In this document: in pieces, positions 1 through 64,000 of the stretch
Position numbering within the stretch: position 1 is the stretch's first letter
Layout of the letters: every line of letters begins with the position of its first letter
Origin: Bryobacter aggregatus MPL3
Lineage (GTDB): Bacteria; Acidobacteriota; Terriglobia; Bryobacterales; Bryobacteraceae
Assembly: GCF_000702445.1 (NCBI RefSeq)
Contig: NZ_JNIF01000003.1
Span: forward strand, 1 to 64,000
DNA length: 64,000 nucleotides
Reading direction: 5' to 3'
The notes under the pieces: model-generated
What the model saw: the letters and a program-made list of their open reading frames with translations, nothing else
The model's database searches: none
What the model was told of the DNA's origin: nothing
Position numbers and translations under genes: made by a program

Positions 1-1155
1 CAGAAGACCAACAATCCTTTTGCCCGGGCGACAGATGCGGTGTTTGGGCCGACAGTCGATCTCATCTTCGATGACTTGAAATCCGGAAACTACGCCGGCG
101 CTGCCGGTACGCTCACCGGTGGGTTACTCACTGCTGGGCTCCCGAAGCTTCTTGGCAAAGTCGGCGCCAAAGCGGGCCCGCTTCTTGAGAATACGAGCGA
201 GGCACTGAAGAGCTCAGCTTATGGCCAGTACGCAAAGGCGTTGAACCCGACGACCAAAGCAAACAAGTTCCTTTCGAGTCGTGAGGTTGCACCGGGGTTA
301 GTGGATCGAGGCGTCACGGCGCTGAGCCTGAAGGGGCTCAAGGGGCGAGCCGAAGGCCAGCTCTCCCGCTTGGGTGCCGCAATCGGCGACGCCTGGGATG
401 ATCTTCCTCCTGGCTCAGCGACCGAGCTCGAGCCGTTGATGAAGAAGATCCAAGCGGAGGTTGATGGTACGCATACGGTCGAGGCTGCTGGAAAACGTAT
501 CCCCAAAGGCCCGGAAGCTCGGAGAGCGATCGCGAACCTCAACGACCTCCAAGAAACACTCCTGGATGTCGCTGAGTTGAGCCCCTCAACTGGGCGTCTT
601 GAGATTGGAGTCGACAAGCTGCGCAGTCTAAGGCAGTACTTTGACGGAGTCGCTGCAAAGAGTGGGCGATATGAAGGCCGGGCCCTGGCAGATGCAAGTA
701 CTCAAGAGGCCCACGGATTGGCAGCAGACGCGATTCGTGAAGAGCTTGCAAAGCAGTTCCCGGACATTGCCGTCATTAACAAGGAGTATTCCTTCTGGAA
801 GAATGTTGATCGCGTCGTTGGGGATACATTACTGCGGCGCGAGGGGCAGGCGAAACCACTTGGGCAGAAACTTGCTGCTGGCGCTGGCGCAATTGTAGGT
901 GGCGCGAAGGCTGGACCGAAGGGCGCGATTCTTGGCGGCAAAGTTGGCCAACTCTTTGAGGCAACCGTAAGTAGCCCAGGGTGGGCAACAGCCAGCGCAG
1001 TCCTGAAAGACAGATTGGCAAAGGCTCTTGGGAGTGGCAGTTCGGCCCAGATTGATTACTACCTTCGTCGGATCGGGAGTGGCGCGCGAGCTACTGCCGT
1101 TGCTGGCGCGAAGTCGGATGGAGCCAACTTGAGGACGGAAGGACAAGACAAATGA
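1..1155 (+). CDS. Left-arm copy of the ejection-like protein, truncated by the window start
   Basis: The reading frame is open from base 1 and encodes the last 384 residues of the protein at 12560-14086. It is identical in sequence, and the first 125 or so residues lie outside the window. It ends with an ATGA overlap into the next copy, as in the right arm. This is almost certainly the same gene seen twice through the inverted repeat. Confidence 0.8.
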   Translation, partial: QKTNNPFARATDAVFGPTVDLIFDDLKSGNYAGAAGTLTGGLLTAGLPKLLGKVGAKAGPLLENTSEALKSSAYGQYAKALNPTTKANKFLSSREVAPGLVDRGVTALSLKGLKGRAEGQLSRLGAAIGDAWDDLPPGSATELEPLMKKIQAEVDGTHTVEAAGKRIPKGPEARRAIANLNDLQETLLDVAELSPSTGRLEIGVDKLRSLRQYFDGVAAKSGRYEGRALADASTQEAHGLAADAIREELAKQFPDIAVINKEYSFWKNVDRVVGDTLLRREGQAKPLGQKLAAGAGAIVGGAKAGPKGAILGGKVGQLFEATVSSPGWATASAVLKDRLAKALGSGSSAQIDYYLRRIGSGARATAVAGAKSDGANLRTEGQDK

Positions 1156-1779
1156 GTCGACGATCGATAATGGCACCGCAAAAGCCGGAGCCGTCTCATC
1201 CTGAAGTAGTCCAACTGGACGATAACTGTAGACTCAAGAACCGGTGCCAGACGGCGGAAAAGTTGCTCCTCGACATCCCGGAATCATTTGGAATTCGAAA
1301 TCTGGACGTGGCTCAGTATCTCTATGGACAAACATTCAGTGCGCTTGCAACCGTGGGGCGAAGTGATCCGGCAGACATCGAAGAGCTCGATAAGGTCGCA
1401 TTGTCGGTTCGACTGTTAGTGGAGATGAAACCCGAAGGCGTGCTGGAGGCGATGCTCTGCAATCAAATGATTGCGACCCATGATGCGGCGATGGCGATGA
1501 TGCAGGCAGTTCCCCACAGGATGGCGGGATTCACAGGCAGGAGTCAGGATTGGACCACGGACGCTAAGTTGCATGAAAGCTCTTCGCGGAGCAAGTCGAG
1601 GTATCTATCAGAAGTTGAGTGTCCATGAAAGGAGGACGGGCTTCACGAAGCTCAGGCAGCCGGAGTTCAGCCAGTCGAGCGGAGCCGGCTTCGCGTATCC
1701 ATGAGGCGTTCAGGCAATGGTAGGCAATTTTTGAGCAGGCTATCGGGGGGGGCGGGGGAGGGGTGACAAGGAGAAATGA
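1152..1779 (+). pseudogene. Left-arm broken copy of the 195-aa VEHVHIH protein
   Basis: It matches the gene at 11976-12563 perfectly for about 120 codons. At about 1517 a G is missing from a GGG run, and the frame is lost thereafter. About 30 extra bases of noise follow near 1620-1690. Sequence identity returns around 1700, including the G-rich run before the stop. The right-arm copy is intact, so the damage is probably sequencing noise. Confidence 0.8.
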
Positions 1780-2127
1780 ACCGAAACCTACGAAACCAGG
1801 GTTTTGGTGAAGAGAGTGCGCATCACAAGAACGAAATCCGACCGGTCAGCCACAACTCTTCCCGCGCATGGCGGGCGCGGGCGGACATCGGGCTCTGGTC
1901 GCGTCATGCCGTTCGTCACATGCAGTGTTTCTTCAATGGCCGTTGTTTTTCCCCGGATACATGGAGGACTCTAGCACGGGGCGCGCGCGGACTGAAGATG
2001 GCAAACAGCGGACGCGCGCGAGCGGTGACAACGCACGGCCTACGGACGAAAGAATCGCTTCGGCAGCGGGGAATTGGTTCGGCGGCTACTTTCTGAGTGG
2101 GCGCACCTACAAAAACTGCTTCAGTGA
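1776..2127 (+). pseudogene. Left-arm broken copy of the HGGxSTG protein
   Basis: This corresponds to the gene at 11668-11979. The start with its AAGGAGA ribosome-binding site is preserved, but several insertions between 1790 and 1960 destroy the frame. The downstream portion encoding the THGLRTKESLRQRG region is still readable in another frame. It is a duplicate of the right-arm gene. Confidence 0.75.
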
Positions 2128-2152
2128 TGAGTGCTTGCAACTGCGGGTCACG

Positions 2153-2407
2153 TCAGATGTCGAAGCGCCGCTCCAACTCTGCCCAGGAACGCCAGGGTTC
2201 ACGCCAGTTCTTCTGCTTCGCCAACCAGGCATAGTAGCTCCCTCCGGTATCGGCGGTAGATTCATCCACTGGTCGTAGAATGGGCCCTTCGGATTTGGCC
2301 ATTGGGTCCAGGCCCTTCCGATATCTGGCGCGCTTCCGAATCCATGCCATCCCCCAGAACCATTGACGCTACAAAGTACGAAAAAGGCACACGAGTTTGC
2401 CTAACAC
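2153..2407 (-). pseudogene. Left-arm broken copy of the small membrane protein
   Basis: Equivalent to 11392-11643. Single-base changes at about 2290-2380 break the frame between the membrane segment and the C-terminal half. The last 20 residues, ending ELERRFDI, are intact. It is a duplicate through the inverted repeat. Confidence 0.75.
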
Positions 2408-2471
2408 TGGTGGCTCCAGTCTGATTCAGGCCTGTTCTGTCATGGTGCGGTGACCGTACAGTCGCGTGCTC

Positions 2472-2708
2472 CTAAGAGTTGCCGGTCGCATCGCTCGTTG
2501 CCTCGAGGGCTTCTTTCGGGCGGCGGACCTCTCCAGTAGCTTTCTTTTTTGGCGTTGCAGGACGTTTCGCTTCACGGGCGGCCACGGCGCGTTTCGCGCG
2601 CTCGCTTCGCTGCTCTGGGGTCATCGTCTCCAGCGAGCGCTTTCCGCCAATCTTGCCGCCTCTGGAGCCCATCTCTCGCATCACTGCGGAGATTGTCTTC
2701 TCGTCCAT
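2472..2708 (-). CDS. Left-arm copy of the basic GGKIGGK protein
   Basis: Same 78-aa length as 11092-11328. The residues correspond except for about seven near position 62-69, where two compensating indels replace ARKKPSK by RPKEALE. It is a duplicate gene copy created by the inverted repeat. Confidence 0.75.
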   Translation of the reverse strand: MDEKTISAVMREMGSRGGKIGGKRSLETMTPEQRSERAKRAVAAREAKRPATPKKKATGEVRRPKEALEATSDATGNS

Positions 2709-2719
2709 GACCCCAGTCT

Positions 2720-2787
2720 AAAGCGCTTTTGATTTGAATACAATTTTTGCCATTGACAATCTAAAGCGCTTTAGATAGAATCTAAGC
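2720..2787 (+). promoter_or_regulatory. Left-arm copy of the recombinase promoter and palindromic operator
   Basis: TTGACA at 2753-2758 and TAGAAT at 2776-2781 are separated by 17 bases that contain the palindrome CTAAAGCGCTTTAG. The ATG at 2788 follows the -10 box by only six bases. The right-arm version has one base fewer in the spacer (16). As the left arm is noisy here, either could be correct. Confidence 0.6.
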
Positions 2788-3459
2788 ATGAAAGTGATCG
2801 GCTATATCCGGGTGAGTACAGACAAGCAGGCTGACAAGGGCGTGTCGCTAGAGGCACAAGAAGCCAAGATCCGCGCAATGGCTGCCGTGCAGGATTTGGA
2901 AGTCTCAGAGATCATCGTCGACGGCGGTGAATCGGCTAAGAGTCTCAGCCGTCCAGGGATGGACCGATTGCTTTCAATCGTGGATCGCGGAGAGGTTGAT
3001 TGCGTGATCATCTGCAAAGCCGATCGGCTAACGCGTTCCGTAAAGGATCTGCCACGCTTCTCGAACGTTTTCAAAAGCGAAACGTCGGGCTTGTAAGCGT
3101 ATCCGAGAGCCTGGATACGAAGAGCGCGGCTGGTCGACTCCGTGCTCAACATCATGGTTTCTGTCAGCCAGTGGGAACGGGGAAGTGATTGGAGAGCGAA
3201 CCCGTGATGCGATGCGTCACAAGAAGTTGAAAAGGCGAGAGAATTGGCGCGATTCCCGTTTGGCTCGCGCCTGGCGGCAGATGGCAAACACCTCGAAGAG
3301 GATGAACGCGAGCAGGCAATGCTCCAGCGGATCAGGAAACCTGAAGGCCGCAGGGCTATCACTTCGCGCGATCGCCGCTGAGCTTAACTCGCAAGGATTC
3401 CGCACTCGCAAGGGTACGGCCTGGCAGCATACCTTTCGTTTGCGGCGATGGCCGCCTGA
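2788..3459 (+). pseudogene. Left-arm broken copy of the serine recombinase
   Basis: The first 90 codons match the intact gene at 10348-11013, including the IRVSTDKQ catalytic motif. Frameshifts then occur near 3050, 3140, 3180 and 3235, so only fragments of the remainder are readable. It is a duplicate of the right-arm gene. Confidence 0.8.
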
Positions 3460-3584
3460 TGCGTGCCTTCAACTGAACGACGAAATGCACCCTAACTCAA
3501 GTTTTCAGTCCTGCGGGAGTGCATTGCCTACACCGGCAAATATTCACATCCAAATTAAAGACCAACAAATCCAGAGAGAGACTA

Positions 3585-4683
3585 ATGAGCCAACAGCAAA
3601 AGGGCGGACTTTTCCTTCATTTCAATCCCGAGTGTGAAGACTGGGCGACTAACCACCTAATACAAACGGGAGGCCGATTTCCTCATGGCTGCCTACCAAC
3701 ACTATGGCCTAATGCAAGGAGGACCCGCGCAACAGACCGGCATGAGACCTTATCGTCTCCCTTGTCGAAGCCATTTCAATCGGGCGAATTGAACGCAACA
3801 TTTATCAGAAGGAACTTTGCCGAGTTCTGCCAGCTTGAGAAGATCGCGGTCGAACACGAATCAGAGAACCCATCAGCCAGCACGCGAGAGTGCAGGGCGA
3901 GGCGGCGTACTGTGGGAAGTCGGGGGAAGACGGTGGACCTGAACGACAAGGTATTGCAGCTTTGCTTCGCCTCAAATTGGGCTTATCTTAGATGCACCAA
4001 CGAAGCGAGTGCTGAGGAACACTTCATCCTCGATATGCTGACTACTTTTGAAGCACGACGGCTTGACCCGAACATGGTCGCCTCGCTCTACGGTCAGTAC
4101 GTCAATCGGTGCAACCTGAGAGATGAAACACAAGATCCAATCCTCTCTTCCTAGTTCCGGAGGATTCTCAGCGCGCCACCGGTGCGCTATCCAGCAGTGA
4201 TATCTCAAATCTCTTTGCCGCGACGGTCGGCTCCGGGGCTGGACAGTTGAAAGAAAGCTCTGGACGCTGTGAGCAATTGAGTACTGCTGAACTTGTAGTT
4301 CTCAGCAAATGTGCTTGATACATTGCGTACCGAGGGTTCAGCGGAGTTGAGTGACGAGGGTGACAAGAGCGACTGGGGATTCTTGATTTCGCGCAGCGGA
4401 ATTGTTCAGTTGGCGAGTGCTGAGGTCATGGGACATCTGCGCGCTGCATTAGATGCGGTATGCTCCGACCGCGGATGCTTAACGCCGATGGAGGACTCAA
4501 TCAGTAACCCTGCTTTTCCTTTTTATTCTGATGGTCGGCTTGATACAAGGCGCATTGAAATGGGCATTCAACGGAGTACCGTTCTAATGGAGGCTACAAC
4601 AGGAAACCCTCCAAACACTCGCGAAGACCTGCCCCCAAATCTTGCGTCAGGCGCTTGCCGAGGTCGATGCGGTGACCGTTTGA
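3585..4683 (+). pseudogene. Left-arm broken copy of the unknown 363-aa protein
   Basis: This is the copy of 9131-10222, with at least six indels that scatter its frame. Intact stretches such as the middle LNDKVLQLCFASNWAY region remain legible. Treat it as an error-rich read of the right-arm gene. Confidence 0.8.
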
Positions 4684-5858
4684 TGAGTGTCTATAAGCGA
4701 GGCAACACCCAGTGGTACCGCTTCGTTTGGGAGGGCCGGAAATCCGGCTCTCCACGAAGCAGGGGAATAAGCGCATTGCGGAGCAGATGGAGGCTGCGCA
4801 CCGTACGAGTCTTGCAAAGGGTGAAGTCGGTCTCCGTACCGCCAAAAAATCGCCCGTTCTGCGTGAGTTCGCAGAGGCGAGTTCCTCGCCCATATCCGTT
4901 CCCACTTTGGGGAGAAGCTGCCACGATCCAATACACGAAGCTGGCGTGAAGATGCTGATAGCTTCAAGCCGCTGCAGGACATTCGCTTAACGAGGTCAGC
5001 GCTGAAACCGTGAACAAGTTTGTGCAGCACCCTTAAGGGCTTGAATTTTGAGGTGTCGACATGAACCGAAAGCTGCAGTGCTCCGACGTGTGTTCAAGCT
5101 TGCACGAGAGTGGGAACGCTCTGCTCGGGCTCTTCCGATCGTGAGGATGCTGCCTGGTGAGAAGCGCCGGAACGCGTTCTCTCTTTGGAAGAGGAACAGT
5201 CCTACCTGAAAGCGGCCGCAGATCTTGGCGACGGCATGATTTCCGCGCACGAAAGAGCTTGCAAAGGAATTCGCGCGACGCAGAGAGGGCTGGAGCCGAT
5301 CAAGCCGCGAGATCCATACCTACTCCATCACTTGGCTGTCGTTCTCGCAGATTGCGCACTGAGGCCTGAGGAAGCGTATCGATTGAGATGGTCGGAATAC
5401 CGCGATGGCTCCCTATATGTTGCTCATGGAAAGACTGCAAATGCACGTCGCGTCATTCCTGTGACGGAGCGAGTGAAAGCAGTACTCGACATGCGCACTC
5501 GTTCAGAGACTAGTGAATGGGTGTTTGCCGCGCCGACGAAATCCGGCCACGTCGAACAGTCAACCGTAAAGAAGCAACACGCCAAGGCTTGCAAGGCCGC
5601 GAAGGTCGTTCCGTTTGTCTTGTACACCTTCCGGCACACCCGACTTACGAGGTGGGCTGAAGTGATGGACCCCTACACGCTGGCGCACTTGGCGGGCATT
5701 CAGACTTCAGTACAACGCGGCGCTATGTGCATCCGAGGGAAGAAACGGTACGGGAAGCGATGAGAAAGGCCGAAGAGGTGCAGACTAGGCACAAATCCGG
5801 GCACAGTGCCAAGTCGGAGGAGTTTGGGGCTGAGAGGGATGGGGAGCTAATCAACTGA
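4683..5858 (+). pseudogene. Left-arm broken copy of the tyrosine integrase
   Basis: This is the copy of 7947-9131. The N-terminal third is fragmented by indels around 4735, 4880, 5030 and 5060. From about 5185 the frame is continuous and identical to the right arm as far as the LAGHS motif. There a single missing G at about 5695 shifts the frame just before the catalytic tyrosine. The homopolymer error is consistent with sequencing noise. Confidence 0.8.
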
Positions 5859-5874
5859 AGGGGAAGGGGTTGAA

Positions 5875-5951
5875 TGGTGCACCCGGAGAGATTCGAACTC
5901 CCGACCCTTTGGTTCGAAGCCAAATGCTCTATCCAACTGAGCTACAGGTGC
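5875..5951 (-). tRNA. tRNA-Arg(TCG), left-arm duplicate
   Basis: This is the exact reverse complement of the tRNA at 7853-7929, including the encoded CCA. It has the same cloverleaf and anticodon. It is probably not a second gene, because it sits inside the inverted-repeat arm. Confidence 0.7.
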
Positions 5952-6113
5952 ACGTAGATTTAATATAGCGAAGTGTTTGGACTTCGGCCAGCGAATCTCC
6001 ATTGCGTTCGATTTCGCTGTTGCGATCCCAGAAACGGACAACACTTTTGATTGCCTCTCTCCTCCTTTCAGTGACTTAGCTTGGTGACGAAGGTGCATGT
6101 GCAAGCAACCACA

Positions 6114-6810
6114 ATGTTTGCCCAAGAATTTCGCCATTCTCTCCGAGCACTCCAGCGTAGTTTTGGGTTTGCTTTGACTGCCGTACTGACCCTTGCCATT
6201 GGTATTGGGACCAGTACGGCCATGTTCATGATCGTTGATTCCGTACTCCTGCAGCCGCTGCGCTATCGGGATAGCGGACGGTTGGTCGCAGTCTGGGAAC
6301 AGGTTCAGACACTAGCCTTGGGTCCCATTGGTCCGAATCCGCGCCATGTGGATTTCTGGACGAAGCGTTCGAAAACGATCGAATCCTTTGCCTTGGTGCA
6401 GCAGGCTTCCATCGGTCTCTCCATTCCCGGAGCGGATCATCCGCAGTTGGTCGGCGTGGTGAGTGCTTCTGCCGAACTCTTCAATACCCTGCAGGTGAAG
6501 CCCCTGCTCGGACATGGCTTTCTGCCCGAGCAGGGATTGGAGGCCCGGGATTCTGTGGCGGTGTTGAGCTACTCTCTTTGGCAGAACTCTTTTGGTGGTG
6601 ATCCTCAGATCATCGGGAAGACCGTCAGGCTTGGCGAGGTTTCGAGGCAGGTGGTGGGCGTGCTTCCCCCTCAGTTTCACTTCCCAAACCGGAATGCACT
6701 CCGCGCCTTCCAATCGAAGCAAACAGCCAGCCACGTGCCGGAGCCGTCCATTTTCGTCCCCTTGCTTTTGATTGGAAGGGATTCAGCTGGAACGGCGAAT
6801 ATGGGAACTG
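6114..6810 (+). CDS. Left-arm copy of the ADOP permease 5' part (cleaner reading)
   Basis: This arm gives the uninterrupted reading of the first 232 or so residues of an ADOP/MacB-type permease, starting MFAQEFRHSLRALQR. A transmembrane segment lies at about residues 18-45, followed by a periplasmic MacB_PCD-like domain. Beyond 6810 the frame runs into the complement of the central loop and is meaningless. Use it to correct the noisy copy at 6811-7690. Confidence 0.7.
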
Positions 6811-6987
6811 TGCGTGCGATCTCCGATGACGCTCGGACGACGGCATGCTGTAAAGGTTGCAGGAAAGCCCGTAGGGCCCCCGGGCGGCTAGTCGGGATCG
6901 AGGCAACCAACTGTGCCTCGATCGCATCCAGTTCCGATTGTGCGGTCTGCATCCGGACTCCCGTCCGCAGCCGGGCCAGCGCCACCC
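6811..6987. other. Unpaired 177-base centre of the inverted repeat
   Basis: Flanked by the complementary 40-base sequences 6771-6810 and 6988-7027, this stretch has no partner in the other arm. On the minus strand it is ordinary coding sequence of the ADOP periplasmic domain, starting NWVALARLRTGV. The left end of this stretch is therefore where the true chromosome sequence stops and the folded copy begins. Confidence 0.85.
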
Positions 6988-7690
6988 AGTTCCCATATTC
7001 GCCGTTCCAGCTGAATCCCTTCCAATCAAAAGCAACGGGACGAAAATGGACGGCTCCGGCACGTGGCTGGCTGTTTGCTTCGATTGGAAGGCGCGGAGTG
7101 CATTCCGGTTTGGGGAAGTGAAACTGAGGGGGAAGCACGCCCACCACCTGCCTCGAAACCTCGCCAAGCCTGACGGTCTTCCCGATGATCTGAGGATCAC
7201 CACCAAAAAGAGTTTCTGCCAAAGAGAGTAGCTTCCAACACCGCCACAGAATCCGGGCCTCCAATCCCTGCTCGGGCAGAAAGCCATGTCCGAGCAGGGG
7301 CTTCACCTGCAGGGTATTGAAGAGTTCGGCAGAAGCACTCACCCACGCCGACCAAGCTGCGGATGATCCGCTCCGGGAATGGAGAGACCGGATGGAAGCC
7401 TGCTGCACCAAAGGCAAAGGATTCGATCGTTTTCGAACGCTTCGTCCAGAAATCCACATGGCGCGGATTCGGACCAATGGGACCCAAGGCTAGTGTCTGA
7501 ACCTGTTCCCAGACTGCGACCAACCGTCCGCTATCCCGATAGCGCAGCGGCTGCAGGAGTACGGAATCAACGATCATGAACATGGCCGTACTGGTCCCAA
7601 TACCATGGCAAGGGTCAGTACGGCAGTCAAAGCAAACCCAAAACTACGCTGGAGTGCTCGGAGAGAATGGCGAAATTCTTGGGCAAACAT
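6811..7690 (-). pseudogene. ADOP family MacB-like ABC transporter permease, 5' part, with indels
   Basis: Acidobacterial duplicated orphan permeases are about 800-aa proteins with two FtsX-like units, found in many copies per genome without a cognate ATPase. Here the N-terminal membrane segment and MacB_PCD-like periplasmic domain are encoded on the minus strand from an ATG at 7690, and the gene is cut off at the repeat centre. Small indels around 7215-7260, 7300-7460 and 7605 split it into several frames. The other arm reads cleanly over the same interval, so I consider the gene intact in reality. It is divergent from tRNA-Arg. Confidence 0.75.
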
Positions 7691-7852
7691 TGTGGTTGCT
7701 TGCACATGCACCTTCGTCACCAAGCTAAGTCACTGAAAGGAGGAGAGAGGCAATCAAAAGTGTTGTCCGTTTCTGGGATCGCAACAGCGAAATCGAACGC
7801 AATGGAGATTCGCTGGCCGAAGTCCAAACACTTCGCTATATTAAATCTACGT

Positions 7853-7929
7853 GCACCTGTAGCTCAGTTGGATAGAGCATTTGGCTTCGAACCAAAGGGT
7901 CGGGAGTTCGAATCTCTCCGGGTGCACCA
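7853..7929 (+). tRNA. tRNA-Arg (anticodon TCG)
   Basis: A 77-base cloverleaf with acceptor GCACCTG pairing CGGGTGC, anticodon loop CTTCGAA flanked by TTTGG/CCAAA, T-loop TTCGAAT, and an encoded CCA end. The anticodon TCG reads CGA codons. Its 3' 48 bases are repeated at 21396-21443, so it is the integration target of the mobile element that begins next to it. The integrase stop codon is only 17 bases away. Confidence 0.95.
7882..7929 (+). other. attL core (3' part of tRNA-Arg)
   Basis: These 48 bases match 21396-21443 with two differences, at 7905 (A versus G) and 7914 (T versus C). They start at the last base pair of the anticodon stem 5' side and run through the CCA. The integrase lies immediately inside. 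Confidence 0.85.
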
Positions 7930-7946
7930 TTTCAACCCCTTCCCCT

Positions 7947-9131
7947 TCAGTTGATTAGCTCCCCATCCCTCTCAGCCCCAAACTCCTCCGACTTGGCACT
8001 GTGCCCGGATTTGTGCCTAGTCTGCACCTCTTCGGCCTTTCTCATCGCTTCCCGTACCGTTTCTTCCCTCGGATGCACATAGCGCCGCGTTGTACTGAAG
8101 TCTGAATGCCCCGCCAAGTGCGCCAGCGTGTAGGGGTCCATCACTTCAGCCCACCTCGTAAGTCGGGTGTGCCGGAAGGTGTACAAGACAAACGGAACGA
8201 CCTTCGCGGCCTTGCAAGCCTTGGCGTGTTGCTTCTTTACGGTTGACTGTTCGACGTGGCCGGATTTCGTCGGCGCGGCAAACACCCATTCACTAGTCTC
8301 TGAACGAGTGCGCATGTCGAGTACTGCTTTCACTCGCTCCGTCACAGGAATGACGCGACGTGCATTTGCAGTCTTTCCATGAGCAACATATAGGGAGCCA
8401 TCGCGGTATTCCGACCATCTCAATCGATACGCTTCCTCAGGCCTCAGTGCGCAATCTGCGAGAACGACAGCCAAGTGATGGAGTAGGTATGGATCTCGCG
8501 GCTTGATCGGCTCCAGCCCTCTCTGCGTCGCGCGAATTCCTTTGCAAGCTCTTTCGTGCGCGGAAATCATGCCGTCGCCAAGATCTGCGGCCGCTTTCAG
8601 GTAGGACTGTTCCTCTTCCAAAGAGAGAACGCGTTCCCGGCGCTTCTCACCAGGCAGCATCCTCACGATCGGAAGAGCCCGAGCAGAGCGTTCCCACTCT
8701 CGTGCAAGCTTGAACACACGTCGGAGCACCTGCAGCTTTCGGTTCATTGTCGACACCTCAAAATTCAAGCCCTTAAGGTGCTGCACAAACTTGTTCACGG
8801 TTTCAGCGCTGACCTCGTCTAAGCGAAGTCCTGCAAGCGGCTTGAAGCCTATCAGCATCTTCACGCCAGCTTCGTAGTATTGGATCGTGGCAGGCTTCTC
8901 CCCAAAGTGGGAACGGATATGGGCGAGGAACTCGCCTTCTGCGAACTCACGCAGAACGGGCGATTTTTTGGCGGTACGGAGACCGACTTCACCCTTTGCA
9001 AGACTCGTACGGTGCGCAGCCTCCATCTGCTCCGCAATGCGCTTATTCCCCTGCTTCGTGGAGAGCCGGATTTCCCGGCCCTCCCAAACGAAGCGGTACC
9101 ACTGGGTGTTGCCTCGCTTATAGACACTCAT
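7947..9131 (-). CDS. Tyrosine recombinase (phage integrase)
   Basis: This catalyses site-specific integration and excision, here at the 3' end of tRNA-Arg. The protein has an N-terminal arm-binding region, a SAM-like core-binding domain at about residues 60-155 and a C-terminal catalytic domain. The catalytic set is visible: Arg in ALRPEE (about 230), Lys in HGKTAN (about 253), Arg in YTFRH (about 320, with Tyr in place of the usual His), His in LAGHS (about 342) and the nucleophile Tyr in RRYVHP (about 351). The ATG at 9131 overlaps the upstream stop as TGATG, implying translational coupling. I prefer it to the TTG one codon upstream. Confidence 0.95.
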   Translation of the reverse strand: MSVYKRGNTQWYRFVWEGREIRLSTKQGNKRIAEQMEAAHRTSLAKGEVGLRTAKKSPVLREFAEGEFLAHIRSHFGEKPATIQYYEAGVKMLIGFKPLAGLRLDEVSAETVNKFVQHLKGLNFEVSTMNRKLQVLRRVFKLAREWERSARALPIVRMLPGEKRRERVLSLEEEQSYLKAAADLGDGMISAHERACKGIRATQRGLEPIKPRDPYLLHHLAVVLADCALRPEEAYRLRWSEYRDGSLYVAHGKTANARRVIPVTERVKAVLDMRTRSETSEWVFAAPTKSGHVEQSTVKKQHAKACKAAKVVPFVLYTFRHTRLTRWAEVMDPYTLAHLAGHSDFSTTRRYVHPREETVREAMRKAEEVQTRHKSGHSAKSEEFGAERDGELIN

Positions 9132-10222
9132 CAAACGGTCACCGCATCGACCTCGGCAAGCGCCTGACGCAAGATTTGGGGGCAGGTCTTCGCGAGTGTT
9201 TGGAGGGTTTCCTGTTGTAGCCTCGCATTAGAACGGTACTCCTTGAATGCCCATTCAATGCGCCTTGTATCAAGCCGACCATCAGAATAAAAGGAAAGCA
9301 GGTTACTGATGAGCTCCTCCATCGGCGTTAAGCATCCGCGGTCGGAGCATACCGCATCTAATGCAGCGCGCAGATGTCCCATGACCTCAGCACTCGCCAA
9401 CTGAACAATTCCGCTGCGCGAAATCAAGAATCCCCAGTCGCTCTTGTCACCCTCGTCACTCAACTCCGCTGAACCCTCGGTACGCAATGTATCAAGCACA
9501 TTTCTGAGAACTACAAGTTCAGCAGTACTCAATTGCTCACAGCGTCCAGAGCTTTCTTTCAACTGTCCAGCCCCGGAGCCGACCGTCGCGGCAAAGAGAT
9601 TTGAGATATCACTGCTGGATAGCGCACCGGTGGCGCGCTGAGAATCCTCCGGAACTAGGAAGAGAGGGATTGGATCTTGTGTTTCATCTCTCAGGTTGCA
9701 CCGATTGACGTACTGACCGTAGAGCGAGGCGACCATGTTCGGGTCAAGCCGTCGTGCTTCAAAAGTAGTCAGCATATCGAGGATGAAGTGTTCCTCAGCA
9801 CTCGCTTCGTTGGTGCATCTAAGATAAGCCCAATTTGAGGCGAAGCAAAGCTGCAATACCTTGTCGTTCAGGTCCCACCGTCTTCCCCCGACTTCCCACA
9901 GTACGCCGCCTCGCCCTGCACTCTCGCGTGCTGGCTGATGGGTCTCTGATTCGTGTTCGACCGCGATCTTCTCAAGCTGGCAGAACTCGGCAAAGTTCCT
10001 TCTGATAAATGTTGCGTTCAATTCGCCCGATTGAAAGGCTTCGACAAGGGAGACGATAAGGTTCTCATGCCGGTCTGTTGCGCGGTCCTCCTTGCATAGG
10101 CCATAGGTTTGGTAGGCAGCCATGAGGAAATCGGCCTCCCGTTTGGATAGGTGGTTAGTCGCCCAGTCTTCACACTCGGGATTGAAATGAAGGAAAAGTC
10201 CGCCCTTTTGCTGTTGGCTCAT
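9131..10222 (-). CDS. Unknown 363-aa protein encoded with the integrase
   Basis: I do not recognise this family. The start chosen is the ATG at 10222, preceded by a purine-rich AGAGAGAG site; an in-frame upstream start would add 22 residues. The protein is soluble and acidic, has no obvious membrane segment, and ends VDAVTV in a TGATG overlap with the integrase. That coupling suggests a recombination accessory or regulatory role, but this is inference only. Confidence 0.6.
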   Translation of the reverse strand: MSQQQKGGLFLHFNPECEDWATNHLSKREADFLMAAYQTYGLCKEDRATDRHENLIVSLVEAFQSGELNATFIRRNFAEFCQLEKIAVEHESETHQPARESAGRGGVLWEVGGRRWDLNDKVLQLCFASNWAYLRCTNEASAEEHFILDMLTTFEARRLDPNMVASLYGQYVNRCNLRDETQDPIPLFLVPEDSQRATGALSSSDISNLFAATVGSGAGQLKESSGRCEQLSTAELVVLRNVLDTLRTEGSAELSDEGDKSDWGFLISRSGIVQLASAEVMGHLRAALDAVCSDRGCLTPMEELISNLLSFYSDGRLDTRRIEWAFKEYRSNARLQQETLQTLAKTCPQILRQALAEVDAVTV

Positions 10223-10347
10223 TAGTCTCTCTCTGGATTTGTTGGTCTTTAATTTGGATGTGAATATTTGCCGGTGTAGGCAATGCACTCCCGGCAGGAC
10301 TGAAAACTTGAGTAGGGTGCATTTCGTCGTTCAGTTGAAGGCACGCA

Positions 10348-11013
10348 TCAGGCGGCCATCGCCGCAACGAAGGTATGCTGCCAGGCCGTACCCTTGCGAG
10401 TGCGGAATCCTTGCGAGTTAAGCTCAGCGGCGATCGCGCGAAGTGATAGCCCTGCGGCCTTCAGGTTCCTGATCCGCTGGAGCATTGCCTGCTCGCGTTC
10501 ATCCTCTTCGAGGTGTTTGCCATCTGCCGCCAGGCGCGAGCCAAACGGAATCGCGCCAATTCTCTCGCCTTTCAACTTCTTGTGACGCATCGCATCACGG
10601 GTTCGCTCTCCAATCACTTCCCGTTCCCACTGGCTGACAGAAACCATGATGTTGAGCACGAGTCGACCAGCCGCGCTCTTCGTATCCAGGCTCTCGGATA
10701 CGCTTACAAGCCCGACGTTTCGCTTTTGAAAACGTTCGAGAAGCGTGGCCAGATCCTTTACGGAACGCGTTAGCCGATCGAGCTTTGCAATGATCACGCA
10801 ATCAACCTCTCCGCGATCCACGATTGAAAGCAATCGGTCCATCCCTGGACGGCTGAGACTCTTAGCCGATTCACCGCCGTCGACGATGATCTCTGAGACT
10901 TCCAAATCCTGCACGGCAGCCATTGCGCGGATCTTGGCTTCTTGTGCCTCTAGCGACACGCCCTTGTCAGCCTGCTTGTCTGTACTCACCCGGATATAGC
11001 CGATCACTTTCAT
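10348..11013 (-). CDS. Serine recombinase (resolvase/invertase family)
   Basis: The catalytic domain spans residues 1-140, with the nucleophile Ser10 in RVSTDKQ, Arg8, and the conserved KLDRLTR motif near residue 77. A short recombinase helix-turn-helix follows (LSLRAIAAELNSQGF, about 190-205). At 221 residues it is of resolvase size rather than a large serine integrase. It may resolve multimers or invert a segment of the element. Its ATG sits six bases after a consensus-like -10 box, so the transcript is probably leaderless. Confidence 0.9.
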   Translation of the reverse strand: MKVIGYIRVSTDKQADKGVSLEAQEAKIRAMAAVQDLEVSEIIVDGGESAKSLSRPGMDRLLSIVDRGEVDCVIIAKLDRLTRSVKDLATLLERFQKRNVGLVSVSESLDTKSAAGRLVLNIMVSVSQWEREVIGERTRDAMRHKKLKGERIGAIPFGSRLAADGKHLEEDEREQAMLQRIRNLKAAGLSLRAIAAELNSQGFRTRKGTAWQHTFVAAMAA

Positions 11014-11091
11014 GCTTAGATTCTATCTAAAGCGCTTTAGATGTCAATGGCAAAAATTGTATTCAAATCAAAAGCGCTTTAGACTGGGGTC
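11014..11091. promoter_or_regulatory. Divergent promoter region with two AAAGCGCTTT operators
   Basis: A perfect 18-base palindrome (ATCTAAAGCGCTTTAGAT, 11025-11042) lies between a minus-strand TTGACA and TAGAAT, spaced 16 bases, that drive the recombinase. A second site, AAAGCGCTTTAG at 11071-11082, lies just before the rightward gene at 11092. Palindromes with a central CG of this type are typical LacI/PurR-family operators, but no LacI-family gene is encoded in the element. A regulator bound here would occlude both promoters. Confidence 0.7.
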
Positions 11092-11328
11092 ATGGACGAG
11101 AAGACAATCTCCGCAGTGATGCGAGAGATGGGCTCCAGAGGCGGCAAGATTGGCGGAAAGCGCTCGCTGGAGACGATGACCCCAGAGCAGCGAAGCGAGC
11201 GCGCGAAACGCGCCGTGGCCGCCCGTGAAGCGAAACGTCCTGCAACGCCAAAAAAGAAAGCTACTGGAGAGGTCCGCGCCCGAAAGAAGCCCTCGAAGGC
11301 AACGAGCGATGCGACCGGCAACTCTTAG
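11092..11328 (+). CDS. Small basic GGKIGGK-motif protein
   Basis: A 78-aa, strongly basic protein. Its N-terminal half has the GSRGGKIGGKRSLETMTPEQ pattern common in small uncharacterised bacterial proteins that resemble KGG-type stress proteins. Its C-terminal half is a Lys/Ala/Arg tail resembling histone H1-like tails. It is divergent from the recombinase and shares the operator region, so it could be the local DNA-binding regulator. That role is a guess. Confidence 0.6.
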   Translation: MDEKTISAVMREMGSRGGKIGGKRSLETMTPEQRSERAKRAVAAREAKRPATPKKKATGEVRARKKPSKATSDATGNS

Positions 11329-11391
11329 GAGCACGCGACTGTACGGTCACCGCACCATGACAGAACAGCCTGAATCAGACTGGAGCCACCA

Positions 11392-11643
11392 GTGTTAGGC
11401 AAACTCGTCGTGCTTTTTCTACTTGTAGCGTCAATGGTTCTGGGGATGGCATGGATTCGGAAGCGCGCCAGATATCGGAAGGGCCTGGACCAATGGCCAA
11501 ATCCGAAGGGCCCATTCTACGACCAGTGGATGAATCTACCCGCCGATACCGGAGGGAGCTACTATGCCTGGTTGGCGAAGCAGAAGAACTGGCGTGAACC
11601 CTGGCGTTCCTGGGCAGAGTTGGAGCGGCGCTTCGACATCTGA
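11392..11643 (+). CDS. Small membrane-anchored protein, unknown function
   Basis: An 83-aa protein from a GTG start, with one hydrophobic helix at residues 4-20 followed by an RKRARYRK positive patch and a Trp-rich C-terminal half. No family is recognised. It is one of only three element genes on the plus strand besides the BRO gene. A weak ribosome-binding site makes the start uncertain. Confidence 0.45.
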   Translation: MLGKLVVLFLLVASMVLGMAWIRKRARYRKGLDQWPNPKGPFYDQWMNLPADTGGSYYAWLAKQKNWREPWRSWAELERRFDI

Positions 11644-11667
11644 CGTGACCCGCATTGCAAGCACTCA

Positions 11668-11979
11668 TCACTGAAGCAGTTTTTGTAGGTGCGCCCACTC
11701 AGAAAGTAGCCGCCGAACCATTCCCCGCTGCCGAAGCGATTCTTTCGTCCGTAGGCCGTGCGTTGTCACCGCTCGGCGGATCCGCTGTTTGCCATCTTCA
11801 GTCCGCGCGCCCGTGCTAAGTCCTCCATGTATCCGGCAACGGCCATTGAGCATTGCAGGAGAACGGCATGACCGACCAGCCCGAGTCCGCGCGCCGCATC
11901 GCGGGGATAGATTTGGCTGACCGGGTCGATTTCCGTTCTTGAGCCAGCCATTCCGGGTTTCGTAGGGTGTTTCGTTCAT
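11668..11979 (-). CDS. HGGxSTG-motif protein
   Basis: A 103-aa protein with a Cys-rich stretch at residues 26-60. The pattern is CGARTRAG, SCRSPAM, GRCRIHGGLSTG, which suggests a small metal-binding fold, followed by a basic helical tail. This motif protein recurs in phages, prophages and proteobacterial genomes, often beside the type of protein encoded just upstream. Function is not established. The start has an AAGGAGA site, and the ATG overlaps the preceding stop by four bases. Confidence 0.7.
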   Translation of the reverse strand: MNETPYETRNGWLKNGNRPGQPNLSPRCGARTRAGRSCRSPAMLNGRCRIHGGLSTGARTEDGKQRIRRAVTTHGLRTKESLRQRGMVRRLLSEWAHLQKLLQ

Positions 11980-12563
11980 TTCTCCTTGTCACCCCTCCCC
12001 CGCCCCCCGATAGGCTGCTCAAAATTGCCTACCATTGCCTGACCGCCCTCATGGATGTGAACGTGCTCGACGGTGACTCGCTGCTGAGTGCCTTGGCCCT
12101 TCAACTTCTGATAGACCTCGACTTGCTCCGCGAAGAGCTTCATCAACTTAGCTCCGTTGGTCAATCCTGACTCCTGCCTGTGAATCCCGCCATCCCTGTG
12201 GGGAACTGCCTGCATCATCGCCATCGCCGCATCATGGGTCGCAATCATTTGATTGCAGAGCATCGCCTCCAGCACGCCTTCGGGTTTCATCTCCACTAAC
12301 AGTCGAACCGACAATGCGACCTTATCGAGCTCTTCGATGTCTGCCGGATCACTTCGCCCCACGGTTGCAAGCGCACTGAATGTTTGTCCATAGAGATACT
12401 GAGCCACGTCCAGATTTCGAATTCCAAATGATTCCGGGATGTCGAGGAGCAACTTTTCCGCCGTCTGGCACCGGTTCTTGAGTCTACAGTTATCGTCCAG
12501 TTGGACTACTTCAGGATGAGACGGCTCCGGCTTTTGCGGTGCCATTATCGATCGTCGACTCAT
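11976..12563 (-). CDS. Conserved VEHVHIH-type protein partnered with the HGGxSTG gene
   Basis: A 195-aa protein with a helical body and a conserved C-terminal segment, RVTVEHVHIHEGGQAMVGN, near residues 162-180. I have seen this signature in hypothetical proteins directly upstream of HGGxSTG genes in other bacteria. The EHVHIH repeat could bind a metal. It overlaps both neighbours by ATGA, so the three genes are translated as a unit. Confidence 0.65.
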   Translation of the reverse strand: MSRRSIMAPQKPEPSHPEVVQLDDNCRLKNRCQTAEKLLLDIPESFGIRNLDVAQYLYGQTFSALATVGRSDPADIEELDKVALSVRLLVEMKPEGVLEAMLCNQMIATHDAAMAMMQAVPHRDGGIHRQESGLTNGAKLMKLFAEQVEVYQKLKGQGTQQRVTVEHVHIHEGGQAMVGNFEQPIGGRGRGDKEK

Positions 12564-14086
12564 TTGTCTTGTCCTTCCGTCCTCAAGTTGGCTCCATCCG
12601 ACTTCGCGCCAGCAACGGCAGTAGCTCGCGCGCCACTCCCGATCCGACGAAGGTAGTAATCAATCTGGGCCGAACTGCCACTCCCAAGAGCCTTTGCCAA
12701 TCTGTCTTTCAGGACTGCGCTGGCTGTTGCCCACCCTGGGCTACTTACGGTTGCCTCAAAGAGTTGGCCAACTTTGCCGCCAAGAATCGCGCCCTTCGGT
12801 CCAGCCTTCGCGCCACCTACAATTGCGCCAGCGCCAGCAGCAAGTTTCTGCCCAAGTGGTTTCGCCTGCCCCTCGCGCCGCAGTAATGTATCCCCAACGA
12901 CGCGATCAACATTCTTCCAGAAGGAATACTCCTTGTTAATGACGGCAATGTCCGGGAACTGCTTTGCAAGCTCTTCACGAATCGCGTCTGCTGCCAATCC
13001 GTGGGCCTCTTGAGTACTTGCATCTGCCAGGGCCCGGCCTTCATATCGCCCACTCTTTGCAGCGACTCCGTCAAAGTACTGCCTTAGACTGCGCAGCTTG
13101 TCGACTCCAATCTCAAGACGCCCAGTTGAGGGGCTCAACTCAGCGACATCCAGGAGTGTTTCTTGGAGGTCGTTGAGGTTCGCGATCGCTCTCCGAGCTT
13201 CCGGGCCTTTGGGGATACGTTTTCCAGCAGCCTCGACCGTATGCGTACCATCAACCTCCGCTTGGATCTTCTTCATCAACGGCTCGAGCTCGGTCGCTGA
13301 GCCAGGAGGAAGATCATCCCAGGCGTCGCCGATTGCGGCACCCAAGCGGGAGAGCTGGCCTTCGGCTCGCCCCTTGAGCCCCTTCAGGCTCAGCGCCGTG
13401 ACGCCTCGATCCACTAACCCCGGTGCAACCTCACGACTCGAAAGGAACTTGTTTGCTTTGGTCGTCGGGTTCAACGCCTTTGCGTACTGGCCATAAGCTG
13501 AGCTCTTCAGTGCCTCGCTCGTATTCTCAAGAAGCGGGCCCGCTTTGGCGCCGACTTTGCCAAGAAGCTTCGGGAGCCCAGCAGTGAGTAACCCACCGGT
13601 GAGCGTACCGGCAGCGCCGGCGTAGTTTCCGGATTTCAAGTCATCGAAGATGAGATCGACTGTCGGCCCAAACACCGCATCTGTCGCCCGGGCAAAAGGA
13701 TTGTTGGTCTTCTGCGGGTTCTCCTTGTACCGATCGAAAGCTGCCTGGGCAATATTGCCAGCGATGCCACCCGTCGTCTTCGTAGCCCTCACGTATGGGC
13801 TACTACCCGGCGTCTCCGCATAGCGATCTACGACTGCCTTCAGCGGCGCTATCGTCGAATCGTAGAGTCTGCTGCCAAAACCTGGTTCTTCCTTCGGCGT
13901 TACAGATGGCTTCGAGACCTGGGAAAGCGGCGTCCTGGCCAGATGACGGAGAATCTCTTCTGCCGAATAGCCCTCTCGCTTTGCCCCGTCGAGATCAAAG
14001 TTCCTGGATTTAGATAAGTGCGCAAGGATTTCATTCTCGGAGTATCCTTCTCGACGCGCCGCTTCAATATCGAATCCTTCTGTCAT
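12560..14086 (-). CDS. Phage ejection/internal virion-like protein
   Basis: A 508-aa protein. Two tandem N-terminal repeats (residues about 5-48) share an ARREGYS or AKREGYS core followed by EEILxHL, as seen in large phage internal and injected proteins. The middle is helical. Gly/Ala-rich hydrophobic stretches occur near residues 135-165 and 415-445 (LAAGAGAIVGGAKAG) and resemble membrane-active segments. It starts at an ATG overlapping the previous stop as TGATG. The assignment rests on architecture, not on a recognised family. Confidence 0.55.
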   Translation of the reverse strand: MTEGFDIEAARREGYSENEILAHLSKSRNFDLDGAKREGYSAEEILRHLARTPLSQVSKPSVTPKEEPGFGSRLYDSTIAPLKAVVDRYAETPGSSPYVRATKTTGGIAGNIAQAAFDRYKENPQKTNNPFARATDAVFGPTVDLIFDDLKSGNYAGAAGTLTGGLLTAGLPKLLGKVGAKAGPLLENTSEALKSSAYGQYAKALNPTTKANKFLSSREVAPGLVDRGVTALSLKGLKGRAEGQLSRLGAAIGDAWDDLPPGSATELEPLMKKIQAEVDGTHTVEAAGKRIPKGPEARRAIANLNDLQETLLDVAELSPSTGRLEIGVDKLRSLRQYFDGVAAKSGRYEGRALADASTQEAHGLAADAIREELAKQFPDIAVINKEYSFWKNVDRVVGDTLLRREGQAKPLGQKLAAGAGAIVGGAKAGPKGAILGGKVGQLFEATVSSPGWATASAVLKDRLAKALGSGSSAQIDYYLRRIGSGARATAVAGAKSDGANLRTEGQDK

Positions 14087-15585
14087 CACTTGCTCCCCTC
14101 AAACGCGGCAAGTGGCTTTCTCTTCGAATTCGGAGCGGACTGGGGAGCTAGAGAAGCCCCTCCACCGCCCGAGCCGATCCTGCCTCGAATCTCTTTGAGC
14201 TGGTCCTCATTTGATTCGTGTCGATTGCGCATGTCTCTCCGGAGGATCTCAGCAGCACGGTAGATCTGTTTCAGCGTCGCGTTGGGTCCGATCAGCTGCT
14301 GCACTTCATGACGAGCCGAATCTGAGAGCACAGCATTTCCACCCGGATTACTGAGGACCTTTGCAATCTCAGTCACGGCGACTTGCCGCGCCACATGAAA
14401 AGCCGTCATCTTGTCACTACCTACAAGCTTCTCAGTCACCATCCGGATTGGCAGATTAAGGGCAGGTGATCCGGTATCAATGACTCCCTTTGCAGTCTCA
14501 AGGAACTGATCCAGGTTCTTACCCGCAGTGTTCTCAAAAGCCGTTATCGCGTCCTGCTGCTTTTGGAGATTTGTCAGTGATGCTGAGTCAGCCTTATTAC
14601 CTGCTCTCGCTCCTGCCAGGTTGATAGAGGGATTGGATGCTGCCGCAGTATTCAGAACTTGGCCAATTGCCCCGCCCGCGTTCCTTCCAAGATTCGGCAT
14701 CTGTCCGCCTGCCGCTACGTTGCTGGCGAGCATATTAACTGCATCGGAACTCAGTTGGATTCCCGGAGAAGCTGGCGGCCTCGCCGCGATGTGCTGCTTA
14801 GTGATGAGGTCCATTGCCTTCAAAGCATCGGGATCACCTTTAGCGGCGAGCATCGCAAGCTTGGTAGCACTCATGTTGCTCGACAACTGATTCAGGCGTG
14901 CCTGCTCGGCGGGCTGGATCGGCCTCTGCCCCTGAGACTCTGCGATCTTCAGATTCGAGTCAGCGGCCATCCCCGGCAACTTGGCCTTGTGCTCCGCTGC
15001 GTTACGCGCCTCCTCGGCCTCCTTGAACCCCAGTTCGATCTGCTGATTGGCGTCGAGCGCCTGTTTCTGAAGCGCCGGAAGCTGCCCCTGCACTTCAGTC
15101 CATGGCATCTGGAAGTACTTCGCGCCTACCTCGGGAGGAATAACGCCCATGCTCACCGCACGCCCAACTGTCTCGTGATAGTTCTGCTCGGTCATGCCGC
15201 CAACCAGTGACGCAAATGCTCCGGCTTGCTTCTTGGCAACTTCGAGCTTCTTGATCTGCTGATCGAGCGCCGACAGATCCGCCTTGCGCTTATCCTCGGC
15301 AAGTTTCAGGCCGGTCTCTGGATCGATCGCGGTGATCTGCTCCGGCGTCGCGCCGCGCTCCATCGCCTGCCGCAGCTCGGTCTCTCGGGCCTGCTTGCGG
15401 CGTCGCTCCTCTTCCTGTGCCTGGATGTTTCGCATCTGCGCGCCATGCAGTTCGGTAGTCTGCCGCATGGACTCGCGCCGTAGCTTGTTGTCGGCGGCTT
15501 GATCGTAGGCGTTGGCGACGCCAGCGATGCCTTTTGACAGGTCGATGCCGCGAGTATTCAGTGCAATTGTTGGATCGATAGCCAT
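14086..15585 (-). CDS. Phage structural/internal protein, coiled-coil rich
   Basis: A 499-aa protein. The N-terminal 220 residues are a nearly continuous charged helix with strong coiled-coil character. A segment around residue 270 (LSSDAVNMLASNVAAGGQMP) resembles proteins encoded with portal and ejection genes in podovirus-like phages. The C-terminal region is helical with a Gly-rich linker. It is coupled to the ejection-like protein downstream. The product is a candidate virion component, yet the element lacks capsid genes. Confidence 0.55.
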   Translation of the reverse strand: MAIDPTIALNTRGIDLSKGIAGVANAYDQAADNKLRRESMRQTTELHGAQMRNIQAQEEERRRKQARETELRQAMERGATPEQITAIDPETGLKLAEDKRKADLSALDQQIKKLEVAKKQAGAFASLVGGMTEQNYHETVGRAVSMGVIPPEVGAKYFQMPWTEVQGQLPALQKQALDANQQIELGFKEAEEARNAAEHKAKLPGMAADSNLKIAESQGQRPIQPAEQARLNQLSSNMSATKLAMLAAKGDPDALKAMDLITKQHIAARPPASPGIQLSSDAVNMLASNVAAGGQMPNLGRNAGGAIGQVLNTAAASNPSINLAGARAGNKADSASLTNLQKQQDAITAFENTAGKNLDQFLETAKGVIDTGSPALNLPIRMVTEKLVGSDKMTAFHVARQVAVTEIAKVLSNPGGNAVLSDSARHEVQQLIGPNATLKQIYRAAEILRRDMRNRHESNEDQLKEIRGRIGSGGGGASLAPQSAPNSKRKPLAAFEGSK

Positions 15586-15608
15586 TGTGTTCTTTTACCT
15601 TTCTGTTT

Positions 15609-15887
15609 TCAAACTTCGCGGACATCCGGCAGACTTTGCCGGTCCCGCCATCGGTGAACGATCTTTCGTGCGTTCGCTGGAGCCTTGAACCTCTTGAGGA
15701 CAGACATTTCGACAGATCCTGGCCAGGCATTTGTTTTGACCTGACAAAGGATCAGGTCAGCGCTCCCGATGCCGATGATGTCCCAAACGCCCAGGGATGC
15801 AGCCGCTCGCGTGCATTGATATCCAAGGGATTCAAGGAGACGAATCGATCGATGTTCGTTCCTCGTACCTTTGCGCTTCGCGTTCAT
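15609..15887 (-). CDS. PD-(D/E)XK nuclease (Hjc/VRR-NUC-like)
   Basis: A 92-aa protein with the nuclease core visible: Glu in RNEHRS near residue 11, Asp in WDIIG near 36, and QVK near 50. The length and layout fit small phage Holliday-junction resolvase or recombination nucleases. The 3' neighbour starts after 23 bases. Its ATG overlaps the helicase stop codon (ATGA), so it belongs to the replication operon. Confidence 0.7.
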   Translation of the reverse strand: MNAKRKGTRNEHRSIRLLESLGYQCTRAAASLGVWDIIGIGSADLILCQVKTNAWPGSVEMSVLKRFKAPANARKIVHRWRDRQSLPDVREV

Positions 15888-17221
15888 TCAGCAGCCTCGA
15901 AGATGCGATATCTTGGCTTGTCCCAGAGGAGGTCGATCTCCCCCTCAGGCCCGTTGCGGTGCTTGTCAATCTTGAGCCTCATCGGAATGCGGGACTCAGA
16001 AACTACTTCGCCCGGTCCCAGCTTCTTTGGATAGAGGATCAGCCCGTAGTCGCAGGCCTGGTAAATGGCTCCGCTATTGCGGGCATAGCGTAAGCTCACC
16101 CGCCCTTCCTTCATGGCGTCCAGTCCTTCATTCGAGAACTGGCTAAGCGCGATTACCGGGCATTTGAATTCTCGCGCCAGGGATTTGAACTGGTAGGCAA
16201 CATAGTCTGCCGCCTCTGTGCCCCGCAGTCCACCTTTCCCTGGCTGTACGAGTTGAAGGAAGTCGATCGCGATCAAATCAACGGGCTGTTTTTGTCGGAC
16301 TTTATGTACCGCGGCCCGGATCTTCGCTGGGGTATCCGAGTTGCCCGAATCGATGCGAATCGCGAGTCCGCTGATCTCTCCCAATTGGAAGATGGCTTCT
16401 CGCTGCTCCTGCTCGTTCAGCGTTCCTTTCGACAGATGCTGTGAATTGATCTTCGCGCCAGCACACACCCACCGCCGGATGAGTTCCTCTCCGCTCATCT
16501 CAAGCGAGAAAACAATAGCGTGTTTCCCACTGAGCGAGGCATGCATGACGAGATTGAGAAGCAAGGTAGTCTTGCCTCCCGCCGGCGGTGCAGCAAGGAT
16601 ACAGAGCGTCTCAGGGAGCAGCGCAGGCATCCGGCGGGAGAGTTCCGGCCAGAGACCCAGTCCTATCCCTCTCGATGATTCCTCGATTGAGCGGCCCAGC
16701 ATCTGCGTGCCGGCGCCCTCAATGATGGAGGCAACGGTTGCAGGCATCCCTGACGAGTTCGTTGCAACAAGTCCTGTGAGCCTCTCTGCGGTATCTGTTG
16801 CGATCGCCTCGGCGCATTCGATGCCCAGGGCCGCCCGCTCAGAAAGCGAGGCTCCGAGATGACACAGCGCCCGAAGCGCAGACTTCTCTCGAAGGATTCC
16901 GATATATCCAGAAACGTTCAAACGCTGCGGAATTCCCTCATCGAGTTCCATCAGGTAGCTTAGACCGCCGATGCTTTCGAGTTCGCCGCGGCGCATTAAG
17001 TCGTTCGCCAAAGTGACCCGGTCGATACGCTCGTCTAATTCTGAAAGGCGAAGCATCGATTGAAAGATCCTTCGATGCTTTTCCGTTGAAAAGTGGTCAG
17101 TAGTGAGTTCAGCCACCACTCCGGGCAAGACCTCCGGATCCACCATCACCGAGCCCAGAGTCATCCGCTCCGCATCGATGCTCGCGGGGAGCCCAACTCG
17201 GTCAAGTGCAGATTCCTTCAT
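15884..17221 (-). CDS. dnaB-like: DnaB-like replicative helicase
   Basis: A 445-aa hexameric helicase. The N-terminal DnaB domain spans about residues 12-150. The RecA-like ATPase domain carries a Walker A of the form APPAGGKTT near residue 250 and a Walker B, DLIAIDFLQL, near 350. The start is the ATG at 17221, which has an excellent GGAGGAG ribosome-binding site and overlaps the upstream stop as ATGA. An upstream in-frame start 40 codons earlier is unnecessary. It replicates the element, probably with the neighbouring initiator/loader. Confidence 0.9.
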   Translation of the reverse strand: MKESALDRVGLPASIDAERMTLGSVMVDPEVLPGVVAELTTDHFSTEKHRRIFQSMLRLSELDERIDRVTLANDLMRRGELESIGGLSYLMELDEGIPQRLNVSGYIGILREKSALRALCHLGASLSERAALGIECAEAIATDTAERLTGLVATNSSGMPATVASIIEGAGTQMLGRSIEESSRGIGLGLWPELSRRMPALLPETLCILAAPPAGGKTTLLLNLVMHASLSGKHAIVFSLEMSGEELIRRWVCAGAKINSQHLSKGTLNEQEQREAIFQLGEISGLAIRIDSGNSDTPAKIRAAVHKVRQKQPVDLIAIDFLQLVQPGKGGLRGTEAADYVAYQFKSLAREFKCPVIALSQFSNEGLDAMKEGRVSLRYARNSGAIYQACDYGLILYPKKLGPGEVVSESRIPMRLKIDKHRNGPEGEIDLLWDKPRYRIFEAAE

Positions 17222-17928
17222 CGCAGCTCCTCCCGGACAATCATTGGCTCCGCGGCGATTAAGGGGGTCGAGTTCAGCCGATCCTTCGGCAGATCTTTCC
17301 AGCGTCGTTTCTCGAGGAACTTGACCGGTGACGGAATCCACTGACCACCATCCTTAGTCCATTCATCGGAATCGATCCAGCGCTCCAAGCCTGTAAGAAC
17401 GCGAGGCTCATCCTCAGCTGTCACGATACTGATCCACATGCGGGCTGCGGCATCCATGTCCGTCTTCCTCGGGTACCGTTCCAAGAACTGACGGACTCTC
17501 AATGAAGAGTCGTATTCGTCTCCGTCTCCGTCTCCGTGCGCGGGTGACCGGCATGGGGCAGTCACGCGACCGTCAGACGTATGACCAGTGACAGTCGACT
17601 GTCTGCTAGGCGACGGAAACTTGGAGGTATTCGCGCGTGTCCGCTGATTGAATTTCAGAACCTCGATGAAGGGTTTGCCGTCGACCTCATATCGCAGAAT
17701 GAGTTTCGCAGCGGCGATCTCTTCGAGGCAATGCTCAATACGAGCTTCAGGAAACTCCTCAAGGCGGAGTGGAAACGCAGACGCTCGAATCACGCCTGCC
17801 CGACCATCGAAGCGGCCAAAATCATCAGCAACTGACATCAGGCGCCTGTAGACAAGTTCTGACTCGATAGACAGACCATTCACTGCACTGGAAGTCAGAA
17901 TGCTCTCGCGAACAATGCGGTTAGGCAA
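17218..17928 (-). CDS. Phage replication initiation/helicase-loader-like protein
   Basis: The N-terminal region (LPNRIVRESILTS through RRLMSVADDFGRF) matches conserved phage replication proteins encoded upstream of DnaB or DnaC, which carry a winged-helix domain. I choose the TTG at 17928, with an AGGA site eight bases upstream, because family members begin at this point. A longer frame to 18015 is open but adds unrelated residues. The C-terminal part has a short Asp/Gly-rich linker (HGDGDGDEYD). It overlaps the upstream gene by eight bases and the helicase by four. Confidence 0.7.
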   Translation of the reverse strand: MPNRIVRESILTSSAVNGLSIESELVYRRLMSVADDFGRFDGRAGVIRASAFPLRLEEFPEARIEHCLEEIAAAKLILRYEVDGKPFIEVLKFNQRTRANTSKFPSPSRQSTVTGHTSDGRVTAPCRSPAHGDGDGDEYDSSLRVRQFLERYPRKTDMDAAARMWISIVTAEDEPRVLTGLERWIDSDEWTKDGGQWIPSPVKFLEKRRWKDLPKDRLNSTPLIAAEPMIVREELR

Positions 17929-18211
17929 CGCGAAGTCCTTGCCGTCGTTTCGCGTTCCGAATCTCGCGCGCAAATTCATCCAGGGCTGGAAGAGAGTACT
18001 TCCCCGAGGCCTCAAGCTTCGGCCCCCATAGCCCGAGACCTAACCGGCGCAATTTAGCGTATTCGGAAAGTACCTCGGGAGTGTAACTGAGCTGATGTCG
18101 ATCTTGTAGATAGAGAGCCGCGCCATTGACATCGAAATATTCTTGGCGAAAAATAGAGGTCTGGTTGCTATATGGCCCGCGTTCGCACCGCGGGTCTTTT
18201 GTTTTTCCCAT
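17921..18211 (-). CDS. Small helix-turn-helix-like protein
   Basis: A 96-aa protein. Residues 25-65 (YFDVNGAALYLQDRHQL and following) look like a divergent excisionase or MerR-like DNA-binding fold, and the tail is basic. It sits between the excisionase-like gene and the initiator, three bases from the former. Function is inferred only from the fold pattern and position. Confidence 0.5.
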   Translation of the reverse strand: MGKTKDPRCERGPYSNQTSIFRQEYFDVNGAALYLQDRHQLSYTPEVLSEYAKLRRLGLGLWGPKLEASGKYSLPALDEFAREIRNAKRRQGLRVA

Positions 18212-18214
18212 TCG

Positions 18215-18493
18215 CTATGCCGCCTCACTAGCAGCAGGGATGCGATGGGCCTCGAAATAGGCGTCCAAGTCTTCGCGCTTGAATACAACTCGACCACCTC
18301 GCCGGTAGCTAGTCATCTTCTTTAGCCAGACAGCTTTGCGCCACCATGCGAGTGAACCGCCATAGATTGACTTTGCTTCTGAAATATCAATGAATCGGAG
18401 CCTCTCAGGGCTGCCGTTGATCGATGGATTCGTAGATGAGTTGTTCCTCATGACTACGGTTGTACTGACTTTCCTGAAAGGGAATGCAAGCAC
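18215..18493 (-). CDS. Excisionase-like HTH_17 protein
   Basis: Residues 33-80 (FIDISEAKSIYGGSLAWW, then RRGGRVVFKREDLDAYF) have the HTH_17 layout: a recognition helix pair and a wing that ends in the hallmark VVFKREDLDAYF. Such proteins direct excision or act as early regulators. The GTG at 18493 or the ATG at 18451 could be the start, and neither has a strong ribosome-binding site. It is the first gene of the replication operon. Confidence 0.65.
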   Translation of the reverse strand: MLAFPFRKVSTTVVMRNNSSTNPSINGSPERLRFIDISEAKSIYGGSLAWWRKAVWLKKMTSYRRGGRVVFKREDLDAYFEAHRIPAASEAA

Positions 18494-18525
18494 TAAAAAT
18501 CAGGAAAAATAGGAAAATCAGGAAA

Positions 18526-19851
18526 TTACTTCGTAGTGAGTTCTCGAATAAAAAATGCACGGATCTTCTGGCGTTGTGCTTTCCCTAGAGCATTTTTCAT
18601 CTTCTTACTGCGGCCCGCGAATTGGCGCAGATAGGTATCTGAGGTCCATTCGTGGTGCACCAACCCGGCGATGACACGATTTGACGGGGCCTTCCCATCC
18701 CTTAGTCTGACAGTCTCGCGATAGTCACTCCAAAGCTCCCGGTCGCTTTTGTCTTTGTATGCCTCTGGACTCTGCGAGCCTGACGGGGTCCTATCGAATA
18801 TCGAAGCTTCCTGCTTAACTAGCGATTCTGAATCGAGATGAATCACAAGCGATCTAGAAGGCAGTGAAGCTTGTACATGATCAATTTTGCTCGGCGGGTC
18901 GATCAAACTGACTTCACCTGCTTCATCGGCCCGGGTTGCATTAATTGAGTGAACAGGTACCGCGCAAAGCGCAAATCCCCCTATAGGCGTCCCTGGCGCT
19001 GGAAGTTTCACATAGGACTTCCTCGGGAATAGCTTTCCCGCGGCATTCCATGCAGCATTTACAGCTTTCGACTCAGCAGCTACATCCCATTTCAGGAACG
19101 AAGTCCGTTCAGCCTGGAGGAATTTTTGACCTGTTATTCGCTCAACCTCCTTCACCGCACGAGGGCTCAGTTGGGTCGAAGTAGGTGCGGCGTCAAACCG
19201 AGCTCGCTCCATCTCAAGAGCTTTCAACGTCCAAAAGTCGAGAAGGCTATTGAGGGCTACCCGGACAGCATCACACGCTGCCTGGGCCCACCATTCCTCA
19301 TATTGTTGGAGATCTGTGCCCCAGAGGGAAGACACTTCAGCTTCAACAAGTCCCTGAACGCCTGAGAGCCACCCCTCAAACACTTCGTAAGGCAGATTGC
19401 AAGATCGCCAAAGCACCAAGTAGAGTCGACTGACTTGATTGAATCTATCAATTGAAATCGAAATCGACGTTTCAACTTTTGCTTGATCGCCGGCATAATC
19501 TGGACCATCCGGCGTAACGAACCGCGATCTGGAATGAATTCGAACACTCGATATTGTCGAACCATTACGAATCCCATGTTTTTCAACCAGCAGCTTCCAA
19601 TCAAGTTCTAATTGCCGCTTTGCGCGGGCATCTAGTTCAGGAACACTTCCCATCGGCACCTCACCGAAACCTGTATGTGAATCAGCCGCCAGCGCGTCAG
19701 GTTCACGCGCACTTCGCCCTGCAGGAGCTAGGCGGCCTTCATCCGCAGAATAGAACAATACTAGTGAGAAATGTTCTGTGAATATCCTGTGATTTTCTAC
19801 GAGGACCGTCGTAGAGGCATCGATAGATAGTTTTTTCAATCTGAATCTCAA
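18526..19851 (-). CDS. Unknown 441-aa protein in cargo position
   Basis: I do not recognise any family. The protein is soluble. A central hydrophobic/aromatic helical region (residues about 150-225, with many Trp and Leu) precedes a linker, and a very basic C-terminal helix pair ends FFIRELTTK. An alternative start is the ATG at 19653, with a GGTGAGG site. It lies between the excisionase and the right end of the element, where satellites and prophages often carry anti-phage or lysogenic-conversion cargo. Its codon use is less GC-rich than the chromosomal genes. Confidence 0.5.
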   Translation of the reverse strand: MRFRLKKLSIDASTTVLVENHRIFTEHFSLVLFYSADEGRLAPAGRSAREPDALAADSHTGFGEVPMGSVPELDARAKRQLELDWKLLVEKHGIRNGSTISSVRIHSRSRFVTPDGPDYAGDQAKVETSISISIDRFNQVSRLYLVLWRSCNLPYEVFEGWLSGVQGLVEAEVSSLWGTDLQQYEEWWAQAACDAVRVALNSLLDFWTLKALEMERARFDAAPTSTQLSPRAVKEVERITGQKFLQAERTSFLKWDVAAESKAVNAAWNAAGKLFPRKSYVKLPAPGTPIGGFALCAVPVHSINATRADEAGEVSLIDPPSKIDHVQASLPSRSLVIHLDSESLVKQEASIFDRTPSGSQSPEAYKDKSDRELWSDYRETVRLRDGKAPSNRVIAGLVHHEWTSDTYLRQFAGRSKKMKNALGKAQRQKIRAFFIRELTTK

Positions 19852-20172
19852 TAGCAGCCGAAGGCTAGCTCATTGGCCCCCTCTCGTCGTTACCGTGCGC
19901 TGAGGAAGTCGAGACCATCATGACTTGCTGGCTCAACTAATATCCGCAGCGTAGTCGACAAGCTCAATAGTTCCCTCACAGTCAGCCGTTCCGGAAGGGG
20001 GACGCAAGGTGGCAGTTCTAAGCCTGACGTCCACCGCTTCACTCTCAAGTAGAGAGCGGTGCGACGAAAGTACCCTGCGAGGAGAGGAAAGCGCACCCTG
20101 CCTCCGCTGTATGGCGCTTTGGCATAATAATATTGCTGCACGCCAGACCACTGACGGCATCAGGAGCTAACT
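19852..20172. other. Intergenic region between divergent cargo and BRO genes
   Basis: 321 bases with no convincing gene. It separates divergent transcripts and must hold both promoters. An AT-rich patch (TTTGGCATAATAATATTG, about 20119-20136) is the best rightward -10 candidate, and AGGAGC at 20161-20166 is the ribosome-binding site of the BRO gene. No clear palindrome was found. Confidence 0.5.
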
Positions 20173-21172
20173 ATGGCAGATAAACCGATCGACATTTCAA
20201 GCCTGCTGCCAGAAGACACCCCCATCGAAGAAATACGGCGTCGGGCCGCAAAAGATATGGGCCCCCTCGGGAAAGATAATGGTGCAGCCGTGGAACAGGG
20301 AGACGCCCAGCTAGTTCTATTCGAGGGAATTACCATAAGGAAAGTCTTCCACGAGAACGAGTGGCATTTTGCCATTGTGGACATTATTGCTGCGTTGTCC
20401 GAATCGGATCGCCCAAGCAAGTACTGGAGTGACTTAAAAGCAAAACTCGTTAAGAATGAAGGGTTTACTGAGTTGTCCGCTAAAATCGGACAACTGAAAA
20501 TGGCGTCAACTGATGGGAAATTTTACCTCACAGATGCGGTCACAGTGGAAACGGCGCTTCGCATCATTCAGTCTATTCCCAGCAGAAAAGCTGAGCCTTT
20601 CAAGCGGTGGCTCGCGACTGTTGGCTATGAGCGCATTCAGGAGTATCAAGACCCTGAAATCGCAGTCAAGCGAGCGATTCTGCTATGGCAGGCGCAGGGA
20701 CGCACAAGCGACTGGATTGAAGCAAGGCTCCGTTGCATCGTCGTTCGTCGGGAATTGACCGACCAATGGCAAAAAGGCGGGATCACTGGCCGAGAATACG
20801 GTCGGCTCACAAACATCATTGCAAAAAAAAACCTTCGATCTTGACGCCGACCAGCACAAACGCCTCAAGGGGCTATCGCCATCACATAATCTGCGCGACC
20901 ATATGACCGACCTGGAGTTGGTTTTCACGATGCTTGGCGAAAAATCCACGACCGCTATTGCGAAGGCCTCAAATGCTCAAGGCTTCAACGCTAATGCCAA
21001 GGCCGCGGAATCTGGCGGAAGAGTAGCAGGAGATGCGAGACGCGACCTAGAACGGCAGCTGAATAGCCAAGTTGTATCTCGGCATAATTTTCTAGAGGAT
21101 TCGAGAAAGAAAGACCCCGAAAGACTCACCCAAGGTCAGTTAAAAAATACCTCTCCTAAGCCGAAGAAATAA
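20173..21172 (+). pseudogene. BRO-N family phage antirepressor, split by a frameshift in A9
   Basis: The first part (20173-20844) contains a BRO-N-like domain (VFHENEWHFAIVDIIAALSE, residues about 55-75) and ends abruptly after GRLTNIIAKK. Family members continue with FDL and a Lys/Gly-rich helix. That continuation (LRDHMTDLELVFTMLGE, AKAAESGGRVAGDAR) is present in the next frame from 20819. Removing one A from the nine-A run at 20823-20831 restores a single protein of about 330 residues. It is either a homopolymer error, a real mutation or ribosomal slippage. Such proteins usually antagonise prophage repressors. Confidence 0.8.
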
Positions 21173-21246
21173 ATAGCGACTGCTTGCCGCCCCAAGCAAT
21201 CGACCAGATTGCGCGTGCAGGACGGCATCATTATTGAGATTCTCGA

Positions 21247-21276
21247 CTGTGCCGGATTTTGTGCCTACTCTCTGCA
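21247..21276 (-). repeat. Integrase-tail-like repeat near the right end of the element
   Basis: This roughly 28-base sequence resembles 7999-8026, inside the 3' end of the integrase, and 21487-21514, in the integrase remnant. In minus-strand translation it reads QRVGTKSGT, a typical integrase C-terminus. It may be a further integrase tail fossil or an integrase arm-binding repeat. Confidence 0.45.
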
Positions 21277-21395
21277 TAGATGCACCGATACAAGTGGTAT
21301 CTGTCATCTCGCCCAACACTCGATTACGAAATAGCCATAGTGAATTGGGGCAGTTTGTAGATTCATAGCTAAACCATTGATTCGACGAGACGGAG

Positions 21396-21443
21396 TGGCT
21401 TCGAACCAAAGGGTCGGGGGTTCGAATCCCTCCGGGTGCACCA
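21396..21443 (+). other. attR core (partial tRNA-Arg 3' end)
   Basis: Forty-eight bases matching the tRNA 3' half from TGGCTTCGAACC to the CCA end, without any tRNA 5' half upstream. Two differences from attL form a compensated base pair in the T-stem (A-T in the tRNA, G-C here). It marks the right boundary of the element. Confidence 0.88.
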
Positions 21444-21449
21444 AACAAC

Positions 21450-21690
21450 GCCTTCCCTCTCGATCCCAACCACCTTCGATTTAGCACTGTGCCCGGATTT
21501 TTGCCTACGCTGCACCTCCTCATTCCTTCTCGAACCGTTTCTTCCCTTGGATGAACAAGCGCAAGCGCCGCGTCGTACTGAAGCCTAAGTGCCCGTCAGG
21601 TACAGGTCCATCACATCGGCCCACCTCGTGAGCCGAGTGAGCTATTTGAAGGGAACAACCTGTTGAGGCTCCACAGCTCGGCAGCCTTCA
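21450..21690 (-). pseudogene. Fossil 3' end of a second tRNA-Arg integrase
   Basis: Minus-strand translation gives RQKSGHSAKSKVVGIEREG, then HPREETVRE and TTRR, in more than one frame. These match the last 50 residues of the integrase at 7947. The DNA is recognisably similar back to about 21650-21690, with several deletions, including the catalytic Tyr codon region. It lies immediately outside attR, as expected if an older related element had used the same tRNA. Confidence 0.8.
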
Positions 21691-21855
21691 TTCACAGAAT
21701 CGAACAAGAACGTTCTCATACAGGCATCAAGGTGGGCTCCTTTTCACTCTGATTTGACGCACCATCTGGACTAGCAACGAGGAAGCGGCAAATGGATCTG
21801 AGTTTGTGCCCTTCCCCACTACGAATCCCAACAGATGGAGCAGCTTTTAGAGTGC
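21691..21855. other. Non-coding remainder between integrase fossil and sulfur cluster
   Basis: No supported gene. Similarity to integrase fades here, and no other feature could be recognised before the promoter of the ArsR-rhodanese gene. Confidence 0.4.
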
Positions 21856-21892
21856 TTGACATCTATTCAAGTATTCTATTGAATATAGATAC
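21856..21892 (+). promoter_or_regulatory. Promoter/operator of the ArsR-rhodanese gene
   Basis: TTGACA at 21856-21861 is followed by the inverted repeat TATTCAA (21864-21870), eight bases, TTGAATA (21879-21885). The second half-site overlaps the expected -10 position. The arrangement is a standard ArsR-family operator overlapping its own promoter, implying autorepression. The ATG at 21893 is so close that the mRNA may be leaderless, and no Shine-Dalgarno is visible. Confidence 0.7.
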
Positions 21893-22600
21893 ATGGATGC
21901 TCAGTCAAAGCGCGACTTTAAGAATTCTCTTTTCGGCGAGTTTGCGCGAATCGGCAAAGCGATGGCCAGCGACCGGCGGCTGGAAATCATCGATTTGCTT
22001 GCGCAGGCAGAGAGGTCGGTTGAGGAACTAGCCACAGAGACTTCTCAGTCCGTGGCGAATACCTCCCAGCATCTTAAGGTTCTCCGGCAAGCTCATCTTG
22101 TCGAAACACGCCGGGATGGGACCTTCATTCGCTACCGCTTGGCGGACGAGCGAGTGACCCGTCTTTGGTTGATGTTGCGAGAAGTTGGAGAGACGCGTCT
22201 GGCAGAAGTAGGCCGCTTGGTCGACACATATTTGGTCGATCGCGGCAAGTTGCAGGGTATCGATGCACGTGAGCTGAAGCGCCGTCTGAAAGATGGCAAC
22301 ACGGTGTTGCTGGATGTCAGGCCAACAGTGGAGTACCAGGCCGGTCACATCGCCGGGGCACGCTCGATTCCCATTGGCGAACTCGCAGGCCGTCTCAAGG
22401 AACTCCCCAAAGACAAAACGATCATCGCCTATTGTCGCGGTTCGTACTGCGTATTCGCTGATGAAGCAGCGGCCCTCCTTTCGAGCAGAGGATTCCAGGC
22501 CTATCGCCTGGATGGTGGTTTCCCTGATTGGAAAATCGCAGGAGGCGCAGTAACACAAACACTCAGAGTGGAAAACTACGGAGGGAAGTTACATGCCTAG
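21893..22600 (+). CDS. ArsR-family regulator fused to a rhodanese domain
   Basis: Residues 1-112 form a winged helix of the ArsR/SmtB type, with recognition helix near 52-68 (SVANTSQHLKVLRQ). Residues 120-225 are a rhodanese domain with active-site loop CRGSYC (Cys181, Cys186). The DNA-binding domain has no cysteine and no obvious metal site, so a persulfide signal could only be read through the rhodanese cysteines. That is inference. It heads the sulfur cluster and probably represses it through the upstream inverted repeat. The next gene overlaps its end by eight bases. Confidence 0.88.
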   Translation: MDAQSKRDFKNSLFGEFARIGKAMASDRRLEIIDLLAQAERSVEELATETSQSVANTSQHLKVLRQAHLVETRRDGTFIRYRLADERVTRLWLMLREVGETRLAEVGRLVDTYLVDRGKLQGIDARELKRRLKDGNTVLLDVRPTVEYQAGHIAGARSIPIGELAGRLKELPKDKTIIAYCRGSYCVFADEAAALLSSRGFQAYRLDGGFPDWKIAGGAVTQTLRVENYGGKLHA

Positions 22601-23693
22601 AAAGATCGATGCGGAGTTACTCCGTATGTGGCTGGAAGAGAAGCGTCCCGTGACAGTCATCGACGTCAGAAACGAAGAAGACAGGGCACAATGGTCCATT
22701 CCCGGCAGCCTGCACATCAACGCATATGAAGCACTGAAAGCCAACCAACCAAGTGCGCTTTCCGATGCAATCCTTCCTGCCAGCCAGCCCATTGTGACGG
22801 TGTGCAATTTGGGCAAGATGAGTGAGCGAGCCGCGGATGAACTCACGAGCCGAGGACTGGATGTATTTTCTCTCTCGGGCGGGATGAAGGCATGGAGTCT
22901 GGCTTGGAATACGGCCGAAGTCGCCCTGACCAACGCTCACGTCACTCAAGTTCGGCGCACAGGAAAGGGTTGTCTTTCCTATCTGATCTCCTCCAATCAA
23001 GAGGCCGCCGTCATTGACGCCTCTTTGCCAATCGATGTTTATCGTTCCCTGGCGGAACGCCAGGGTCTCCGGATTCGCTACGTGATTGACACCCACATTC
23101 ATGCCGATCATGTTTCGCGTTCACGCCAACTCGCCGACGCAATGGGCGCCGAGTTGTTGTTACCGCCCCAGAACCGTGTCCATTTTGGATACCGTTCCAT
23201 AGCGGCTCACGAGGTGATCAGGATCGGCGCAGCGAAGCTGGAAGCAATCCCAACGCCTGGACACACCATGGAGAGTATGTCCTTCCTCCTGGATGGAGAG
23301 GCATTATTTACGGGAGACACACTCTTCACTTCGAGCGTCGGGCGTCCAGACTTGCACGCCGATCCTGGCCAGGCCCGTGCGCGCGCGTCTCGTCTCTACA
23401 CCTCCGTCCAGCAATTGTTAGCTCTCGCCCCTGGCGTGCTTGTCTTTCCCGGACATACTGGCACCCCTGCCGCGTTCGACGGCGTAGCGATCCGTGAGCG
23501 CCTCGATGTGGTGGCAGAACGGCTTCGGCACTGGATGGAATCAGAGGAATCCTTTGTCGAACAGATCCTGGCCCATATTCCGCCCACTCCGCCGAACTAC
23601 ATACGAATCGTCGAACTCAATGAGGGCGCGGAACTACCAGCTGGGGACCTGACGGAGCTGGAAGCAGGAGCCAATCGCTGTGCCATTGGATAG
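22593..23693 (+). CDS. Rhodanese-metallo-beta-lactamase fusion, persulfide dioxygenase-like
   Basis: Residues 1-105 form a rhodanese domain with Cys71 in VTVCNLGKMS. Residues 115-350 form an MBL-fold domain with THIHADH (167-173), PTPGHT, FTGDTLF and VFPGHT, the metal-ligand pattern of ETHE1-type persulfide dioxygenases. Such enzymes oxidise glutathione persulfide to sulfite, and a rhodanese domain shuttles the sulfane sulfur. A GGAGGGAAG site supports the start at 22593. Other known fusions place rhodanese C-terminally, so the order here is unusual. A pure hydrolase activity cannot be excluded. Confidence 0.85.
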   Translation: MPRKIDAELLRMWLEEKRPVTVIDVRNEEDRAQWSIPGSLHINAYEALKANQPSALSDAILPASQPIVTVCNLGKMSERAADELTSRGLDVFSLSGGMKAWSLAWNTAEVALTNAHVTQVRRTGKGCLSYLISSNQEAAVIDASLPIDVYRSLAERQGLRIRYVIDTHIHADHVSRSRQLADAMGAELLLPPQNRVHFGYRSIAAHEVIRIGAAKLEAIPTPGHTMESMSFLLDGEALFTGDTLFTSSVGRPDLHADPGQARARASRLYTSVQQLLALAPGVLVFPGHTGTPAAFDGVAIRERLDVVAERLRHWMESEESFVEQILAHIPPTPPNYIRIVELNEGAELPAGDLTELEAGANRCAIG

Positions 23694-24966
23694 CGCACCA
23701 GTCGAAGTGCGTCTCGGCCTCCGGGAGAACTGGCAGCAGTTCACGCTCCTGGTCCTCGTCAACAGCTTCGTTGGCGTCATGGTTGGAGCGGAGCGAGTGG
23801 TTCTGCCTCTTCTCGCCCAGGACGATTTCGGTTTAGCGTCACGCGCCGCGATTCTCTCTTTCATCGCCAGCTTTGGGCTCGTCAAGGCCGGAGCGAATTT
23901 GTTCGCTGGCCGGCTCGGCGACCAGTTCGGCAGAAAGCGGGTGCTGATTGCGGGCTGGCTATTCGGGCTTCCAGTCCCCTTCCTCCTCTACTTCGCACCG
24001 TCGTGGTCGTGGATCATCCTCGCCAACATGTTCCTGGGTCTGAATCAGGGCTTTGCCTGGTCCACGACGGTCATCATGAAGATCGATCTGGTGGGCGCAA
24101 AGCGCCGCGGCCTGGCGATGGGCCTGAATGAGGCGGCCGGTTACCTCGCGGTTTCCGGGGCAGCGCTGCTCACCGGTTATCTCACCGGAGTGTATGGCGC
24201 ACGCTATGCGTTGCTGTGGGTGGGAGGAATCACAGCTCTTCTAGGGCTCCTTCTGTCGGTGGTGTTTGTGCGGGAATCGCACGCACACGTTGCGCTGGAA
24301 GGCCGTGGGCAGGTCACTGCAGACCGTTCCTTTCGGGAGATCTTCTTTCTGACGAGTTGGCAAGATCGCACTCTTTTCTCCGTGAGTCAGGCGGGGATGG
24401 TCAACAACCTCAATGATGGGATGGCATGGGGTCTCCTGCCGTTATTTTTCGTAGGGGGAGGGCTGAGCCTTGGCGAGGTCAGCATGATCGGCGCGCTTTA
24501 TCCGGCGGTGTGGGGAATCTTCCAAATGTTCACTGGCGCATGGAGTGATCGATGGGGAAGAAAGATATTCATTAGTTCTGGAATGCTCCTCCAGGGAGTG
24601 GCGATTCTCAGTCTGTCGCTCATGACCGGATTGATTCCCTGGGCAGCCGCTTCCGTCTTGCTAGGCATTGGCACCGCGATGGTCTATCCAACTCTCCTCG
24701 CTACCATCGGCGACGTAGCGCACCCCTCATGGCGTGCTACCGCCGTTGGCGTTTATCGGCTTTGGAGAGATGGTGGATACGCGATTGGCGCCCTTCTTGC
24801 CGGTGTCATCGCCGACCTGCTTGGTCTCCGCTGGGCCATTGGCACCGTTGGAGCGCTCACCATACTGTCTGGCTTGGTCGCGGTCGTCATGATGAGAGAA
24901 ACGCTTCCCGGCAGGGAAGTGCTTCGCGACGTTGCCAGAACTACAACGGTACCGGAGCTCACCTGA
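23680..24966 (+). CDS. Major facilitator superfamily transporter
   Basis: A 428-aa protein with about twelve hydrophobic segments. The MFS loop 2-3 signature GRLGDQFGRKR lies near residue 82, and a related motif, GAWSDRWGRK, near 285 in the second half. It begins at a GTG overlapping the dioxygenase-like gene by 14 bases. Context suggests export of a sulfur oxyanion or sulfur-reactive compound, but the substrate cannot be read from sequence. Confidence 0.85.
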   Translation: MPLDSAPVEVRLGLRENWQQFTLLVLVNSFVGVMVGAERVVLPLLAQDDFGLASRAAILSFIASFGLVKAGANLFAGRLGDQFGRKRVLIAGWLFGLPVPFLLYFAPSWSWIILANMFLGLNQGFAWSTTVIMKIDLVGAKRRGLAMGLNEAAGYLAVSGAALLTGYLTGVYGARYALLWVGGITALLGLLLSVVFVRESHAHVALEGRGQVTADRSFREIFFLTSWQDRTLFSVSQAGMVNNLNDGMAWGLLPLFFVGGGLSLGEVSMIGALYPAVWGIFQMFTGAWSDRWGRKIFISSGMLLQGVAILSLSLMTGLIPWAAASVLLGIGTAMVYPTLLATIGDVAHPSWRATAVGVYRLWRDGGYAIGALLAGVIADLLGLRWAIGTVGALTILSGLVAVVMMRETLPGREVLRDVARTTTVPELT

Positions 24967-25026
24967 TGCAGGTGAGTTTAGGCAGTCACACACTGAGAAT
25001 TGAGAAGAAATGAGAGGACATTCCAG

Positions 25027-25470
25027 TTGAAGATTTTGGGTACCTATCTCGGTCAAGGCCAGGTCAGCCTGAAGCACGAAGGATCGGGAGTGAGCTTTTC
25101 TACCGATCCACCGAAGGGTGGGGGCGGTCAGGGCTTGTCCTTCTCACCAACGGACCTGGTCGCTGCGGCACTGGGGTCCTGTGTACTGACCACCATCGGA
25201 CTCGTTGCGGAGCGACAGGATCTGTCAGCCGCAATCCATATCGAGATCGAAAAAGAAATGGAAGCAAGCCCCCGCCGGATTGGCTCGATCACGCTCACTA
25301 TTCATCTCCCGCAACACTGCAGCGTCGAGGAGCGCGGCCGGTTGGAGCGTGCGGCAAAGCTTTGCCCGGTCAGCCTCTCCATACACCCGGAGATTCGAGT
25401 CAAGATGCGATTCGTTTCTGGAGAGATGGCGGGTAGAGAACCTGTTGATGCGCCTCAAACTCAAATTTAG
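25027..25470 (+). CDS. OsmC/Ohr-family peroxiredoxin-like protein
   Basis: A 147-aa protein of typical OsmC length. It has the two conserved cysteines, Cys52 in LGSCVLTT and Cys113 in KLCPVS, that form the thiol peroxidase or persulfide-reactive site. The TTG at 25027 with an AGAGGA site gives a family-like N-terminus, although an upstream TTG at 25000 is also open. In this cluster it probably deals with sulfane sulfur or peroxides. Confidence 0.85.
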   Translation: MKILGTYLGQGQVSLKHEGSGVSFSTDPPKGGGGQGLSFSPTDLVAAALGSCVLTTIGLVAERQDLSAAIHIEIEKEMEASPRRIGSITLTIHLPQHCSVEERGRLERAAKLCPVSLSIHPEIRVKMRFVSGEMAGREPVDAPQTQI

Positions 25471-25489
25471 TTCAAGGAGAACGTAAAAA

Positions 25490-25972
25490 ATGTTGAATCG
25501 ACGACAACTCATGTCCGGTGCCGCATGCGGACTGGGCTGGACAAATCTCGCGCCTGTCCTCTTTGCAGAACAACCCTGGAAGACGAGCGAATTCCTTGCG
25601 CCAGCAGACTTAGCCAAACAAATCGAAGCCAAGATCGCGCCGCCGATCATTTGCGTTGCGTTTCCGTTCCTGTATCGGCAACGGCACATTCGTGGCGCGA
25701 AGTTTGCCGGCCCCGCAAACAAGCCGGAAGGCATTCAGGATCTCGAAAGACTCGCAGCCACTCTCTCAAAAGATGCTGAGGTCGTGATCTATTGCGGATG
25801 CTGTCCATTGAAAGATTGCCCCAACATCCGCCCGGCTTACACCACGTTGAAGCGGCTCGGCTTCAAGGCCATCCGCGTGCTTAACATTCCAACGAATTTG
25901 CATAGTGACTGGACAACCAAGGGCTATCCGGCAGAGCCAGCCCAGAATTCTATGACACCCGGCGCGGAGTAA
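25490..25972 (+). CDS. Exported Cys-rich rhodanese-like protein
   Basis: A 160-aa protein. An N-terminal RRQLMSG followed by a hydrophobic stretch to about residue 26 looks like a Tat signal. The C-terminal part has the rhodanese fold, with an expanded catalytic loop YCGCCPLKDCP (Cys102, 104, 105, 110). Conserved secondary-structure features (VVIYC, LKRLGFKAIRVL) fit rhodanese strand-helix order. Predicted location is periplasmic, so sulfur chemistry would occur outside the cytoplasm. The four-Cys loop could alternatively bind metal. Confidence 0.75.
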   Translation: MLNRRQLMSGAACGLGWTNLAPVLFAEQPWKTSEFLAPADLAKQIEAKIAPPIICVAFPFLYRQRHIRGAKFAGPANKPEGIQDLERLAATLSKDAEVVIYCGCCPLKDCPNIRPAYTTLKRLGFKAIRVLNIPTNLHSDWTTKGYPAEPAQNSMTPGAE

Positions 25973-26360
25973 AGCAGAAACAGAAGAGATTCATATGGCG
26001 ATGACAGCCAAAATGGAAGCGCTGGAAGGCCGCCTGAAATCGATGGAGATGTCGGAGACGACATGCGGCCCAGGGTAACTCGCATTTCCTGCCGCTCAAG
26101 CCGGCTCCACAATGACAGGTATCGAGCAGGCACGCGCCCAGAGGAGGGCCAGGCGGAAGACCTTCCCGATCGCAATGCAACCGTTCGGAGGCAACTGGAC
26201 AGAGGAATCGTGGATCTGCGAAAACGAATCCTTCCGTGTTTCCTACGGCCCAGCCGCCTGCGACGGAGGGCGCCACACAAATATCTGAAGCAACTCCAGT
26301 CCTCGTCCCAAGCCCAATCGCCTGAGACACATACAAACACTTCTTGAAAGAAATCACGCT
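25973..26360. other. Intergenic stretch without a supported gene
   Basis: 388 bases. A possible 27-codon reading frame (25995-26078, rich in Met and Glu) follows an AGAAGAG site but ends quickly. The rest has no convincing coding pattern on either strand. It may be remains of a lost gene in the sulfur cluster. Confidence 0.4.
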
Positions 26361-26987
26361 ATGAAAAATCGTCGAATCCACAACTGGAGACCGTCCACCC
26401 TCGGCTCGCTGGCCTTGCTGGTGGTGATGGGCACCCCCTGCGCGCTGGCGTATCCACCAGCAGTCGGCATTCTGAGCCCGTCCCGGAATTGCCTGAGTTG
26501 CCACAAAAGTGAAGGGCCTTGGAAGGACTCGGCAAACCTGATCATCGATATCCTCGACAAGTCCTCGGGGAAGTCGTTGAAGCAAGAGGATGGGACTTTC
26601 TTAATTTCGGCGAAGCGTGGCGAACTGAAGACAGTTCTCACAGTCATCGGCTGGAAGGACGCCAAAGAAGAACTCTCACCGTACCGCAACGCCTGGATCT
26701 ATGTGGACCCAAAGAAAATCCCCGACCCCAGTTCTCTCAACAAGTTCGCACCAGGCTGGATGGTGAATCTCCCCGCGTCTTGCCGTATCGTAGGCGACAC
26801 GGTAGAAGCCTACGCGGGTGCGCAGTTGACCTCCCTTCCGATGACCTTACGTGCCGGGGATGACGCCAGTGATGCCGAGATCGAACTTCAGGTCATGCTC
26901 ACCCGTGGCGAATCAGTCAAGGGCGACCCCAAAAAAGGCATGTTGGGAAACTACTTCGCACGCCGCGTGCATTTGAAAGTCGAATGA
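26361..26987 (+). CDS. Exported single-CxxCH protein (cytochrome c-like)
   Basis: A 208-aa protein with a signal peptide of about 30 residues (hydrophobic SLALLVVMGTPCALA), then CLSCH at 44-48, the haem c attachment motif. The remainder is beta-rich with no second haem motif. A distal Met ligand cannot be chosen confidently. It could accept electrons from periplasmic sulfur oxidation, given its neighbours. No named family is recognised. Confidence 0.7.
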   Translation: MKNRRIHNWRPSTLGSLALLVVMGTPCALAYPPAVGILSPSRNCLSCHKSEGPWKDSANLIIDILDKSSGKSLKQEDGTFLISAKRGELKTVLTVIGWKDAKEELSPYRNAWIYVDPKKIPDPSSLNKFAPGWMVNLPASCRIVGDTVEAYAGAQLTSLPMTLRAGDDASDAEIELQVMLTRGESVKGDPKKGMLGNYFARRVHLKVE

Positions 26988-27166
26988 CGATATCTACCCG
27001 ACCATGTTTCAATCGGCTCCCCCTCTGATCGAGAACTGAAAAACGGCGCGGACGTTGCAGCAGTCCAGCATTTTCGACCTGTAACACCGGACCACTGAGT
27101 AGGCGAGGGCCTATGCCTCCTGTCCCAGCTCTATCGACACCATTTCGGTGAGAGGAGCGACACGAC

Positions 27167-28063
27167 CTAGCCTCCGGCCAGTTGGCTCATTCCTTGCAAC
27201 AGTCTGAGTAAGGCGGGTCCTAAGGTCACAAGCAACACGCAAGGGAAGATCAGAAAGAACACTGGGAAAATCAGTTTGACACTGGTCTTTCGCGCTTGCT
27301 CCTGCGCCACTTGCCGGCGGCGCAATCTCGTATACTTCGCATGATTCCGTAAAGCCGGCCCAAGCGAAGCGCCAAATCGATCCCCGTCCAGCAGTAGATT
27401 CGTCAGCTTCTTCACTTCTGGTTCACCCGTACGCATCACCAACCGGGCCAGAACATCGCTACGCGATTGCCCCGCACGCATCTCCAGGTGAGTCAGCGAC
27501 AATTCTTCACTGAGTTCCGGATAGACATGACGCAATTCCCTGCTGGTCTCCAGCATGGCGCTGTCGAGCGCCTGCCCAGCCTCCAGACTCAGCACCAGAA
27601 GGTCCAGCGCTGCCGGAAGAGCTTGGCGCAAGCGCCCCCGGCGGTTCGCTTCCATACTCTGCAAGCCACGATCCGGAATCAGATAGCCAATTCCGGCGCC
27701 ACAGAGCGAGAAAACAAGCGCCGCCAGCAGGTCGACCTCCAGCTCGACCCCAAGCAGCAGAAAGAGCATGGCGAATAAAAGAGCCGACACCGCCTTAATC
27801 CCGAAATAAGCCTGTAACGCATCCGGCTCCCGGTAGCCTGCCGCGATCAGACGCCGGCGGACCGGATGAGCAAGATCATTCGCAGCCGGCAGAATGCTAC
27901 CGATCTTTTCGAGAGTCTGCCGGATCGGGCCGTCATCCTGGTTCAAATCCACCCGGAGCACAGACTCGGCCACTGGAGCCGGTTCTCGCAAAAACCAATA
28001 ACCACCACCCAGCACCGCGAGCAGTACAAACAGGAAGCATCCGCTTAAAAGTAGGATTTCCAT
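27167..28063 (-). CDS. tadC: Tad pilus inner-membrane platform protein TadC
   Basis: A T2SF-domain protein of about 298 residues. An N-terminal membrane helix is followed by paired central helices (ALLFAMLFLLLGVE and LVFSLCGAGIGYL), the T2SF cytoplasmic domain at about 130-250 and a C-terminal membrane helix. The ATG at 28063 is chosen over a TTG nine bases upstream. TadC and TadB form the platform of Flp/Tad pilus or tight-adherence systems. It follows tadB with a short overlap or gap. Confidence 0.85.
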   Translation of the reverse strand: MEILLLSGCFLFVLLAVLGGGYWFLREPAPVAESVLRVDLNQDDGPIRQTLEKIGSILPAANDLAHPVRRRLIAAGYREPDALQAYFGIKAVSALLFAMLFLLLGVELEVDLLAALVFSLCGAGIGYLIPDRGLQSMEANRRGRLRQALPAALDLLVLSLEAGQALDSAMLETSRELRHVYPELSEELSLTHLEMRAGQSRSDVLARLVMRTGEPEVKKLTNLLLDGDRFGASLGPALRNHAKYTRLRRRQVAQEQARKTSVKLIFPVFFLIFPCVLLVTLGPALLRLLQGMSQLAGG

Positions 28064-28068
28064 AGCGT

Positions 28069-29028
28069 TCAAATGCGAATATCGAGAATCTTACGAATCA
28101 CAAAATGTGCCGCGATCAACAGGATCACAGCAGCCACCACCATATAGCGGCCCACCGGATTGTCATTCAGAATATCGAGATAGCCAGGTGCAGTAGAGTG
28201 CAGCATGACTGCAATACCAATCGGCAGCACGGTCAGCACGGCGCCAGTGAGCTTGCCATGCGCGGAAATCGCGCGGACCTCGCCCTCCAGCGCCCCGGAA
28301 TCTCGCACCCCCTCCGAGATGCGTGTGAGAATCTCGTGCAGCTTGCCGCCTGTGCGGCTTTGCATCCGTACGGCAGCCACAAACAGGCTGACGCTCACCA
28401 GAGGGATCCGCTGTACCAAATGATCGAGAGCCTGATCCCAACTGCGGCCCAGCTTCCACTCCTCAAGAACAATTCTGAATTCTCCACTCACCGGCTGTGC
28501 TGCTTCATAGGCCACCAGTTCGATGCCGGCCGCCAGTGCATGCCCGGCCCGCATAGCGCGCCCGAGCGTGTCGAGTGCATCAGGGAAGTTTTCTTCAAAG
28601 AGCAAAAAACGTTTCTGGCGCTTACTTCTGACATAAAAGAAGGGCGCTAGCATCGCTAGCACCGCGCCGCAAAGAACCCCCAACAGCGGCAGCCAGGCCA
28701 AACGAGACAAAATCACCCCCATCGACGCGCCGGCCAACAGCATCATCGCCGTGAAGCGCCCGACGGACCAACTCAATCCTGCTTCCGAAATGAGACGCCT
28801 CAAATTCGGCACAAATCGAAAGCGTTCGAGCAAGGTCGCCCAGAAAGAGATGCTTGATACCGTCTCTGTGCGTAACAGAAGCGGCTCGCCGTCTCTCCCC
28901 GCAAAGCCGTCCGATTCCCCTTCCACTAACGCTTCTGTTTTGAACCATCCAGAAGCAAAGTAAAGCCCTGCCACCACAAAAGCGAAGGTCGCGGTAAAAA
29001 TCAGCAGCAGAAGGAATGGACCCGACAT
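28069..29028 (-). CDS. tadB: Tad pilus inner-membrane platform protein TadB
   Basis: A 319-aa T2SF-domain protein. It has an N-terminal membrane helix, paired helices at about 90-135, the T2SF domain (DALDTLGRAMRAGHALAAGI near 150-170) and C-terminal helices ending FVIRKILDIRI. It is encoded directly after cpaB and before tadC, the usual order in Tad clusters. No ATPase, secretin or pilin gene is adjacent. Confidence 0.87.
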   Translation of the reverse strand: MSGPFLLLLIFTATFAFVVAGLYFASGWFKTEALVEGESDGFAGRDGEPLLLRTETVSSISFWATLLERFRFVPNLRRLISEAGLSWSVGRFTAMMLLAGASMGVILSRLAWLPLLGVLCGAVLAMLAPFFYVRSKRQKRFLLFEENFPDALDTLGRAMRAGHALAAGIELVAYEAAQPVSGEFRIVLEEWKLGRSWDQALDHLVQRIPLVSVSLFVAAVRMQSRTGGKLHEILTRISEGVRDSGALEGEVRAISAHGKLTGAVLTVLPIGIAVMLHSTAPGYLDILNDNPVGRYMVVAAVILLIAAHFVIRKILDIRI

Positions 29029-29036
29029 ATGGATCT

Positions 29037-30194
29037 CTACTTGGAGCGAACCGGCGTAATCACCAGCACGAGTTGCCCGCCCCTACCCTTGTGCCCGGCA
29101 TGAAAGCCGCTCACCACCGCGGACTGCTCTCCGCTCAGTTGCACCTTCGAATCGGCCTTTTGCGTGGCCGCGTCCGTCGAACTCGATTCCGGCTGGATCC
29201 GTAGGCGCACGTCCCCATCCGTTTGTCCGTCCAGCGCTTCCACCCGGACCTTCACGGACGACAGATCGGCAGCCTTCCAGATAAATTCCCCGGAACGGTC
29301 CGCCATCATGCGTGATGAGGCCAGTAAGGTTGATTTTTCCGCTTTCTGATTCTGCCCCACCTTCACCGACAAGGCATCATTCCCTGCCCCGGGCGCAAAC
29401 GAAGCCACTTGGTCCGCAGCCACCTCAAATAACCGGAAGTCCAGCTCTACGGGCCGGGAAACAGGCTTAGCCACCGCGAATTTCGTGGTCACCACAGGCC
29501 GCGGAGGCGCGGCCAAGCTCAGCACCGAGGTGGAGCCCAGAGGCACAATCTTCTCGTCGCCCCGATTGCGCAGCACCACCCGCAGCCGGGCGCCTGCATC
29601 GGCCACACTCAGACGTTCGGAATCCTGCGGTGAGCTCAAAACAGTGAGGACCGTGCGGCCCTGCAAATTCTGATTCGGTTCAGGCGGCACGATATTGAAC
29701 ACCGTCGCATTCTGCAGAAGGGTGCGGAGTTCGAGATCTGTTTCTCCGTTGCGATTGCGATTGATCAAGGCCTGCACATCGACTTTATCGCCGGGATGCA
29801 GCATTTGAACCACACTCGAAGAATCACTGATATGAAGCGTGACCGCGCGCATTCCATCTGGAATGCCGGCCGGCAGCCCTCGTTGGGCAGAAGGCGTCAG
29901 CACATGTTCCGTGAGCACAACATCACGGCCAAGATTTTCCGTCAGCCTGCGTCCGATGAGATCTTCCGGATGACTGGGCGCCGGTGAGCCAGGATCAGGA
30001 GCCGCGCTCAGGCGGAAATCCTCAGCCTTCACCACATGCCCTTTTTCCAGATCCTTCACCGCCACATAACGAAGAGTAGAAGCTGTTCTCGCCGACCCGT
30101 CCATGCGGGAAACGATCAAACCATAGAATATGCCTGTCGACACCACCGCGATAACGAGCGCGATAATCACCAGGGGGAGGACGTTCTTTTTCAT
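29037..30194 (-). CDS. cpaB: Flp pilus assembly protein CpaB/RcpC
   Basis: A 385-aa protein with an N-terminal membrane anchor (residues 6-28). A SAF domain near 40-100 (YVAVKDLEKGHVVKAEDF) follows, then the RcpC/CpaB periplasmic domain with HPGDKVDV near 135. The C-terminal third carries a long, less conserved extension. CpaB is a periplasmic component that helps position the Tad secretin. The tadB gene follows eight bases downstream. Confidence 0.87.
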   Translation of the reverse strand: MKKNVLPLVIIALVIAVVSTGIFYGLIVSRMDGSARTASTLRYVAVKDLEKGHVVKAEDFRLSAAPDPGSPAPSHPEDLIGRRLTENLGRDVVLTEHVLTPSAQRGLPAGIPDGMRAVTLHISDSSSVVQMLHPGDKVDVQALINRNRNGETDLELRTLLQNATVFNIVPPEPNQNLQGRTVLTVLSSPQDSERLSVADAGARLRVVLRNRGDEKIVPLGSTSVLSLAAPPRPVVTTKFAVAKPVSRPVELDFRLFEVAADQVASFAPGAGNDALSVKVGQNQKAEKSTLLASSRMMADRSGEFIWKAADLSSVKVRVEALDGQTDGDVRLRIQPESSSTDAATQKADSKVQLSGEQSAVVSGFHAGHKGRGGQLVLVITPVRSK

Positions 30195-30288
30195 GAGGCA
30201 ACATGCCGGACGAGCCTGACTTCTCGTACTCCGGTCTTAGGTCATGATCGGCCAATCGCCTCAGGGTCTTTAGGGTTCGACCTGAGTC

Positions 30289-31032
30289 CTATGATTTCTC
30301 GGCCAAAACCAGCAGACTTTGGCCAATTGGAAAACGGCCCCCCATCCGGATCCAGCCCGCTTCGATTTCAAGCGGCAGCCGCAGCAGCCGGTTCAGCAAC
30401 TGGCCTGGCATCTCGACGCCGCTGCGTGGCGCCTGCTGCGTCCATTCTTCCCAGACTCGGAACTTCAGCAGCGCAACCGGCAGCAGCAGCGAGTTCGCCG
30501 CGCTCAGATCGAGCACCCGAAACCCCGTCTCCTCCAAGACGCCGCGCAGCCGCGCCGCGTCAAAGCGCTGCTTTTCCCCAGCAAATTGTGAATGGCGGCT
30601 TCTCAAAATATCCAACGCCGACACGCGCAGGATCAGTTTGCCCCCGGGCCGCAGCACCCGGGCAAACTCCCGGAGCGCCTCGCGCTCGCCACCCCTTGGA
30701 AAATGTACAAGAACATCAAGGGACACCAGGCCGTCAAAACACGCATCGCGATACGGCAGCCGCGCGATATCGGTCTGCACCAGCCGGGGCAGGCCCGCCT
30801 CCAAGCCATAGCGCAGGCCCGCCTCATCGAGATCCACCGGAAACATGCGCCAGCCATAACGCCGCGCCAACCATTGCGACAGATAGCCGGTGCCGCAACC
30901 CGCCTCAAGGACGTCGGTCAATCGATCTCCCGGTAAGCGGGCGATCCAGGCCTCGAGGATCTGGCGCATCCCCGCAAACCACCACATCTCCTGCTCGGCG
31001 GCGGCGATGTTCTGAAACTCTGCTGGATTCAT
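30289..31032 (-). CDS. SAM-dependent methyltransferase
   Basis: A 247-aa class I methyltransferase. Motif I, VLEAGCGTGYLS, lies near residue 45, the Asp of the acidic loop is in PVDLDEA, and motif IV is SLDVLVHFP. The start is the ATG at 31032, which overlaps the epimerase stop as ATGA. Context places it in a sugar or glycolipid modification cluster. The acceptor is unknown. Confidence 0.8.
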   Translation of the reverse strand: MNPAEFQNIAAAEQEMWWFAGMRQILEAWIARLPGDRLTDVLEAGCGTGYLSQWLARRYGWRMFPVDLDEAGLRYGLEAGLPRLVQTDIARLPYRDACFDGLVSLDVLVHFPRGGEREALREFARVLRPGGKLILRVSALDILRSRHSQFAGEKQRFDAARLRGVLEETGFRVLDLSAANSLLLPVALLKFRVWEEWTQQAPRSGVEMPGQLLNRLLRLPLEIEAGWIRMGGRFPIGQSLLVLAEKS

Positions 31033-32075
31033 CGGCTTATGGTGAATTCCAGCCGGCGGCGGATGCCGGCATGCTCCGGCAACTCGCGGCGCAGCTCCTC
31101 TTGCGGGTCGAGATAGGCCGCAAACCACAATCGATAAAAGTCCATCGTCCGCCGTACTCCCTCGCCAAAGCTCGTCCGCGGACGCCAGCCGAGCACTCGC
31201 TCCGCCCTCCGGCTGTCGGTGTAGTAGCTTCCGATATCGATCGGCTGCAGATGCGCCGGAAACGGAACCCGCCGCGCCTCGCCGCCAATCTCTTCCGCAA
31301 TCTCGCGCAGCATCAATGGCTCCGCGCCACCGATGTTGTACTCCCGTTCGACACAACCATGGGCGACCCCGGCCAGCAAAAAAGCCTCCGCAACATCATC
31401 GACATAAACCGGGTCCCGCAGTTGCTCGCCATCCCCATAGACCGCCAGTGGCTCGCCCAACAACGCCTTCCGAAAGAAGACACCCAGAAAGCCTTGCCCC
31501 GCGATATTCAAGCTCATCCGCGGACCGTACACATTAGTGAGCAGCAGCACCATCGCGTCGAGTTCGCCCAGTTCGCTCATCATCAGGTGGTACATCGTCG
31601 CGGCGTACTTGTGGACGCCGTTGAAGTCGATCGGACGGATCGGATGCTGCTCGTCGACAGGAAGGTAGCGGGGCCGTCCAAAGGTCTGGCGCGTTCCGGC
31701 ATAGACAATGCGCACCCCGCGATTCACCCGGCGGCAAGCATCGAGAAACCTCAACTGCGACAGCGTATTGAGGTGCAGGTCCCGCTCCGGATACTCCATC
31801 GAATGGATGTGACTGATCTCGCCCGCCAGATTGAACACCACCTGCGCCCGCGCGAGCGCCTCTTCGATTGCCGCTGGCTCGCTCAGATCCGCTTCGATCA
31901 CCCGCACTCCGCTGCCCGCTAGATTCGCCCGGTTGCCGCCACAGCCCGCAACCAGCGAGTCCACCACCGTCACCGAAGCGCCCAATTCTTCCAGGCGCAA
32001 CGCAAGATTGCTGCCGATGAAGCCCAGTCCCCCAGTCACCAGCACCCGCATTCCTTGATAGGCGGCAAGGCTCAT
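31029..32075 (-). CDS. NAD-dependent epimerase/dehydratase (extended SDR)
   Basis: About 348 residues. The Rossmann motif is TGGLGFIGSN. The active-site pair appears as YAGTRQTFG (Tyr/Thr region), with a HKYAATMY YxxxK motif near residue 165. Nucleotide-sugar binding residues follow. It is similar in layout to UDP-glucose 4-epimerase-type proteins, and the exact sugar is unknown. It starts by an ATGA overlap with the aminotransferase. A later ATG (MRVLVTGG) is also possible. Confidence 0.85.
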   Translation of the reverse strand: MSLAAYQGMRVLVTGGLGFIGSNLALRLEELGASVTVVDSLVAGCGGNRANLAGSGVRVIEADLSEPAAIEEALARAQVVFNLAGEISHIHSMEYPERDLHLNTLSQLRFLDACRRVNRGVRIVYAGTRQTFGRPRYLPVDEQHPIRPIDFNGVHKYAATMYHLMMSELGELDAMVLLLTNVYGPRMSLNIAGQGFLGVFFRKALLGEPLAVYGDGEQLRDPVYVDDVAEAFLLAGVAHGCVEREYNIGGAEPLMLREIAEEIGGEARRVPFPAHLQPIDIGSYYTDSRRAERVLGWRPRTSFGEGVRRTMDFYRLWFAAYLDPQEELRRELPEHAGIRRRLEFTISR

Positions 32076-33163
32076 TGCTTGTAGAAGCCGATTACCGCTT
32101 CGGCCGTCTCCCGCACCTGATCTTCCGGCAACTGCGGCCAAAGCGGCAGGGACAGAATCTCGCGCGCCGCGCGTTCCGCATGCGGCAGATCGCCCTTCTT
32201 CTGCTTGGCCCCGGAGAAGGCCGGATGCAGATGCAACGGCACCGGATAATGAATCCCCGCGCCAATTCCCGCTTGTGTCAGATGCTCCCGCAAGCGATCC
32301 CGGCGCTCGGCGCGGATCACATACAGGTGGCAAACGCTGTTCGCCGCGCGGCGCAACAACTGCACACCCGCCAGGCCGCGCAACATCTCATCGTAGATCG
32401 CCGCCAGCCGGCGCCGCTTCTCATTCCAGACCTCGAGTTGCGGCAGAAACGCGTTCAGATAACAGCACTGCATCTCGTCAAGACGGGCATTGATGCCAGG
32501 GACAACGGCCACCTGATTCGGACCCCGCCCGCCATCGCGCGCCTGGCGCAAGCGCTGCGCCACGCTCTCCTTCGCCGTCAGAATCGCACCACCGTCCCCC
32601 AGACAACCCAGATTCTTGGTCGGGTAAAAGCTCAAAGCCACGTAGTTCCCATATTCGGTAAAAGGCATCGCGCCATGCGCCTGGCAAGCATCCTGCACCA
32701 GCTTCAGCTTTGCCTGTTTCGCGAGCTTCGCGATCTTCCCGATCGCGCACGGCTGCCCATACAGATGCACCGGCAGCAAGGCGGCGGTCTTTGAGCCGAT
32801 GCGATCAGCGATGTCCTTCGGGTCCACCTGCAAAGTCTCAAGGTCAATATCGGCAAAGCGCGGCGTCGCCCCGGCAGCCAGCACCGCAACCGCACTAAAG
32901 GGCGCCGTCAGCGCCGGCACAATCACCTGCTGCTTCGCGCTCGTCACCCCGGCATCGCGCAGACATAGCTCAATCGCGCTCGACCCGGAACTCACCCCCA
33001 CCGCATCCACCGCGCCCAGACTCTTTGCGAGATCCCTCTCAAAGCGCTCCAATTCCGGCCCCAGAATAAACACGCCGCGCTCATACAGCGCAGCCAGATT
33101 CGCTTCCCAGGCGGCGCGCGTTTCTTCGATCGCCGGCTTCAGATTAACTATTGGAATGCGCAT
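32072..33163 (-). CDS. DegT/DnrJ/EryC1 sugar aminotransferase
   Basis: A 363-aa PLP enzyme that aminates keto-sugars. Visible family residues are Asp158 in VQDAC and the PLP lysine, Lys183, in SFYPTKNLG, followed by GDGGAI. Coupled to the epimerase downstream and overlapping the glycosyltransferase gene by 20 bases, it suggests synthesis and transfer of an amino sugar. Confidence 0.9.
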   Translation of the reverse strand: MRIPIVNLKPAIEETRAAWEANLAALYERGVFILGPELERFERDLAKSLGAVDAVGVSSGSSAIELCLRDAGVTSAKQQVIVPALTAPFSAVAVLAAGATPRFADIDLETLQVDPKDIADRIGSKTAALLPVHLYGQPCAIGKIAKLAKQAKLKLVQDACQAHGAMPFTEYGNYVALSFYPTKNLGCLGDGGAILTAKESVAQRLRQARDGGRGPNQVAVVPGINARLDEMQCCYLNAFLPQLEVWNEKRRRLAAIYDEMLRGLAGVQLLRRAANSVCHLYVIRAERRDRLREHLTQAGIGAGIHYPVPLHLHPAFSGAKQKKGDLPHAERAAREILSLPLWPQLPEDQVRETAEAVIGFYKQ

Positions 33164-33884
33164 CGGCCCGCTTCATTCCCAGCCGAGGCATCACCAGCAA
33201 CCACCACCACAGCCGGAACAACTGGTAGAAGGTCGTCATGAGGCTTCGAATCCTAAAAAACTGGCTCCTGCCATGCTGGCGCGGATAGTGATGGACTCCC
33301 ACCTCCGCCACCTCCATGCCACACAGTTCCAGCTTGCGAACCAGTTCGACACAGACCGTCCCCGAGGTCGACTCTAAGTCCGCCAGCAAACTCCGCCGGA
33401 TGAAGCGAAAGTCACAATCGATATCGCGAAGATGAACGCCAAATAAGAAACGCGCAAACTGGTTATACGCTTTGCCGATCACAATGCGATGCCAGGGATC
33501 GTTGCGTTCTAATTTGTAGCCGTTGACAAAGGACACTCCCGGCCGCATCAACGGAAACAGCTTTGTCATCTCACCGACATCGTATTGCCCATCGCCGTCG
33601 GTATAAAAGACAAACTCTTTCGTCGCCGCCGCAAAGCCGCTCCGCAGCGCCGCGCCGTAGCCGCGATTCACCGGATGCGTCACAATACGCAGCCGAGGAC
33701 CATGAAGAGAAACTAACTCCTCAAGCACCGCGCCGGTACAATCCGCACTGCCGTCATTAATGACAATTACTTCATAATCAACAACATTGGCTGCCAACAC
33801 ACGGAAGGTCTTGCCAATTAACTCAGGCAAGGACGGTGCATCATTAAAAGCAGGAAAGAATACGCTGACCCCAAAGGGAAACAT
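33144..33884 (-). CDS. Family 2 glycosyltransferase (polyprenyl-phosphate type)
   Basis: A 246-aa GT-A enzyme. The N-terminal strand is VSVFFPAFND, with VINDGSAD near residue 42 and a catalytic acidic motif, TDGDGQYD, near 95-102. The C-terminal hydrophobic, Trp-rich segment (about 215-235) may contact the membrane. It resembles dolichyl- or undecaprenyl-phosphate mannosyl/glucosyl transferases. It heads the four-gene glycan operon. Confidence 0.87.
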   Translation of the reverse strand: MFPFGVSVFFPAFNDAPSLPELIGKTFRVLAANVVDYEVIVINDGSADCTGAVLEELVSLHGPRLRIVTHPVNRGYGAALRSGFAAATKEFVFYTDGDGQYDVGEMTKLFPLMRPGVSFVNGYKLERNDPWHRIVIGKAYNQFARFLFGVHLRDIDCDFRFIRRSLLADLESTSGTVCVELVRKLELCGMEVAEVGVHHYPRQHGRSQFFRIRSLMTTFYQLFRLWWWLLVMPRLGMKRADAHSNS

Positions 33885-33909
33885 GTGCTGAGAAAGACGT
33901 TAGCGCAAG

Positions 33910-35535
33910 CTAAGGCTTCTTGGCAATCACTAAGGTGACATCATCCGCATAAGGAGCTCCGGCGCACCAACTATGGAGGTCTTGCATCACCCCTTCGATC
34001 ATGTGCAGCGCGCTCTGGCTCGAGCGGTTCAGAATCGCCATCGAGATCCGCATCTCGCCAAATTCCTCATCGACACCCGTCGGCATCGCCTCGCTTACTC
34101 CGTCGCTGTACATCACCAGCGTGTCGCCCTTGTGGATGGCGCTGCGGTGCTCGGTGTACTGGGCGGTGGGCAGGATCCCCAGAATGATGCCGCCGCCTTC
34201 GAGCCTCTCCGTCAAGCCGCTCGCCTTCACCAGCAGCGGCGGATTGTGGCCGGCATTGCAATAGCGAATCTCGCCGCTCGCCGGATCGAGAATCGCGAGA
34301 AAGAAAGTGATGAAGCGATTGTCCGGGCAATTCGGGGAGATGCTGCGATTCAGGCGCGTGACGATGCTCGCCGGATTCTCGTCGGTCTCTACCAGAATCT
34401 GCAAGCGCGCCTGCAAGCTCGACATCAACATCGCCGCCGGCATCCCCTTGCCAGCGACGTCGCCCACCGCAATCGCAACCTTGCCGTCCGAGAGCTGAAA
34501 GAAATCGTAGTAGTCACCGCCCACCGTACGGCAGGGCAGATTCAAGCCCGCCACATCCATGCCCGGCACCACGGGCGGCCGTGTGGGCAGCAGACTGCGC
34601 TGGATCTCGCCCGCTTGCGAAAGCTCCTTGGCCATCATCCGTTCCTGGGCTTCCACCTCGTTCAGGCGGGCATGCTCAATCCGGATCGCGGCCACATTCG
34701 ACATGACGGTCAGCAGACTCAAATCCTCTTTCGAGAACTCACGCGTGATATCTGGCATATCGATATACAACAGCCCGATCACCTTCTCATTCGTCTGCAG
34801 CGGCACGGCCATGAAGCTGCGCACGCGCTGCATCACGATGCTGGCCTGCATCTTGAACACCTCATCCATCGTCGTGTCCAAAACCAGCAGCGAATTCTTA
34901 TCGCGAATCACCTGGTCGCGAATCGTCTTTGAGATGCGAAAGCCTTCTCCGCGATTCGCCCGCGGCTCGAGCACCTCGCCTTCGAGGGTCATCAATACAC
35001 CTCGCGAGCCCCCCACCGCTTCCACCGAAAGATCGAGAATCAACTGGAAGAGTTCGCTCAGATCCCGGTGCCCGGCCAGCTCCCGGCCAGCCCGCACCAG
35101 CGCCGCGGCGTGCCGCTCATTCGACATCGATTGCGCCGGAGTGACGTCCTTCAGGCTCGAAACCACGGTATTGGCCGGCGCCGATTCGACATCGGCATGC
35201 TCGACAAACATCACCGTCTGGTTGATCGCAGCGGGCTCATCCTCGCCGCCAAAGCTGATTTGCAGATGCCCGGCATGAATGATGTCGCCGTTGGCCAAAG
35301 GAGTCGAGTTGGCGATGCGAAACCCGTTCACAGTCGTCCCGTTCTTGCTCCCCAAGTCCCGGACATGCCAGACGCCATCAATCTTCTCAAAGCTCAGATG
35401 TTGGCGCGAAAGCCCAAAATCTTCCGCATAACAAAGCTCATTGGTGGTCGCACGGCCTAAGCCAACCAGTGCTCCCTGAAGAGGGAAATTACGAGTTGCT
35501 CCGTCCTGCGTGCGAATGCTGAGTTCCAATGCCAT
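33910..35535 (-). CDS. FHA-GAF-PP2C (SpoIIE/RsbU-type) phosphatase
   Basis: A 541-aa protein. The FHA domain occupies about residues 20-95 (LSRQHLSF, DLGSKNGTTVNG). The GAF domain occupies about 140-290. The SpoIIE-type PP2C phosphatase domain occupies about 330-540, with GGDYYDFF, VGDVAGKG and YSDGVSEA, the metal-binding Asp motifs. FHA binds phosphothreonine, so it may read a Ser/Thr kinase signal and act on an anti-sigma antagonist. No partner-switch genes are adjacent. Confidence 0.9.
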   Translation of the reverse strand: MALELSIRTQDGATRNFPLQGALVGLGRATTNELCYAEDFGLSRQHLSFEKIDGVWHVRDLGSKNGTTVNGFRIANSTPLANGDIIHAGHLQISFGGEDEPAAINQTVMFVEHADVESAPANTVVSSLKDVTPAQSMSNERHAAALVRAGRELAGHRDLSELFQLILDLSVEAVGGSRGVLMTLEGEVLEPRANRGEGFRISKTIRDQVIRDKNSLLVLDTTMDEVFKMQASIVMQRVRSFMAVPLQTNEKVIGLLYIDMPDITREFSKEDLSLLTVMSNVAAIRIEHARLNEVEAQERMMAKELSQAGEIQRSLLPTRPPVVPGMDVAGLNLPCRTVGGDYYDFFQLSDGKVAIAVGDVAGKGMPAAMLMSSLQARLQILVETDENPASIVTRLNRSISPNCPDNRFITFFLAILDPASGEIRYCNAGHNPPLLVKASGLTERLEGGGIILGILPTAQYTEHRSAIHKGDTLVMYSDGVSEAMPTGVDEEFGEMRISMAILNRSSQSALHMIEGVMQDLHSWCAGAPYADDVTLVIAKKP

Positions 35536-35557
35536 GGGCTGACTCTTTATAGTAACG

Positions 35558-35980
35558 ATGATGCGCCTTGATCTGCTCTACATTGGCAAAGCTCGCGACG
35601 AACACTCCAACGCGATGGCAGAAGAATTCCTGAAGCGCACCGGCCGCTGGGCCACCGTCTCCATGCGCGAGATCCACCCCGGCCGCTACGACCTCTTCGC
35701 CAAACACTCTGCCGCCCACAAAGTCTTCCTCGACCCGGCTGGCAAAAATTGGGATTCCGCCCGTTTCATCGAATTCACCGCCGATGCCGAACGTCTCTCC
35801 CGCGATATCGTCTTCCTGATTGGCGGCCACGACGGTCTTCCGCCCGCCTGGAAGCCCAAAGCCGACCTGCTTTTATCGCTGTCACCAATGACCTTTCCGC
35901 ACGAACTGGCCCGGGCAATGTTGGCCGAACAGATCTATCGCGCCTTCGCCACCCTGCGCGGGCATCCCTATCCCCGCTAA
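35558..35980 (+). CDS. rlmH: 23S rRNA pseudouridine-1915 N3-methyltransferase
   Basis: A 140-aa SPOUT methyltransferase. The knot region VFLIGGHDGLP and the C-terminal LSLSPMTFPHELARAMLAEQ are characteristic of RlmH. It uses SAM to methylate the pseudouridine in helix 69. It is divergent from the PP2C gene with 22 bases between starts. Two adjacent ATG codons are possible starts. Confidence 0.92.
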   Translation: MMRLDLLYIGKARDEHSNAMAEEFLKRTGRWATVSMREIHPGRYDLFAKHSAAHKVFLDPAGKNWDSARFIEFTADAERLSRDIVFLIGGHDGLPPAWKPKADLLLSLSPMTFPHELARAMLAEQIYRAFATLRGHPYPR

Positions 35981-35991
35981 ACTGAAAGTTC

Positions 35992-36837
35992 ATGTCTTGG
36001 TTTAAGCGCGACAAGCCCGGCGTCGATACCCCAAGCGATGCCGATCGCACGGTACGCACCGAAGGCCTATGGGTCAAATGCGAAGGCTGCAAGCAGATCA
36101 TCTTCCGGCAGGATCTTGAAGAGAATCATAACGTTTGCAGCAAATGCAACTATCACTTCCGCATCGATGCACGAGAGCGGATGAATCTCCTCTTCGACAA
36201 GGTCTGGACGGAGTTTGACGCCGATCTGGTCTCCACCGATCCGATGACCTTCTCCGATTCGAAGCCCTATAAGGCCCGGCTCAAGGCCATGCAGGAGAGC
36301 ACCGGCAGTAAGGACGCTGTCCTCAGCGGCCAGGGCCGTATCGGCACACACACAGTTAACGCCTGCGCCATGGAGCTGAAGTTCATTGGCGGCAGCATGG
36401 GCGCCGTGGTGGGAGAAAAGATCACCCGGGCCGTCGAGCGCTCGCTCGCAGGCCGGCAGCCGCTGGTTGTGGTCAGCGCCACCGGTGGCGCGCGCATGCA
36501 GGAAGGCGCCGTCAGCCTGATGCAGATGGCGAAGATTTCGAGCGCCCTGATGCGTCTGGACGAGGCGTCCATCCCCTACATCAGCATCCTCACCGACCCC
36601 ACCACGGGCGGCGTCACCGCCTCCTTTGCCATGCTGGGCGATCTGAATATTGCCGAACCCGGCGCGCTCATCGGCTTTGCCGGCCCGCGCGTCATCGAGC
36701 AGACCATCCGCCAGAAACTACCCGAAGGTTTCCAGCGCAGCGAATTTCTGGTGGCCCACGGCTTTCTCGACGCCATCGTCTCCCGTCAGGATCTTCGCCC
36801 CTATCTCGCACGCAGCTTCGACTTTTTCGTGAACTGA
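35992..36837 (+). CDS. accD: Acetyl-CoA carboxylase carboxyltransferase subunit beta
   Basis: A 281-aa protein. An N-terminal Cys4 zinc ribbon (CEGC at about 26-29, CSKC at about 45-48) precedes the crotonase-like carboxyltransferase fold with SATGGARMQEGAVSLMQM. It transfers carboxyl from biotin to acetyl-CoA to form malonyl-CoA. accA is not in the window. It follows rlmH by 11 bases. Confidence 0.95.
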   Translation: MSWFKRDKPGVDTPSDADRTVRTEGLWVKCEGCKQIIFRQDLEENHNVCSKCNYHFRIDARERMNLLFDKVWTEFDADLVSTDPMTFSDSKPYKARLKAMQESTGSKDAVLSGQGRIGTHTVNACAMELKFIGGSMGAVVGEKITRAVERSLAGRQPLVVVSATGGARMQEGAVSLMQMAKISSALMRLDEASIPYISILTDPTTGGVTASFAMLGDLNIAEPGALIGFAGPRVIEQTIRQKLPEGFQRSEFLVAHGFLDAIVSRQDLRPYLARSFDFFVN

Positions 36838-36843
36838 CACGGC

Positions 36844-38400
36844 ATGGCTAGACTCCTCGCCTCCAGCCTTCTCGCGATCTCTGCCTTTGCCGCCGATTAC
36901 GACCTCATCATCCGTGGAGCGCGCATCGTCGATGGCAGCGCAAACCCATGGTTCCATGCAGACCTGGCGATCAGTGGCGGCAAGATCGCCAAGATCGGGA
37001 ACCTCACCGGCAAAACCGCCTCGCAAACCATTGGAGCCCAAGGCCGCATCGTCACCCCTGGCTTCATCGATGTCCACACGCACTCTGAAGGAGGCATCCT
37101 CCATCAGCCCCAGGCCGAAAACTTCCTGCGCGACGGCGTCACCAGCGTCGTCACCGGCAACTGCGGCGGCAGCGAACTCGACCTCAAAGACTTCTTCTCG
37201 AAGCTCAACCAGGCAAAGATCGGCATCAATCTCGCCACACTCATTGGCCACAATTCCATTCGCCGCGAGGTGATCGGGGCGGAAGACCGCAAGGCGACTC
37301 GGGCCGAAATGGAGCGAATGAAAGCGCTGGTCTCGAAGGCCATGGACGCGGGCGCGGTCGGATTCTCCACCGGTCTCGAATACGTACCCGGCACCTACTC
37401 AGCCACCGCCGAGCTGATCGAACTGGCGCAAGTCTCCGCGCGTTACGGCGGACTCTATGCGTCGCACATGCGCGATGAAGGCGACAAGGTGCTCGAGGCC
37501 ATCGCAGAGGCGATCGAAGTGGGCAGGCAGTCTGGCTCGCGGGTCCAGATCTCGCACCTCAAGCAGGACACCAAAGCCTTCTGGGGCAACACGCCGCAGA
37601 TGATCGAGCTGATTGAGAAGAACCGGCTCGCAGGCGTCGACATCACCGTCGATCAATATCCCTACATCGCCTACTCCACCACCCTCGCAACGACGCTGCC
37701 CACCTGGGCGCTCGCCGGCGGGCAGGAGAAGCTAGTGGAGCGGCTGCAAGACAAGGCCACCCGCAAGAAGATCTTCGACGAAACGCTCGACTTCAACACA
37801 AAGCGCGGCTATTCCGATTTCGAATACACAACCGTCGCCCGTTGCAGCTTTGAGCCGAGCTACGAAGGCAAGAACATCCGCCAAATCTCCGCGCTGCGCC
37901 GCTTGCCGCAATCACATGAATCAGACGTCGACACCGTGCTGCATCTGATGCAGCGCGGCGGCGTCAGCGTCGTCACCAAGGCGATGAGCGAAGATGATGT
38001 CGCGAGCATCATGCGCTATCGCAACACGGCAATCGCCAGCGACGGCGGCGTGGTCGCGATGGGCGCCGGGCGTCCGCACCCGCGCAACTACGGCACCAAC
38101 GCGCGTGTCATCAACGAGTATGTGCGGTTGCGCAAGCTGCTTTCGCTCGAAGAGGCCGTGCGCAAGATGACTTCCCTGCCCGCTCAGACCTTCGGCTTCC
38201 GCGATCGCGGACTGCTGCGCGAAGGCTATGCGGCAGACCTCGTGATCTTCGATCCCGAACAGGTGCGCGACAACGCGACCTTTGAAAATCCCCATCAGTT
38301 TTCCAGCGGCTTCGATGTCGTTCTGGTCAATGGAAAGATTGCCGTCGATGGCGGCAAAATTACCGCGCAACGCGGCGGACAGGTGTTGTTAAGACAGTAG
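36844..38400 (+). CDS. Exported D-aminoacylase/N-acyl-D-amino-acid deacylase
   Basis: A 518-aa amidohydrolase. A short signal peptide (LLASSLLAISAFAA) is followed by the metal-dependent hydrolase fold. Metal-site motifs DVHTHSE near residue 77, CGG near 108, YASHMRDEG near 205 and ISHLK near 235 are visible, with SDGGV near the end. It hydrolyses N-acyl-D-amino acids or related dipeptides, probably outside the cytoplasm. It is placed seven bases after accD. Confidence 0.9.
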   Translation: MARLLASSLLAISAFAADYDLIIRGARIVDGSANPWFHADLAISGGKIAKIGNLTGKTASQTIGAQGRIVTPGFIDVHTHSEGGILHQPQAENFLRDGVTSVVTGNCGGSELDLKDFFSKLNQAKIGINLATLIGHNSIRREVIGAEDRKATRAEMERMKALVSKAMDAGAVGFSTGLEYVPGTYSATAELIELAQVSARYGGLYASHMRDEGDKVLEAIAEAIEVGRQSGSRVQISHLKQDTKAFWGNTPQMIELIEKNRLAGVDITVDQYPYIAYSTTLATTLPTWALAGGQEKLVERLQDKATRKKIFDETLDFNTKRGYSDFEYTTVARCSFEPSYEGKNIRQISALRRLPQSHESDVDTVLHLMQRGGVSVVTKAMSEDDVASIMRYRNTAIASDGGVVAMGAGRPHPRNYGTNARVINEYVRLRKLLSLEEAVRKMTSLPAQTFGFRDRGLLREGYAADLVIFDPEQVRDNATFENPHQFSSGFDVVLVNGKIAVDGGKITAQRGGQVLLRQ

Positions 38401-40302
38401 ATGATTCAGTTCAGTCGAGTTGGGAAACGCTTTGGACATAAGGTCCTTTTTGATGACGTCAATTGGTTGATTGGCACCAAGGACCGCATCGGCCTGGTCG
38501 GCGCCAATGGCACCGGCAAGTCCACGTTGATGAAGATCATTGCCGGCATCGAGCAGATCGATTCCGGCGAGATGTCCACCATGCGCAACATGCGCATCGG
38601 CTATCTGCCGCAGGACGGCTTGAAGATGGTGGGCCGCAGCGTCTTCAATGAATGCGCCAGTGTTTTTGAGCCCATCCGGCAGATTGAGCGCGACATGGAA
38701 GCGGCTCTCCACGACATGTCCGATCTGGATCCCACCACCGAAGCCTACACTGCCGCGGCCGATCGATTCACCCGTCTCGATGCCGAATTCCGCGCCAAAG
38801 ACGGCTACACCATCGACATGCAGGTGGGCACCATCCTCACCGGCCTTGGCTTCAGCAAGGACGAGTGGGCCAAGCCGTGCGAAGAGTTCTCCGGTGGCTG
38901 GCAGATGCGCATCGCGCTCGCGAAGTTGCTGCTCGAGAAGCCCGAAGCCCTCCTGCTCGACGAACCCACCAACCACCTCGATCTCGAAGCCCGCAACTGG
39001 CTCGAAGAGTACCTCCACAACTACCCGAACACCTTCATCCTCATCTCGCACGACCGCTACTTCCTCGACGTCACCGTCTCGAAAATTGTCGAGGTGTGGA
39101 ACAAGAAAGTTAGTATCTATTCGGGCAACTACACGCACTACCAGCGGCAGAAGGAAGAGCGACTCGAGCAAATGCGCGCTGCCCAGCGCAACCAGCAGGA
39201 CCGCGTCGCTCAGATCGAAGCCTTCGTTGATCGCTTCCGCGCCAAGGCGACCAAGGCGAAACAGGCCCAGAGCCGTCTGCGCGAGCTCGAAAAGATGGAG
39301 ATGATCGAGATCCCTGAGGAGGAACCGATCATCCACTTCAAGTTCCCCGACCCCAAGCCCAGCGGCCGTGTCGTTGCTGAGTTCAAGAACGTCGCCAAGA
39401 GCTATGGCTCGAAGAAGGTGTTTGAGAACGCCAACTTCATGATCGAGCGCGGCGACCGCATTGCGCTGGTCGGCCACAACGGCGCCGGTAAGTCGACGCT
39501 CATCAAACTACTCACTGGTCTCGAAGGCCTGACGGCAGGCGAATACAAGCTCGGCCACAACGTCGAGTTCGACTACTTCGCCCAGGATCAATACAAGGCC
39601 CTCGACCCCGACTCGATCCTTCTCGATGACCTCTGCGCCACTGCTCCGAAGGCGACCGAAACCGAACTCCGTGGCCTGCTCGGCTGCTTTCTGTTCCGCG
39701 AAGAAGATGTCTTCAAGAAGATCGGCGTGCTGAGCGGTGGAGAACGCAACCGCTACGCCATCTGCAAGCTGCTCACCCAGCCCTCGAACTTCGTGCTGCT
39801 CGACGAGCCCACCAACCATCTCGATATGCGCGCCAAAGACATCCTGCTCGGCGCGTTGAAGAACTACGAAGGCACCGTCGTCTTCGTCAGCCACGACCGC
39901 TACTTCATCGACGAACTGGCCAAGAAAGTCTTCGAAGTCGCCAATGGTACGGTGAACATCTATCCGGGCAACTACGAAGAGTATCTGCGCGCAAAAACTC
40001 GCGTCATAGAGCCCGAAGCCGTCGTCGCCGCACCAGTAGAGAAAATCGCCGCCACCGAAGAGAAGACTTCCAATTCGAAGCGCGTGAATCCGATGAAGCT
40101 CAAGCAATTGCAGGATCGCTTGAAGCAAGTGGAAGCAGAAATCGCCACGCGGGAAGGCACTCTAGCGAAGCTCGACACCGAACTCAGCAATTACGTGAGT
40201 GCCGAAGAAAGTCTTCGTGTCTCGAGCGCCGCCGACCTCGAACGCTCTGCGATCGAGCAACTGATGGCCGAATGGGAATCAGTTTCGGAACAGCTCAGTT
40301 AG
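38401..40302 (+). CDS. ABC-F family ATPase
   Basis: A 633-aa soluble protein with two ABC cassettes. The first Walker A is GANGTGKST near residue 36, with SGGWQMR and LLLDEPTNHLD. A linker with charged helices follows. The second Walker A is GHNGAGKST near residue 360, with LSGGERNR and LLDEPTNHLD. A coiled-coil C-terminal extension resembles Uup-type proteins. ABC-F proteins act on ribosomes, not transport. The ATG directly follows the stop of the D-aminoacylase. Confidence 0.92.
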   Translation: MIQFSRVGKRFGHKVLFDDVNWLIGTKDRIGLVGANGTGKSTLMKIIAGIEQIDSGEMSTMRNMRIGYLPQDGLKMVGRSVFNECASVFEPIRQIERDMEAALHDMSDLDPTTEAYTAAADRFTRLDAEFRAKDGYTIDMQVGTILTGLGFSKDEWAKPCEEFSGGWQMRIALAKLLLEKPEALLLDEPTNHLDLEARNWLEEYLHNYPNTFILISHDRYFLDVTVSKIVEVWNKKVSIYSGNYTHYQRQKEERLEQMRAAQRNQQDRVAQIEAFVDRFRAKATKAKQAQSRLRELEKMEMIEIPEEEPIIHFKFPDPKPSGRVVAEFKNVAKSYGSKKVFENANFMIERGDRIALVGHNGAGKSTLIKLLTGLEGLTAGEYKLGHNVEFDYFAQDQYKALDPDSILLDDLCATAPKATETELRGLLGCFLFREEDVFKKIGVLSGGERNRYAICKLLTQPSNFVLLDEPTNHLDMRAKDILLGALKNYEGTVVFVSHDRYFIDELAKKVFEVANGTVNIYPGNYEEYLRAKTRVIEPEAVVAAPVEKIAATEEKTSNSKRVNPMKLKQLQDRLKQVEAEIATREGTLAKLDTELSNYVSAEESLRVSSAADLERSAIEQLMAEWESVSEQLS

Positions 40303-40405
40303 GCCAAATTGTCGGAGCATACACGGGGTCTGGATAGAGGACGCTCAGAATCTTATCGATGATCTGATGGCCGACATTCGGACCATTTGTCAGGATGACC
40401 GCGCC

Positions 40406-41305
40406 CTACTTGCGCTTCGGGTGAAAGAAGGCAAAGGTCTTCACATCGCTGTCCGCAGCGGTATGATCGACGATGATCTCCTCATTGATCTTGACGACAT
40501 GCCAACCGAGGCCAAAGCCGCTGGCTACGCTGCAACGCTTCGGGTCTTTCGCTGCTTTGCAAAGCACCGAAGACATCTCGCGCGTCGTCTGATTGCGGGT
40601 GATCTTCCATCTCTCCGGGTCGCGCCGCATCGCCTCGATCAGGAACTTCGCATAATCGCAACGGTGGAGCGAAGCAGATCCGCCGCGGACCACTTCGTAC
40701 GCGATTCGTCCTCCACCGGCTTCGCCTGTCTGTCCTTCCACCATTCCCGAGGCGTATACGAAGTCTCGTGCATCCCGATGGGCTCGAACACATACTGCTG
40801 GACGCTTCTCCGCAAAGTGCGCCGCATAATCAAAACCCTCGCCAGAGTATCCAAACGCAGTGCCTGGCTGCCATTGGAACTGCAACTTGTTCTTGGTTTG
40901 GTAACGCCAGTTCGGAAAGGCGCTTTGGTGAGACAGGCAAAGGCGCGTCGTCAGCAATTCATGCCAGTGGTTGTCCTTCACATCCTCATCCACCCAATAG
41001 GGAGAGATAGGTTCGTCCAGTGATAATCTGCCCGCCGCTGCCAGACGCAGCAACAGTTCGGCTGTAATGGGTTTCGTCAGGGAAGCAACGTTGTAAAGTG
41101 TCCGTGCATTCGCTGGCGGCCCGCCCGGCACCTGGTCTCCATAAAACGCAGTCCACACCAGCTTGCCATCCTCAATCCATCCAATCCCAACACCCGTCAC
41201 TTGGAAGGCCTTGAGCCAAACCGGCATTCTTTCGTTCAATCGACTCGGCTGTGCCAGACACGCCATCGAGATCAGGAGCATCAGGAAGATCCGCAGAACT
41301 CCTAG
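40406..41305 (-). pseudogene. Serine beta-lactamase/esterase family protein with two frameshifts
   Basis: The signal peptide region and the catalytic SLTK (SxxK) motif are intact in the N-terminal frame, as is GTAFGYSGEGFDY, the family's YxN-like region. Around 40803-40815 the frame switches: QQYVFEPIGMHETSYTP, the expected continuation, lies one frame away. It returns near 40655, where one base is missing before DYAKFLIEAM. The C-terminal HTA motif (VDHTAAD) is present. It is either a decayed gene or two residual sequencing indels. The start is uncertain, and the frame is open further upstream to 41401. Confidence 0.75.
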
Positions 41306-41346
41306 ACAGGGCACCTGCCTTCCGGTTAGCCAGCTAAACTGAAAGA

Positions 41347-42456
41347 ATGAGACGTCGCGACCTGCTCTTGTCTGCGCTGGCCCTGAAGGCCAGTCCAGCA
41401 ACTGCCCAAACCAAGGGTGAGTGGCGCAACCAGCAATCCGGCATGGCCTACCGGCAGCTGGGCCGCACCGGCTACATGGTGAGCGAGATCGTGATGGGCG
41501 GCAACACCATCTCTCCGAAAAACTACGATCATGTGCTCGCCGCGATCGACATGGGGCTCAATTATCTGGACACCGCGCCCGCCTACGGGGGCGGCCAAAG
41601 TGAGCTTGGTTACGCCGAGGTCCTGAAGATCCGCAAGCGCGACCAGTTCTTCCTGAACTCCAAAGTCTCGCTCTGGGATATCAATCGCAACCGCCTCTAT
41701 CAGGACATCTACAAGAGCCTCGACGACACCGAACAGAAGCGCCTGCGCCATCTGGCGCTCGATGAGATTGCCCGCCGCAAGGCGGACGCGCCCGACTACT
41801 TCATCAATTACTTCAACGGCCAGCGCGATGAACTCGACCAGGCCTCGCTCGCCAATGTCATGGCCGCGCAGTATGGCAGCAAGATCGATCGTGCAAAAAA
41901 TTACCGGCAGCTCATCCTTGATAGCGTCGACCAGTCGCTGCAGACTCTCGGCACCGATCACCTCGATCTGCTGATGTGCCCGCACGGCGCCAATACACCT
42001 TACGAAATTCAGAATCACCCGGAGATCTTCGAGGCTTTCGAGACCTTGAAGAAGGCTGGCAAGGCCCGTCATCTCGGCCTGTCCTCGCACACAGACCCCG
42101 GCGGCGTTCTCGAAGCCGCCGCCAAAACGAAAATGTATTCGGTGGCGATGGTCGCCTACAATATGGTGAACTCGCCCTACGTCAGTGGCGCAATCGCCGC
42201 GGCCAAGCAGTCCGGCATGGGCATCATCTCAATGAAGAGCGCCCGGCCCTTCAATTTCCGAGCCCCGCGCGAAACGCCCGCAGCGCAGATGAACCAGTTG
42301 CACGCCGCGGTTCCCGGCGATTTGAAGCCGATGATGAAGGCTTATCTCTGGAATCTGCGCAACCCGAATCTCACCGCCGCCATCTCCGAGATGGCCACAA
42401 TGGAACACGTCAAAGACAACGTGCCGCTTGCCGGCGCGAAGGAGAAGGCAGCTTAA
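41347..42456 (+). CDS. Exported aldo/keto reductase
   Basis: A 369-aa protein with an N-terminal MRRRDLLLSALAL Tat-like signal, then an AKR barrel. LGRTGYMVSEIVMGG and YLDTAPAYGGGQSE contain the Asp-Tyr of the catalytic tetrad. It continues to a C-terminal cofactor region with LGLSSHTD. An inserted helical segment at about 115-180 is longer than in standard AKRs. It is divergent from the beta-lactamase-like gene and four bases from the hydrolase. Confidence 0.82.
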   Translation: MRRRDLLLSALALKASPATAQTKGEWRNQQSGMAYRQLGRTGYMVSEIVMGGNTISPKNYDHVLAAIDMGLNYLDTAPAYGGGQSELGYAEVLKIRKRDQFFLNSKVSLWDINRNRLYQDIYKSLDDTEQKRLRHLALDEIARRKADAPDYFINYFNGQRDELDQASLANVMAAQYGSKIDRAKNYRQLILDSVDQSLQTLGTDHLDLLMCPHGANTPYEIQNHPEIFEAFETLKKAGKARHLGLSSHTDPGGVLEAAAKTKMYSVAMVAYNMVNSPYVSGAIAAAKQSGMGIISMKSARPFNFRAPRETPAAQMNQLHAAVPGDLKPMMKAYLWNLRNPNLTAAISEMATMEHVKDNVPLAGAKEKAA

Positions 42457-42459
42457 AGG

Positions 42460-43518
42460 ATGTTGAAGGCGAAGTATGAACGGTGGCTCGATCGCTGGGA
42501 GACCGATCTGGCTACCCGGTCCACCGACCGCGTGGTGCGCCCCTTTGAATGGGGTACGGAATGGCTCACCGATCTGAATCTGCCGGGTCTCCGGGCCTAC
42601 GATGGACAGAACCCCGAAGCCTGGATCCGCGAAGTGAACCAGGCTGCGATCAAGAACGGCAGCGACTTCTTCCAGCACACAACGCCGAAAGATTTCACGC
42701 TCGACGGCGAATGGCTGCGCTTCACCTCTCCGGTGGATTCGCCCTATCCCGAAAACAATCTCGTCGAAGCCCGCTGGTTCCCGATGCCTGAGGGCAAAGA
42801 GAACCGCCGCAAGCGCGCCGTCATCGTCTTACCGCACTGGAACTCGCACGCCGAACAGCATGTCGCCCTCTGCCAGGGCTTCCAGAAGCTCGGCATCCCT
42901 GCCCTGCGCCTGAGTCTGCCCTATCATGACCGCCGCATGCCGCCGCCGCTCACCCGCGCCGACTACGCCGTGTCTTCCAATATCGGACGCACCATCCACG
43001 CCACGCGCCAGGCCGTTCTCGACATCCGCGCCTGCGTCGATTGGCTCGAACAAAGTGGCATTGAGCACATCGGCATCGTCGGCACCAGTCTCGGCTCCTG
43101 TTACTCCTTCCTCGCTAGCGCCTACGACAAGCGGCTGAAGGTCAATGTCTTCAACCATTGCTCGGCCCGCTTCGGCGACGTCGTCTGGACTGGCCTTTCC
43201 ACGCGCCACATCAAGAAGAGTCTCGAGGAGAATCTCAGCCTCGAACGCCTCCAGGGTGTCTGGGACGTCATGAGTCCCCGCTTCTATATGGCGCAGTTTG
43301 CCAAGCAGCAAGAGAAGAAAAACCTCTTTATTTACACCACCTACGACACCACCTTCTTGCCGCGTTACTCGGAAGAGATCCTCGCCGACGTCAAGAGCCA
43401 CGGCGCACCGCATAAATTGGTCATCCTTCCCTGCGGTCATTACACGATGGGCGAGACGCCCTTCAAGTTCATCGTCGGCTATCACATCATTTCTCACATT
43501 GCTCGAAAATTAGGCTAA
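42460..43518 (+). CDS. Alpha/beta hydrolase
   Basis: A 352-aa enzyme. The nucleophile elbow is GTSLGSCYS (Ser near 207), and GHYTMGE near the C-terminus supplies a likely catalytic His. An N-terminal cap of about 110 residues precedes the core. No signal peptide is seen. The substrate is unknown. It is probably cotranscribed with the aldo/keto reductase. Confidence 0.8.
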   Translation: MLKAKYERWLDRWETDLATRSTDRVVRPFEWGTEWLTDLNLPGLRAYDGQNPEAWIREVNQAAIKNGSDFFQHTTPKDFTLDGEWLRFTSPVDSPYPENNLVEARWFPMPEGKENRRKRAVIVLPHWNSHAEQHVALCQGFQKLGIPALRLSLPYHDRRMPPPLTRADYAVSSNIGRTIHATRQAVLDIRACVDWLEQSGIEHIGIVGTSLGSCYSFLASAYDKRLKVNVFNHCSARFGDVVWTGLSTRHIKKSLEENLSLERLQGVWDVMSPRFYMAQFAKQQEKKNLFIYTTYDTTFLPRYSEEILADVKSHGAPHKLVILPCGHYTMGETPFKFIVGYHIISHIARKLG

Positions 43519-43528
43519 CCGCGTCCCC

Positions 43529-44086
43529 ATGCGTCAGTCTATTGGACAGATGCAGGGGACTGACGCCGAGATCATCGGTCTGATCCGCAATGGCGACAAG
43601 AGTGCCTACAAGGTGCTCGTGGATCGTCACAGCCGGATGATCTTCCGGGTTGCCTACCGCATCACTCGCAACGAAGGAGACAGCGAAGATGTGGTGCAAG
43701 AGAGCTTTTTACGGGCCTATCGAAATTTGGAACGCTTTGACGAGCGAGCCAGCTTCGGCACCTGGCTCCAACGCATCGCAACCAACTGCTCGCTCGATCT
43801 GGTCCGCAAACGCAAGCACACGGCAGACACTGGCGGCGAGGTTCCGGACTACGCCGACGCGGCCCCCAAGCCCGACCGGCTCCTCGAAAGCAGCCGCATG
43901 CGCGAGCAACTGGAGCGCGGCATGCAAACCCTGAGTGAGCAGGAGCGCGAAGCCTTTTTGATGCGCCACATCGAAGGGCAATCGATTCCCGAAATCAGCG
44001 ACAAACTGGCGATCGGCATCAGTGCTGCCAAGCATAGTGTCTTTCGTGCAGTGGAGAAATTGAGGCGTTATGCAGCAGGACGATGA
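43529..44086 (+). CDS. ECF-type RNA polymerase sigma factor
   Basis: A 185-aa protein. The sigma-2 region lies at about residues 25-90 (RITRNEGDSEDVVQESFLRAY). The sigma-4 region lies at about 130-183, with the helix-turn-helix in QSIPEISDKLAIGISAAKHSVF. The downstream gene starts 17 bases before its stop, so sigma factor and membrane partner are coupled, as usual for ECF sigma and anti-sigma pairs. Confidence 0.9.
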   Translation: MRQSIGQMQGTDAEIIGLIRNGDKSAYKVLVDRHSRMIFRVAYRITRNEGDSEDVVQESFLRAYRNLERFDERASFGTWLQRIATNCSLDLVRKRKHTADTGGEVPDYADAAPKPDRLLESSRMREQLERGMQTLSEQEREAFLMRHIEGQSIPEISDKLAIGISAAKHSVFRAVEKLRRYAAGR

Positions 44087-44645
44087 AGAGTTGATCATCC
44101 CTGAGCCCGATGCCGCGTTCGAAGATCGCATCTGGGCCCGGGTCTCCCGGCAGATCGATCAGGAAGCGAAGAAAAGCTGGAACTGGAAGTGGTTTGCCGT
44201 GCCCGTGCTGGCAACAGCGGCGCTCGCCATTGCCTTCTTCGCCGGACGGGTCAGCAAAGACCCCGACGGCATCACCGCCATTGCCTATCTGCCGCAGGAA
44301 AAGATGCTGCGCGCCGCCACCGTCGAGCACCTCGATCGCAGCAAGATGGTGCTGATCGAAACCACCAACAGCATCGGCCACAAACTGCCACGGGGCCGGG
44401 CCGAAGAACTCATTGCCAACAATCGCCTGCTCCGCCGCAGCGCGGTGCAGGCAGGACAAATCCAAACAGCGGAACTGCTCGAAGAACTCGAACGAATCCT
44501 CGTCGAGATCGCTCGCAGCCCCGAATCCATGAACCGCGAGGAAGCCACGGCACTCCAGGCACGCATTCGTGAACAGGGTCTACTCTTTCGCGTGCGCCTT
44601 CTCGAAAACGAACAGAAACAACCCAAGGAGCTAGACGCAGAATGA
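44070..44645 (+). CDS. Membrane protein, probable anti-sigma partner
   Basis: A 191-aa protein. A cytoplasmic N-terminal 40 residues is followed by one membrane helix (about 43-60) and a helical exterior domain. It lacks a zinc-binding anti-sigma motif, so the role is inferred from overlap with the ECF sigma gene. It overlaps the next HEAT-repeat gene by four bases. Confidence 0.65.
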   Translation: MQQDDEELIIPEPDAAFEDRIWARVSRQIDQEAKKSWNWKWFAVPVLATAALAIAFFAGRVSKDPDGITAIAYLPQEKMLRAATVEHLDRSKMVLIETTNSIGHKLPRGRAEELIANNRLLRRSAVQAGQIQTAELLEELERILVEIARSPESMNREEATALQARIREQGLLFRVRLLENEQKQPKELDAE

Positions 44646-45622
44646 AACTGCTATTGCCATTGACCCTCACCGGCGCCCTGTTGCTGGGCTACGTTGCGGA
44701 CGAAAAGAATTACCAGGAAGCCCTGTCCAGAATCGATAGCCGCGATTACAACGTCGCACTTGCCAAGTTGCGCACAGAGATCAACTCGGCCACTTCCCGC
44801 GCCGACGCAGCGATGTACTGGAGCGCCTACATCAAGAACAAACTCGGCGAGCGTAACGAGGCGCTGAAGCTGCTCGCCGACATGCAGCAGAAGTTCGGCA
44901 AGAGTTCCTGGATGGACGACGCACGCGCTCTGCAGCTCGAAATCCAACAGGCCTCCGGCAAGAAGATCTCCCCTGAAGAGCAGGCCGACGAAGACCTCAA
45001 GCTGATGGCGATCCAAGGCCTCATGAATGCCGAACCCGAACGCAGCATCCCGCTCCTTGAGCAGATCTTAAATTCCCAAAAGAGTCCTCGGCTGAAGAAG
45101 CAGGCTCTCTTCGTTCTGGGCCAAAGTAGCAATAGCAAGGCGCAGGAAGTGATCGGCCGCATCGCCAAAGGCACCGGCAATCCCGAGCTGCAAAAGATGG
45201 CCATCCACAGCCTCGGTATCGGTGGCAAAAAGAATGCCCCCATCCTCGAAGACGTCTACAAAAGCTCCAGCGACCTCGCCGTCAAGAAGGAAATTCTGCA
45301 CAGCTTCATGATCATGGGAGAGAAGGATCGTCTCGGCTCTCTGGCCAGGAGCGAACCCGACGAATCGCTGCGATCGCAGGCCATCCACCAGCTCGGCATC
45401 AGCGGCGGCAAGGAGTATTTGGTCCAGCTTTACGGCACGGAAACCAGTCTAAAAGTGAAGAAGCAGATCATGCACGGCCTCTTCGTCGGCGGAGCCGCCA
45501 AGGAACTCGTGCAGGTGGCCCGCTCTGAAAAAGATCCGGAGTTGAAGAAGGAAGCCTTCCGCTCGCTCAGCATGATGAACAGCAAAGAAGCGACAGACTT
45601 TATGATGGAGATCCTCAAATGA
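44642..45622 (+). CDS. Exported HEAT-repeat protein
   Basis: A 326-aa protein with an N-terminal hydrophobic signal (LLLPLTLTGALLLGY). A TPR-like helical part at about 20-105 precedes six or more HEAT repeats of about 30 residues, each with the pattern LKKQALFVLGQ or LRSQAIHQLGI. HEAT arrays are protein-binding scaffolds. It is part of the sigma/anti-sigma operon and could be an extracytoplasmic sensor for it. Confidence 0.8.
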   Translation: MKLLLPLTLTGALLLGYVADEKNYQEALSRIDSRDYNVALAKLRTEINSATSRADAAMYWSAYIKNKLGERNEALKLLADMQQKFGKSSWMDDARALQLEIQQASGKKISPEEQADEDLKLMAIQGLMNAEPERSIPLLEQILNSQKSPRLKKQALFVLGQSSNSKAQEVIGRIAKGTGNPELQKMAIHSLGIGGKKNAPILEDVYKSSSDLAVKKEILHSFMIMGEKDRLGSLARSEPDESLRSQAIHQLGISGGKEYLVQLYGTETSLKVKKQIMHGLFVGGAAKELVQVARSEKDPELKKEAFRSLSMMNSKEATDFMMEILK

Positions 45623-46134
45623 AATGGCTCCTCCTGATCACCTTCGTCGCAACAGTAAACGGTCAGGATTTGGGCGCGGCCATCGCCGCCGCGCCCCCGG
45701 AAACATGGGTCGGCTATGAGGTTCCCATGCAGTCTGGTCGTGGAACCATTTGCAGCAACTGGAATGGTAACAACAGCAGCATCCACACCTACCAATCCAA
45801 GCTGATGCTCGACGGCCCGCGTACGATGAAGATCCTCTTCAACGGCAGCAAGATGCTGCTCGCCAGTGAAGATTGCGTGATTGACACCGGCTCGCAGAAA
45901 CTCATCATGCTCCCCAACATCAGCCCTGCCGCCAGCATTCACTATCTCGCCAAGCGCGAAGACGACAGCGGTATCCACGCCATCTCACTCCACAAAGACC
46001 CGCTCGCCGTCCCCACCCTGATTGCGATGATTCGCGACAGCAAGAATGCAAAACGCCAGAAGAAAGCAATGTTCTGGCTCGCGCGCTCGACAGACCCCAA
46101 GGCCGAAGAGTTCATCCTCAGCGTCCTCCGCTAA
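45619..46134 (+). CDS. Exported HEAT-like protein
   Basis: A 171-aa protein with a short signal peptide (WLLLITFVATVNG). A Cys-containing beta-rich middle follows, then two C-terminal HEAT-like helices (DPLAVPTLIAMIRDSKNAKRQ and KKAMFWLARSTDPKAEE) like those of the preceding protein. It overlaps the upstream gene by four bases, and its stop overlaps the convergent large gene by 17 bases. Confidence 0.7.
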   Translation: MKWLLLITFVATVNGQDLGAAIAAAPPETWVGYEVPMQSGRGTICSNWNGNNSSIHTYQSKLMLDGPRTMKILFNGSKMLLASEDCVIDTGSQKLIMLPNISPAASIHYLAKREDDSGIHAISLHKDPLAVPTLIAMIRDSKNAKRQKKAMFWLARSTDPKAEEFILSVLR

Positions 46135-49100
46135 GAGTGGCAAACTTCTCCGGCTCGCGGCAATCAAGGTTATACAGATTGAAGTGGTCGAAGGCCCAGA
46201 AGTGAATCACTGGAATCCCCATGCCCTTGGCGTCCAGATACTCCTTCTGCCAGGCGCTTCCGCCGCGAAACACAGGGACCAGATAGCGTAAGGAATCCTT
46301 CGGCCACCCAAGTCCAATCGGGAACTCAATCGCCAGACGGCTCAGGTCCAGCGAACGCGACCAGGCTCCAAAGTCCAAGGCCTCCATCTTGAAGCTGTCC
46401 AGGCCACTGCCCGGCTTCATCAGGAACTCGGTAGGCAAGTTCACAAAGTAGTTCAGCGCGCCGCCCAAGTTGTGCACGCCCGCCGGAGTCGGATGATTGA
46501 CGTCATAGGGATACAGCAGCTCAAACCGCGCATTGGAGTGCGCCGCTGATACATGAACCCGCAATGCCGCAATGTGGTCCCGCAAACGATCCCGCAAGAA
46601 GCTCGCATCGGCGCCATCATTTACAGTTGGCAAATCGGTCGGCTTCCGGAACACATGCAGCGGTCGCCCCAAGGTAGCCGCCGCCAACGCCGCCGTCTCC
46701 TCATCGTAAAAGCCCATCCCGCCGTCCGGGTTCTCCGCCGTCTCATTCGTAAAGAACCACCACAGAAACTCTCCAAACTGTAAGTACGGCACCAGCCCTG
46801 CCTCAGCCTGCAAGTCCGCCAACTGCAGATACACCTCCTGTTGGTAGTTGCGCATATTGCTATTGAACGCGCAATGCGTTGAACTCAAACTCGCAAAGCC
46901 CACATCGGTGATCACCTCTTGTCCGTCTGGGTATCTCGCCGCAAATCCGCTCGGTGGATGCACCAGTTCCATCGAGCAGGCCACGACCACATCCCGCGCG
47001 CGCGCCGCCGCTTCCCCGAAAAAGTCCGCATGCCAATCGCGAGCCGCCCGGTTCAGCGGTGGGCTTTGGCTCAGATCGATCTCCCATTTGCCGGGTGTGC
47101 CGCCGGTCAAAGATCCATCGAGACTCACCACGCCAGTTGAGCTGCCTCCCAACTCCAACTCCTTCGTCAACGTGAAAGAGTAGGCAGGCGTGGGAGAGCG
47201 ATTCGTAATCCTCAGCGTCGCCTCGTCCACCTCCGCGTACACACCCACCAGCGTCGTGTTGATGAAAGAAGCAAAGTGTTGCGCGAGAATCTCGTTTGTC
47301 TCATTCGCAAAGACGGTCTTGCCGATCGGGCTCCCGCCAATCCACAGGATGATCTGATCCCCTTCGGCAAAGCTTCCGCTCAAAGTGACGGTTGCCGAGG
47401 GCACCATCGCCCCCACCCGTTGCCGCTGATTCCACCAAAACACGCCAACATACTCATTCATCGGGCCTGCAAAGCCAAGCTGATCGAAGATCCAGTGGAT
47501 GCGCTGTGGCGGCAGTTTGTAGGTGTGGTCGGTCGAATAATCCAGCGCCGGAGAAACATGCGTCCGAACCGGCAGAGGGTCCGGAACATCGGTAGCCACC
47601 GCGGCCTCCAGAAAATCGAAATCAAAAATGGCATGATTCTCGAGCGTGAGGACCACCCGATGCCGCCCTGCCGCGACGCCACTCCGCAATTTTCGCCGTG
47701 TATAAATCGGAGCCTCGGCACTCACGGCAAGATTGTGAGTGGTCGCCTCATCCTCATCGAGACTCGCTCGCACTCTACCCCGATCGTGAAACAAGGTTGT
47801 CCCCAGATACAGATTGTGTGTTGAATTGCAGCTATAGGAAACCTCGACCTGAGCCCCGCACCTCTTCGTCCGCATCGCAAAAGCTCCCGAGTAGAACCCC
47901 TCCACCTGACGCCACTTCCTGGTGTACTTGCACCACGAAGAGTTCTCTTCGACACGCACGGAATCAAGTCCAGCCACCAACAACTGCCGCTTCGCCAAGT
48001 CCCCCGACAGATTCCAGTTCGTATAAGTCGCCTGCCACTCCGTCGCCGGCAGCACAGCCGCTTCCGCCAGCGGCGGTGCATAGGTAAACCACATCTGCCG
48101 GACGCTCCCAATGCCTAACGCCGTAAAGTCCAAACTCACGCGCCAGATTCCATCAGACGACCCGCCGCTGAACTGCCGCAACGCCTCGGTGCGCAGCCGC
48201 GGGTTCTTCGCCACCGAATACATCGAGATCGCATTGCCATCCACGCCCGGCTTTGCGCAACGCACCGTCAACGCCGCCCCGGACACCGTCGCCTCGATCG
48301 GTAGCGCAATCGCGAGCCCCGTCCAATCGACGCTATTGATCTGCCAGGCCAAGTTCGCCGCCACCGCATGCGGTCCAATCCCGTACAGCGTATGCGTCAG
48401 CAGCGAGGCGGAACTCGACACCTCGATCTCCGCCTCATTATCGATCTTCGCCCGCAGGTTCAACTGCCAGGGCGGATCGATGGTCGCCTGCAACTCCGGC
48501 GACGCGTTCACCAGCGCCGCCAGCGCGATCACAATACTGGTGGTCGTATCGCTCAGCGTTTCGGTGTACACGTAATCCGTCGTCCCAATCGTGATCCGGT
48601 GCACGGTGCCTGCTCCCGCGCCCGCAAATGCATAGGCGCACTCCACCTTCGGCACCACATAATCAAAGGCGAAGTTCTGAAACCAGAGCGTCAGGCGATC
48701 GTACTCCTTCAAGCCGTCGTCCACAATCGTGAAAACGGCCGATGCCTTCTCCGGCGTACCCGAAACCAGCGTCGCATGCTCACTCAAGCGCACCCGCCCG
48801 GTCGTATGGTCCTCACGAATGACATCGAGATAAGGCCAATCGATCGTCGCATAGCGGGGAGAATCGAGCGGCCGCAGCCCTTCATACTGCACATCGAACT
48901 GGAGGGTCAGCCCCTCAAAGTCAAAATCCGGCAGATACTTCAGCCGCGGATGTTCGTAGAAGTTGTCCGCATCGTAGAGGATGAGAACCGCAAAGTCAGC
49001 GGCATCGCGAAACACCCCGCTCACGGCAAAGGAGTTGGCCGTGGCATGGTGCATGGCGGCCGCCGCTCCAAAGGAATCAAAGCCCCGCAGGTGCATGGTG

Positions 49101-49135
49101 CGGTTCGGCTGCAGCTTATAGATGGTTTCGGGCAT
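46118..49135 (-). CDS. 1005-aa phage-tail-like protein (tail-sheath/TIM-barrel type)
   Basis: A very large protein with no signal peptide. The N-terminal 170 residues are beta-rich. At least two units resemble repeats of phage tail-sheath and fibre proteins: GTVHRITIGTTDYVYTETLS near 180 with DGNAISMYSVAKNP near 305, and FAEGDQIILWIGGSPIG near 600 with ASFIN. The C-terminal 300 residues look like a TIM barrel (LVPYLQFGEFLWWFF, IPVIHFWAFDHFN). I recall this combination in proteins called non-contractile tail sheath, but the match is from memory. A strong AAGGAAAG site precedes the ATG. Confidence 0.5.
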   Translation of the reverse strand: MPETIYKLQPNRTMHLRGFDSFGAAAAMHHATANSFAVSGVFRDAADFAVLILYDADNFYEHPRLKYLPDFDFEGLTLQFDVQYEGLRPLDSPRYATIDWPYLDVIREDHTTGRVRLSEHATLVSGTPEKASAVFTIVDDGLKEYDRLTLWFQNFAFDYVVPKVECAYAFAGAGAGTVHRITIGTTDYVYTETLSDTTTSIVIALAALVNASPELQATIDPPWQLNLRAKIDNEAEIEVSSSASLLTHTLYGIGPHAVAANLAWQINSVDWTGLAIALPIEATVSGAALTVRCAKPGVDGNAISMYSVAKNPRLRTEALRQFSGGSSDGIWRVSLDFTALGIGSVRQMWFTYAPPLAEAAVLPATEWQATYTNWNLSGDLAKRQLLVAGLDSVRVEENSSWCKYTRKWRQVEGFYSGAFAMRTKRCGAQVEVSYSCNSTHNLYLGTTLFHDRGRVRASLDEDEATTHNLAVSAEAPIYTRRKLRSGVAAGRHRVVLTLENHAIFDFDFLEAAVATDVPDPLPVRTHVSPALDYSTDHTYKLPPQRIHWIFDQLGFAGPMNEYVGVFWWNQRQRVGAMVPSATVTLSGSFAEGDQIILWIGGSPIGKTVFANETNEILAQHFASFINTTLVGVYAEVDEATLRITNRSPTPAYSFTLTKELELGGSSTGVVSLDGSLTGGTPGKWEIDLSQSPPLNRAARDWHADFFGEAAARARDVVVACSMELVHPPSGFAARYPDGQEVITDVGFASLSSTHCAFNSNMRNYQQEVYLQLADLQAEAGLVPYLQFGEFLWWFFTNETAENPDGGMGFYDEETAALAAATLGRPLHVFRKPTDLPTVNDGADASFLRDRLRDHIAALRVHVSAAHSNARFELLYPYDVNHPTPAGVHNLGGALNYFVNLPTEFLMKPGSGLDSFKMEALDFGAWSRSLDLSRLAIEFPIGLGWPKDSLRYLVPVFRGGSAWQKEYLDAKGMGIPVIHFWAFDHFNLYNLDCREPEKFATLSGGR

Positions 49136-49441
49136 GGCGCTTTCCTTGGGTCAACAAAATCTCCGATCCCAAGCTACCCACCCGAAAAGCCGATTCCGCC
49201 CCACTCAAAACGGATCGCCCTGAAAACAAAAGAGAAATAAATCCTAAAAATCAGTGACAGCAATTCAACAAAATACAGTCACAGTATTTTTATTTTTATT
49301 TCTCCCCCATTCTCAGCAACATAGAGGCCACACACCGACAAGAGCACTCGCACAGAAAATAGCTTCAATTCTATGAGCCAGCACCCGTGTCCCACGGAGA
49401 ATGTCCGGCGCTTTTAGTTCAGACGAAACGAAGCCAATCCG
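49136..49441. promoter_or_regulatory. AT-rich divergent intergenic region with hairpin
   Basis: 306 bases between divergent starts. The inverted repeat AAAATAC (49270-49276), seven bases, GTATTTT (49284-49290) is followed by a T/A-rich tract resembling a terminator on the plus strand. A further GTGAC/GTCAC pair (49254-49258, 49278-49282) overlaps it. No gene is present. Promoters for both neighbours should lie here. Confidence 0.45.
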
Positions 49442-49987
49442 TTGAAAAGTACAGCCGACTCGAGAAACCTTGACGATCTGACACCCGAATTTCGATCCAA
49501 AATCGACGCGCTCCTCGCCGCCTGCGAGGCACGGGGCGTCCGGATGCAACCCTTTTTCACGATCCGTTCCCCCTTCATCCAAGCCCAACTCTGGTGCCAA
49601 AGCCGCTCCGCACCGACAATCGCCGCCGAGGCATCGAAACTCCGCGCCGCCGGCGCCCCCTGGCTGGCCAGTCTGTTACAGGCGCCCCCCAAGGCAGGTC
49701 CGCTGCTCACCAATGCGCTCCCGGGCCAGAGCTGGCACCAGTGGGGCGAAGCCGTCGATTGCTATGTCACCGGTTCCCAAAACGAAGCCATTTGGGACGC
49801 GAAGCACCCGGGGTACCGGGTCTATGCCGAAGAGGCGGTGAAACTGGGCCTTGACGCCGGAGCCAACTGGAAAACGATGAAGGACACCGTCCACGTGCAG
49901 CTCCGCCAACAAGCGTCCCCATCTTCTGCCGGAATGTCCTGGGCAGAAATCGAAGCCGCAATGATCAAACGTTTCCGTGAAGATTAG
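49442..49987 (+). CDS. M15-type D-Ala-D-Ala/L-Ala-D-Glu peptidase (endolysin-like)
   Basis: A 181-aa protein from a TTG start. The zinc-site motifs of M15C endolysins are visible: SWHQWGEAVDCY (His and Asp ligands, about 100-110) and DTVHVQL (third His, about 143). The TIRSPFIQAQLW segment fits the family. It would cleave peptide cross-links of peptidoglycan. It has no signal peptide. Pairing with the tail-like protein suggests phage ancestry. Confidence 0.75.
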   Translation: MKSTADSRNLDDLTPEFRSKIDALLAACEARGVRMQPFFTIRSPFIQAQLWCQSRSAPTIAAEASKLRAAGAPWLASLLQAPPKAGPLLTNALPGQSWHQWGEAVDCYVTGSQNEAIWDAKHPGYRVYAEEAVKLGLDAGANWKTMKDTVHVQLRQQASPSSAGMSWAEIEAAMIKRFRED

Positions 49988-51387
49988 TCTTCAAACGCGT
50001 TCACGGTCGTAAAGCAACTGGCGAAAGCATGATCGAGCACTTCCTCGGTCAACACCCAGGGCAGCCGCTCGAACTTGATGTGATCCGCTGCGTGCGTGAT
50101 CACATCTCGCGGGTGGCAGCGCCGCATCTTCTTCCGTCCACTGCGGTAGTACTTCGTCAAGAACTTCCCAATCAGGTTTGGACCAAATGGAATCTCGATC
50201 TTCTTACAGAACTGCTCGAAGATCTCGGCGTATTCCGCCTCGCTCGGGCTCTTCAGGTACATCTTGTACTGGATGCGGCGCAGGAAGGCTTCATCTCCCA
50301 ACTGATCCGGATTCAGATTCGTCGAGAACACCAGGAAGCACTCAAACGGCACGGTGATCTTGCCACCCTGCTGAAAGTTCAAATAGTCGATGCGCCGTTC
50401 CATCGGCACAATCCAGCGGTTCAGCACTTCGGCGGGAGTCACGCGCTGCCGCCCAAAGTCATCGATCAGGTAGATGCCATTGTTCGCTTTGATCTGGAAC
50501 GGGGCATCATAGATTTTGCTGGCCTTGTTGAAACTCAAATCGAGATTCTCCAGCGCCAGTTCGCCTCCGGTGGTGATGAAAGGCCGCTTGGTCCGGAAGT
50601 AGCGCTTGTCATAACTGAAGCTATCGCTCACCGCAGAAGCAAGAATCGACAGGCTATCCGTCGCCTGGTCCAGCGGCTGGTGATACAGCGGATCGTAGAC
50701 CTGGATGATCTGTCCCTGGCATTCGATCGCATAGGGCAGATAGATCGGCGTCGTCTGGATATTGAACAGTGCCTCGGCCAGGAAGGTCTTTCCATTCCCA
50801 GGTTGTCCATAGATGAGGAAGCTCTTGCCGGAGTTGACGGCTGGCCCGATCTGGCTCAGAATGTCATCGCTCACCACCATGTGCCGGTAAGCCAGATTCA
50901 ATGCTTCGCGATTCAGCCAGCCCGGTTCCAGACGCTGCAAGCGAACCAGCTCACAGTATTCATCCAGACTCACCGGAGCCGTGCCCGCGTAGGTATTGAC
51001 CTCAAGATACTGCAGGGCGAGCTTGCGCCCCGCCTCAGAGAGGATAAAGACGCTCGACATGTTGCCCATGCCCATCGAACGCTTGGCCTGGATCAAATGG
51101 TTGCGCTTCAGGGTCTCCATCAGCGACTCGATCACGCTGTACTTGAATCCCAGCGCATTCGAGATGTCCCGCCCCAGCGCCTCGCCCTTGAAATAGAGCT
51201 GCTTCAGAATCAATTGCTCGACGGTGCTCTCAGCGATGCCCGTCTCTTCCATTGTCCCGGGCGGCGTTGGGGTCGGCAGCCCATCGCCACGTTTCTCGGG
51301 CTGAGTTCCAATTGGAATAACAAAGGGCGCAGCTTCTTGACGTTCCTCCGTCCCCAGAAACGCGTAAGACTCCAGTTCTTCACTCAT
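49984..51387 (-). CDS. AAA+ ATPase with winged-helix-like N-terminus
   Basis: A 467-aa protein. Residues 50-150 contain a helix-turn-helix-like region (SVIESLMETLKRNHLIQ). The AAA+ module follows, with Walker A GQPGNGKTF near 200 and Walker B GIYLIDDFGRQ near 305. A sensor region (FLVFSTNLNP) and an Arg-finger-like RRIQYKMYL are also present. It may act in remodelling, or in pilus or secretion assembly. No partner is evident. It converges with the M15 gene, overlapping it by four bases. Confidence 0.75.
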   Translation of the reverse strand: MSEELESYAFLGTEERQEAAPFVIPIGTQPEKRGDGLPTPTPPGTMEETGIAESTVEQLILKQLYFKGEALGRDISNALGFKYSVIESLMETLKRNHLIQAKRSMGMGNMSSVFILSEAGRKLALQYLEVNTYAGTAPVSLDEYCELVRLQRLEPGWLNREALNLAYRHMVVSDDILSQIGPAVNSGKSFLIYGQPGNGKTFLAEALFNIQTTPIYLPYAIECQGQIIQVYDPLYHQPLDQATDSLSILASAVSDSFSYDKRYFRTKRPFITTGGELALENLDLSFNKASKIYDAPFQIKANNGIYLIDDFGRQRVTPAEVLNRWIVPMERRIDYLNFQQGGKITVPFECFLVFSTNLNPDQLGDEAFLRRIQYKMYLKSPSEAEYAEIFEQFCKKIEIPFGPNLIGKFLTKYYRSGRKKMRRCHPRDVITHAADHIKFERLPWVLTEEVLDHAFASCFTTVNAFED

Positions 51388-51928
51388 GCGTAATAGGAGC
51401 TATCGGCAAAAAAATGAAAAAACCTTAGAACTTTCTCACGCTAAAGTAGCCTCATTGGAATGCACCCGTCGTGCAGCCGTTACTCTGGCACTTTCCCGTT
51501 GGACCGATGCGGAAGTGCAGGGCCAATCCGCGCCCAGCGGAATCCTCAATCGCAACGAACTCGAAACCCTGAATCGCTACGCCGCCCTCATCATCCCCGC
51601 CTCCCCGCATAGCGGCGGAGCCGCAGTTGCCGCCTCGCCCTCGCTGCAGCGCACCTGGCGCCGCGGCCTCGCCGCATGGGCTCAATCGAAAGACCACGCG
51701 GCGACACTCCACACCCTGACCGCCAACGAATTCTCCCCCAAGACCCAAGCCGACCAGTTCTTTATCCTCTTCAAGACTGCGCTCGTGAGCGCCTTTTATA
51801 CCTCAGAAGAAGGCATCACCAAGGAGCTCGGATACCAGGGCCTCGCCCACCTCCACCACTTCCCCGCCCCCGATGGACAGCCCTTCGAGACACCCGCCAA
51901 CGACAAACCGCTGTTGAGGTCCCGATGA
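51386..51928 (+). CDS. Gluconate 2-dehydrogenase subunit 3-like protein
   Basis: The protein is 180 residues from the first in-frame ATG, but a TTG at 51455 (LECTRRAAVTL, Tat-like) may be the true start. Pattern residues LNRYAALIIPAS and FILFKTALVSAFYTSEEG are family hallmarks. It is the small subunit that accompanies a GMC dehydrogenase, encoded directly after by an ATGA overlap. It probably mediates export and membrane association. Confidence 0.78.
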   Translation: MRNRSYRQKNEKTLELSHAKVASLECTRRAAVTLALSRWTDAEVQGQSAPSGILNRNELETLNRYAALIIPASPHSGGAAVAASPSLQRTWRRGLAAWAQSKDHAATLHTLTANEFSPKTQADQFFILFKTALVSAFYTSEEGITKELGYQGLAHLHHFPAPDGQPFETPANDKPLLRSR

Positions 51929-53516
51929 AAACCTACGACGTCTGCATCATCGGCTCTGGCGCCTCCGGTGGCATGACGGCGCAGGTCCTCACCGAGGCCG
52001 GTCTCGATTGCGTGATGCTCGAAGCCGGCCCCATGCGGCCCGTCTCGCAATTCCCCATCCATCGCATCCGGCGCTGGAATCTGCCCGGCCGCGGACTCCA
52101 CGGCCACTATTTTCAGGAATGGCTCAGTGAAACCGGCTTCCTCGCCGACGAAAAGAAAGAGCCCTATACGGTTGCAGGTCAAGATCACTTCGCCTTCTGG
52201 CGGGTACGCGCTGTCGGTGGCAAAAGCCTGTTCTGGGTTGGCGTCGCGCCCCGCTTTGGTCCCGAAGAATTCCAACCCCTCGACGACTACAATGCAAAAT
52301 GGCCGGTCCGCTACGAGGAGATCGCGCCGTATATGACCGTGTCGAAGAGAGAATTGGCGTCTCTTCGACCGTCCAGGCAGTTGGGGCCTTCCCCCGGAAC
52401 AAAGGCCTTGCGCCCTTCACGCCCAAGGCCTGCGAAGGCATCGGGCGCGGTCTCAAGGTGATTCCGATCCCCAAAGCGGTCCTCACTGCGGACCACCACG
52501 GGCGTCCCGCCTGCCACTACTGCGGCCCCTGCTGGCAGGGCTGCGATTCCGGCTCAAAGTTTGACTCGCTGCGCGTCTTCGTCCTCGCCGCGCAGAACAC
52601 CGGCCGCCTCCACCTGATCCCCAACGCACGCGTGCGCCATCTTGAAGCGGGCCCCGACGGCCAGCTCAAGACCGTCCACTATTTCGGTACCGAGAAGCGC
52701 GCATGGCAGGAGCTCCGGGCCAAGGCCTTCGTGCTGTGCCCCGGCGCCATCGAGAGCGCGCACATCCTGCTCAACTCGAAGATGGCAAACTCAAGCGGCC
52801 TGGTGGGACGCTATCTCAGCGAACACCTCTATGCCAGCGTCAGCGCCCACCTCCCGCAACTGATGGGCCGCAAGATCGCCAATGAAGACGGCAGCGGCCT
52901 GTATTCCTTCATCCCCGACTGCACCAAGAACTGGCGCGGCACGAAGTTCATCCGCGGCTACCAGATCTTCCCCATGGGCGGCGCCGGTGAGTTCACGCTG
53001 GTCGGCAACCAGATCCCCGGCAATGGCACGGATTGGATGGAAGCCATTCGCAACTATTCCACAGCTGGTGTCAGCCTCATGTTCCAGGGCGAAGTGCTCC
53101 GCTACCGCGACAACCGGATTGAGCTCGATCCCGTCCTCAAAGATGACGCCGGAATTCCGGCTCCGACATACTTCTATGAGTGGCATGGCAACGAGCGCGC
53201 TATGTTCAAAGACATGATCGAAGTCGGCAACGAGATCCTCCACAAGGCAGGCGCCGAAATGCTCCCCAATCGCAATCCCCATGAATACGGCCACTCCATC
53301 CACGACGTCGGCACCGCGCGCATGGGCAAGGACCCACGCAACAGCGTAACCAACCCCTGGAACCAATCGCACGACGTCCCCAATCTGTTCGTCAATGATG
53401 GAGCCCCTTTTGTCACCGCAGGCAATCAGAACCCCACACTCACCATCCTCGCCTTCGCGCTCCGCTCCAGTGAGCGCATGGTCCGCCTGATGCAGAACAA
53501 CACATGGACAGACTGA
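51925..53516 (+). pseudogene. GMC-family dehydrogenase, split by one frameshift
   Basis: An FAD-dependent sugar/alcohol dehydrogenase. The N-terminus IIGSGASGGM binds FAD, and CHYCGPCWQGCDSG follows near 200. The C-terminal half has the family HDVGTARMG and NQNPTLTILA motifs. The frame switches at about 52333, where TATATGAC should read TATTATGAC: APY in one frame is followed by DRVEERIGVSS in the other. Restoring one T gives a full-length protein of about 530 residues. Sequencing error is the simplest explanation. Confidence 0.82.
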
Positions 53517-54319
53517 AACGTCTCTGGCCGGACATCAAGCCCACTCTTCTGTTTTGGACCGAAACCGAAGTCCATGTCTATTCGTTCAGCGTCGCCGCCA
53601 ACGTGCTGCTCAGCTTCTTTCCCTTCCTGGTTGTGGCCACCAGCATCATCCGCTACGCGCTGCACTGGTTCGGCGTCGAGCAAGGCATCTATCTGGCGCT
53701 CCGTGATTATTTCCCTGGCGAAACCGGAGCCTTTATCGTTCGCAACCTGCAAGCTACCATCTACAAGCACGGCCAGGCGCTCAGCATGTTCAGCATGATC
53801 CTGCTGCTCTTCACCGCCAATGGCATCTTCATGCCGCTCGAGGTCGCGCTGAACCGGATCTGGGGCATCTCAAAGAACCGCAGCTTCCTCAAGAATCAGC
53901 TCGTCAGCCAGGGACTCATTCTCGGCTGCGGATTCCTCTGGCTGGCCACCAGCGTCGCGGCTTCGCCCGTGGTCAAAATCGGCTGGCTCAGTGCGATTGT
54001 GTACAAACTCGCCTCCCTCCCGGTGACGATCGGAATCGTCTTCCTCACCTACTGGCTCTTGCCCAACGGAAGAGTGCCGCCCTTGCTGGTCTTCATCGCC
54101 GCCATTTTTGTCGGAGTTTCGATTGAAGCGATGAAACTCCTGAACTGGCTGATCTGGCCCTGGCTCAACGAAAAGATGATGCGGGAATATGCGCCCTTTG
54201 CCCACTCCGTCACCATCATCATCTGGAGTTTCATCTTCAGCATGTTGGTTCTGGGTGGTGCGGATTGGAGTGCGCGCAAGGCGCGTGAAATGAATCTCAC
54301 CGTTTCATCCATTGATTGA
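53504..54319 (+). CDS. YihY/BrkB family inner-membrane protein
   Basis: A 271-aa protein with six hydrophobic segments. Characteristic features are YSFSVAANVLLSFFPFLV near the N-terminus and PLEVALNRIWGISKNRSFLK in the middle. The family is widespread and its function is unsettled (formerly annotated as ribonuclease BN). It starts within the end of the GMC gene. Confidence 0.85.
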   Translation: MDRLKRLWPDIKPTLLFWTETEVHVYSFSVAANVLLSFFPFLVVATSIIRYALHWFGVEQGIYLALRDYFPGETGAFIVRNLQATIYKHGQALSMFSMILLLFTANGIFMPLEVALNRIWGISKNRSFLKNQLVSQGLILGCGFLWLATSVAASPVVKIGWLSAIVYKLASLPVTIGIVFLTYWLLPNGRVPPLLVFIAAIFVGVSIEAMKLLNWLIWPWLNEKMMREYAPFAHSVTIIIWSFIFSMLVLGGADWSARKAREMNLTVSSID

Positions 54320-54340
54320 TATCCTCGAAGCAACAGAATC

Positions 54341-54724
54341 ATGACAAACGTACTGATTCCCAAATGGCAGATGGTCGTGGGCTGGCTCCTGACCGTAATT
54401 CCAGTTCTGATGTTGCTCGTCAGCGCCGCATTGAAGTTTATGGGTGGCACGCAGTTGGAAGAGGGCTTTGCTCACTTGGGCTGGCCGCTTTCGCTTGCAA
54501 TCCCCCTCGGCGTCCTCGAACTGGCGTGTACGGCAGTCTTCCTCACTCCGCGAACCGCAATTCTGGGAGCGGTGCTCCTCACCGGCTATCTCGGTGGCGC
54601 AACGGCCACCCATGTCCGGGTTGGGGACCCCTTCATCGCGCCTGTCATCCTTGGAGCCATGCTCTGGGGAGGACTCTTCTTTCGTAGCCCCCGCATTCGT
54701 GCACTAATTCCCTTGATAGACTAG
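54341..54724 (+). CDS. DoxX-family membrane protein
   Basis: A 127-aa protein with four membrane helices and the LGVLELACTAVFL and GAVLLTGYLGGATATHVR patterns of DoxX-like proteins. These are linked to thiosulfate or redox metabolism in some organisms, but the role is unproven. It lies 22 bases after the YihY gene. Confidence 0.75.
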   Translation: MTNVLIPKWQMVVGWLLTVIPVLMLLVSAALKFMGGTQLEEGFAHLGWPLSLAIPLGVLELACTAVFLTPRTAILGAVLLTGYLGGATATHVRVGDPFIAPVILGAMLWGGLFFRSPRIRALIPLID

Positions 54725-54731
54725 GATCATC

Positions 54732-56141
54732 ATGAGTCAGAAGCAGGACCTGACGCGCCGTGAGGCGTCGAAAGTCGCGGTTGGAGCAGCCGCCGCGTTG
54801 AGCATCACAGGTGCTCCGTTCATCTCGAAAGTGAAAGCCGCCAATAACACCGTACAATTCGGCTTTATCGGCACCGGCAGCCGTGGGCAATACCTGCTGC
54901 AGCACTTGAAGGGATTGGATAACGGCACTTGCGTCGCCGTGTGCGACGTCTACGAGCCCAACATGCGCAAAGGCGCGGAACTGATCGGCAACAAACCGAA
55001 GCAGTTCAAGGACTATCGTGAGCTCCTCGCGGACAAGAGTGTGGACGCGGTTCTCATCGCAACCCCCTTGTACATGCACTTCCCGGTCACCAAGGACGCC
55101 CTGGACGCCGGCAAGCATGTCTTCTGCGAAAAGAGCCTGGTCTTCAAGCCAGAAGAAATCCACGCCCTCCGCGCGCTCGCCAACTCGAAGCCGAAACAGA
55201 CCCTGCAGGTCGGCCTCCAGCGCCGCTATTCGAAGTTCTACCAGACCGCCAAGCAGATGATCGACAAGGGAATGCTCGGCACCGTCACTCACATCCGTGG
55301 CCAGTGGCATCGCAACACCTTTGCCAAGGACCCCTGGAACAAGCCACTCCCCAAGGACCGTACCGATAAGGACGTCAACTGGCGCAAGTACCGCGAATTC
55401 TCCGGTGGTCTCACCGCCGAACTCGCCTCGCACCAGATCGACATTGCCGACTGGATGTTCGGCTCCGGGCCGGAATACGTCGTCGGCGTCGGCGGCACCG
55501 ATTACATCAAAGACGGCCGCGACATCTTCGACAACATCCAGCTCATCTTCAAGTACCCCAAGGGTCAGAAGCTGCACTACTCTTCGATCACCACCAACCG
55601 CCACTGCCCGCTGTTCAACGCAGAGCGCACCGAGTTTGGCGAGTGCATCATGGGCACCCAGGGCACCATCCACATCACCGTCGGCACGGACTCAGAGCCC
55701 GCCCTCGGCATGTGGTACATGGAACCGCCGCTCCCCAAGGTCGACGCCGCCGAAAAGAAATCGGCCACCTTCCAGGCTTCCGCTTCGCTCGCCTCCACCG
55801 GCAAGGGTGGCAAGGCACTGCCGATCCTGTTTGAGAAGGACACCGTCACCTCCAACGACAGCTTTGTCGATCGTGAAATGAAGTTCGCCCGCCAGTGGCT
55901 GTACCGCAAGGGCGTGCTCGTTCCCGAAGAAGACCGCAATCCTGTCGACATCGAACTCGAGAGCTTCTTCAACGACGTTCGCAACAACACGCGGCCCAAG
56001 GCCGATCTCGAAGTGGGTCTCCACGACTCTTCCGCGGTGATGCTCGCCAACCGCTGCATGTACGAAGAGCGCAAGGTCCTGTTCAGCGAGATCGACAATA
56101 TGGGCAAGGCTGACGCAAAGGCTCCCGCGAAAAAGGCTTAG
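54732..56141 (+). CDS. Tat-exported Gfo/Idh/MocA oxidoreductase
   Basis: A 469-aa protein. A Tat-type signal (TRREASKVAVGAAAALSI) precedes an NAD(P)-binding Rossmann domain (FGFIGTGSRG near 37-47, then VAVCDVYEP). The EKSLVFKP motif near 138 contains the conserved Lys. The C-terminal substrate domain is long. Such exported dehydrogenases are abundant in Acidobacteriota and act on sugars or inositols. Confidence 0.85.
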   Translation: MSQKQDLTRREASKVAVGAAAALSITGAPFISKVKAANNTVQFGFIGTGSRGQYLLQHLKGLDNGTCVAVCDVYEPNMRKGAELIGNKPKQFKDYRELLADKSVDAVLIATPLYMHFPVTKDALDAGKHVFCEKSLVFKPEEIHALRALANSKPKQTLQVGLQRRYSKFYQTAKQMIDKGMLGTVTHIRGQWHRNTFAKDPWNKPLPKDRTDKDVNWRKYREFSGGLTAELASHQIDIADWMFGSGPEYVVGVGGTDYIKDGRDIFDNIQLIFKYPKGQKLHYSSITTNRHCPLFNAERTEFGECIMGTQGTIHITVGTDSEPALGMWYMEPPLPKVDAAEKKSATFQASASLASTGKGGKALPILFEKDTVTSNDSFVDREMKFARQWLYRKGVLVPEEDRNPVDIELESFFNDVRNNTRPKADLEVGLHDSSAVMLANRCMYEERKVLFSEIDNMGKADAKAPAKKA

Positions 56142-56143
56142 TC

Positions 56144-56575
56144 ATGGTCACCTGGTGGATGTGGATGGTGGCGGGCTTCGCGATGCTCGCCACGGAAGCC
56201 GTCGTGCCAGGTTTCTTTTTGCTCTTCTTTGGATTCGGCGCCGTGTTCATGGGCTTCTTCCAGTTGCTCATTCCCGGCGTCGATCTCTGGATGGAGCTCC
56301 TGATTTTCTTGAGCGTGTCCAGTCTCTGGCTCGCCCTCTTTCGCAAACGTCTCATCGCCTACATGGAACGGCGAAGCCCTTCGAAAGTCGTCGATTCGAT
56401 CGCCGGTGAGACGGCCACCGCACTCGAAGATATCCTCCCGCAGCAACGAGGCAAGGCAGAGCTCCGCGGCACCAGCTGGAGTGCCTTGAATCTGGGCGAA
56501 AGCGCCATCGTCAAAGCCCAGCGCTGCAAAGTAGAACGGATGGAAGGTCTCACTCTCTACGTCCGGGCCATGTAG
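56144..56575 (+). CDS. NfeD-like membrane protein
   Basis: A 143-aa protein with two or three N-terminal membrane helices (to about residue 75) followed by an OB-fold domain (GETATALEDILPQQRGKAELRG). NfeD proteins partner with stomatin/SPFH proteins in membrane microdomains. The adjacent gene, 11 bases downstream, is exactly such a protein. Confidence 0.82.
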   Translation: MVTWWMWMVAGFAMLATEAVVPGFFLLFFGFGAVFMGFFQLLIPGVDLWMELLIFLSVSSLWLALFRKRLIAYMERRSPSKVVDSIAGETATALEDILPQQRGKAELRGTSWSALNLGESAIVKAQRCKVERMEGLTLYVRAM

Positions 56576-56585
56576 AATTGGACCT

Positions 56586-57545
56586 ATGTCCGGCGCTCTC
56601 ATTGCAGTACTTGCTCTCACAGTTCTCTTCTTCATCATCCTGGCCAAGACTGCCGTTGTCGTACCGCAGCAGAACGCCTACATCGTCGAGAGACTCGGCC
56701 GCTTCTCAGGCATCCTCCCGGCTGGCTTCCACATTCTCGTCCCCTTCATCGACGTCATCCGCTACAAGCACATCCTCAAAGAGCAGGCGATCGACATCCC
56801 CGAGCAAATCTGCATCACGCGCGACAACGTCCAGGTCGGCGTCGACGGCGTTCTCTATATGAAGATCATCGACCCCGAACGCGCCTCCTACGGCATCTCG
56901 AACTTCGGCTTCGCCATCTCGCAGCTCGCCCAAACCACGCTCCGCAGTGAGCTCGGCAAGATCGAACTCGACCGCACCTTTGAGGAGCGCACCAACATCA
57001 ACACGAACATCGTCAGCGAGCTCGACAAGGCGACCGAGCCCTGGGGCATCAAGGTCTTCCGTTACGAGATCAAGAACATCACCCCTCCCGCCGACATCCT
57101 CGGCGCGATGGAAAAGCAGATGCGTGCCGAGCGCGAAAAGCGAGCCACGATCCTCACCTCCGAGGCCACGCGCGACGCGGCGATCAACACCGCTGAAGGC
57201 GAGAAGCAGCAGACCATCAAGAAGTCCGAGGCGCACAAGCAGCGGCAGATCAACGAAGCCGAAGGCCAAGCCGCGGCCATCCTCTCCATCGCCAAGGCAA
57301 CAGCAGAAGGCATCCGCGAAGTCGCCGACACCATCCAGATGGCCGGTGGCATGGAAGCCGTACAACTCCGCGTCGCAGAGAAGTACATCGAACAGTTTGG
57401 CAATCTGGCCAAGGTCGGCAACACCATGATCGTGCCGAGCAACGTCGCCGATGTCAGCGGCATGCTGGCCAGTGCGATGACCATCATCCAACAGACGGGC
57501 ACGCCCGTGGCGCCCGTGCGCCCAGCGGCTCCGCCTCGTGGCTAG
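56586..57545 (+). CDS. SPFH/stomatin (QmcA-like) protein
   Basis: A 319-aa protein. An N-terminal membrane anchor (residues 5-25) is followed by VVVPQQNAYIVERLGRFSG, the SPFH domain, and a coiled coil from about 180 to 250 with repeated Glu-Ala-Lys heptads. It assembles ring-like cages in the membrane. The NfeD partner is immediately upstream. Confidence 0.9.
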   Translation: MSGALIAVLALTVLFFIILAKTAVVVPQQNAYIVERLGRFSGILPAGFHILVPFIDVIRYKHILKEQAIDIPEQICITRDNVQVGVDGVLYMKIIDPERASYGISNFGFAISQLAQTTLRSELGKIELDRTFEERTNINTNIVSELDKATEPWGIKVFRYEIKNITPPADILGAMEKQMRAEREKRATILTSEATRDAAINTAEGEKQQTIKKSEAHKQRQINEAEGQAAAILSIAKATAEGIREVADTIQMAGGMEAVQLRVAEKYIEQFGNLAKVGNTMIVPSNVADVSGMLASAMTIIQQTGTPVAPVRPAAPPRG

Positions 57546-58170
57546 CGCCTGGCTCGGCGTGGCGCTGAACGACTACGAGCGCCACGTTGAGCTCGATTCC
57601 GTTGGCCAGGCCGCCGCCATCCGCGCGGCGCTCGCAACGGGCATCGCCCGCCATCAACCAACGAGTCTGCTCTATCTGGGCTGTGCGGGAGGCAATGGTC
57701 TTGAAGCCGCCTCCAGGGTCCCGCGCATCCTGGGCCTCGATCTGAATCCCAACTATCTGGCCCTGGCGTCCGAACGCTTTCCCGATGCCGACTTCCTCAC
57801 CTGGGATCTCAATACTGGAGTGCCACAACTTCCACCCGCCGATCTCATCTTTGGTGCGCTCATCCTCGAATACATTGTGTCCCTCGAGCAACTCCTACAG
57901 GCGCTCCAGGCGGTGCTGTCGCCGCAAGGCAAGATCGTCTTCCTCTTACTCGGGGTGCGCGCCAACGCGCCAGACATTCTTCCTTCGCCCTACCGCGCGG
58001 CGCTCGCCCCGGTCGGAGCGGAGTACCGGACTGTCTCAAAAGAAGTCTTGCTCGCAGCGGCGACCCAAACAGGATGGAGGGCAGTCGATGAACAAAACAT
58101 CGAGCTGCCCTCCGGAAAATACTTCACCCAACTAACGCTCGAAGCTCAGACCCGCTCCGGAACCACATAA
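57538..58170 (+). CDS. SAM-dependent methyltransferase-like protein
   Basis: A 210-aa protein from a GTG that overlaps the stomatin stop by eight bases. Rossmann motif I reads LLYLGCAGGNGLE, with GLDLNPNY as the next acidic motif and PPADLIFGALILEYI in the motif IV position. The substrate is unknown. Its end overlaps the convergent oxidoreductase by 25 bases. Confidence 0.75.
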   Translation: MASAWLGVALNDYERHVELDSVGQAAAIRAALATGIARHQPTSLLYLGCAGGNGLEAASRVPRILGLDLNPNYLALASERFPDADFLTWDLNTGVPQLPPADLIFGALILEYIVSLEQLLQALQAVLSPQGKIVFLLLGVRANAPDILPSPYRAALAPVGAEYRTVSKEVLLAAATQTGWRAVDEQNIELPSGKYFTQLTLEAQTRSGTT

Positions 58171-59393
58171 GGCGCGCGGTACTTGCGCGTTACCAACGCA
58201 TTGGCTTCCTTGTCGTTCACAAACAGCATCGTCGCCGGGTCAAACTTCAATTCGCGCTTCAGGCGATAGGAAATGTTGCCCTGATGGCAGAGCGCCGTCG
58301 AAATCGCCGTCTCTTCAATCTCGGCTTCAATCAATTTCGAATTGCGCGTCCGCACCGCTTCCGTGAACTTCGCAAAGTGGTCGATGTCGGAATAGTATTC
58401 CATCTCCGGCTCCGGCTTCTTGCTGCGGCCCATCGTGATCCGGAAGCGCCCATCGCTGAACATGTGCATATGGCCTTTGCTTCCAAAGAAGTCCCAGGAC
58501 ATTGGCTCATCCGTATAGAGTCCGCGCAACTGCCCAACAATACTCGAACCGTCGGCAAAGGTCCAGGTGACATTCTGCGAGTTCGGAGTTTCGCCCTGGT
58601 CCTTGTAGCCAAAGCGCCCACCGGTGGAACGCACCGATACGGCCATCTTCTGCTTCATGCCCCAGCGCAACACGTCGATCATGTGGATGCCGTTATTGCC
58701 CAGTTCGCCATTGCCGAAGTCCCAGAACCAATGCCAGTTATAGGGCACCAGATTCTCGTGGTACTTCTGCATTGGAGCCGGGCCCACCCACAGATCCCAA
58801 TTCAGATTGGCCGGCGGTTCCTTGAACGGCTTGAAGCCCAGCGAATCGCGATTGCCCGGGAAGGTGAAATTCCCCTGATAAATCTCTCCAATCGCGCCGC
58901 TATGAATCACCTCAATCGCCTTGCGGTACTTGCCCCACCAGCGGCGCTGCGTCCCACCGGCCGCCATTCGCTTGTACTTGCGGGCTGCCTCCACCACTTT
59001 GGTTCCTTCAAAAATATTGTGCGAGACCGGCTTCTCGACATAGACGTCCTTTCCGGCCTGCATGGCCCAGATGGCGGTCAGCGCATGCCAGTGATTGGTG
59101 GTGGCAATGCTCACCGCGTCGATGCTCTTGTCATCGAAAATCCGGCGCATGTCGGTCTCAAGAATTGGCCGCTTTCCCGTCTTGGCAAAGATCGTCTGCG
59201 AAGCGGCTTCGGCGCGTGCCCCATCCACATCGCAGAGCGCAGCGATCTCAAGATTCGGCACCGGCAGCATCTCTTTGATATGCGCGGTTCCACGCGAGCC
59301 CACTCCGACGATAGCGACACGTACCCGGTCGTTCGCCTGCGCCCAACTCTGATTGGCAGCAGCGGCTGCAAGTAAAAAGTGACGGCGATCCAT
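58146..59393 (-). CDS. Exported Gfo/Idh/MocA oxidoreductase
   Basis: A 415-aa protein with an N-terminal signal (DRRHFLLAAAAANQSWAQA). The Rossmann motif is AIVGVGSRGTAHIKEM, with ALCDVDGARAE. The conserved Lys motif EKPVSH is near 122, and the C-terminal domain has GELGNNGIHMIDVLRWG. It is related to, but distinct from, the gene at 54732. Confidence 0.85.
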   Translation of the reverse strand: MDRRHFLLAAAAANQSWAQANDRVRVAIVGVGSRGTAHIKEMLPVPNLEIAALCDVDGARAEAASQTIFAKTGKRPILETDMRRIFDDKSIDAVSIATTNHWHALTAIWAMQAGKDVYVEKPVSHNIFEGTKVVEAARKYKRMAAGGTQRRWWGKYRKAIEVIHSGAIGEIYQGNFTFPGNRDSLGFKPFKEPPANLNWDLWVGPAPMQKYHENLVPYNWHWFWDFGNGELGNNGIHMIDVLRWGMKQKMAVSVRSTGGRFGYKDQGETPNSQNVTWTFADGSSIVGQLRGLYTDEPMSWDFFGSKGHMHMFSDGRFRITMGRSKKPEPEMEYYSDIDHFAKFTEAVRTRNSKLIEAEIEETAISTALCHQGNISYRLKRELKFDPATMLFVNDKEANALVTRKYRAPYVVPERV

Positions 59394-59457
59394 TTGTATT
59401 TATTGTGGCGCAGCTTGATCGACTCGCGCAGTTTTCTACGCATGACAAGACGACTCT

Positions 59458-59829
59458 ATGACAGCTTCCACCCTCACTCTCTATGACCGGATCGGCGGCA
59501 AGCCCGCGATCGATGCCGCAGTCGAACTCTTCTACCAGCGTGTGATTGCAGATCCGGAACTCAACCCGTTCTTTGCACCGATGAGCGTAGAACGGATCAA
59601 GACCCACCAGAAGGCCTTCTTTGCAATGGCGCTCGGCGGTGCGGCGCACTATCAGGGACGTGGCATGAAAGAGGCTCACGCACAGCTCGGCATCCGTGCA
59701 GTGCACTTTGACCGCGTGGCCGAACACCTGGGAATAACGCTCGAGGATCTCGGCGTTGAGCCTGGCGTCCGCAACGAGACGCTCACCCTCGTTGCCTTGT
59801 TGAAGAGCCAAATCGTCAGTAGCGAGTGA
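59458..59829 (+). CDS. Truncated haemoglobin (group I type)
   Basis: A 123-aa globin of the 2-on-2 type. Phe-Tyr at helix B (VELFYQRV) and the HQKAFFAMALGG E-helix region are visible. The proximal His lies in RAVHFDRVAEHL near residue 84. It binds haem and O2 or NO and may detoxify nitric oxide or supply oxygen. The start lies 64 bases from the divergent oxidoreductase gene. Confidence 0.88.
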   Translation: MTASTLTLYDRIGGKPAIDAAVELFYQRVIADPELNPFFAPMSVERIKTHQKAFFAMALGGAAHYQGRGMKEAHAQLGIRAVHFDRVAEHLGITLEDLGVEPGVRNETLTLVALLKSQIVSSE

Positions 59830-59897
59830 AGACTGCTAAATTCAGAGAAAGAGTGGGTGCACCGCATCCACCGTTTCACTGTTCGAAGGAGACCAGC

Positions 59898-59999
59898 GTG
59901 GAGTTTGGCGACAAACGAATCTGGGTGGCAACAGGAATCGCGGTAGCACTGCTCGGCGTGGCGATTCTGACTGGCGTTATTTCGCGGGTGGCGCCGTAG
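59898..59999 (+). CDS. 33-aa single-helix membrane microprotein
   Basis: A GTG start with an AAGGAG site eight bases upstream. The sequence has a charged N-terminus (MEFGDKRIW), one 20-residue hydrophobic helix and a short RVAP tail. Its last 23 bases overlap the end of the convergent gene at 59977. It follows the haemoglobin by 68 bases. Function is unknown. The coding call rests on the good ribosome-binding site and membrane pattern. Confidence 0.5.
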   Translation: MEFGDKRIWVATGIAVALLGVAILTGVISRVAP

Positions 60000-61503
60000 G
60001 CGCGGGAGATTTGCGCAGCTCTTCAAAATAACGCTGCACATAGTTCTGGAAAATCAGCGGGACCTCGTCACGCTGGATCACCCCGCTCGTGTCGGAATGG
60101 CCCGCATTTTTGCCGGAGTAGCTCGTCTTCAGCGATTGCGACTTCGAGCTTGAGACTTCGATCATGATCTCGCCCTGCAGATTCTGCGCGCGCTTCCCGA
60201 ACACTTCGCTGATCTTACCCATCGCCTTTTCCTGCTCGGCCAGTTCGATGTTCTTCGCCCCGTCCTGCTTGCCCATCCCTGCTTTCGCATCGGCGCTCGA
60301 AGGCTGATTTGACTGATCGCCGCCCTTGGCCTGTTGCTGCTGGGACTTCTCACTGCCCTCGCCCTGTTGCTGTCCATTCGGATCGGCTTGCTGCTGCCCC
60401 GACTGCTGCTTGCCTTGTTGCTGCTGTTGCTGGCCCTTCTGTGCCTGCTGTTGCTGTCCGTTGCCTTGCTGCTGGTCCTGCTGGCCCTTTTGCTGATCCT
60501 GCTTGCCTTGCTGGCCCTTGTCCTCGGACTTCATCTTATTCATCATGTTCGCCATGGCATCTTTGAACTTGTCCATGAGCGAGCTCTTGTCACCTTGCGG
60601 GTTGCCCTGCTGCTCTTTCCCGCCAGACTTCTTATCTTGTGAGGCGGCATCTTTTTTCTCGCCGTCCTTGCCCGCCTGATCGCCCTTCTCGCCAGCCGCG
60701 CCGCTATCGCCTTTTTCGCCCTTTTCAGCACCCTGCATCTTCTCGCCATCTTCGCTGGGCGACATCGCCTGTTGGAACTGCCCCGGCTTCTGCCCGCTGG
60801 CAGCAGACTCGTTTGAATTCGGCGTCTGCGATTCGAGATCCTGACTCGCCTCGGCGCGTTTCTCATCGCTCCGCTGTTGCGCTGTCTCGGTCATCCCGAA
60901 ACCTTCCAGCGGCGGTGCGTTCGGGTCCTTCCGATTACCCTTGGCAAGCGCCGTTGGCTTCTCCCCCGAGGCTAGCAATTGGAACAGACCAGGAGCGATC
61001 GGCTGCTCCAGATCCAGGCTCGATTGGAAGGCGTAACGGAAGACCAACAGGCTCAATGCCACAGCAGAAATGGCGGAGGCACGGGCCCATCCCGAAGGCA
61101 TCCGAAAAGGCACGGCAGCAGAGGCGCTCACACTGGCCGCGGCGGCATCCGCGGTCGCGATCAGTTCCTGCGTTTGTGGGGTATCCGCTTGTGACAGAAA
61201 GTAATGTGCCGAGGAGAACAGGTCCGCCGTCTGCAGACGCTGGTCTACAATCTGGGCGCTGCGATACGAGTTCGGAAGTTGATTCCACACCCGCCAGGCC
61301 AGCACGCCAAAAGAGAGGCCTCCGAGCAGCAAGGGCCAATACCAATTGAGCACCTGCGTGCCCAGAATGAGGAGCAGCACAAGACCACCGGCGCCAATCG
61401 ACAGGGCAACCAGGGCCTGCGTGGAAAGAATCTGAAGGTGAAGCCGCCGGCGCGCGCTCTCAATCAAGGAAGTGACTGAGTTGCCTGCGTGGGTTGCCGT
61501 CAT
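59977..61503 (-). CDS. Membrane protein with long Gln/Lys/Gly-rich low-complexity region
   Basis: A 508-aa protein. Two or three N-terminal membrane helices (about 28-70 and 138-158) resemble the DUF4175 family of bacterial membrane proteins. A polar low-complexity stretch from about 185 to 420 is dominated by Gln, Lys, Gly, Glu and Ser, and a folded C-terminal segment ends near 508. Its role is unknown; large periplasmic disordered regions of this kind bridge envelope layers in other bacteria. Confidence 0.75.
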   Translation of the reverse strand: MTATHAGNSVTSLIESARRRLHLQILSTQALVALSIGAGGLVLLLILGTQVLNWYWPLLLGGLSFGVLAWRVWNQLPNSYRSAQIVDQRLQTADLFSSAHYFLSQADTPQTQELIATADAAAASVSASAAVPFRMPSGWARASAISAVALSLLVFRYAFQSSLDLEQPIAPGLFQLLASGEKPTALAKGNRKDPNAPPLEGFGMTETAQQRSDEKRAEASQDLESQTPNSNESAASGQKPGQFQQAMSPSEDGEKMQGAEKGEKGDSGAAGEKGDQAGKDGEKKDAASQDKKSGGKEQQGNPQGDKSSLMDKFKDAMANMMNKMKSEDKGQQGKQDQQKGQQDQQQGNGQQQQAQKGQQQQQQGKQQSGQQQADPNGQQQGEGSEKSQQQQAKGGDQSNQPSSADAKAGMGKQDGAKNIELAEQEKAMGKISEVFGKRAQNLQGEIMIEVSSSKSQSLKTSYSGKNAGHSDTSGVIQRDEVPLIFQNYVQRYFEELRKSPAPTAPPAK

Positions 61504-61531
61504 AAACTAGCTCTCATTATCGCAGACGGGG

Positions 61532-62161
61532 TCAGATGGGTTTCGTTTCGAGAACTGCCTGCTCAAAGCCATCGAGGTTGTCCACAAAGAAATGATCCTT
61601 CGCCTCCACCCACTTGATCTGCTTCGGTTCCGGCAACGTCTCATAGAAAGCTTCCAGTTCCGGACGCGGCCCAAACTCATCGTGTGTGGACTGGATAAAG
61701 ACCTTCGGCACCGTGATCTCGTGGATGTATTCGCGATTCGGATAACTGGTCGGATACCCGATCGGAATCACCTTAGTCGCCTGCGGAAAATCCACGGCAA
61801 GCTTTAAGGCAATGCGGGAGCCAAAGCTAAATCCGGCCAGGCAAAAGGGCAGATTCGGATAACGGCCACGGAGCCAATTGAGACAGGCCCGCCCGTCCTC
61901 GATCTCTCCATGGCCATGATCATAAACCCCTTCGCTCAGATTCACCCCGCGATAGTGAAAACGAAGCACCGCTGCCCCCGCCTTGCGGAGCGCTCGCGCG
62001 GTGCGATAAACCACTTTCGTGTGCATCGTGCCCCCGTGCTGCGGGTGCGGATGGCACACCAGCGCGGCCGCAATCGGCTCGATGTCATCGGGCTCTTCGA
62101 GAATTGCTTCGAGCTTGCCTGTCGGCCCCTCTAAGAGCAGTGTTTCGATGCGGCGCGGCAT
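61532..62161 (-). CDS. Alpha/beta hydrolase (KANL3/dienelactone-hydrolase-like)
   Basis: A 209-aa enzyme. CHPHPQHGGTMHTKVV is the conserved N-terminal motif of this family. The nucleophile is Ser in AGFSFGSR (about residue 112), and a likely catalytic Asp and His lie in STHDEFG and KDHFFVD. The substrate is unknown. Confidence 0.85.
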   Translation of the reverse strand: MPRRIETLLLEGPTGKLEAILEEPDDIEPIAAALVCHPHPQHGGTMHTKVVYRTARALRKAGAAVLRFHYRGVNLSEGVYDHGHGEIEDGRACLNWLRGRYPNLPFCLAGFSFGSRIALKLAVDFPQATKVIPIGYPTSYPNREYIHEITVPKVFIQSTHDEFGPRPELEAFYETLPEPKQIKWVEAKDHFFVDNLDGFEQAVLETKPI

Positions 62162-62164
62162 GGC

Positions 62165-62662
62165 TTAGCGGTAGTTGGTGAACTGCAGTTCGACGCCGAA
62201 ATCATGACCGCGCAACAATGCAATCACTTGCTGCAGCGTGTCGCGATCTTTGCTGGCGACACGGACATAGTCGCCCATGATCGAAGGAACAACTTTCAGC
62301 TTTGAATCCTTGATCATCTTCACCACTTCTTTGGCCTTCTCGGTTTCCAAACCCTGCTTCAGCTTGATCTCCTGCTTCACCGTCGAGCCGGCGCTCGGGA
62401 TCAGTGGACCATATTCGAGGTTGCCAATCGGCACACCGCGCTTCAGCATCTTCGTCTGCAGAATATCGTTGACGGCCTTCAGCTTGTAGTCGTCGGCAGA
62501 AGCCAGCGTGATCTTCAGATCCTTCTCGTTCAGCTCGATCGAAGACTTCGAATCTTTCAGATCGTAACGGGCGATCACTTCTTTGAGCGCCTGGGAGATG
62601 GCGTTTACCACCTCAGGCATTTCGATTTTCGAAACAACGTCGAATGAATTGTCAGATGCCAT
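62165..62662 (-). CDS. YajQ-family nucleotide-binding protein
   Basis: A 165-aa protein of standard YajQ length. It has the N-terminal SFDVVSKIEMPEVVNAISQA and C-terminal VRVASKDRDTLQQVIALLRG patterns. Family members bind cyclic di-GMP or RNA. The gene is two bases from the response-regulator gene. Confidence 0.92.
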   Translation of the reverse strand: MASDNSFDVVSKIEMPEVVNAISQALKEVIARYDLKDSKSSIELNEKDLKITLASADDYKLKAVNDILQTKMLKRGVPIGNLEYGPLIPSAGSTVKQEIKLKQGLETEKAKEVVKMIKDSKLKVVPSIMGDYVRVASKDRDTLQQVIALLRGHDFGVELQFTNYR

Positions 62663-62664
62663 GA

Positions 62665-63237
62665 TTAATGACCCAAAGCGAGGAGCACTCGCTCGGTGAC
62701 CTCCTTGATGATGGCGGGCATACTTGTCTTCAGCGCCAAGGATACAGCAGCGCGAATGCGTTCGGGATCCACTTCTGGTTTCGCCACCGGAGGAACAGGC
62801 TGATTGGGGCGGGAAATCGGAGGAATTTGATCGTCGAACTCTTCGGCAAAAAGCCCGCGGGAATATTGTGCCGCCTCGGCAAGAGGGCGGATTGTGTTTA
62901 AGACTTCGCTTGCCTCGAATGGCTTCTTGATGAATGCATCGCAGCCAGCGTTACGGGCTTCTTCTTCATTGAAGGGCTCCAGCAGGCCGGCTGTGAGCAC
63001 CACGCCCATCCCCTGATAGCGATAGTTGCTCTTGATCCAGTGGCAAATCTCATAGCCCGAGCGCGTCGGGAGAAAGACATCCACCAGCACCACATCGGGC
63101 ACAAAATGATCAAGCGCCTGATAGACAAGCTGTCCATCGGCGATCAATTCCACATCAAAGCCTTCTTCGGTCAGGATGCGGGCGCCCATACGCTGCGCGT
63201 GTGGGCTATCGTCGGCTAGAAGGACTCGAGCGATCAA
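62665..63237 (-). CDS. Response regulator with a receiver domain only plus tail
   Basis: A 190-aa protein from a TTG start that overlaps the BamD stop by four bases. The receiver domain (residues 1-125) has the acidic pair ADDS, phosphoacceptor Asp in VLVDVFLP near 53, Thr in LTAG and Lys in KKPF. A Pro-rich linker and a short amphipathic C-terminus follow, with no DNA-binding domain. It may signal to a diguanylate or envelope system near YajQ. Confidence 0.85.
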   Translation of the reverse strand: MIARVLLADDSPHAQRMGARILTEEGFDVELIADGQLVYQALDHFVPDVVLVDVFLPTRSGYEICHWIKSNYRYQGMGVVLTAGLLEPFNEEEARNAGCDAFIKKPFEASEVLNTIRPLAEAAQYSRGLFAEEFDDQIPPISRPNQPVPPVAKPEVDPERIRAAVSLALKTSMPAIIKEVTERVLLALGH

Positions 63238-64000
63238 TTGGACTTCTTGGTTTCCTGTTGGGCCTTGGGCGTCTTCGGCGCCTTTGCCTTCTTCTGCTTC
63301 TTCGGCTTGATCAGCGTGCCCTTCGAAATAATCGGCGCATTCGCGTCCGTGGCGGCAGGCGTTTCCGCAGCCGGAGCGGCCTGCGAGGCAGGGGTTTCCG
63401 CGCTGGCCGCGCCAGGAGCCGCTGCATCGGGAGCAGCCGCGCCAGGAGCATTGCGGCGCGCATCCGGGCTCTGGTCAAGCGTCGATGAATCGTTCACCGT
63501 TGACACCGTCACATCAGTCGTTCCAGCCGTCACAGCAGCCGGAATTGGCACATTCACCGGAATCGTCGGGCGAATCGGCGTCATCGAAGGCGTCCCCGAC
63601 TTGGCCGCCAGATGCACGTCCGGACCGCGCTTCAACATGTTCATCACCGGCGCGGTGAGGCCGGGCTTGGTGCGATTCTCGAGCTCATACTTCATCCGCG
63701 CCACGGCAGTCGGGTCAGCATCCGGAACCACCAGTTCCATTTCTTGCAACCGCTTCTTCGCGTCATCGGCATAGGCACTCAGCGGAAACTCGCGTACGAC
63801 TTTTGCAAAAGCTTTGCCGGCACGGTCCTTAAAGCGGGCGCCCATCTTCTGATAAGCATCGCCCAGCTTGAAATTCGCCTCATCCGCACGCGAATACAGC
63901 GGATACTGATCGGCGAGCGCCTGGTAGCGATTGGAACTGGATGCCCAGGACTGCTTCTTGTAATAAAAATCACTGACGCGCATCTCGCCTTCGGCAAGTG
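63234..64000 (-). CDS. bamD: BamD outer-membrane assembly lipoprotein, 3' part only
   Basis: The open frame continues through the window edge at 64000, so the N-terminus with its lipobox is absent. Visible TPR-like helical repeats (SSNRYQALADQYPLYSRADEA, KVVREFPLSAYADDAKK) are typical of BamD. A long Ala/Pro-rich C-terminal tail (about 100 residues) is unusual for the family. BamD is an essential part of the BAM complex. Confidence 0.82.
   Translation of the reverse strand, partial: LAEGEMRVSDFYYKKQSWASSSNRYQALADQYPLYSRADEANFKLGDAYQKMGARFKDRAGKAFAKVVREFPLSAYADDAKKRLQEMELVVPDADPTAVARMKYELENRTKPGLTAPVMNMLKRGPDVHLAAKSGTPSMTPIRPTIPVNVPIPAAVTAGTTDVTVSTVNDSSTLDQSPDARRNAPGAAAPDAAAPGAASAETPASQAAPAAETPAATDANAPIISKGTLIKPKKQKKAKAPKTPKAQQETKKSN

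Follow-up and report, generated by a model that had tools for sequence, protein, structure and literature searches.

The 1005-aa protein encoded in the window (the whole stretch of 64,000 nucleotides that we analysed) is a non-contractile tail sheath protein (NCTSP) of the N4 type and, judged from its sequence relatives, is best understood as a phage tail protein that has been retained by the host. We propose, with a probability of roughly 0.55, that this receptor-binding tail protein was captured from a phage and acts in trans for a vertically inherited particle of the Bryobacteraceae that resembles a gene transfer agent (GTA) and whose head-tail cluster lies on the same contig, 2.86 Mb from the window gene. 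The gene belongs to a single clade of stand-alone, phage-type NCTSPs and is intact and under purifying selection, and the stand-alone genomes with a readable cluster end have no NCTSP following the tail hub of that cluster.

The TIM-barrel-like C-terminus named in the original prediction is recognized by the PF23845 (TIM-barrel_NCTSP) profile with 53.8 bits (cut-off 27), most strongly over residues 690-818, and PF23844 (NCTSP_N) matches residues 26-133 with a score only just above its cut-off (27.7 bits vs 27). The tail-sheath-type repeats that had likewise been read from the sequence correspond to two stretches matching phrog_165 ('tail sheath'), the better of which covers residues 562-646 (E 7.8e-6). 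An AlphaFold model of the protein (pLDDT 93.1, pTM 0.88) has N4 tail chains as its best fold matches in the PDB: the N-terminal part aligns with 9lc0_I and 9yf5_LA (VIA Z 14.1; 161 and 164 residues), and residues 661-1002 with 9yf5_SA (VIA Z 26.6). The barrel further resembles the PgaB and Cwp19 glycoside hydrolases (VIA Z about 20-21.6), and the module preceding it matches several CBM35 structures over ~120 residues (VIA Z 13.7-14.0). E723, E789, D811, E872, D878, E918 and D983 are invariant in all 36 aligned NCTSPs. Searches at the sequence level recovered only one chance-level match in the PDB (E 0.84) and nothing at 1e-5 in tblastn against 50,697 phage records. In the fold searches the N4 chains were never outranked by a contractile-sheath chain: phages A-1(L) and Mu contributed only part-length sheath matches with lower scores, a ranking that is compatible with some relation to contractile sheaths. 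The suggestion of a contractile-injection-like part is not borne out by these searches, since the closest solved structures are non-contractile N4 sheath chains; sheath, tube and baseplate genes of a contractile injection system are also absent among the 18 window ORFs scanned at the locus. The contrary expectation, a polysaccharide-degrading enzyme without tail domains, describes half of what we find: the barrel is glycoside-hydrolase-like, but tail domains accompany it.

The sheath of N4 is described as a heterodimer of gp64 and gp65, of which gp65 is the receptor-binding protein (PMC12633501). With chains assigned to genes by length, the Z of 14.1 links the N-terminal domains of the window protein to the large sheath chain of N4, and the Z of 26.6 links its barrel to a tail chain of 415 aa, with 17% identity. 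Unlike in N4, both halves are fused in one protein and separated by the CBM35-like module, the gene occurs alone on a bacterial chromosome, and the likely partner is a siphovirus-like tail with a tube and a gpJ-like hub.

Table 1. Features of the NCTSP locus, in window coordinates; residue numbers refer to the 1005-aa protein
Feature	Coordinates	Strand	Basis
RcgR-family alpha/beta hydrolase, possible accessory	42460..43518	+	NCBIfam NF047337
Stand-alone NCTSP gene, phage-derived	46118..49135	-	1005-aa ORF, ATG start
TIM barrel, N4-sheath-like and glycoside-hydrolase-like, residues 523-1003	46127..47569	-	VIA Z 26.6
Tail-sheath-like insert within barrel region, residues about 575-680	47096..47413	-	phrog_165; bounds by eye
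CBM35-like carbohydrate-binding module, residues 390-517	47585..47968	-	VIA Z 13.7-14.0
NCTSP_N and N4 gp65-like N-terminal tail domains, residues 1-386	47978..49135	-	VIA Z 14.1
Presumed NCTSP promoter region, intergenic, A+T-richer	49136..49441	.	46% GC
M15 peptidase, judged outside the system	49442..49987	+	181-aa ORF, TTG start as listed

As originally described, the 1005-aa frame faces a divergent M15 peptidase frame across an AT-rich gap, which measures 306 bp and has 46% GC against 57% for the whole window. A Pfam scan of 18 window ORFs (both of these genes and 16 neighbours) found no tail gene apart from the NCTSP itself, in agreement with the earlier statement that other phage genes are lacking nearby. 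The RcgR-family alpha/beta hydrolase (203.5 bits against the NF047337 cut-off of 182) is a neighbour of the stand-alone NCTSP in 10 of the 13 loci with enough flank. There is no fixed gene across loci on the upstream side; a terminase-small-subunit-like gene is found there in genome G019 and an unrelated gene in G002 and G004, neither arrangement being general. Within its own genome, the upstream regions of the NCTSP and of the cluster portal share no word of at least 11 bases that could represent a common promoter motif.

Another 5 genomes of the genus carry full-length intact homologues (66-76% identity), far more than chance would give, and the remaining 2 of its 8 genomes (88% and 79% complete) gave no NCTSP match. 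In our trees, all of which are quick single-gene trees, the window NCTSP and 13 other stand-alone copies form a single clade (SH-aLRT 100) spanning 8 genera and one unplaced MAG. This clade is nested among phage NCTSPs in a strongly supported wider clade, which also includes IMG/VR proteins such as L145, L147 and L154 with 45-49% identity to the window protein; these are encoded on contigs of 36-49 kb that are catalogued as viral, and not next to bacterial housekeeping genes. Of 15 genome pairs in the genus, 6 have a measurable dS for the NCTSP, with a dN/dS of 0.08-0.17; the measurable values are 0.02-0.09 for the capsid and 0.06-0.17 for the hub of the cluster. Many pairs have a saturated dS, but where selection can be measured it is strongly purifying, and together with the six intact frames in the genus this upholds the earlier argument for retained function. 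The gene had been taken for either a domesticated tail part or a phage remnant: a host-kept phage tail protein it appears to be, but a remnant or free-standing part is improbable given the likely partner cluster elsewhere on the contig.

In this genome the cluster encodes a portal (phrog_145, 9.2e-45), a P22-like capsid (PF11651, 1e-16), a tube (PF18906, 2.7e-8) and a 1303-aa hub (PF13550, 1.4e-11). It lies between ribBA and a Wzt-type ABC/M24 gene pair; RNase E, a PBP, rodA, ffh and trmD are encoded nearby, and the scanned genes include no integrase. A single stretch holds TerL, portal, capsid and hub in 20 genomes, and 12 of 28 cluster loci, some of which have too little flank to tell, are followed by the same ABC gene; in one genome (G003) the hub is split over two frames. 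None of the IMG/VR contigs bearing the 80 closest of 520 hub matches exceeds 24 kb, as against 40 of 55 contigs with phage-type NCTSPs. GTAs are characterized by Caudoviricete-derived structural proteins, an endogenous location often over several loci and mostly vertical inheritance; further, they package mostly random host DNA, have a genome of their own too large for one particle, and deliver DNA to other cells (PMC9662315). Of these features, the first is seen here in the portal, capsid, tube and hub, and full endogeny in the housekeeping setting. The third is reflected in rank (Spearman) correlations with rpoB distances of 0.62 for the hub, 0.74 for the portal and 0.45 for the capsid across 20-22 genomes (a level reached in 0, 0 and 2 of 2000 permutations, respectively), which represent a correlation and not a full congruence test. 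By analogy with known GTAs, we infer that the cluster encodes a vertically inherited, GTA-like particle of the Bryobacteraceae, of which the window gene would be a second locus.

The relationship between the two loci emerges from a comparison of stand-alone and cluster-borne NCTSPs. In 20 relatives an NCTSP is encoded immediately 3' of the hub. NCTSPs shorter than 800 aa and hubs shorter than 1000 aa were left out before counting, as were 7 of 80 NCTSP loci whose frame was not intact, and partial or extra NCTSPs were typed separately (12 pieces by tree, 15 loci by best match). The two kinds never occur together in the genomes searched: 13 have a stand-alone and 21 a cluster-type copy. The 12 tree-placed fragments and the pieces typed by best match all fall outside the stand-alone clade, except for one ambiguous 94-aa frame in G049 that fits neither kind clearly (62 vs 58 bits). 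Further, all 9 stand-alone genomes with a readable cluster end have no NCTSP in the 4.2-4.5 kb after the hub, and all 3 controls have one; the cluster end is outside view in G002, G004 and G022, and no hub was seen in G012. Across 61 genomes, hub and NCTSP are both present in 34, both absent in 22 and discordant in 5, counts that are uncorrected for ancestry. The discordant genomes, 3 of which are less than 90% complete, have either an NCTSP without a hub (G012, G023) or a hub without an NCTSP (G007, G016, G024). In two metagenomic clusters (L151 and L184), a phage-type NCTSP is situated directly 3' of a cluster-type hub. On the rpoB tree, which has rows from 26 of 30 genomes, the switches between the two kinds amount to 4 changes, but branches with SH-aLRT of at least 95 force only 1; hence, shared ancestry could explain much of the mutual exclusivity.

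Based on these observations we favor the following scenario. The gene for an N4-type sheath and receptor-binding protein would have been captured from a phage; its product, probably made together with the distant cluster, would attach to the tail hub in trans and replace the lost cluster-encoded NCTSP. The CBM35-like module and the hydrolase-like barrel may then bind, and possibly trim, polysaccharide of the recipient cell, which would let the particle deliver its cargo. We are least sure that this cargo is host DNA, which would make the particle a true GTA, since the genus lacks the terminase of the cluster. There is a precedent for several of these elements in the GTA of Rhodobacter capsulatus (RcGTA), which has a small endogenous, vertically inherited head-tail cluster and genes distributed over five loci (PMC10883770). 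According to PMC13420450, the megatron of RcGTA carries a TIM barrel at its periphery, and the detachable tailspike TspA is encoded by its own gene module; as we read this account, that module is located away from the virion cluster. Like that system, the present cluster is small, endogenous and vertically inherited, as far as genes alone reveal. The likeness extends to the hub, which weakly matches the NCBIfam GTA_megatron model NF048004 (E 5.5e-6), but with 24.4 bits it is far below the cut-off of 800; the capsid here is of the P22 coat family, the TIM barrel belongs to a different protein from the hub, and the genus has no TerL of the cluster family.

The last of these differences bears directly on the nature of the particle. 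Searches with the family's TerL gave no match in any of the 8 genomes of the genus (E 1e-3), which speaks against an inherited TerL; outside the genus, TerL is present in 26 of the 30 genomes that have a hub. In phages the portal is the docking partner of the terminase, and the stem branch of the genus is longer for the portal (1.87) than for the hub (1.31) or the capsid (0.17). Terminase_6N is above cut-off in three split gene pairs of the window genome, which are multicopy and mobile-looking; every one of the 8 genus genomes has this family, as do 3 of 15 other scanned genomes of family f1. As their 1.5-kb flanks share no genes beyond the pair, bar one weak distant match, and one genome (G011) has 12 matches, we do not claim these pairs as the motor of the particle. 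The absence of a cluster-family terminase alongside a conserved capsid, portal and hub, together with the long portal branch, would also suit another exapted capsid-tail particle, such as an empty killing particle or a protein carrier, or a defective prophage lineage, with the NCTSP still serving the cluster. We consider this possible, though less likely than not, given the presence of TerL in most hub-bearing relatives and the GTA-like organization, and because the genus may use a replacement terminase.

Other explanations sever the link to the cluster altogether. The NCTSP might be a domesticated phage tail protein with an unrelated role, for example in degrading or binding polysaccharide, in adhesion or as a phage decoy. 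The resemblance of the barrel and the CBM-like module to carbohydrate enzymes fits such a role, as do the recurrent alpha/beta hydrolase neighbour, the missing TerL and the fact that the gene is never beside the cluster in stand-alone genomes with a readable cluster end. Yet the protein keeps its tail-attachment domains at high model confidence and has no secretion signal evident by eye; moreover, its presence tracks that of the hub, the two NCTSP kinds exclude each other, and two clusters took up phage-type NCTSPs in place, all of which makes an unrelated role unlikely. Still less probable is a leftover of a decayed prophage whose exclusive distribution stems from shared ancestry only. Its nearest kin outside the clade are indeed phage NCTSPs, the terminase-like gene of G019 would be in keeping with it, and only one switch is forced on the rpoB tree, but all 6 full-length copies in the genus are intact and, where dS is measurable, constrained, and a single clade spans 8 genera and the unplaced MAG, with the hydrolase neighbour conserved in 10 of 13 loci.

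Returning to the favored reading of an NCTSP acting in trans, a wider version of it, which we entertain only tentatively, is that an ancient and independent Bryobacterales GTA swaps its recognition protein for phage copies, sometimes in place (as in L151 and L184) and once as a distant gene acting in trans, and that its motor in the genus was perhaps replaced by the scattered two-gene split terminases. If so, recipient recognition by the particle would be a module replaced from phages. New GTAs are at present not locatable with certainty from sequence, a problem worsened by distant loci of one or two genes (PMC11841831). Verified GTAs are known from few lineages, and we found no reported GTA in Acidobacteriota in the open-licence papers searched; the present cluster is a candidate from these soil bacteria. 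A usable signature might combine contigs of cluster size in viral collections, a location among housekeeping genes, and NCTSPs that are either cluster-borne or stand-alone but never both in one genome.

The M15 peptidase, which matches the VanY and Peptidase_M15_4 profiles above their cut-offs, had been regarded as an endolysin accompanying the tail protein. We reject it as the endolysin of the particle because it is not conserved: among the 61 genomes searched it is a neighbour of the NCTSP in this one alone. The gene is matched in 2 of them, convincingly only here, the second match having 35% identity over 81 aa (E 1.3e-5).

The original prediction of an intact 1005-aa frame encoded divergently from an M15 peptidase gene was confirmed at the coordinates tabulated here, as was the tail-sheath-type and TIM-barrel-like character that it ascribed to the product. 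By its Pfam domains this protein is a predicted non-contractile tail sheath protein (NCTSP), scoring 53.8 bits with TIM-barrel_NCTSP and 27.7 bits with NCTSP_N (cut-off 27 in both cases), and among the PHROGs it matched the tail sheath family phrog_165 (7.8e-6) and phrog_6040, of unknown function (8.6e-23). An AlphaFold model built on an alignment of 36 sequences reached a mean pLDDT of 93.1 and a pTM of 0.88, and its top PDB match in Foldseek was a tail chain of phage N4 (9yf5_SA; E 9.9e-13, 19% identity), to which VIA-align fitted 325 residues between NCTSP residues 661 and 1002 (Z 26.6). Next in the VIA-align ranking came glycoside hydrolases (PgaB, Z 21.6; Cwp19, Z 21.3), whose alignments begin at residue 523-524, and in a viral structure library phage proteins matched best, two of the first five being named NCTSPs. 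A separate model of residues 1-522 (pLDDT 91.6) matched the large N4 sheath chain (Z 14.1, residues 2-386) and, over residues 390-517, several CBM35 modules (Z about 14). Part of the same sheath is gp65, the receptor-binding protein of phage N4 (PMC12633501). Within the barrel region, seven acidic residues are the same in all 36 aligned sequences and may be catalytic. The gene is very likely a phage-derived, domesticated NCTSP.

Across this genome (5.75 Mb, 4 contigs) and 60 relatives, NCTSPs were found in 36 of 61 genomes, and in 20 of these 36 the gene lies directly 3' of a hub gene encoding about 1300 aa, with matches to Phage-tail_3 and gpJ-type families. The hub is present in 37 of the 61 genomes, including that of the window (the match in genome G016 is weak), and here it belongs to a distant head-tail cluster. 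This cluster is flanked upstream by ribBA, beyond which lie RNase E, rodA and a PBP gene, and downstream by a Wzt-type ABC gene and an M24 peptidase, followed by ffh and trmD; the genes scanned around it include no integrase. The same ABC gene lies 3' of the cluster in 12 of 28 cluster loci, several of which have too short a flank to judge. Other genera show the identical gene order, but with a terminase large subunit (TerL) gene first (in locus L047, PF03237 at 4.4e-6 and PHROG TerL families to 7.8e-38), and TerL, portal, capsid and hub occur in one stretch in 20 genomes. The G003 hub is read in two overlapping frames of 427 and 899 aa, a frameshift that is either real or assembly-derived. 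In some Bryobacteraceae (L034, L036, L042, L084) another gpJ-like hub family, of 1086-1285 aa, is encoded close to NCTSPs or just ahead of them; it accompanies type C NCTSPs, a long form of about 1157-1403 aa, in G034, G035, G019 and G027, with more than one type C copy in G034, G035 and G027.

Features in the window, in the distant cluster of the same genome and at loci of relatives
Feature	Location	Remark
NCTSP gene	window 46118-49135 (-)	intact frame
M15 peptidase gene	window 49442-49987 (+)	divergent from NCTSP gene
AAA ATPase gene	window 49984-51387	4-base overlap with M15 gene end
ECF sigma/HEAT-repeat group	window 43529-46134	ECF sigma factor, HEAT-repeat protein, two small genes
Alpha/beta hydrolase gene	window 42460-43518	RcgR family (NCBIfam)
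Cluster, portal		phrog_145, 9.2e-45
Cluster, small protein		weak scaffold match, 0.0085
Cluster, P22-like capsid		PF11651, 1e-16
Cluster, tail tube		PF18906, 2.7e-8
Cluster, hub	2907877-2911761, same contig	2.86 Mb from NCTSP gene; additional small genes around it
Split terminase-like units	G000:C3:2282103, C4:232357, C3:4098046	L120, L121, L122
CRISPR-like array	L121:6001-7200	32-base repeat (by eye)
G003 hub frames	L059:5836-9746	
G019 terminase-small-subunit-like gene	L029:12309-12935	
Small gene family	L026:7832-8554 and L025:502-1242 (G002 and G004), L088:2958-3533 (G000)	

Several properties of the cluster point to vertical inheritance and to a particle resembling a gene transfer agent (GTA). 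Its protein distances follow those of rpoB, with Spearman coefficients of 0.62 for the hub (22 genomes), 0.74 for the portal (20) and 0.45 for the capsid (21), which were reached by 0, 0 and 2 of 2000 permutations, respectively. Within the genus the measurable pairs gave dN/dS of 0.02-0.09 for the capsid, 0.06-0.17 for the hub and 0.08-0.17 for the NCTSP, with dS saturated in many pairs. Among the IMG/VR contigs with a hub, the closest 80 of 520 confirmed, a choice favouring close matches, are each at most 23.8 kb long, whereas 40 of the 55 IMG/VR contigs with a phage-type NCTSP exceed 24 kb. Remoter hub relatives (about 26-31% identical) lie on longer phage contigs (e.g. L146, L163), in line with a phage ancestry of the cluster. 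A capsid query of 396 genomes spread over the phylum matched strongly in two genomes of family f1; the other 10 matches, elsewhere, were weak. Of the six GTA features set out in PMC9662315, the cluster shows three; for a fourth, the packaging of host DNA, the terminase counts given below point different ways inside and outside the genus. The titles and abstract openings of the open-licence papers listed contain no report of a GTA in Acidobacteria, which does not prove absence. Acidobacterial prophages have been described (PMC5900883), GTAs have been mentioned as one origin that non-viral reads could have (PMC6172770), and GTAs can arise from vertically inherited cryptic phages such as the shared contigs of PMC12142844, one of which matched an Acidobacteriaceae genome by alignment.

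We consider it slightly the better bet that the stand-alone NCTSP serves this distant GTA-like cluster in trans. GTAs tend toward several loci, some with only one or two genes (PMC11841831), and in the GTA of Rhodobacter capsulatus the megatron bears a TIM barrel, while the tailspike has a gene module to itself (PMC13420450). The 14 stand-alone NCTSPs, the window's included, group in a single clade (SH-aLRT 100) that branches within the phage NCTSPs and is separate from the cluster-borne clade. No NCTSP follows the hub in any of the nine stand-alone genomes with a readable cluster end (leaving out G002, G004 and G022, with the end not seen, and G012, with no hub found), and one does in 3/3 control clusters. 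Both kinds were never found in one genome, 13 having the stand-alone and 21 the cluster-type form (20 with an NCTSP beside the hub, plus a fragment in G023). Extra NCTSP pieces (12 by tree, 15 loci by best match) are phage-type, long type C or cluster-type, the last in G023 and G039; one 94-aa frame of G049 matches the types too evenly for assignment. Hub and NCTSP are both present in 34 genomes, both absent in 22 and discordant in 5, as raw counts ignoring shared ancestry. On quick, single-gene trees the switch between kinds takes four changes along rpoB, of which well-supported branches force only one. Two IMG/VR clusters (L151, L184) carry a phage-type NCTSP directly 3' of a cluster-type hub, and hence NCTSPs are also exchanged in place.

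Against this stands the terminase: the cluster's TerL was found in none of the eight genomes of the genus, whereas outside the genus 26 of the 30 genomes with a hub have one. The portal of the genus sits on an exceptionally long stem branch, compatible with the terminase having been lost and with its having been replaced. Above the cut-off, Terminase_6N matched three loci in this genome, all multicopy split gene pairs that are probably mobile. The two-frame hub of G003 also weighs against the proposal, and no promoter motif common to the NCTSP gene and the cluster was found in this genome. In each split unit, a gene for a TerL-type ATPase (about 250-290 aa) precedes one for the presumed nuclease half (about 220-240 aa). 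Such units occur in all eight genomes of the genus, with 12 matches in G011, and directly upstream of one lies a CRISPR-like array.

The 3' end of the NCTSP gene faces, convergently, the ECF sigma/HEAT-repeat group, which separates it from the hydrolase gene and recurs in G002, G003 and G004. This group was not found in G005, where the NCTSP and hydrolase genes abut. Of the 13 stand-alone loci with sufficient flank, 10 have an RcgR-family hydrolase close to the NCTSP, and in the five of these outside the genus (G012, G018, G019, G022, L022) the two genes share a strand. RcgR, a predicted alpha/beta hydrolase that takes part in rhizobial conjugation, has been noted in Acidobacteria too (PMC9601222); that the hydrolase has a role at these loci is a guess. 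On the other side of the M15 gene, the AAA ATPase weakly matches the anti-phage ATPase IteA (4.4e-7, far under cut-off). Directly upstream of the stand-alone NCTSP lies a terminase-small-subunit-like gene in G019 and a small gene of one family in G002 and G004; the homologue of the latter in the window's genome lies beside a split terminase unit, and two of these three small genes have an ANRxNAQxSTGP-like start.
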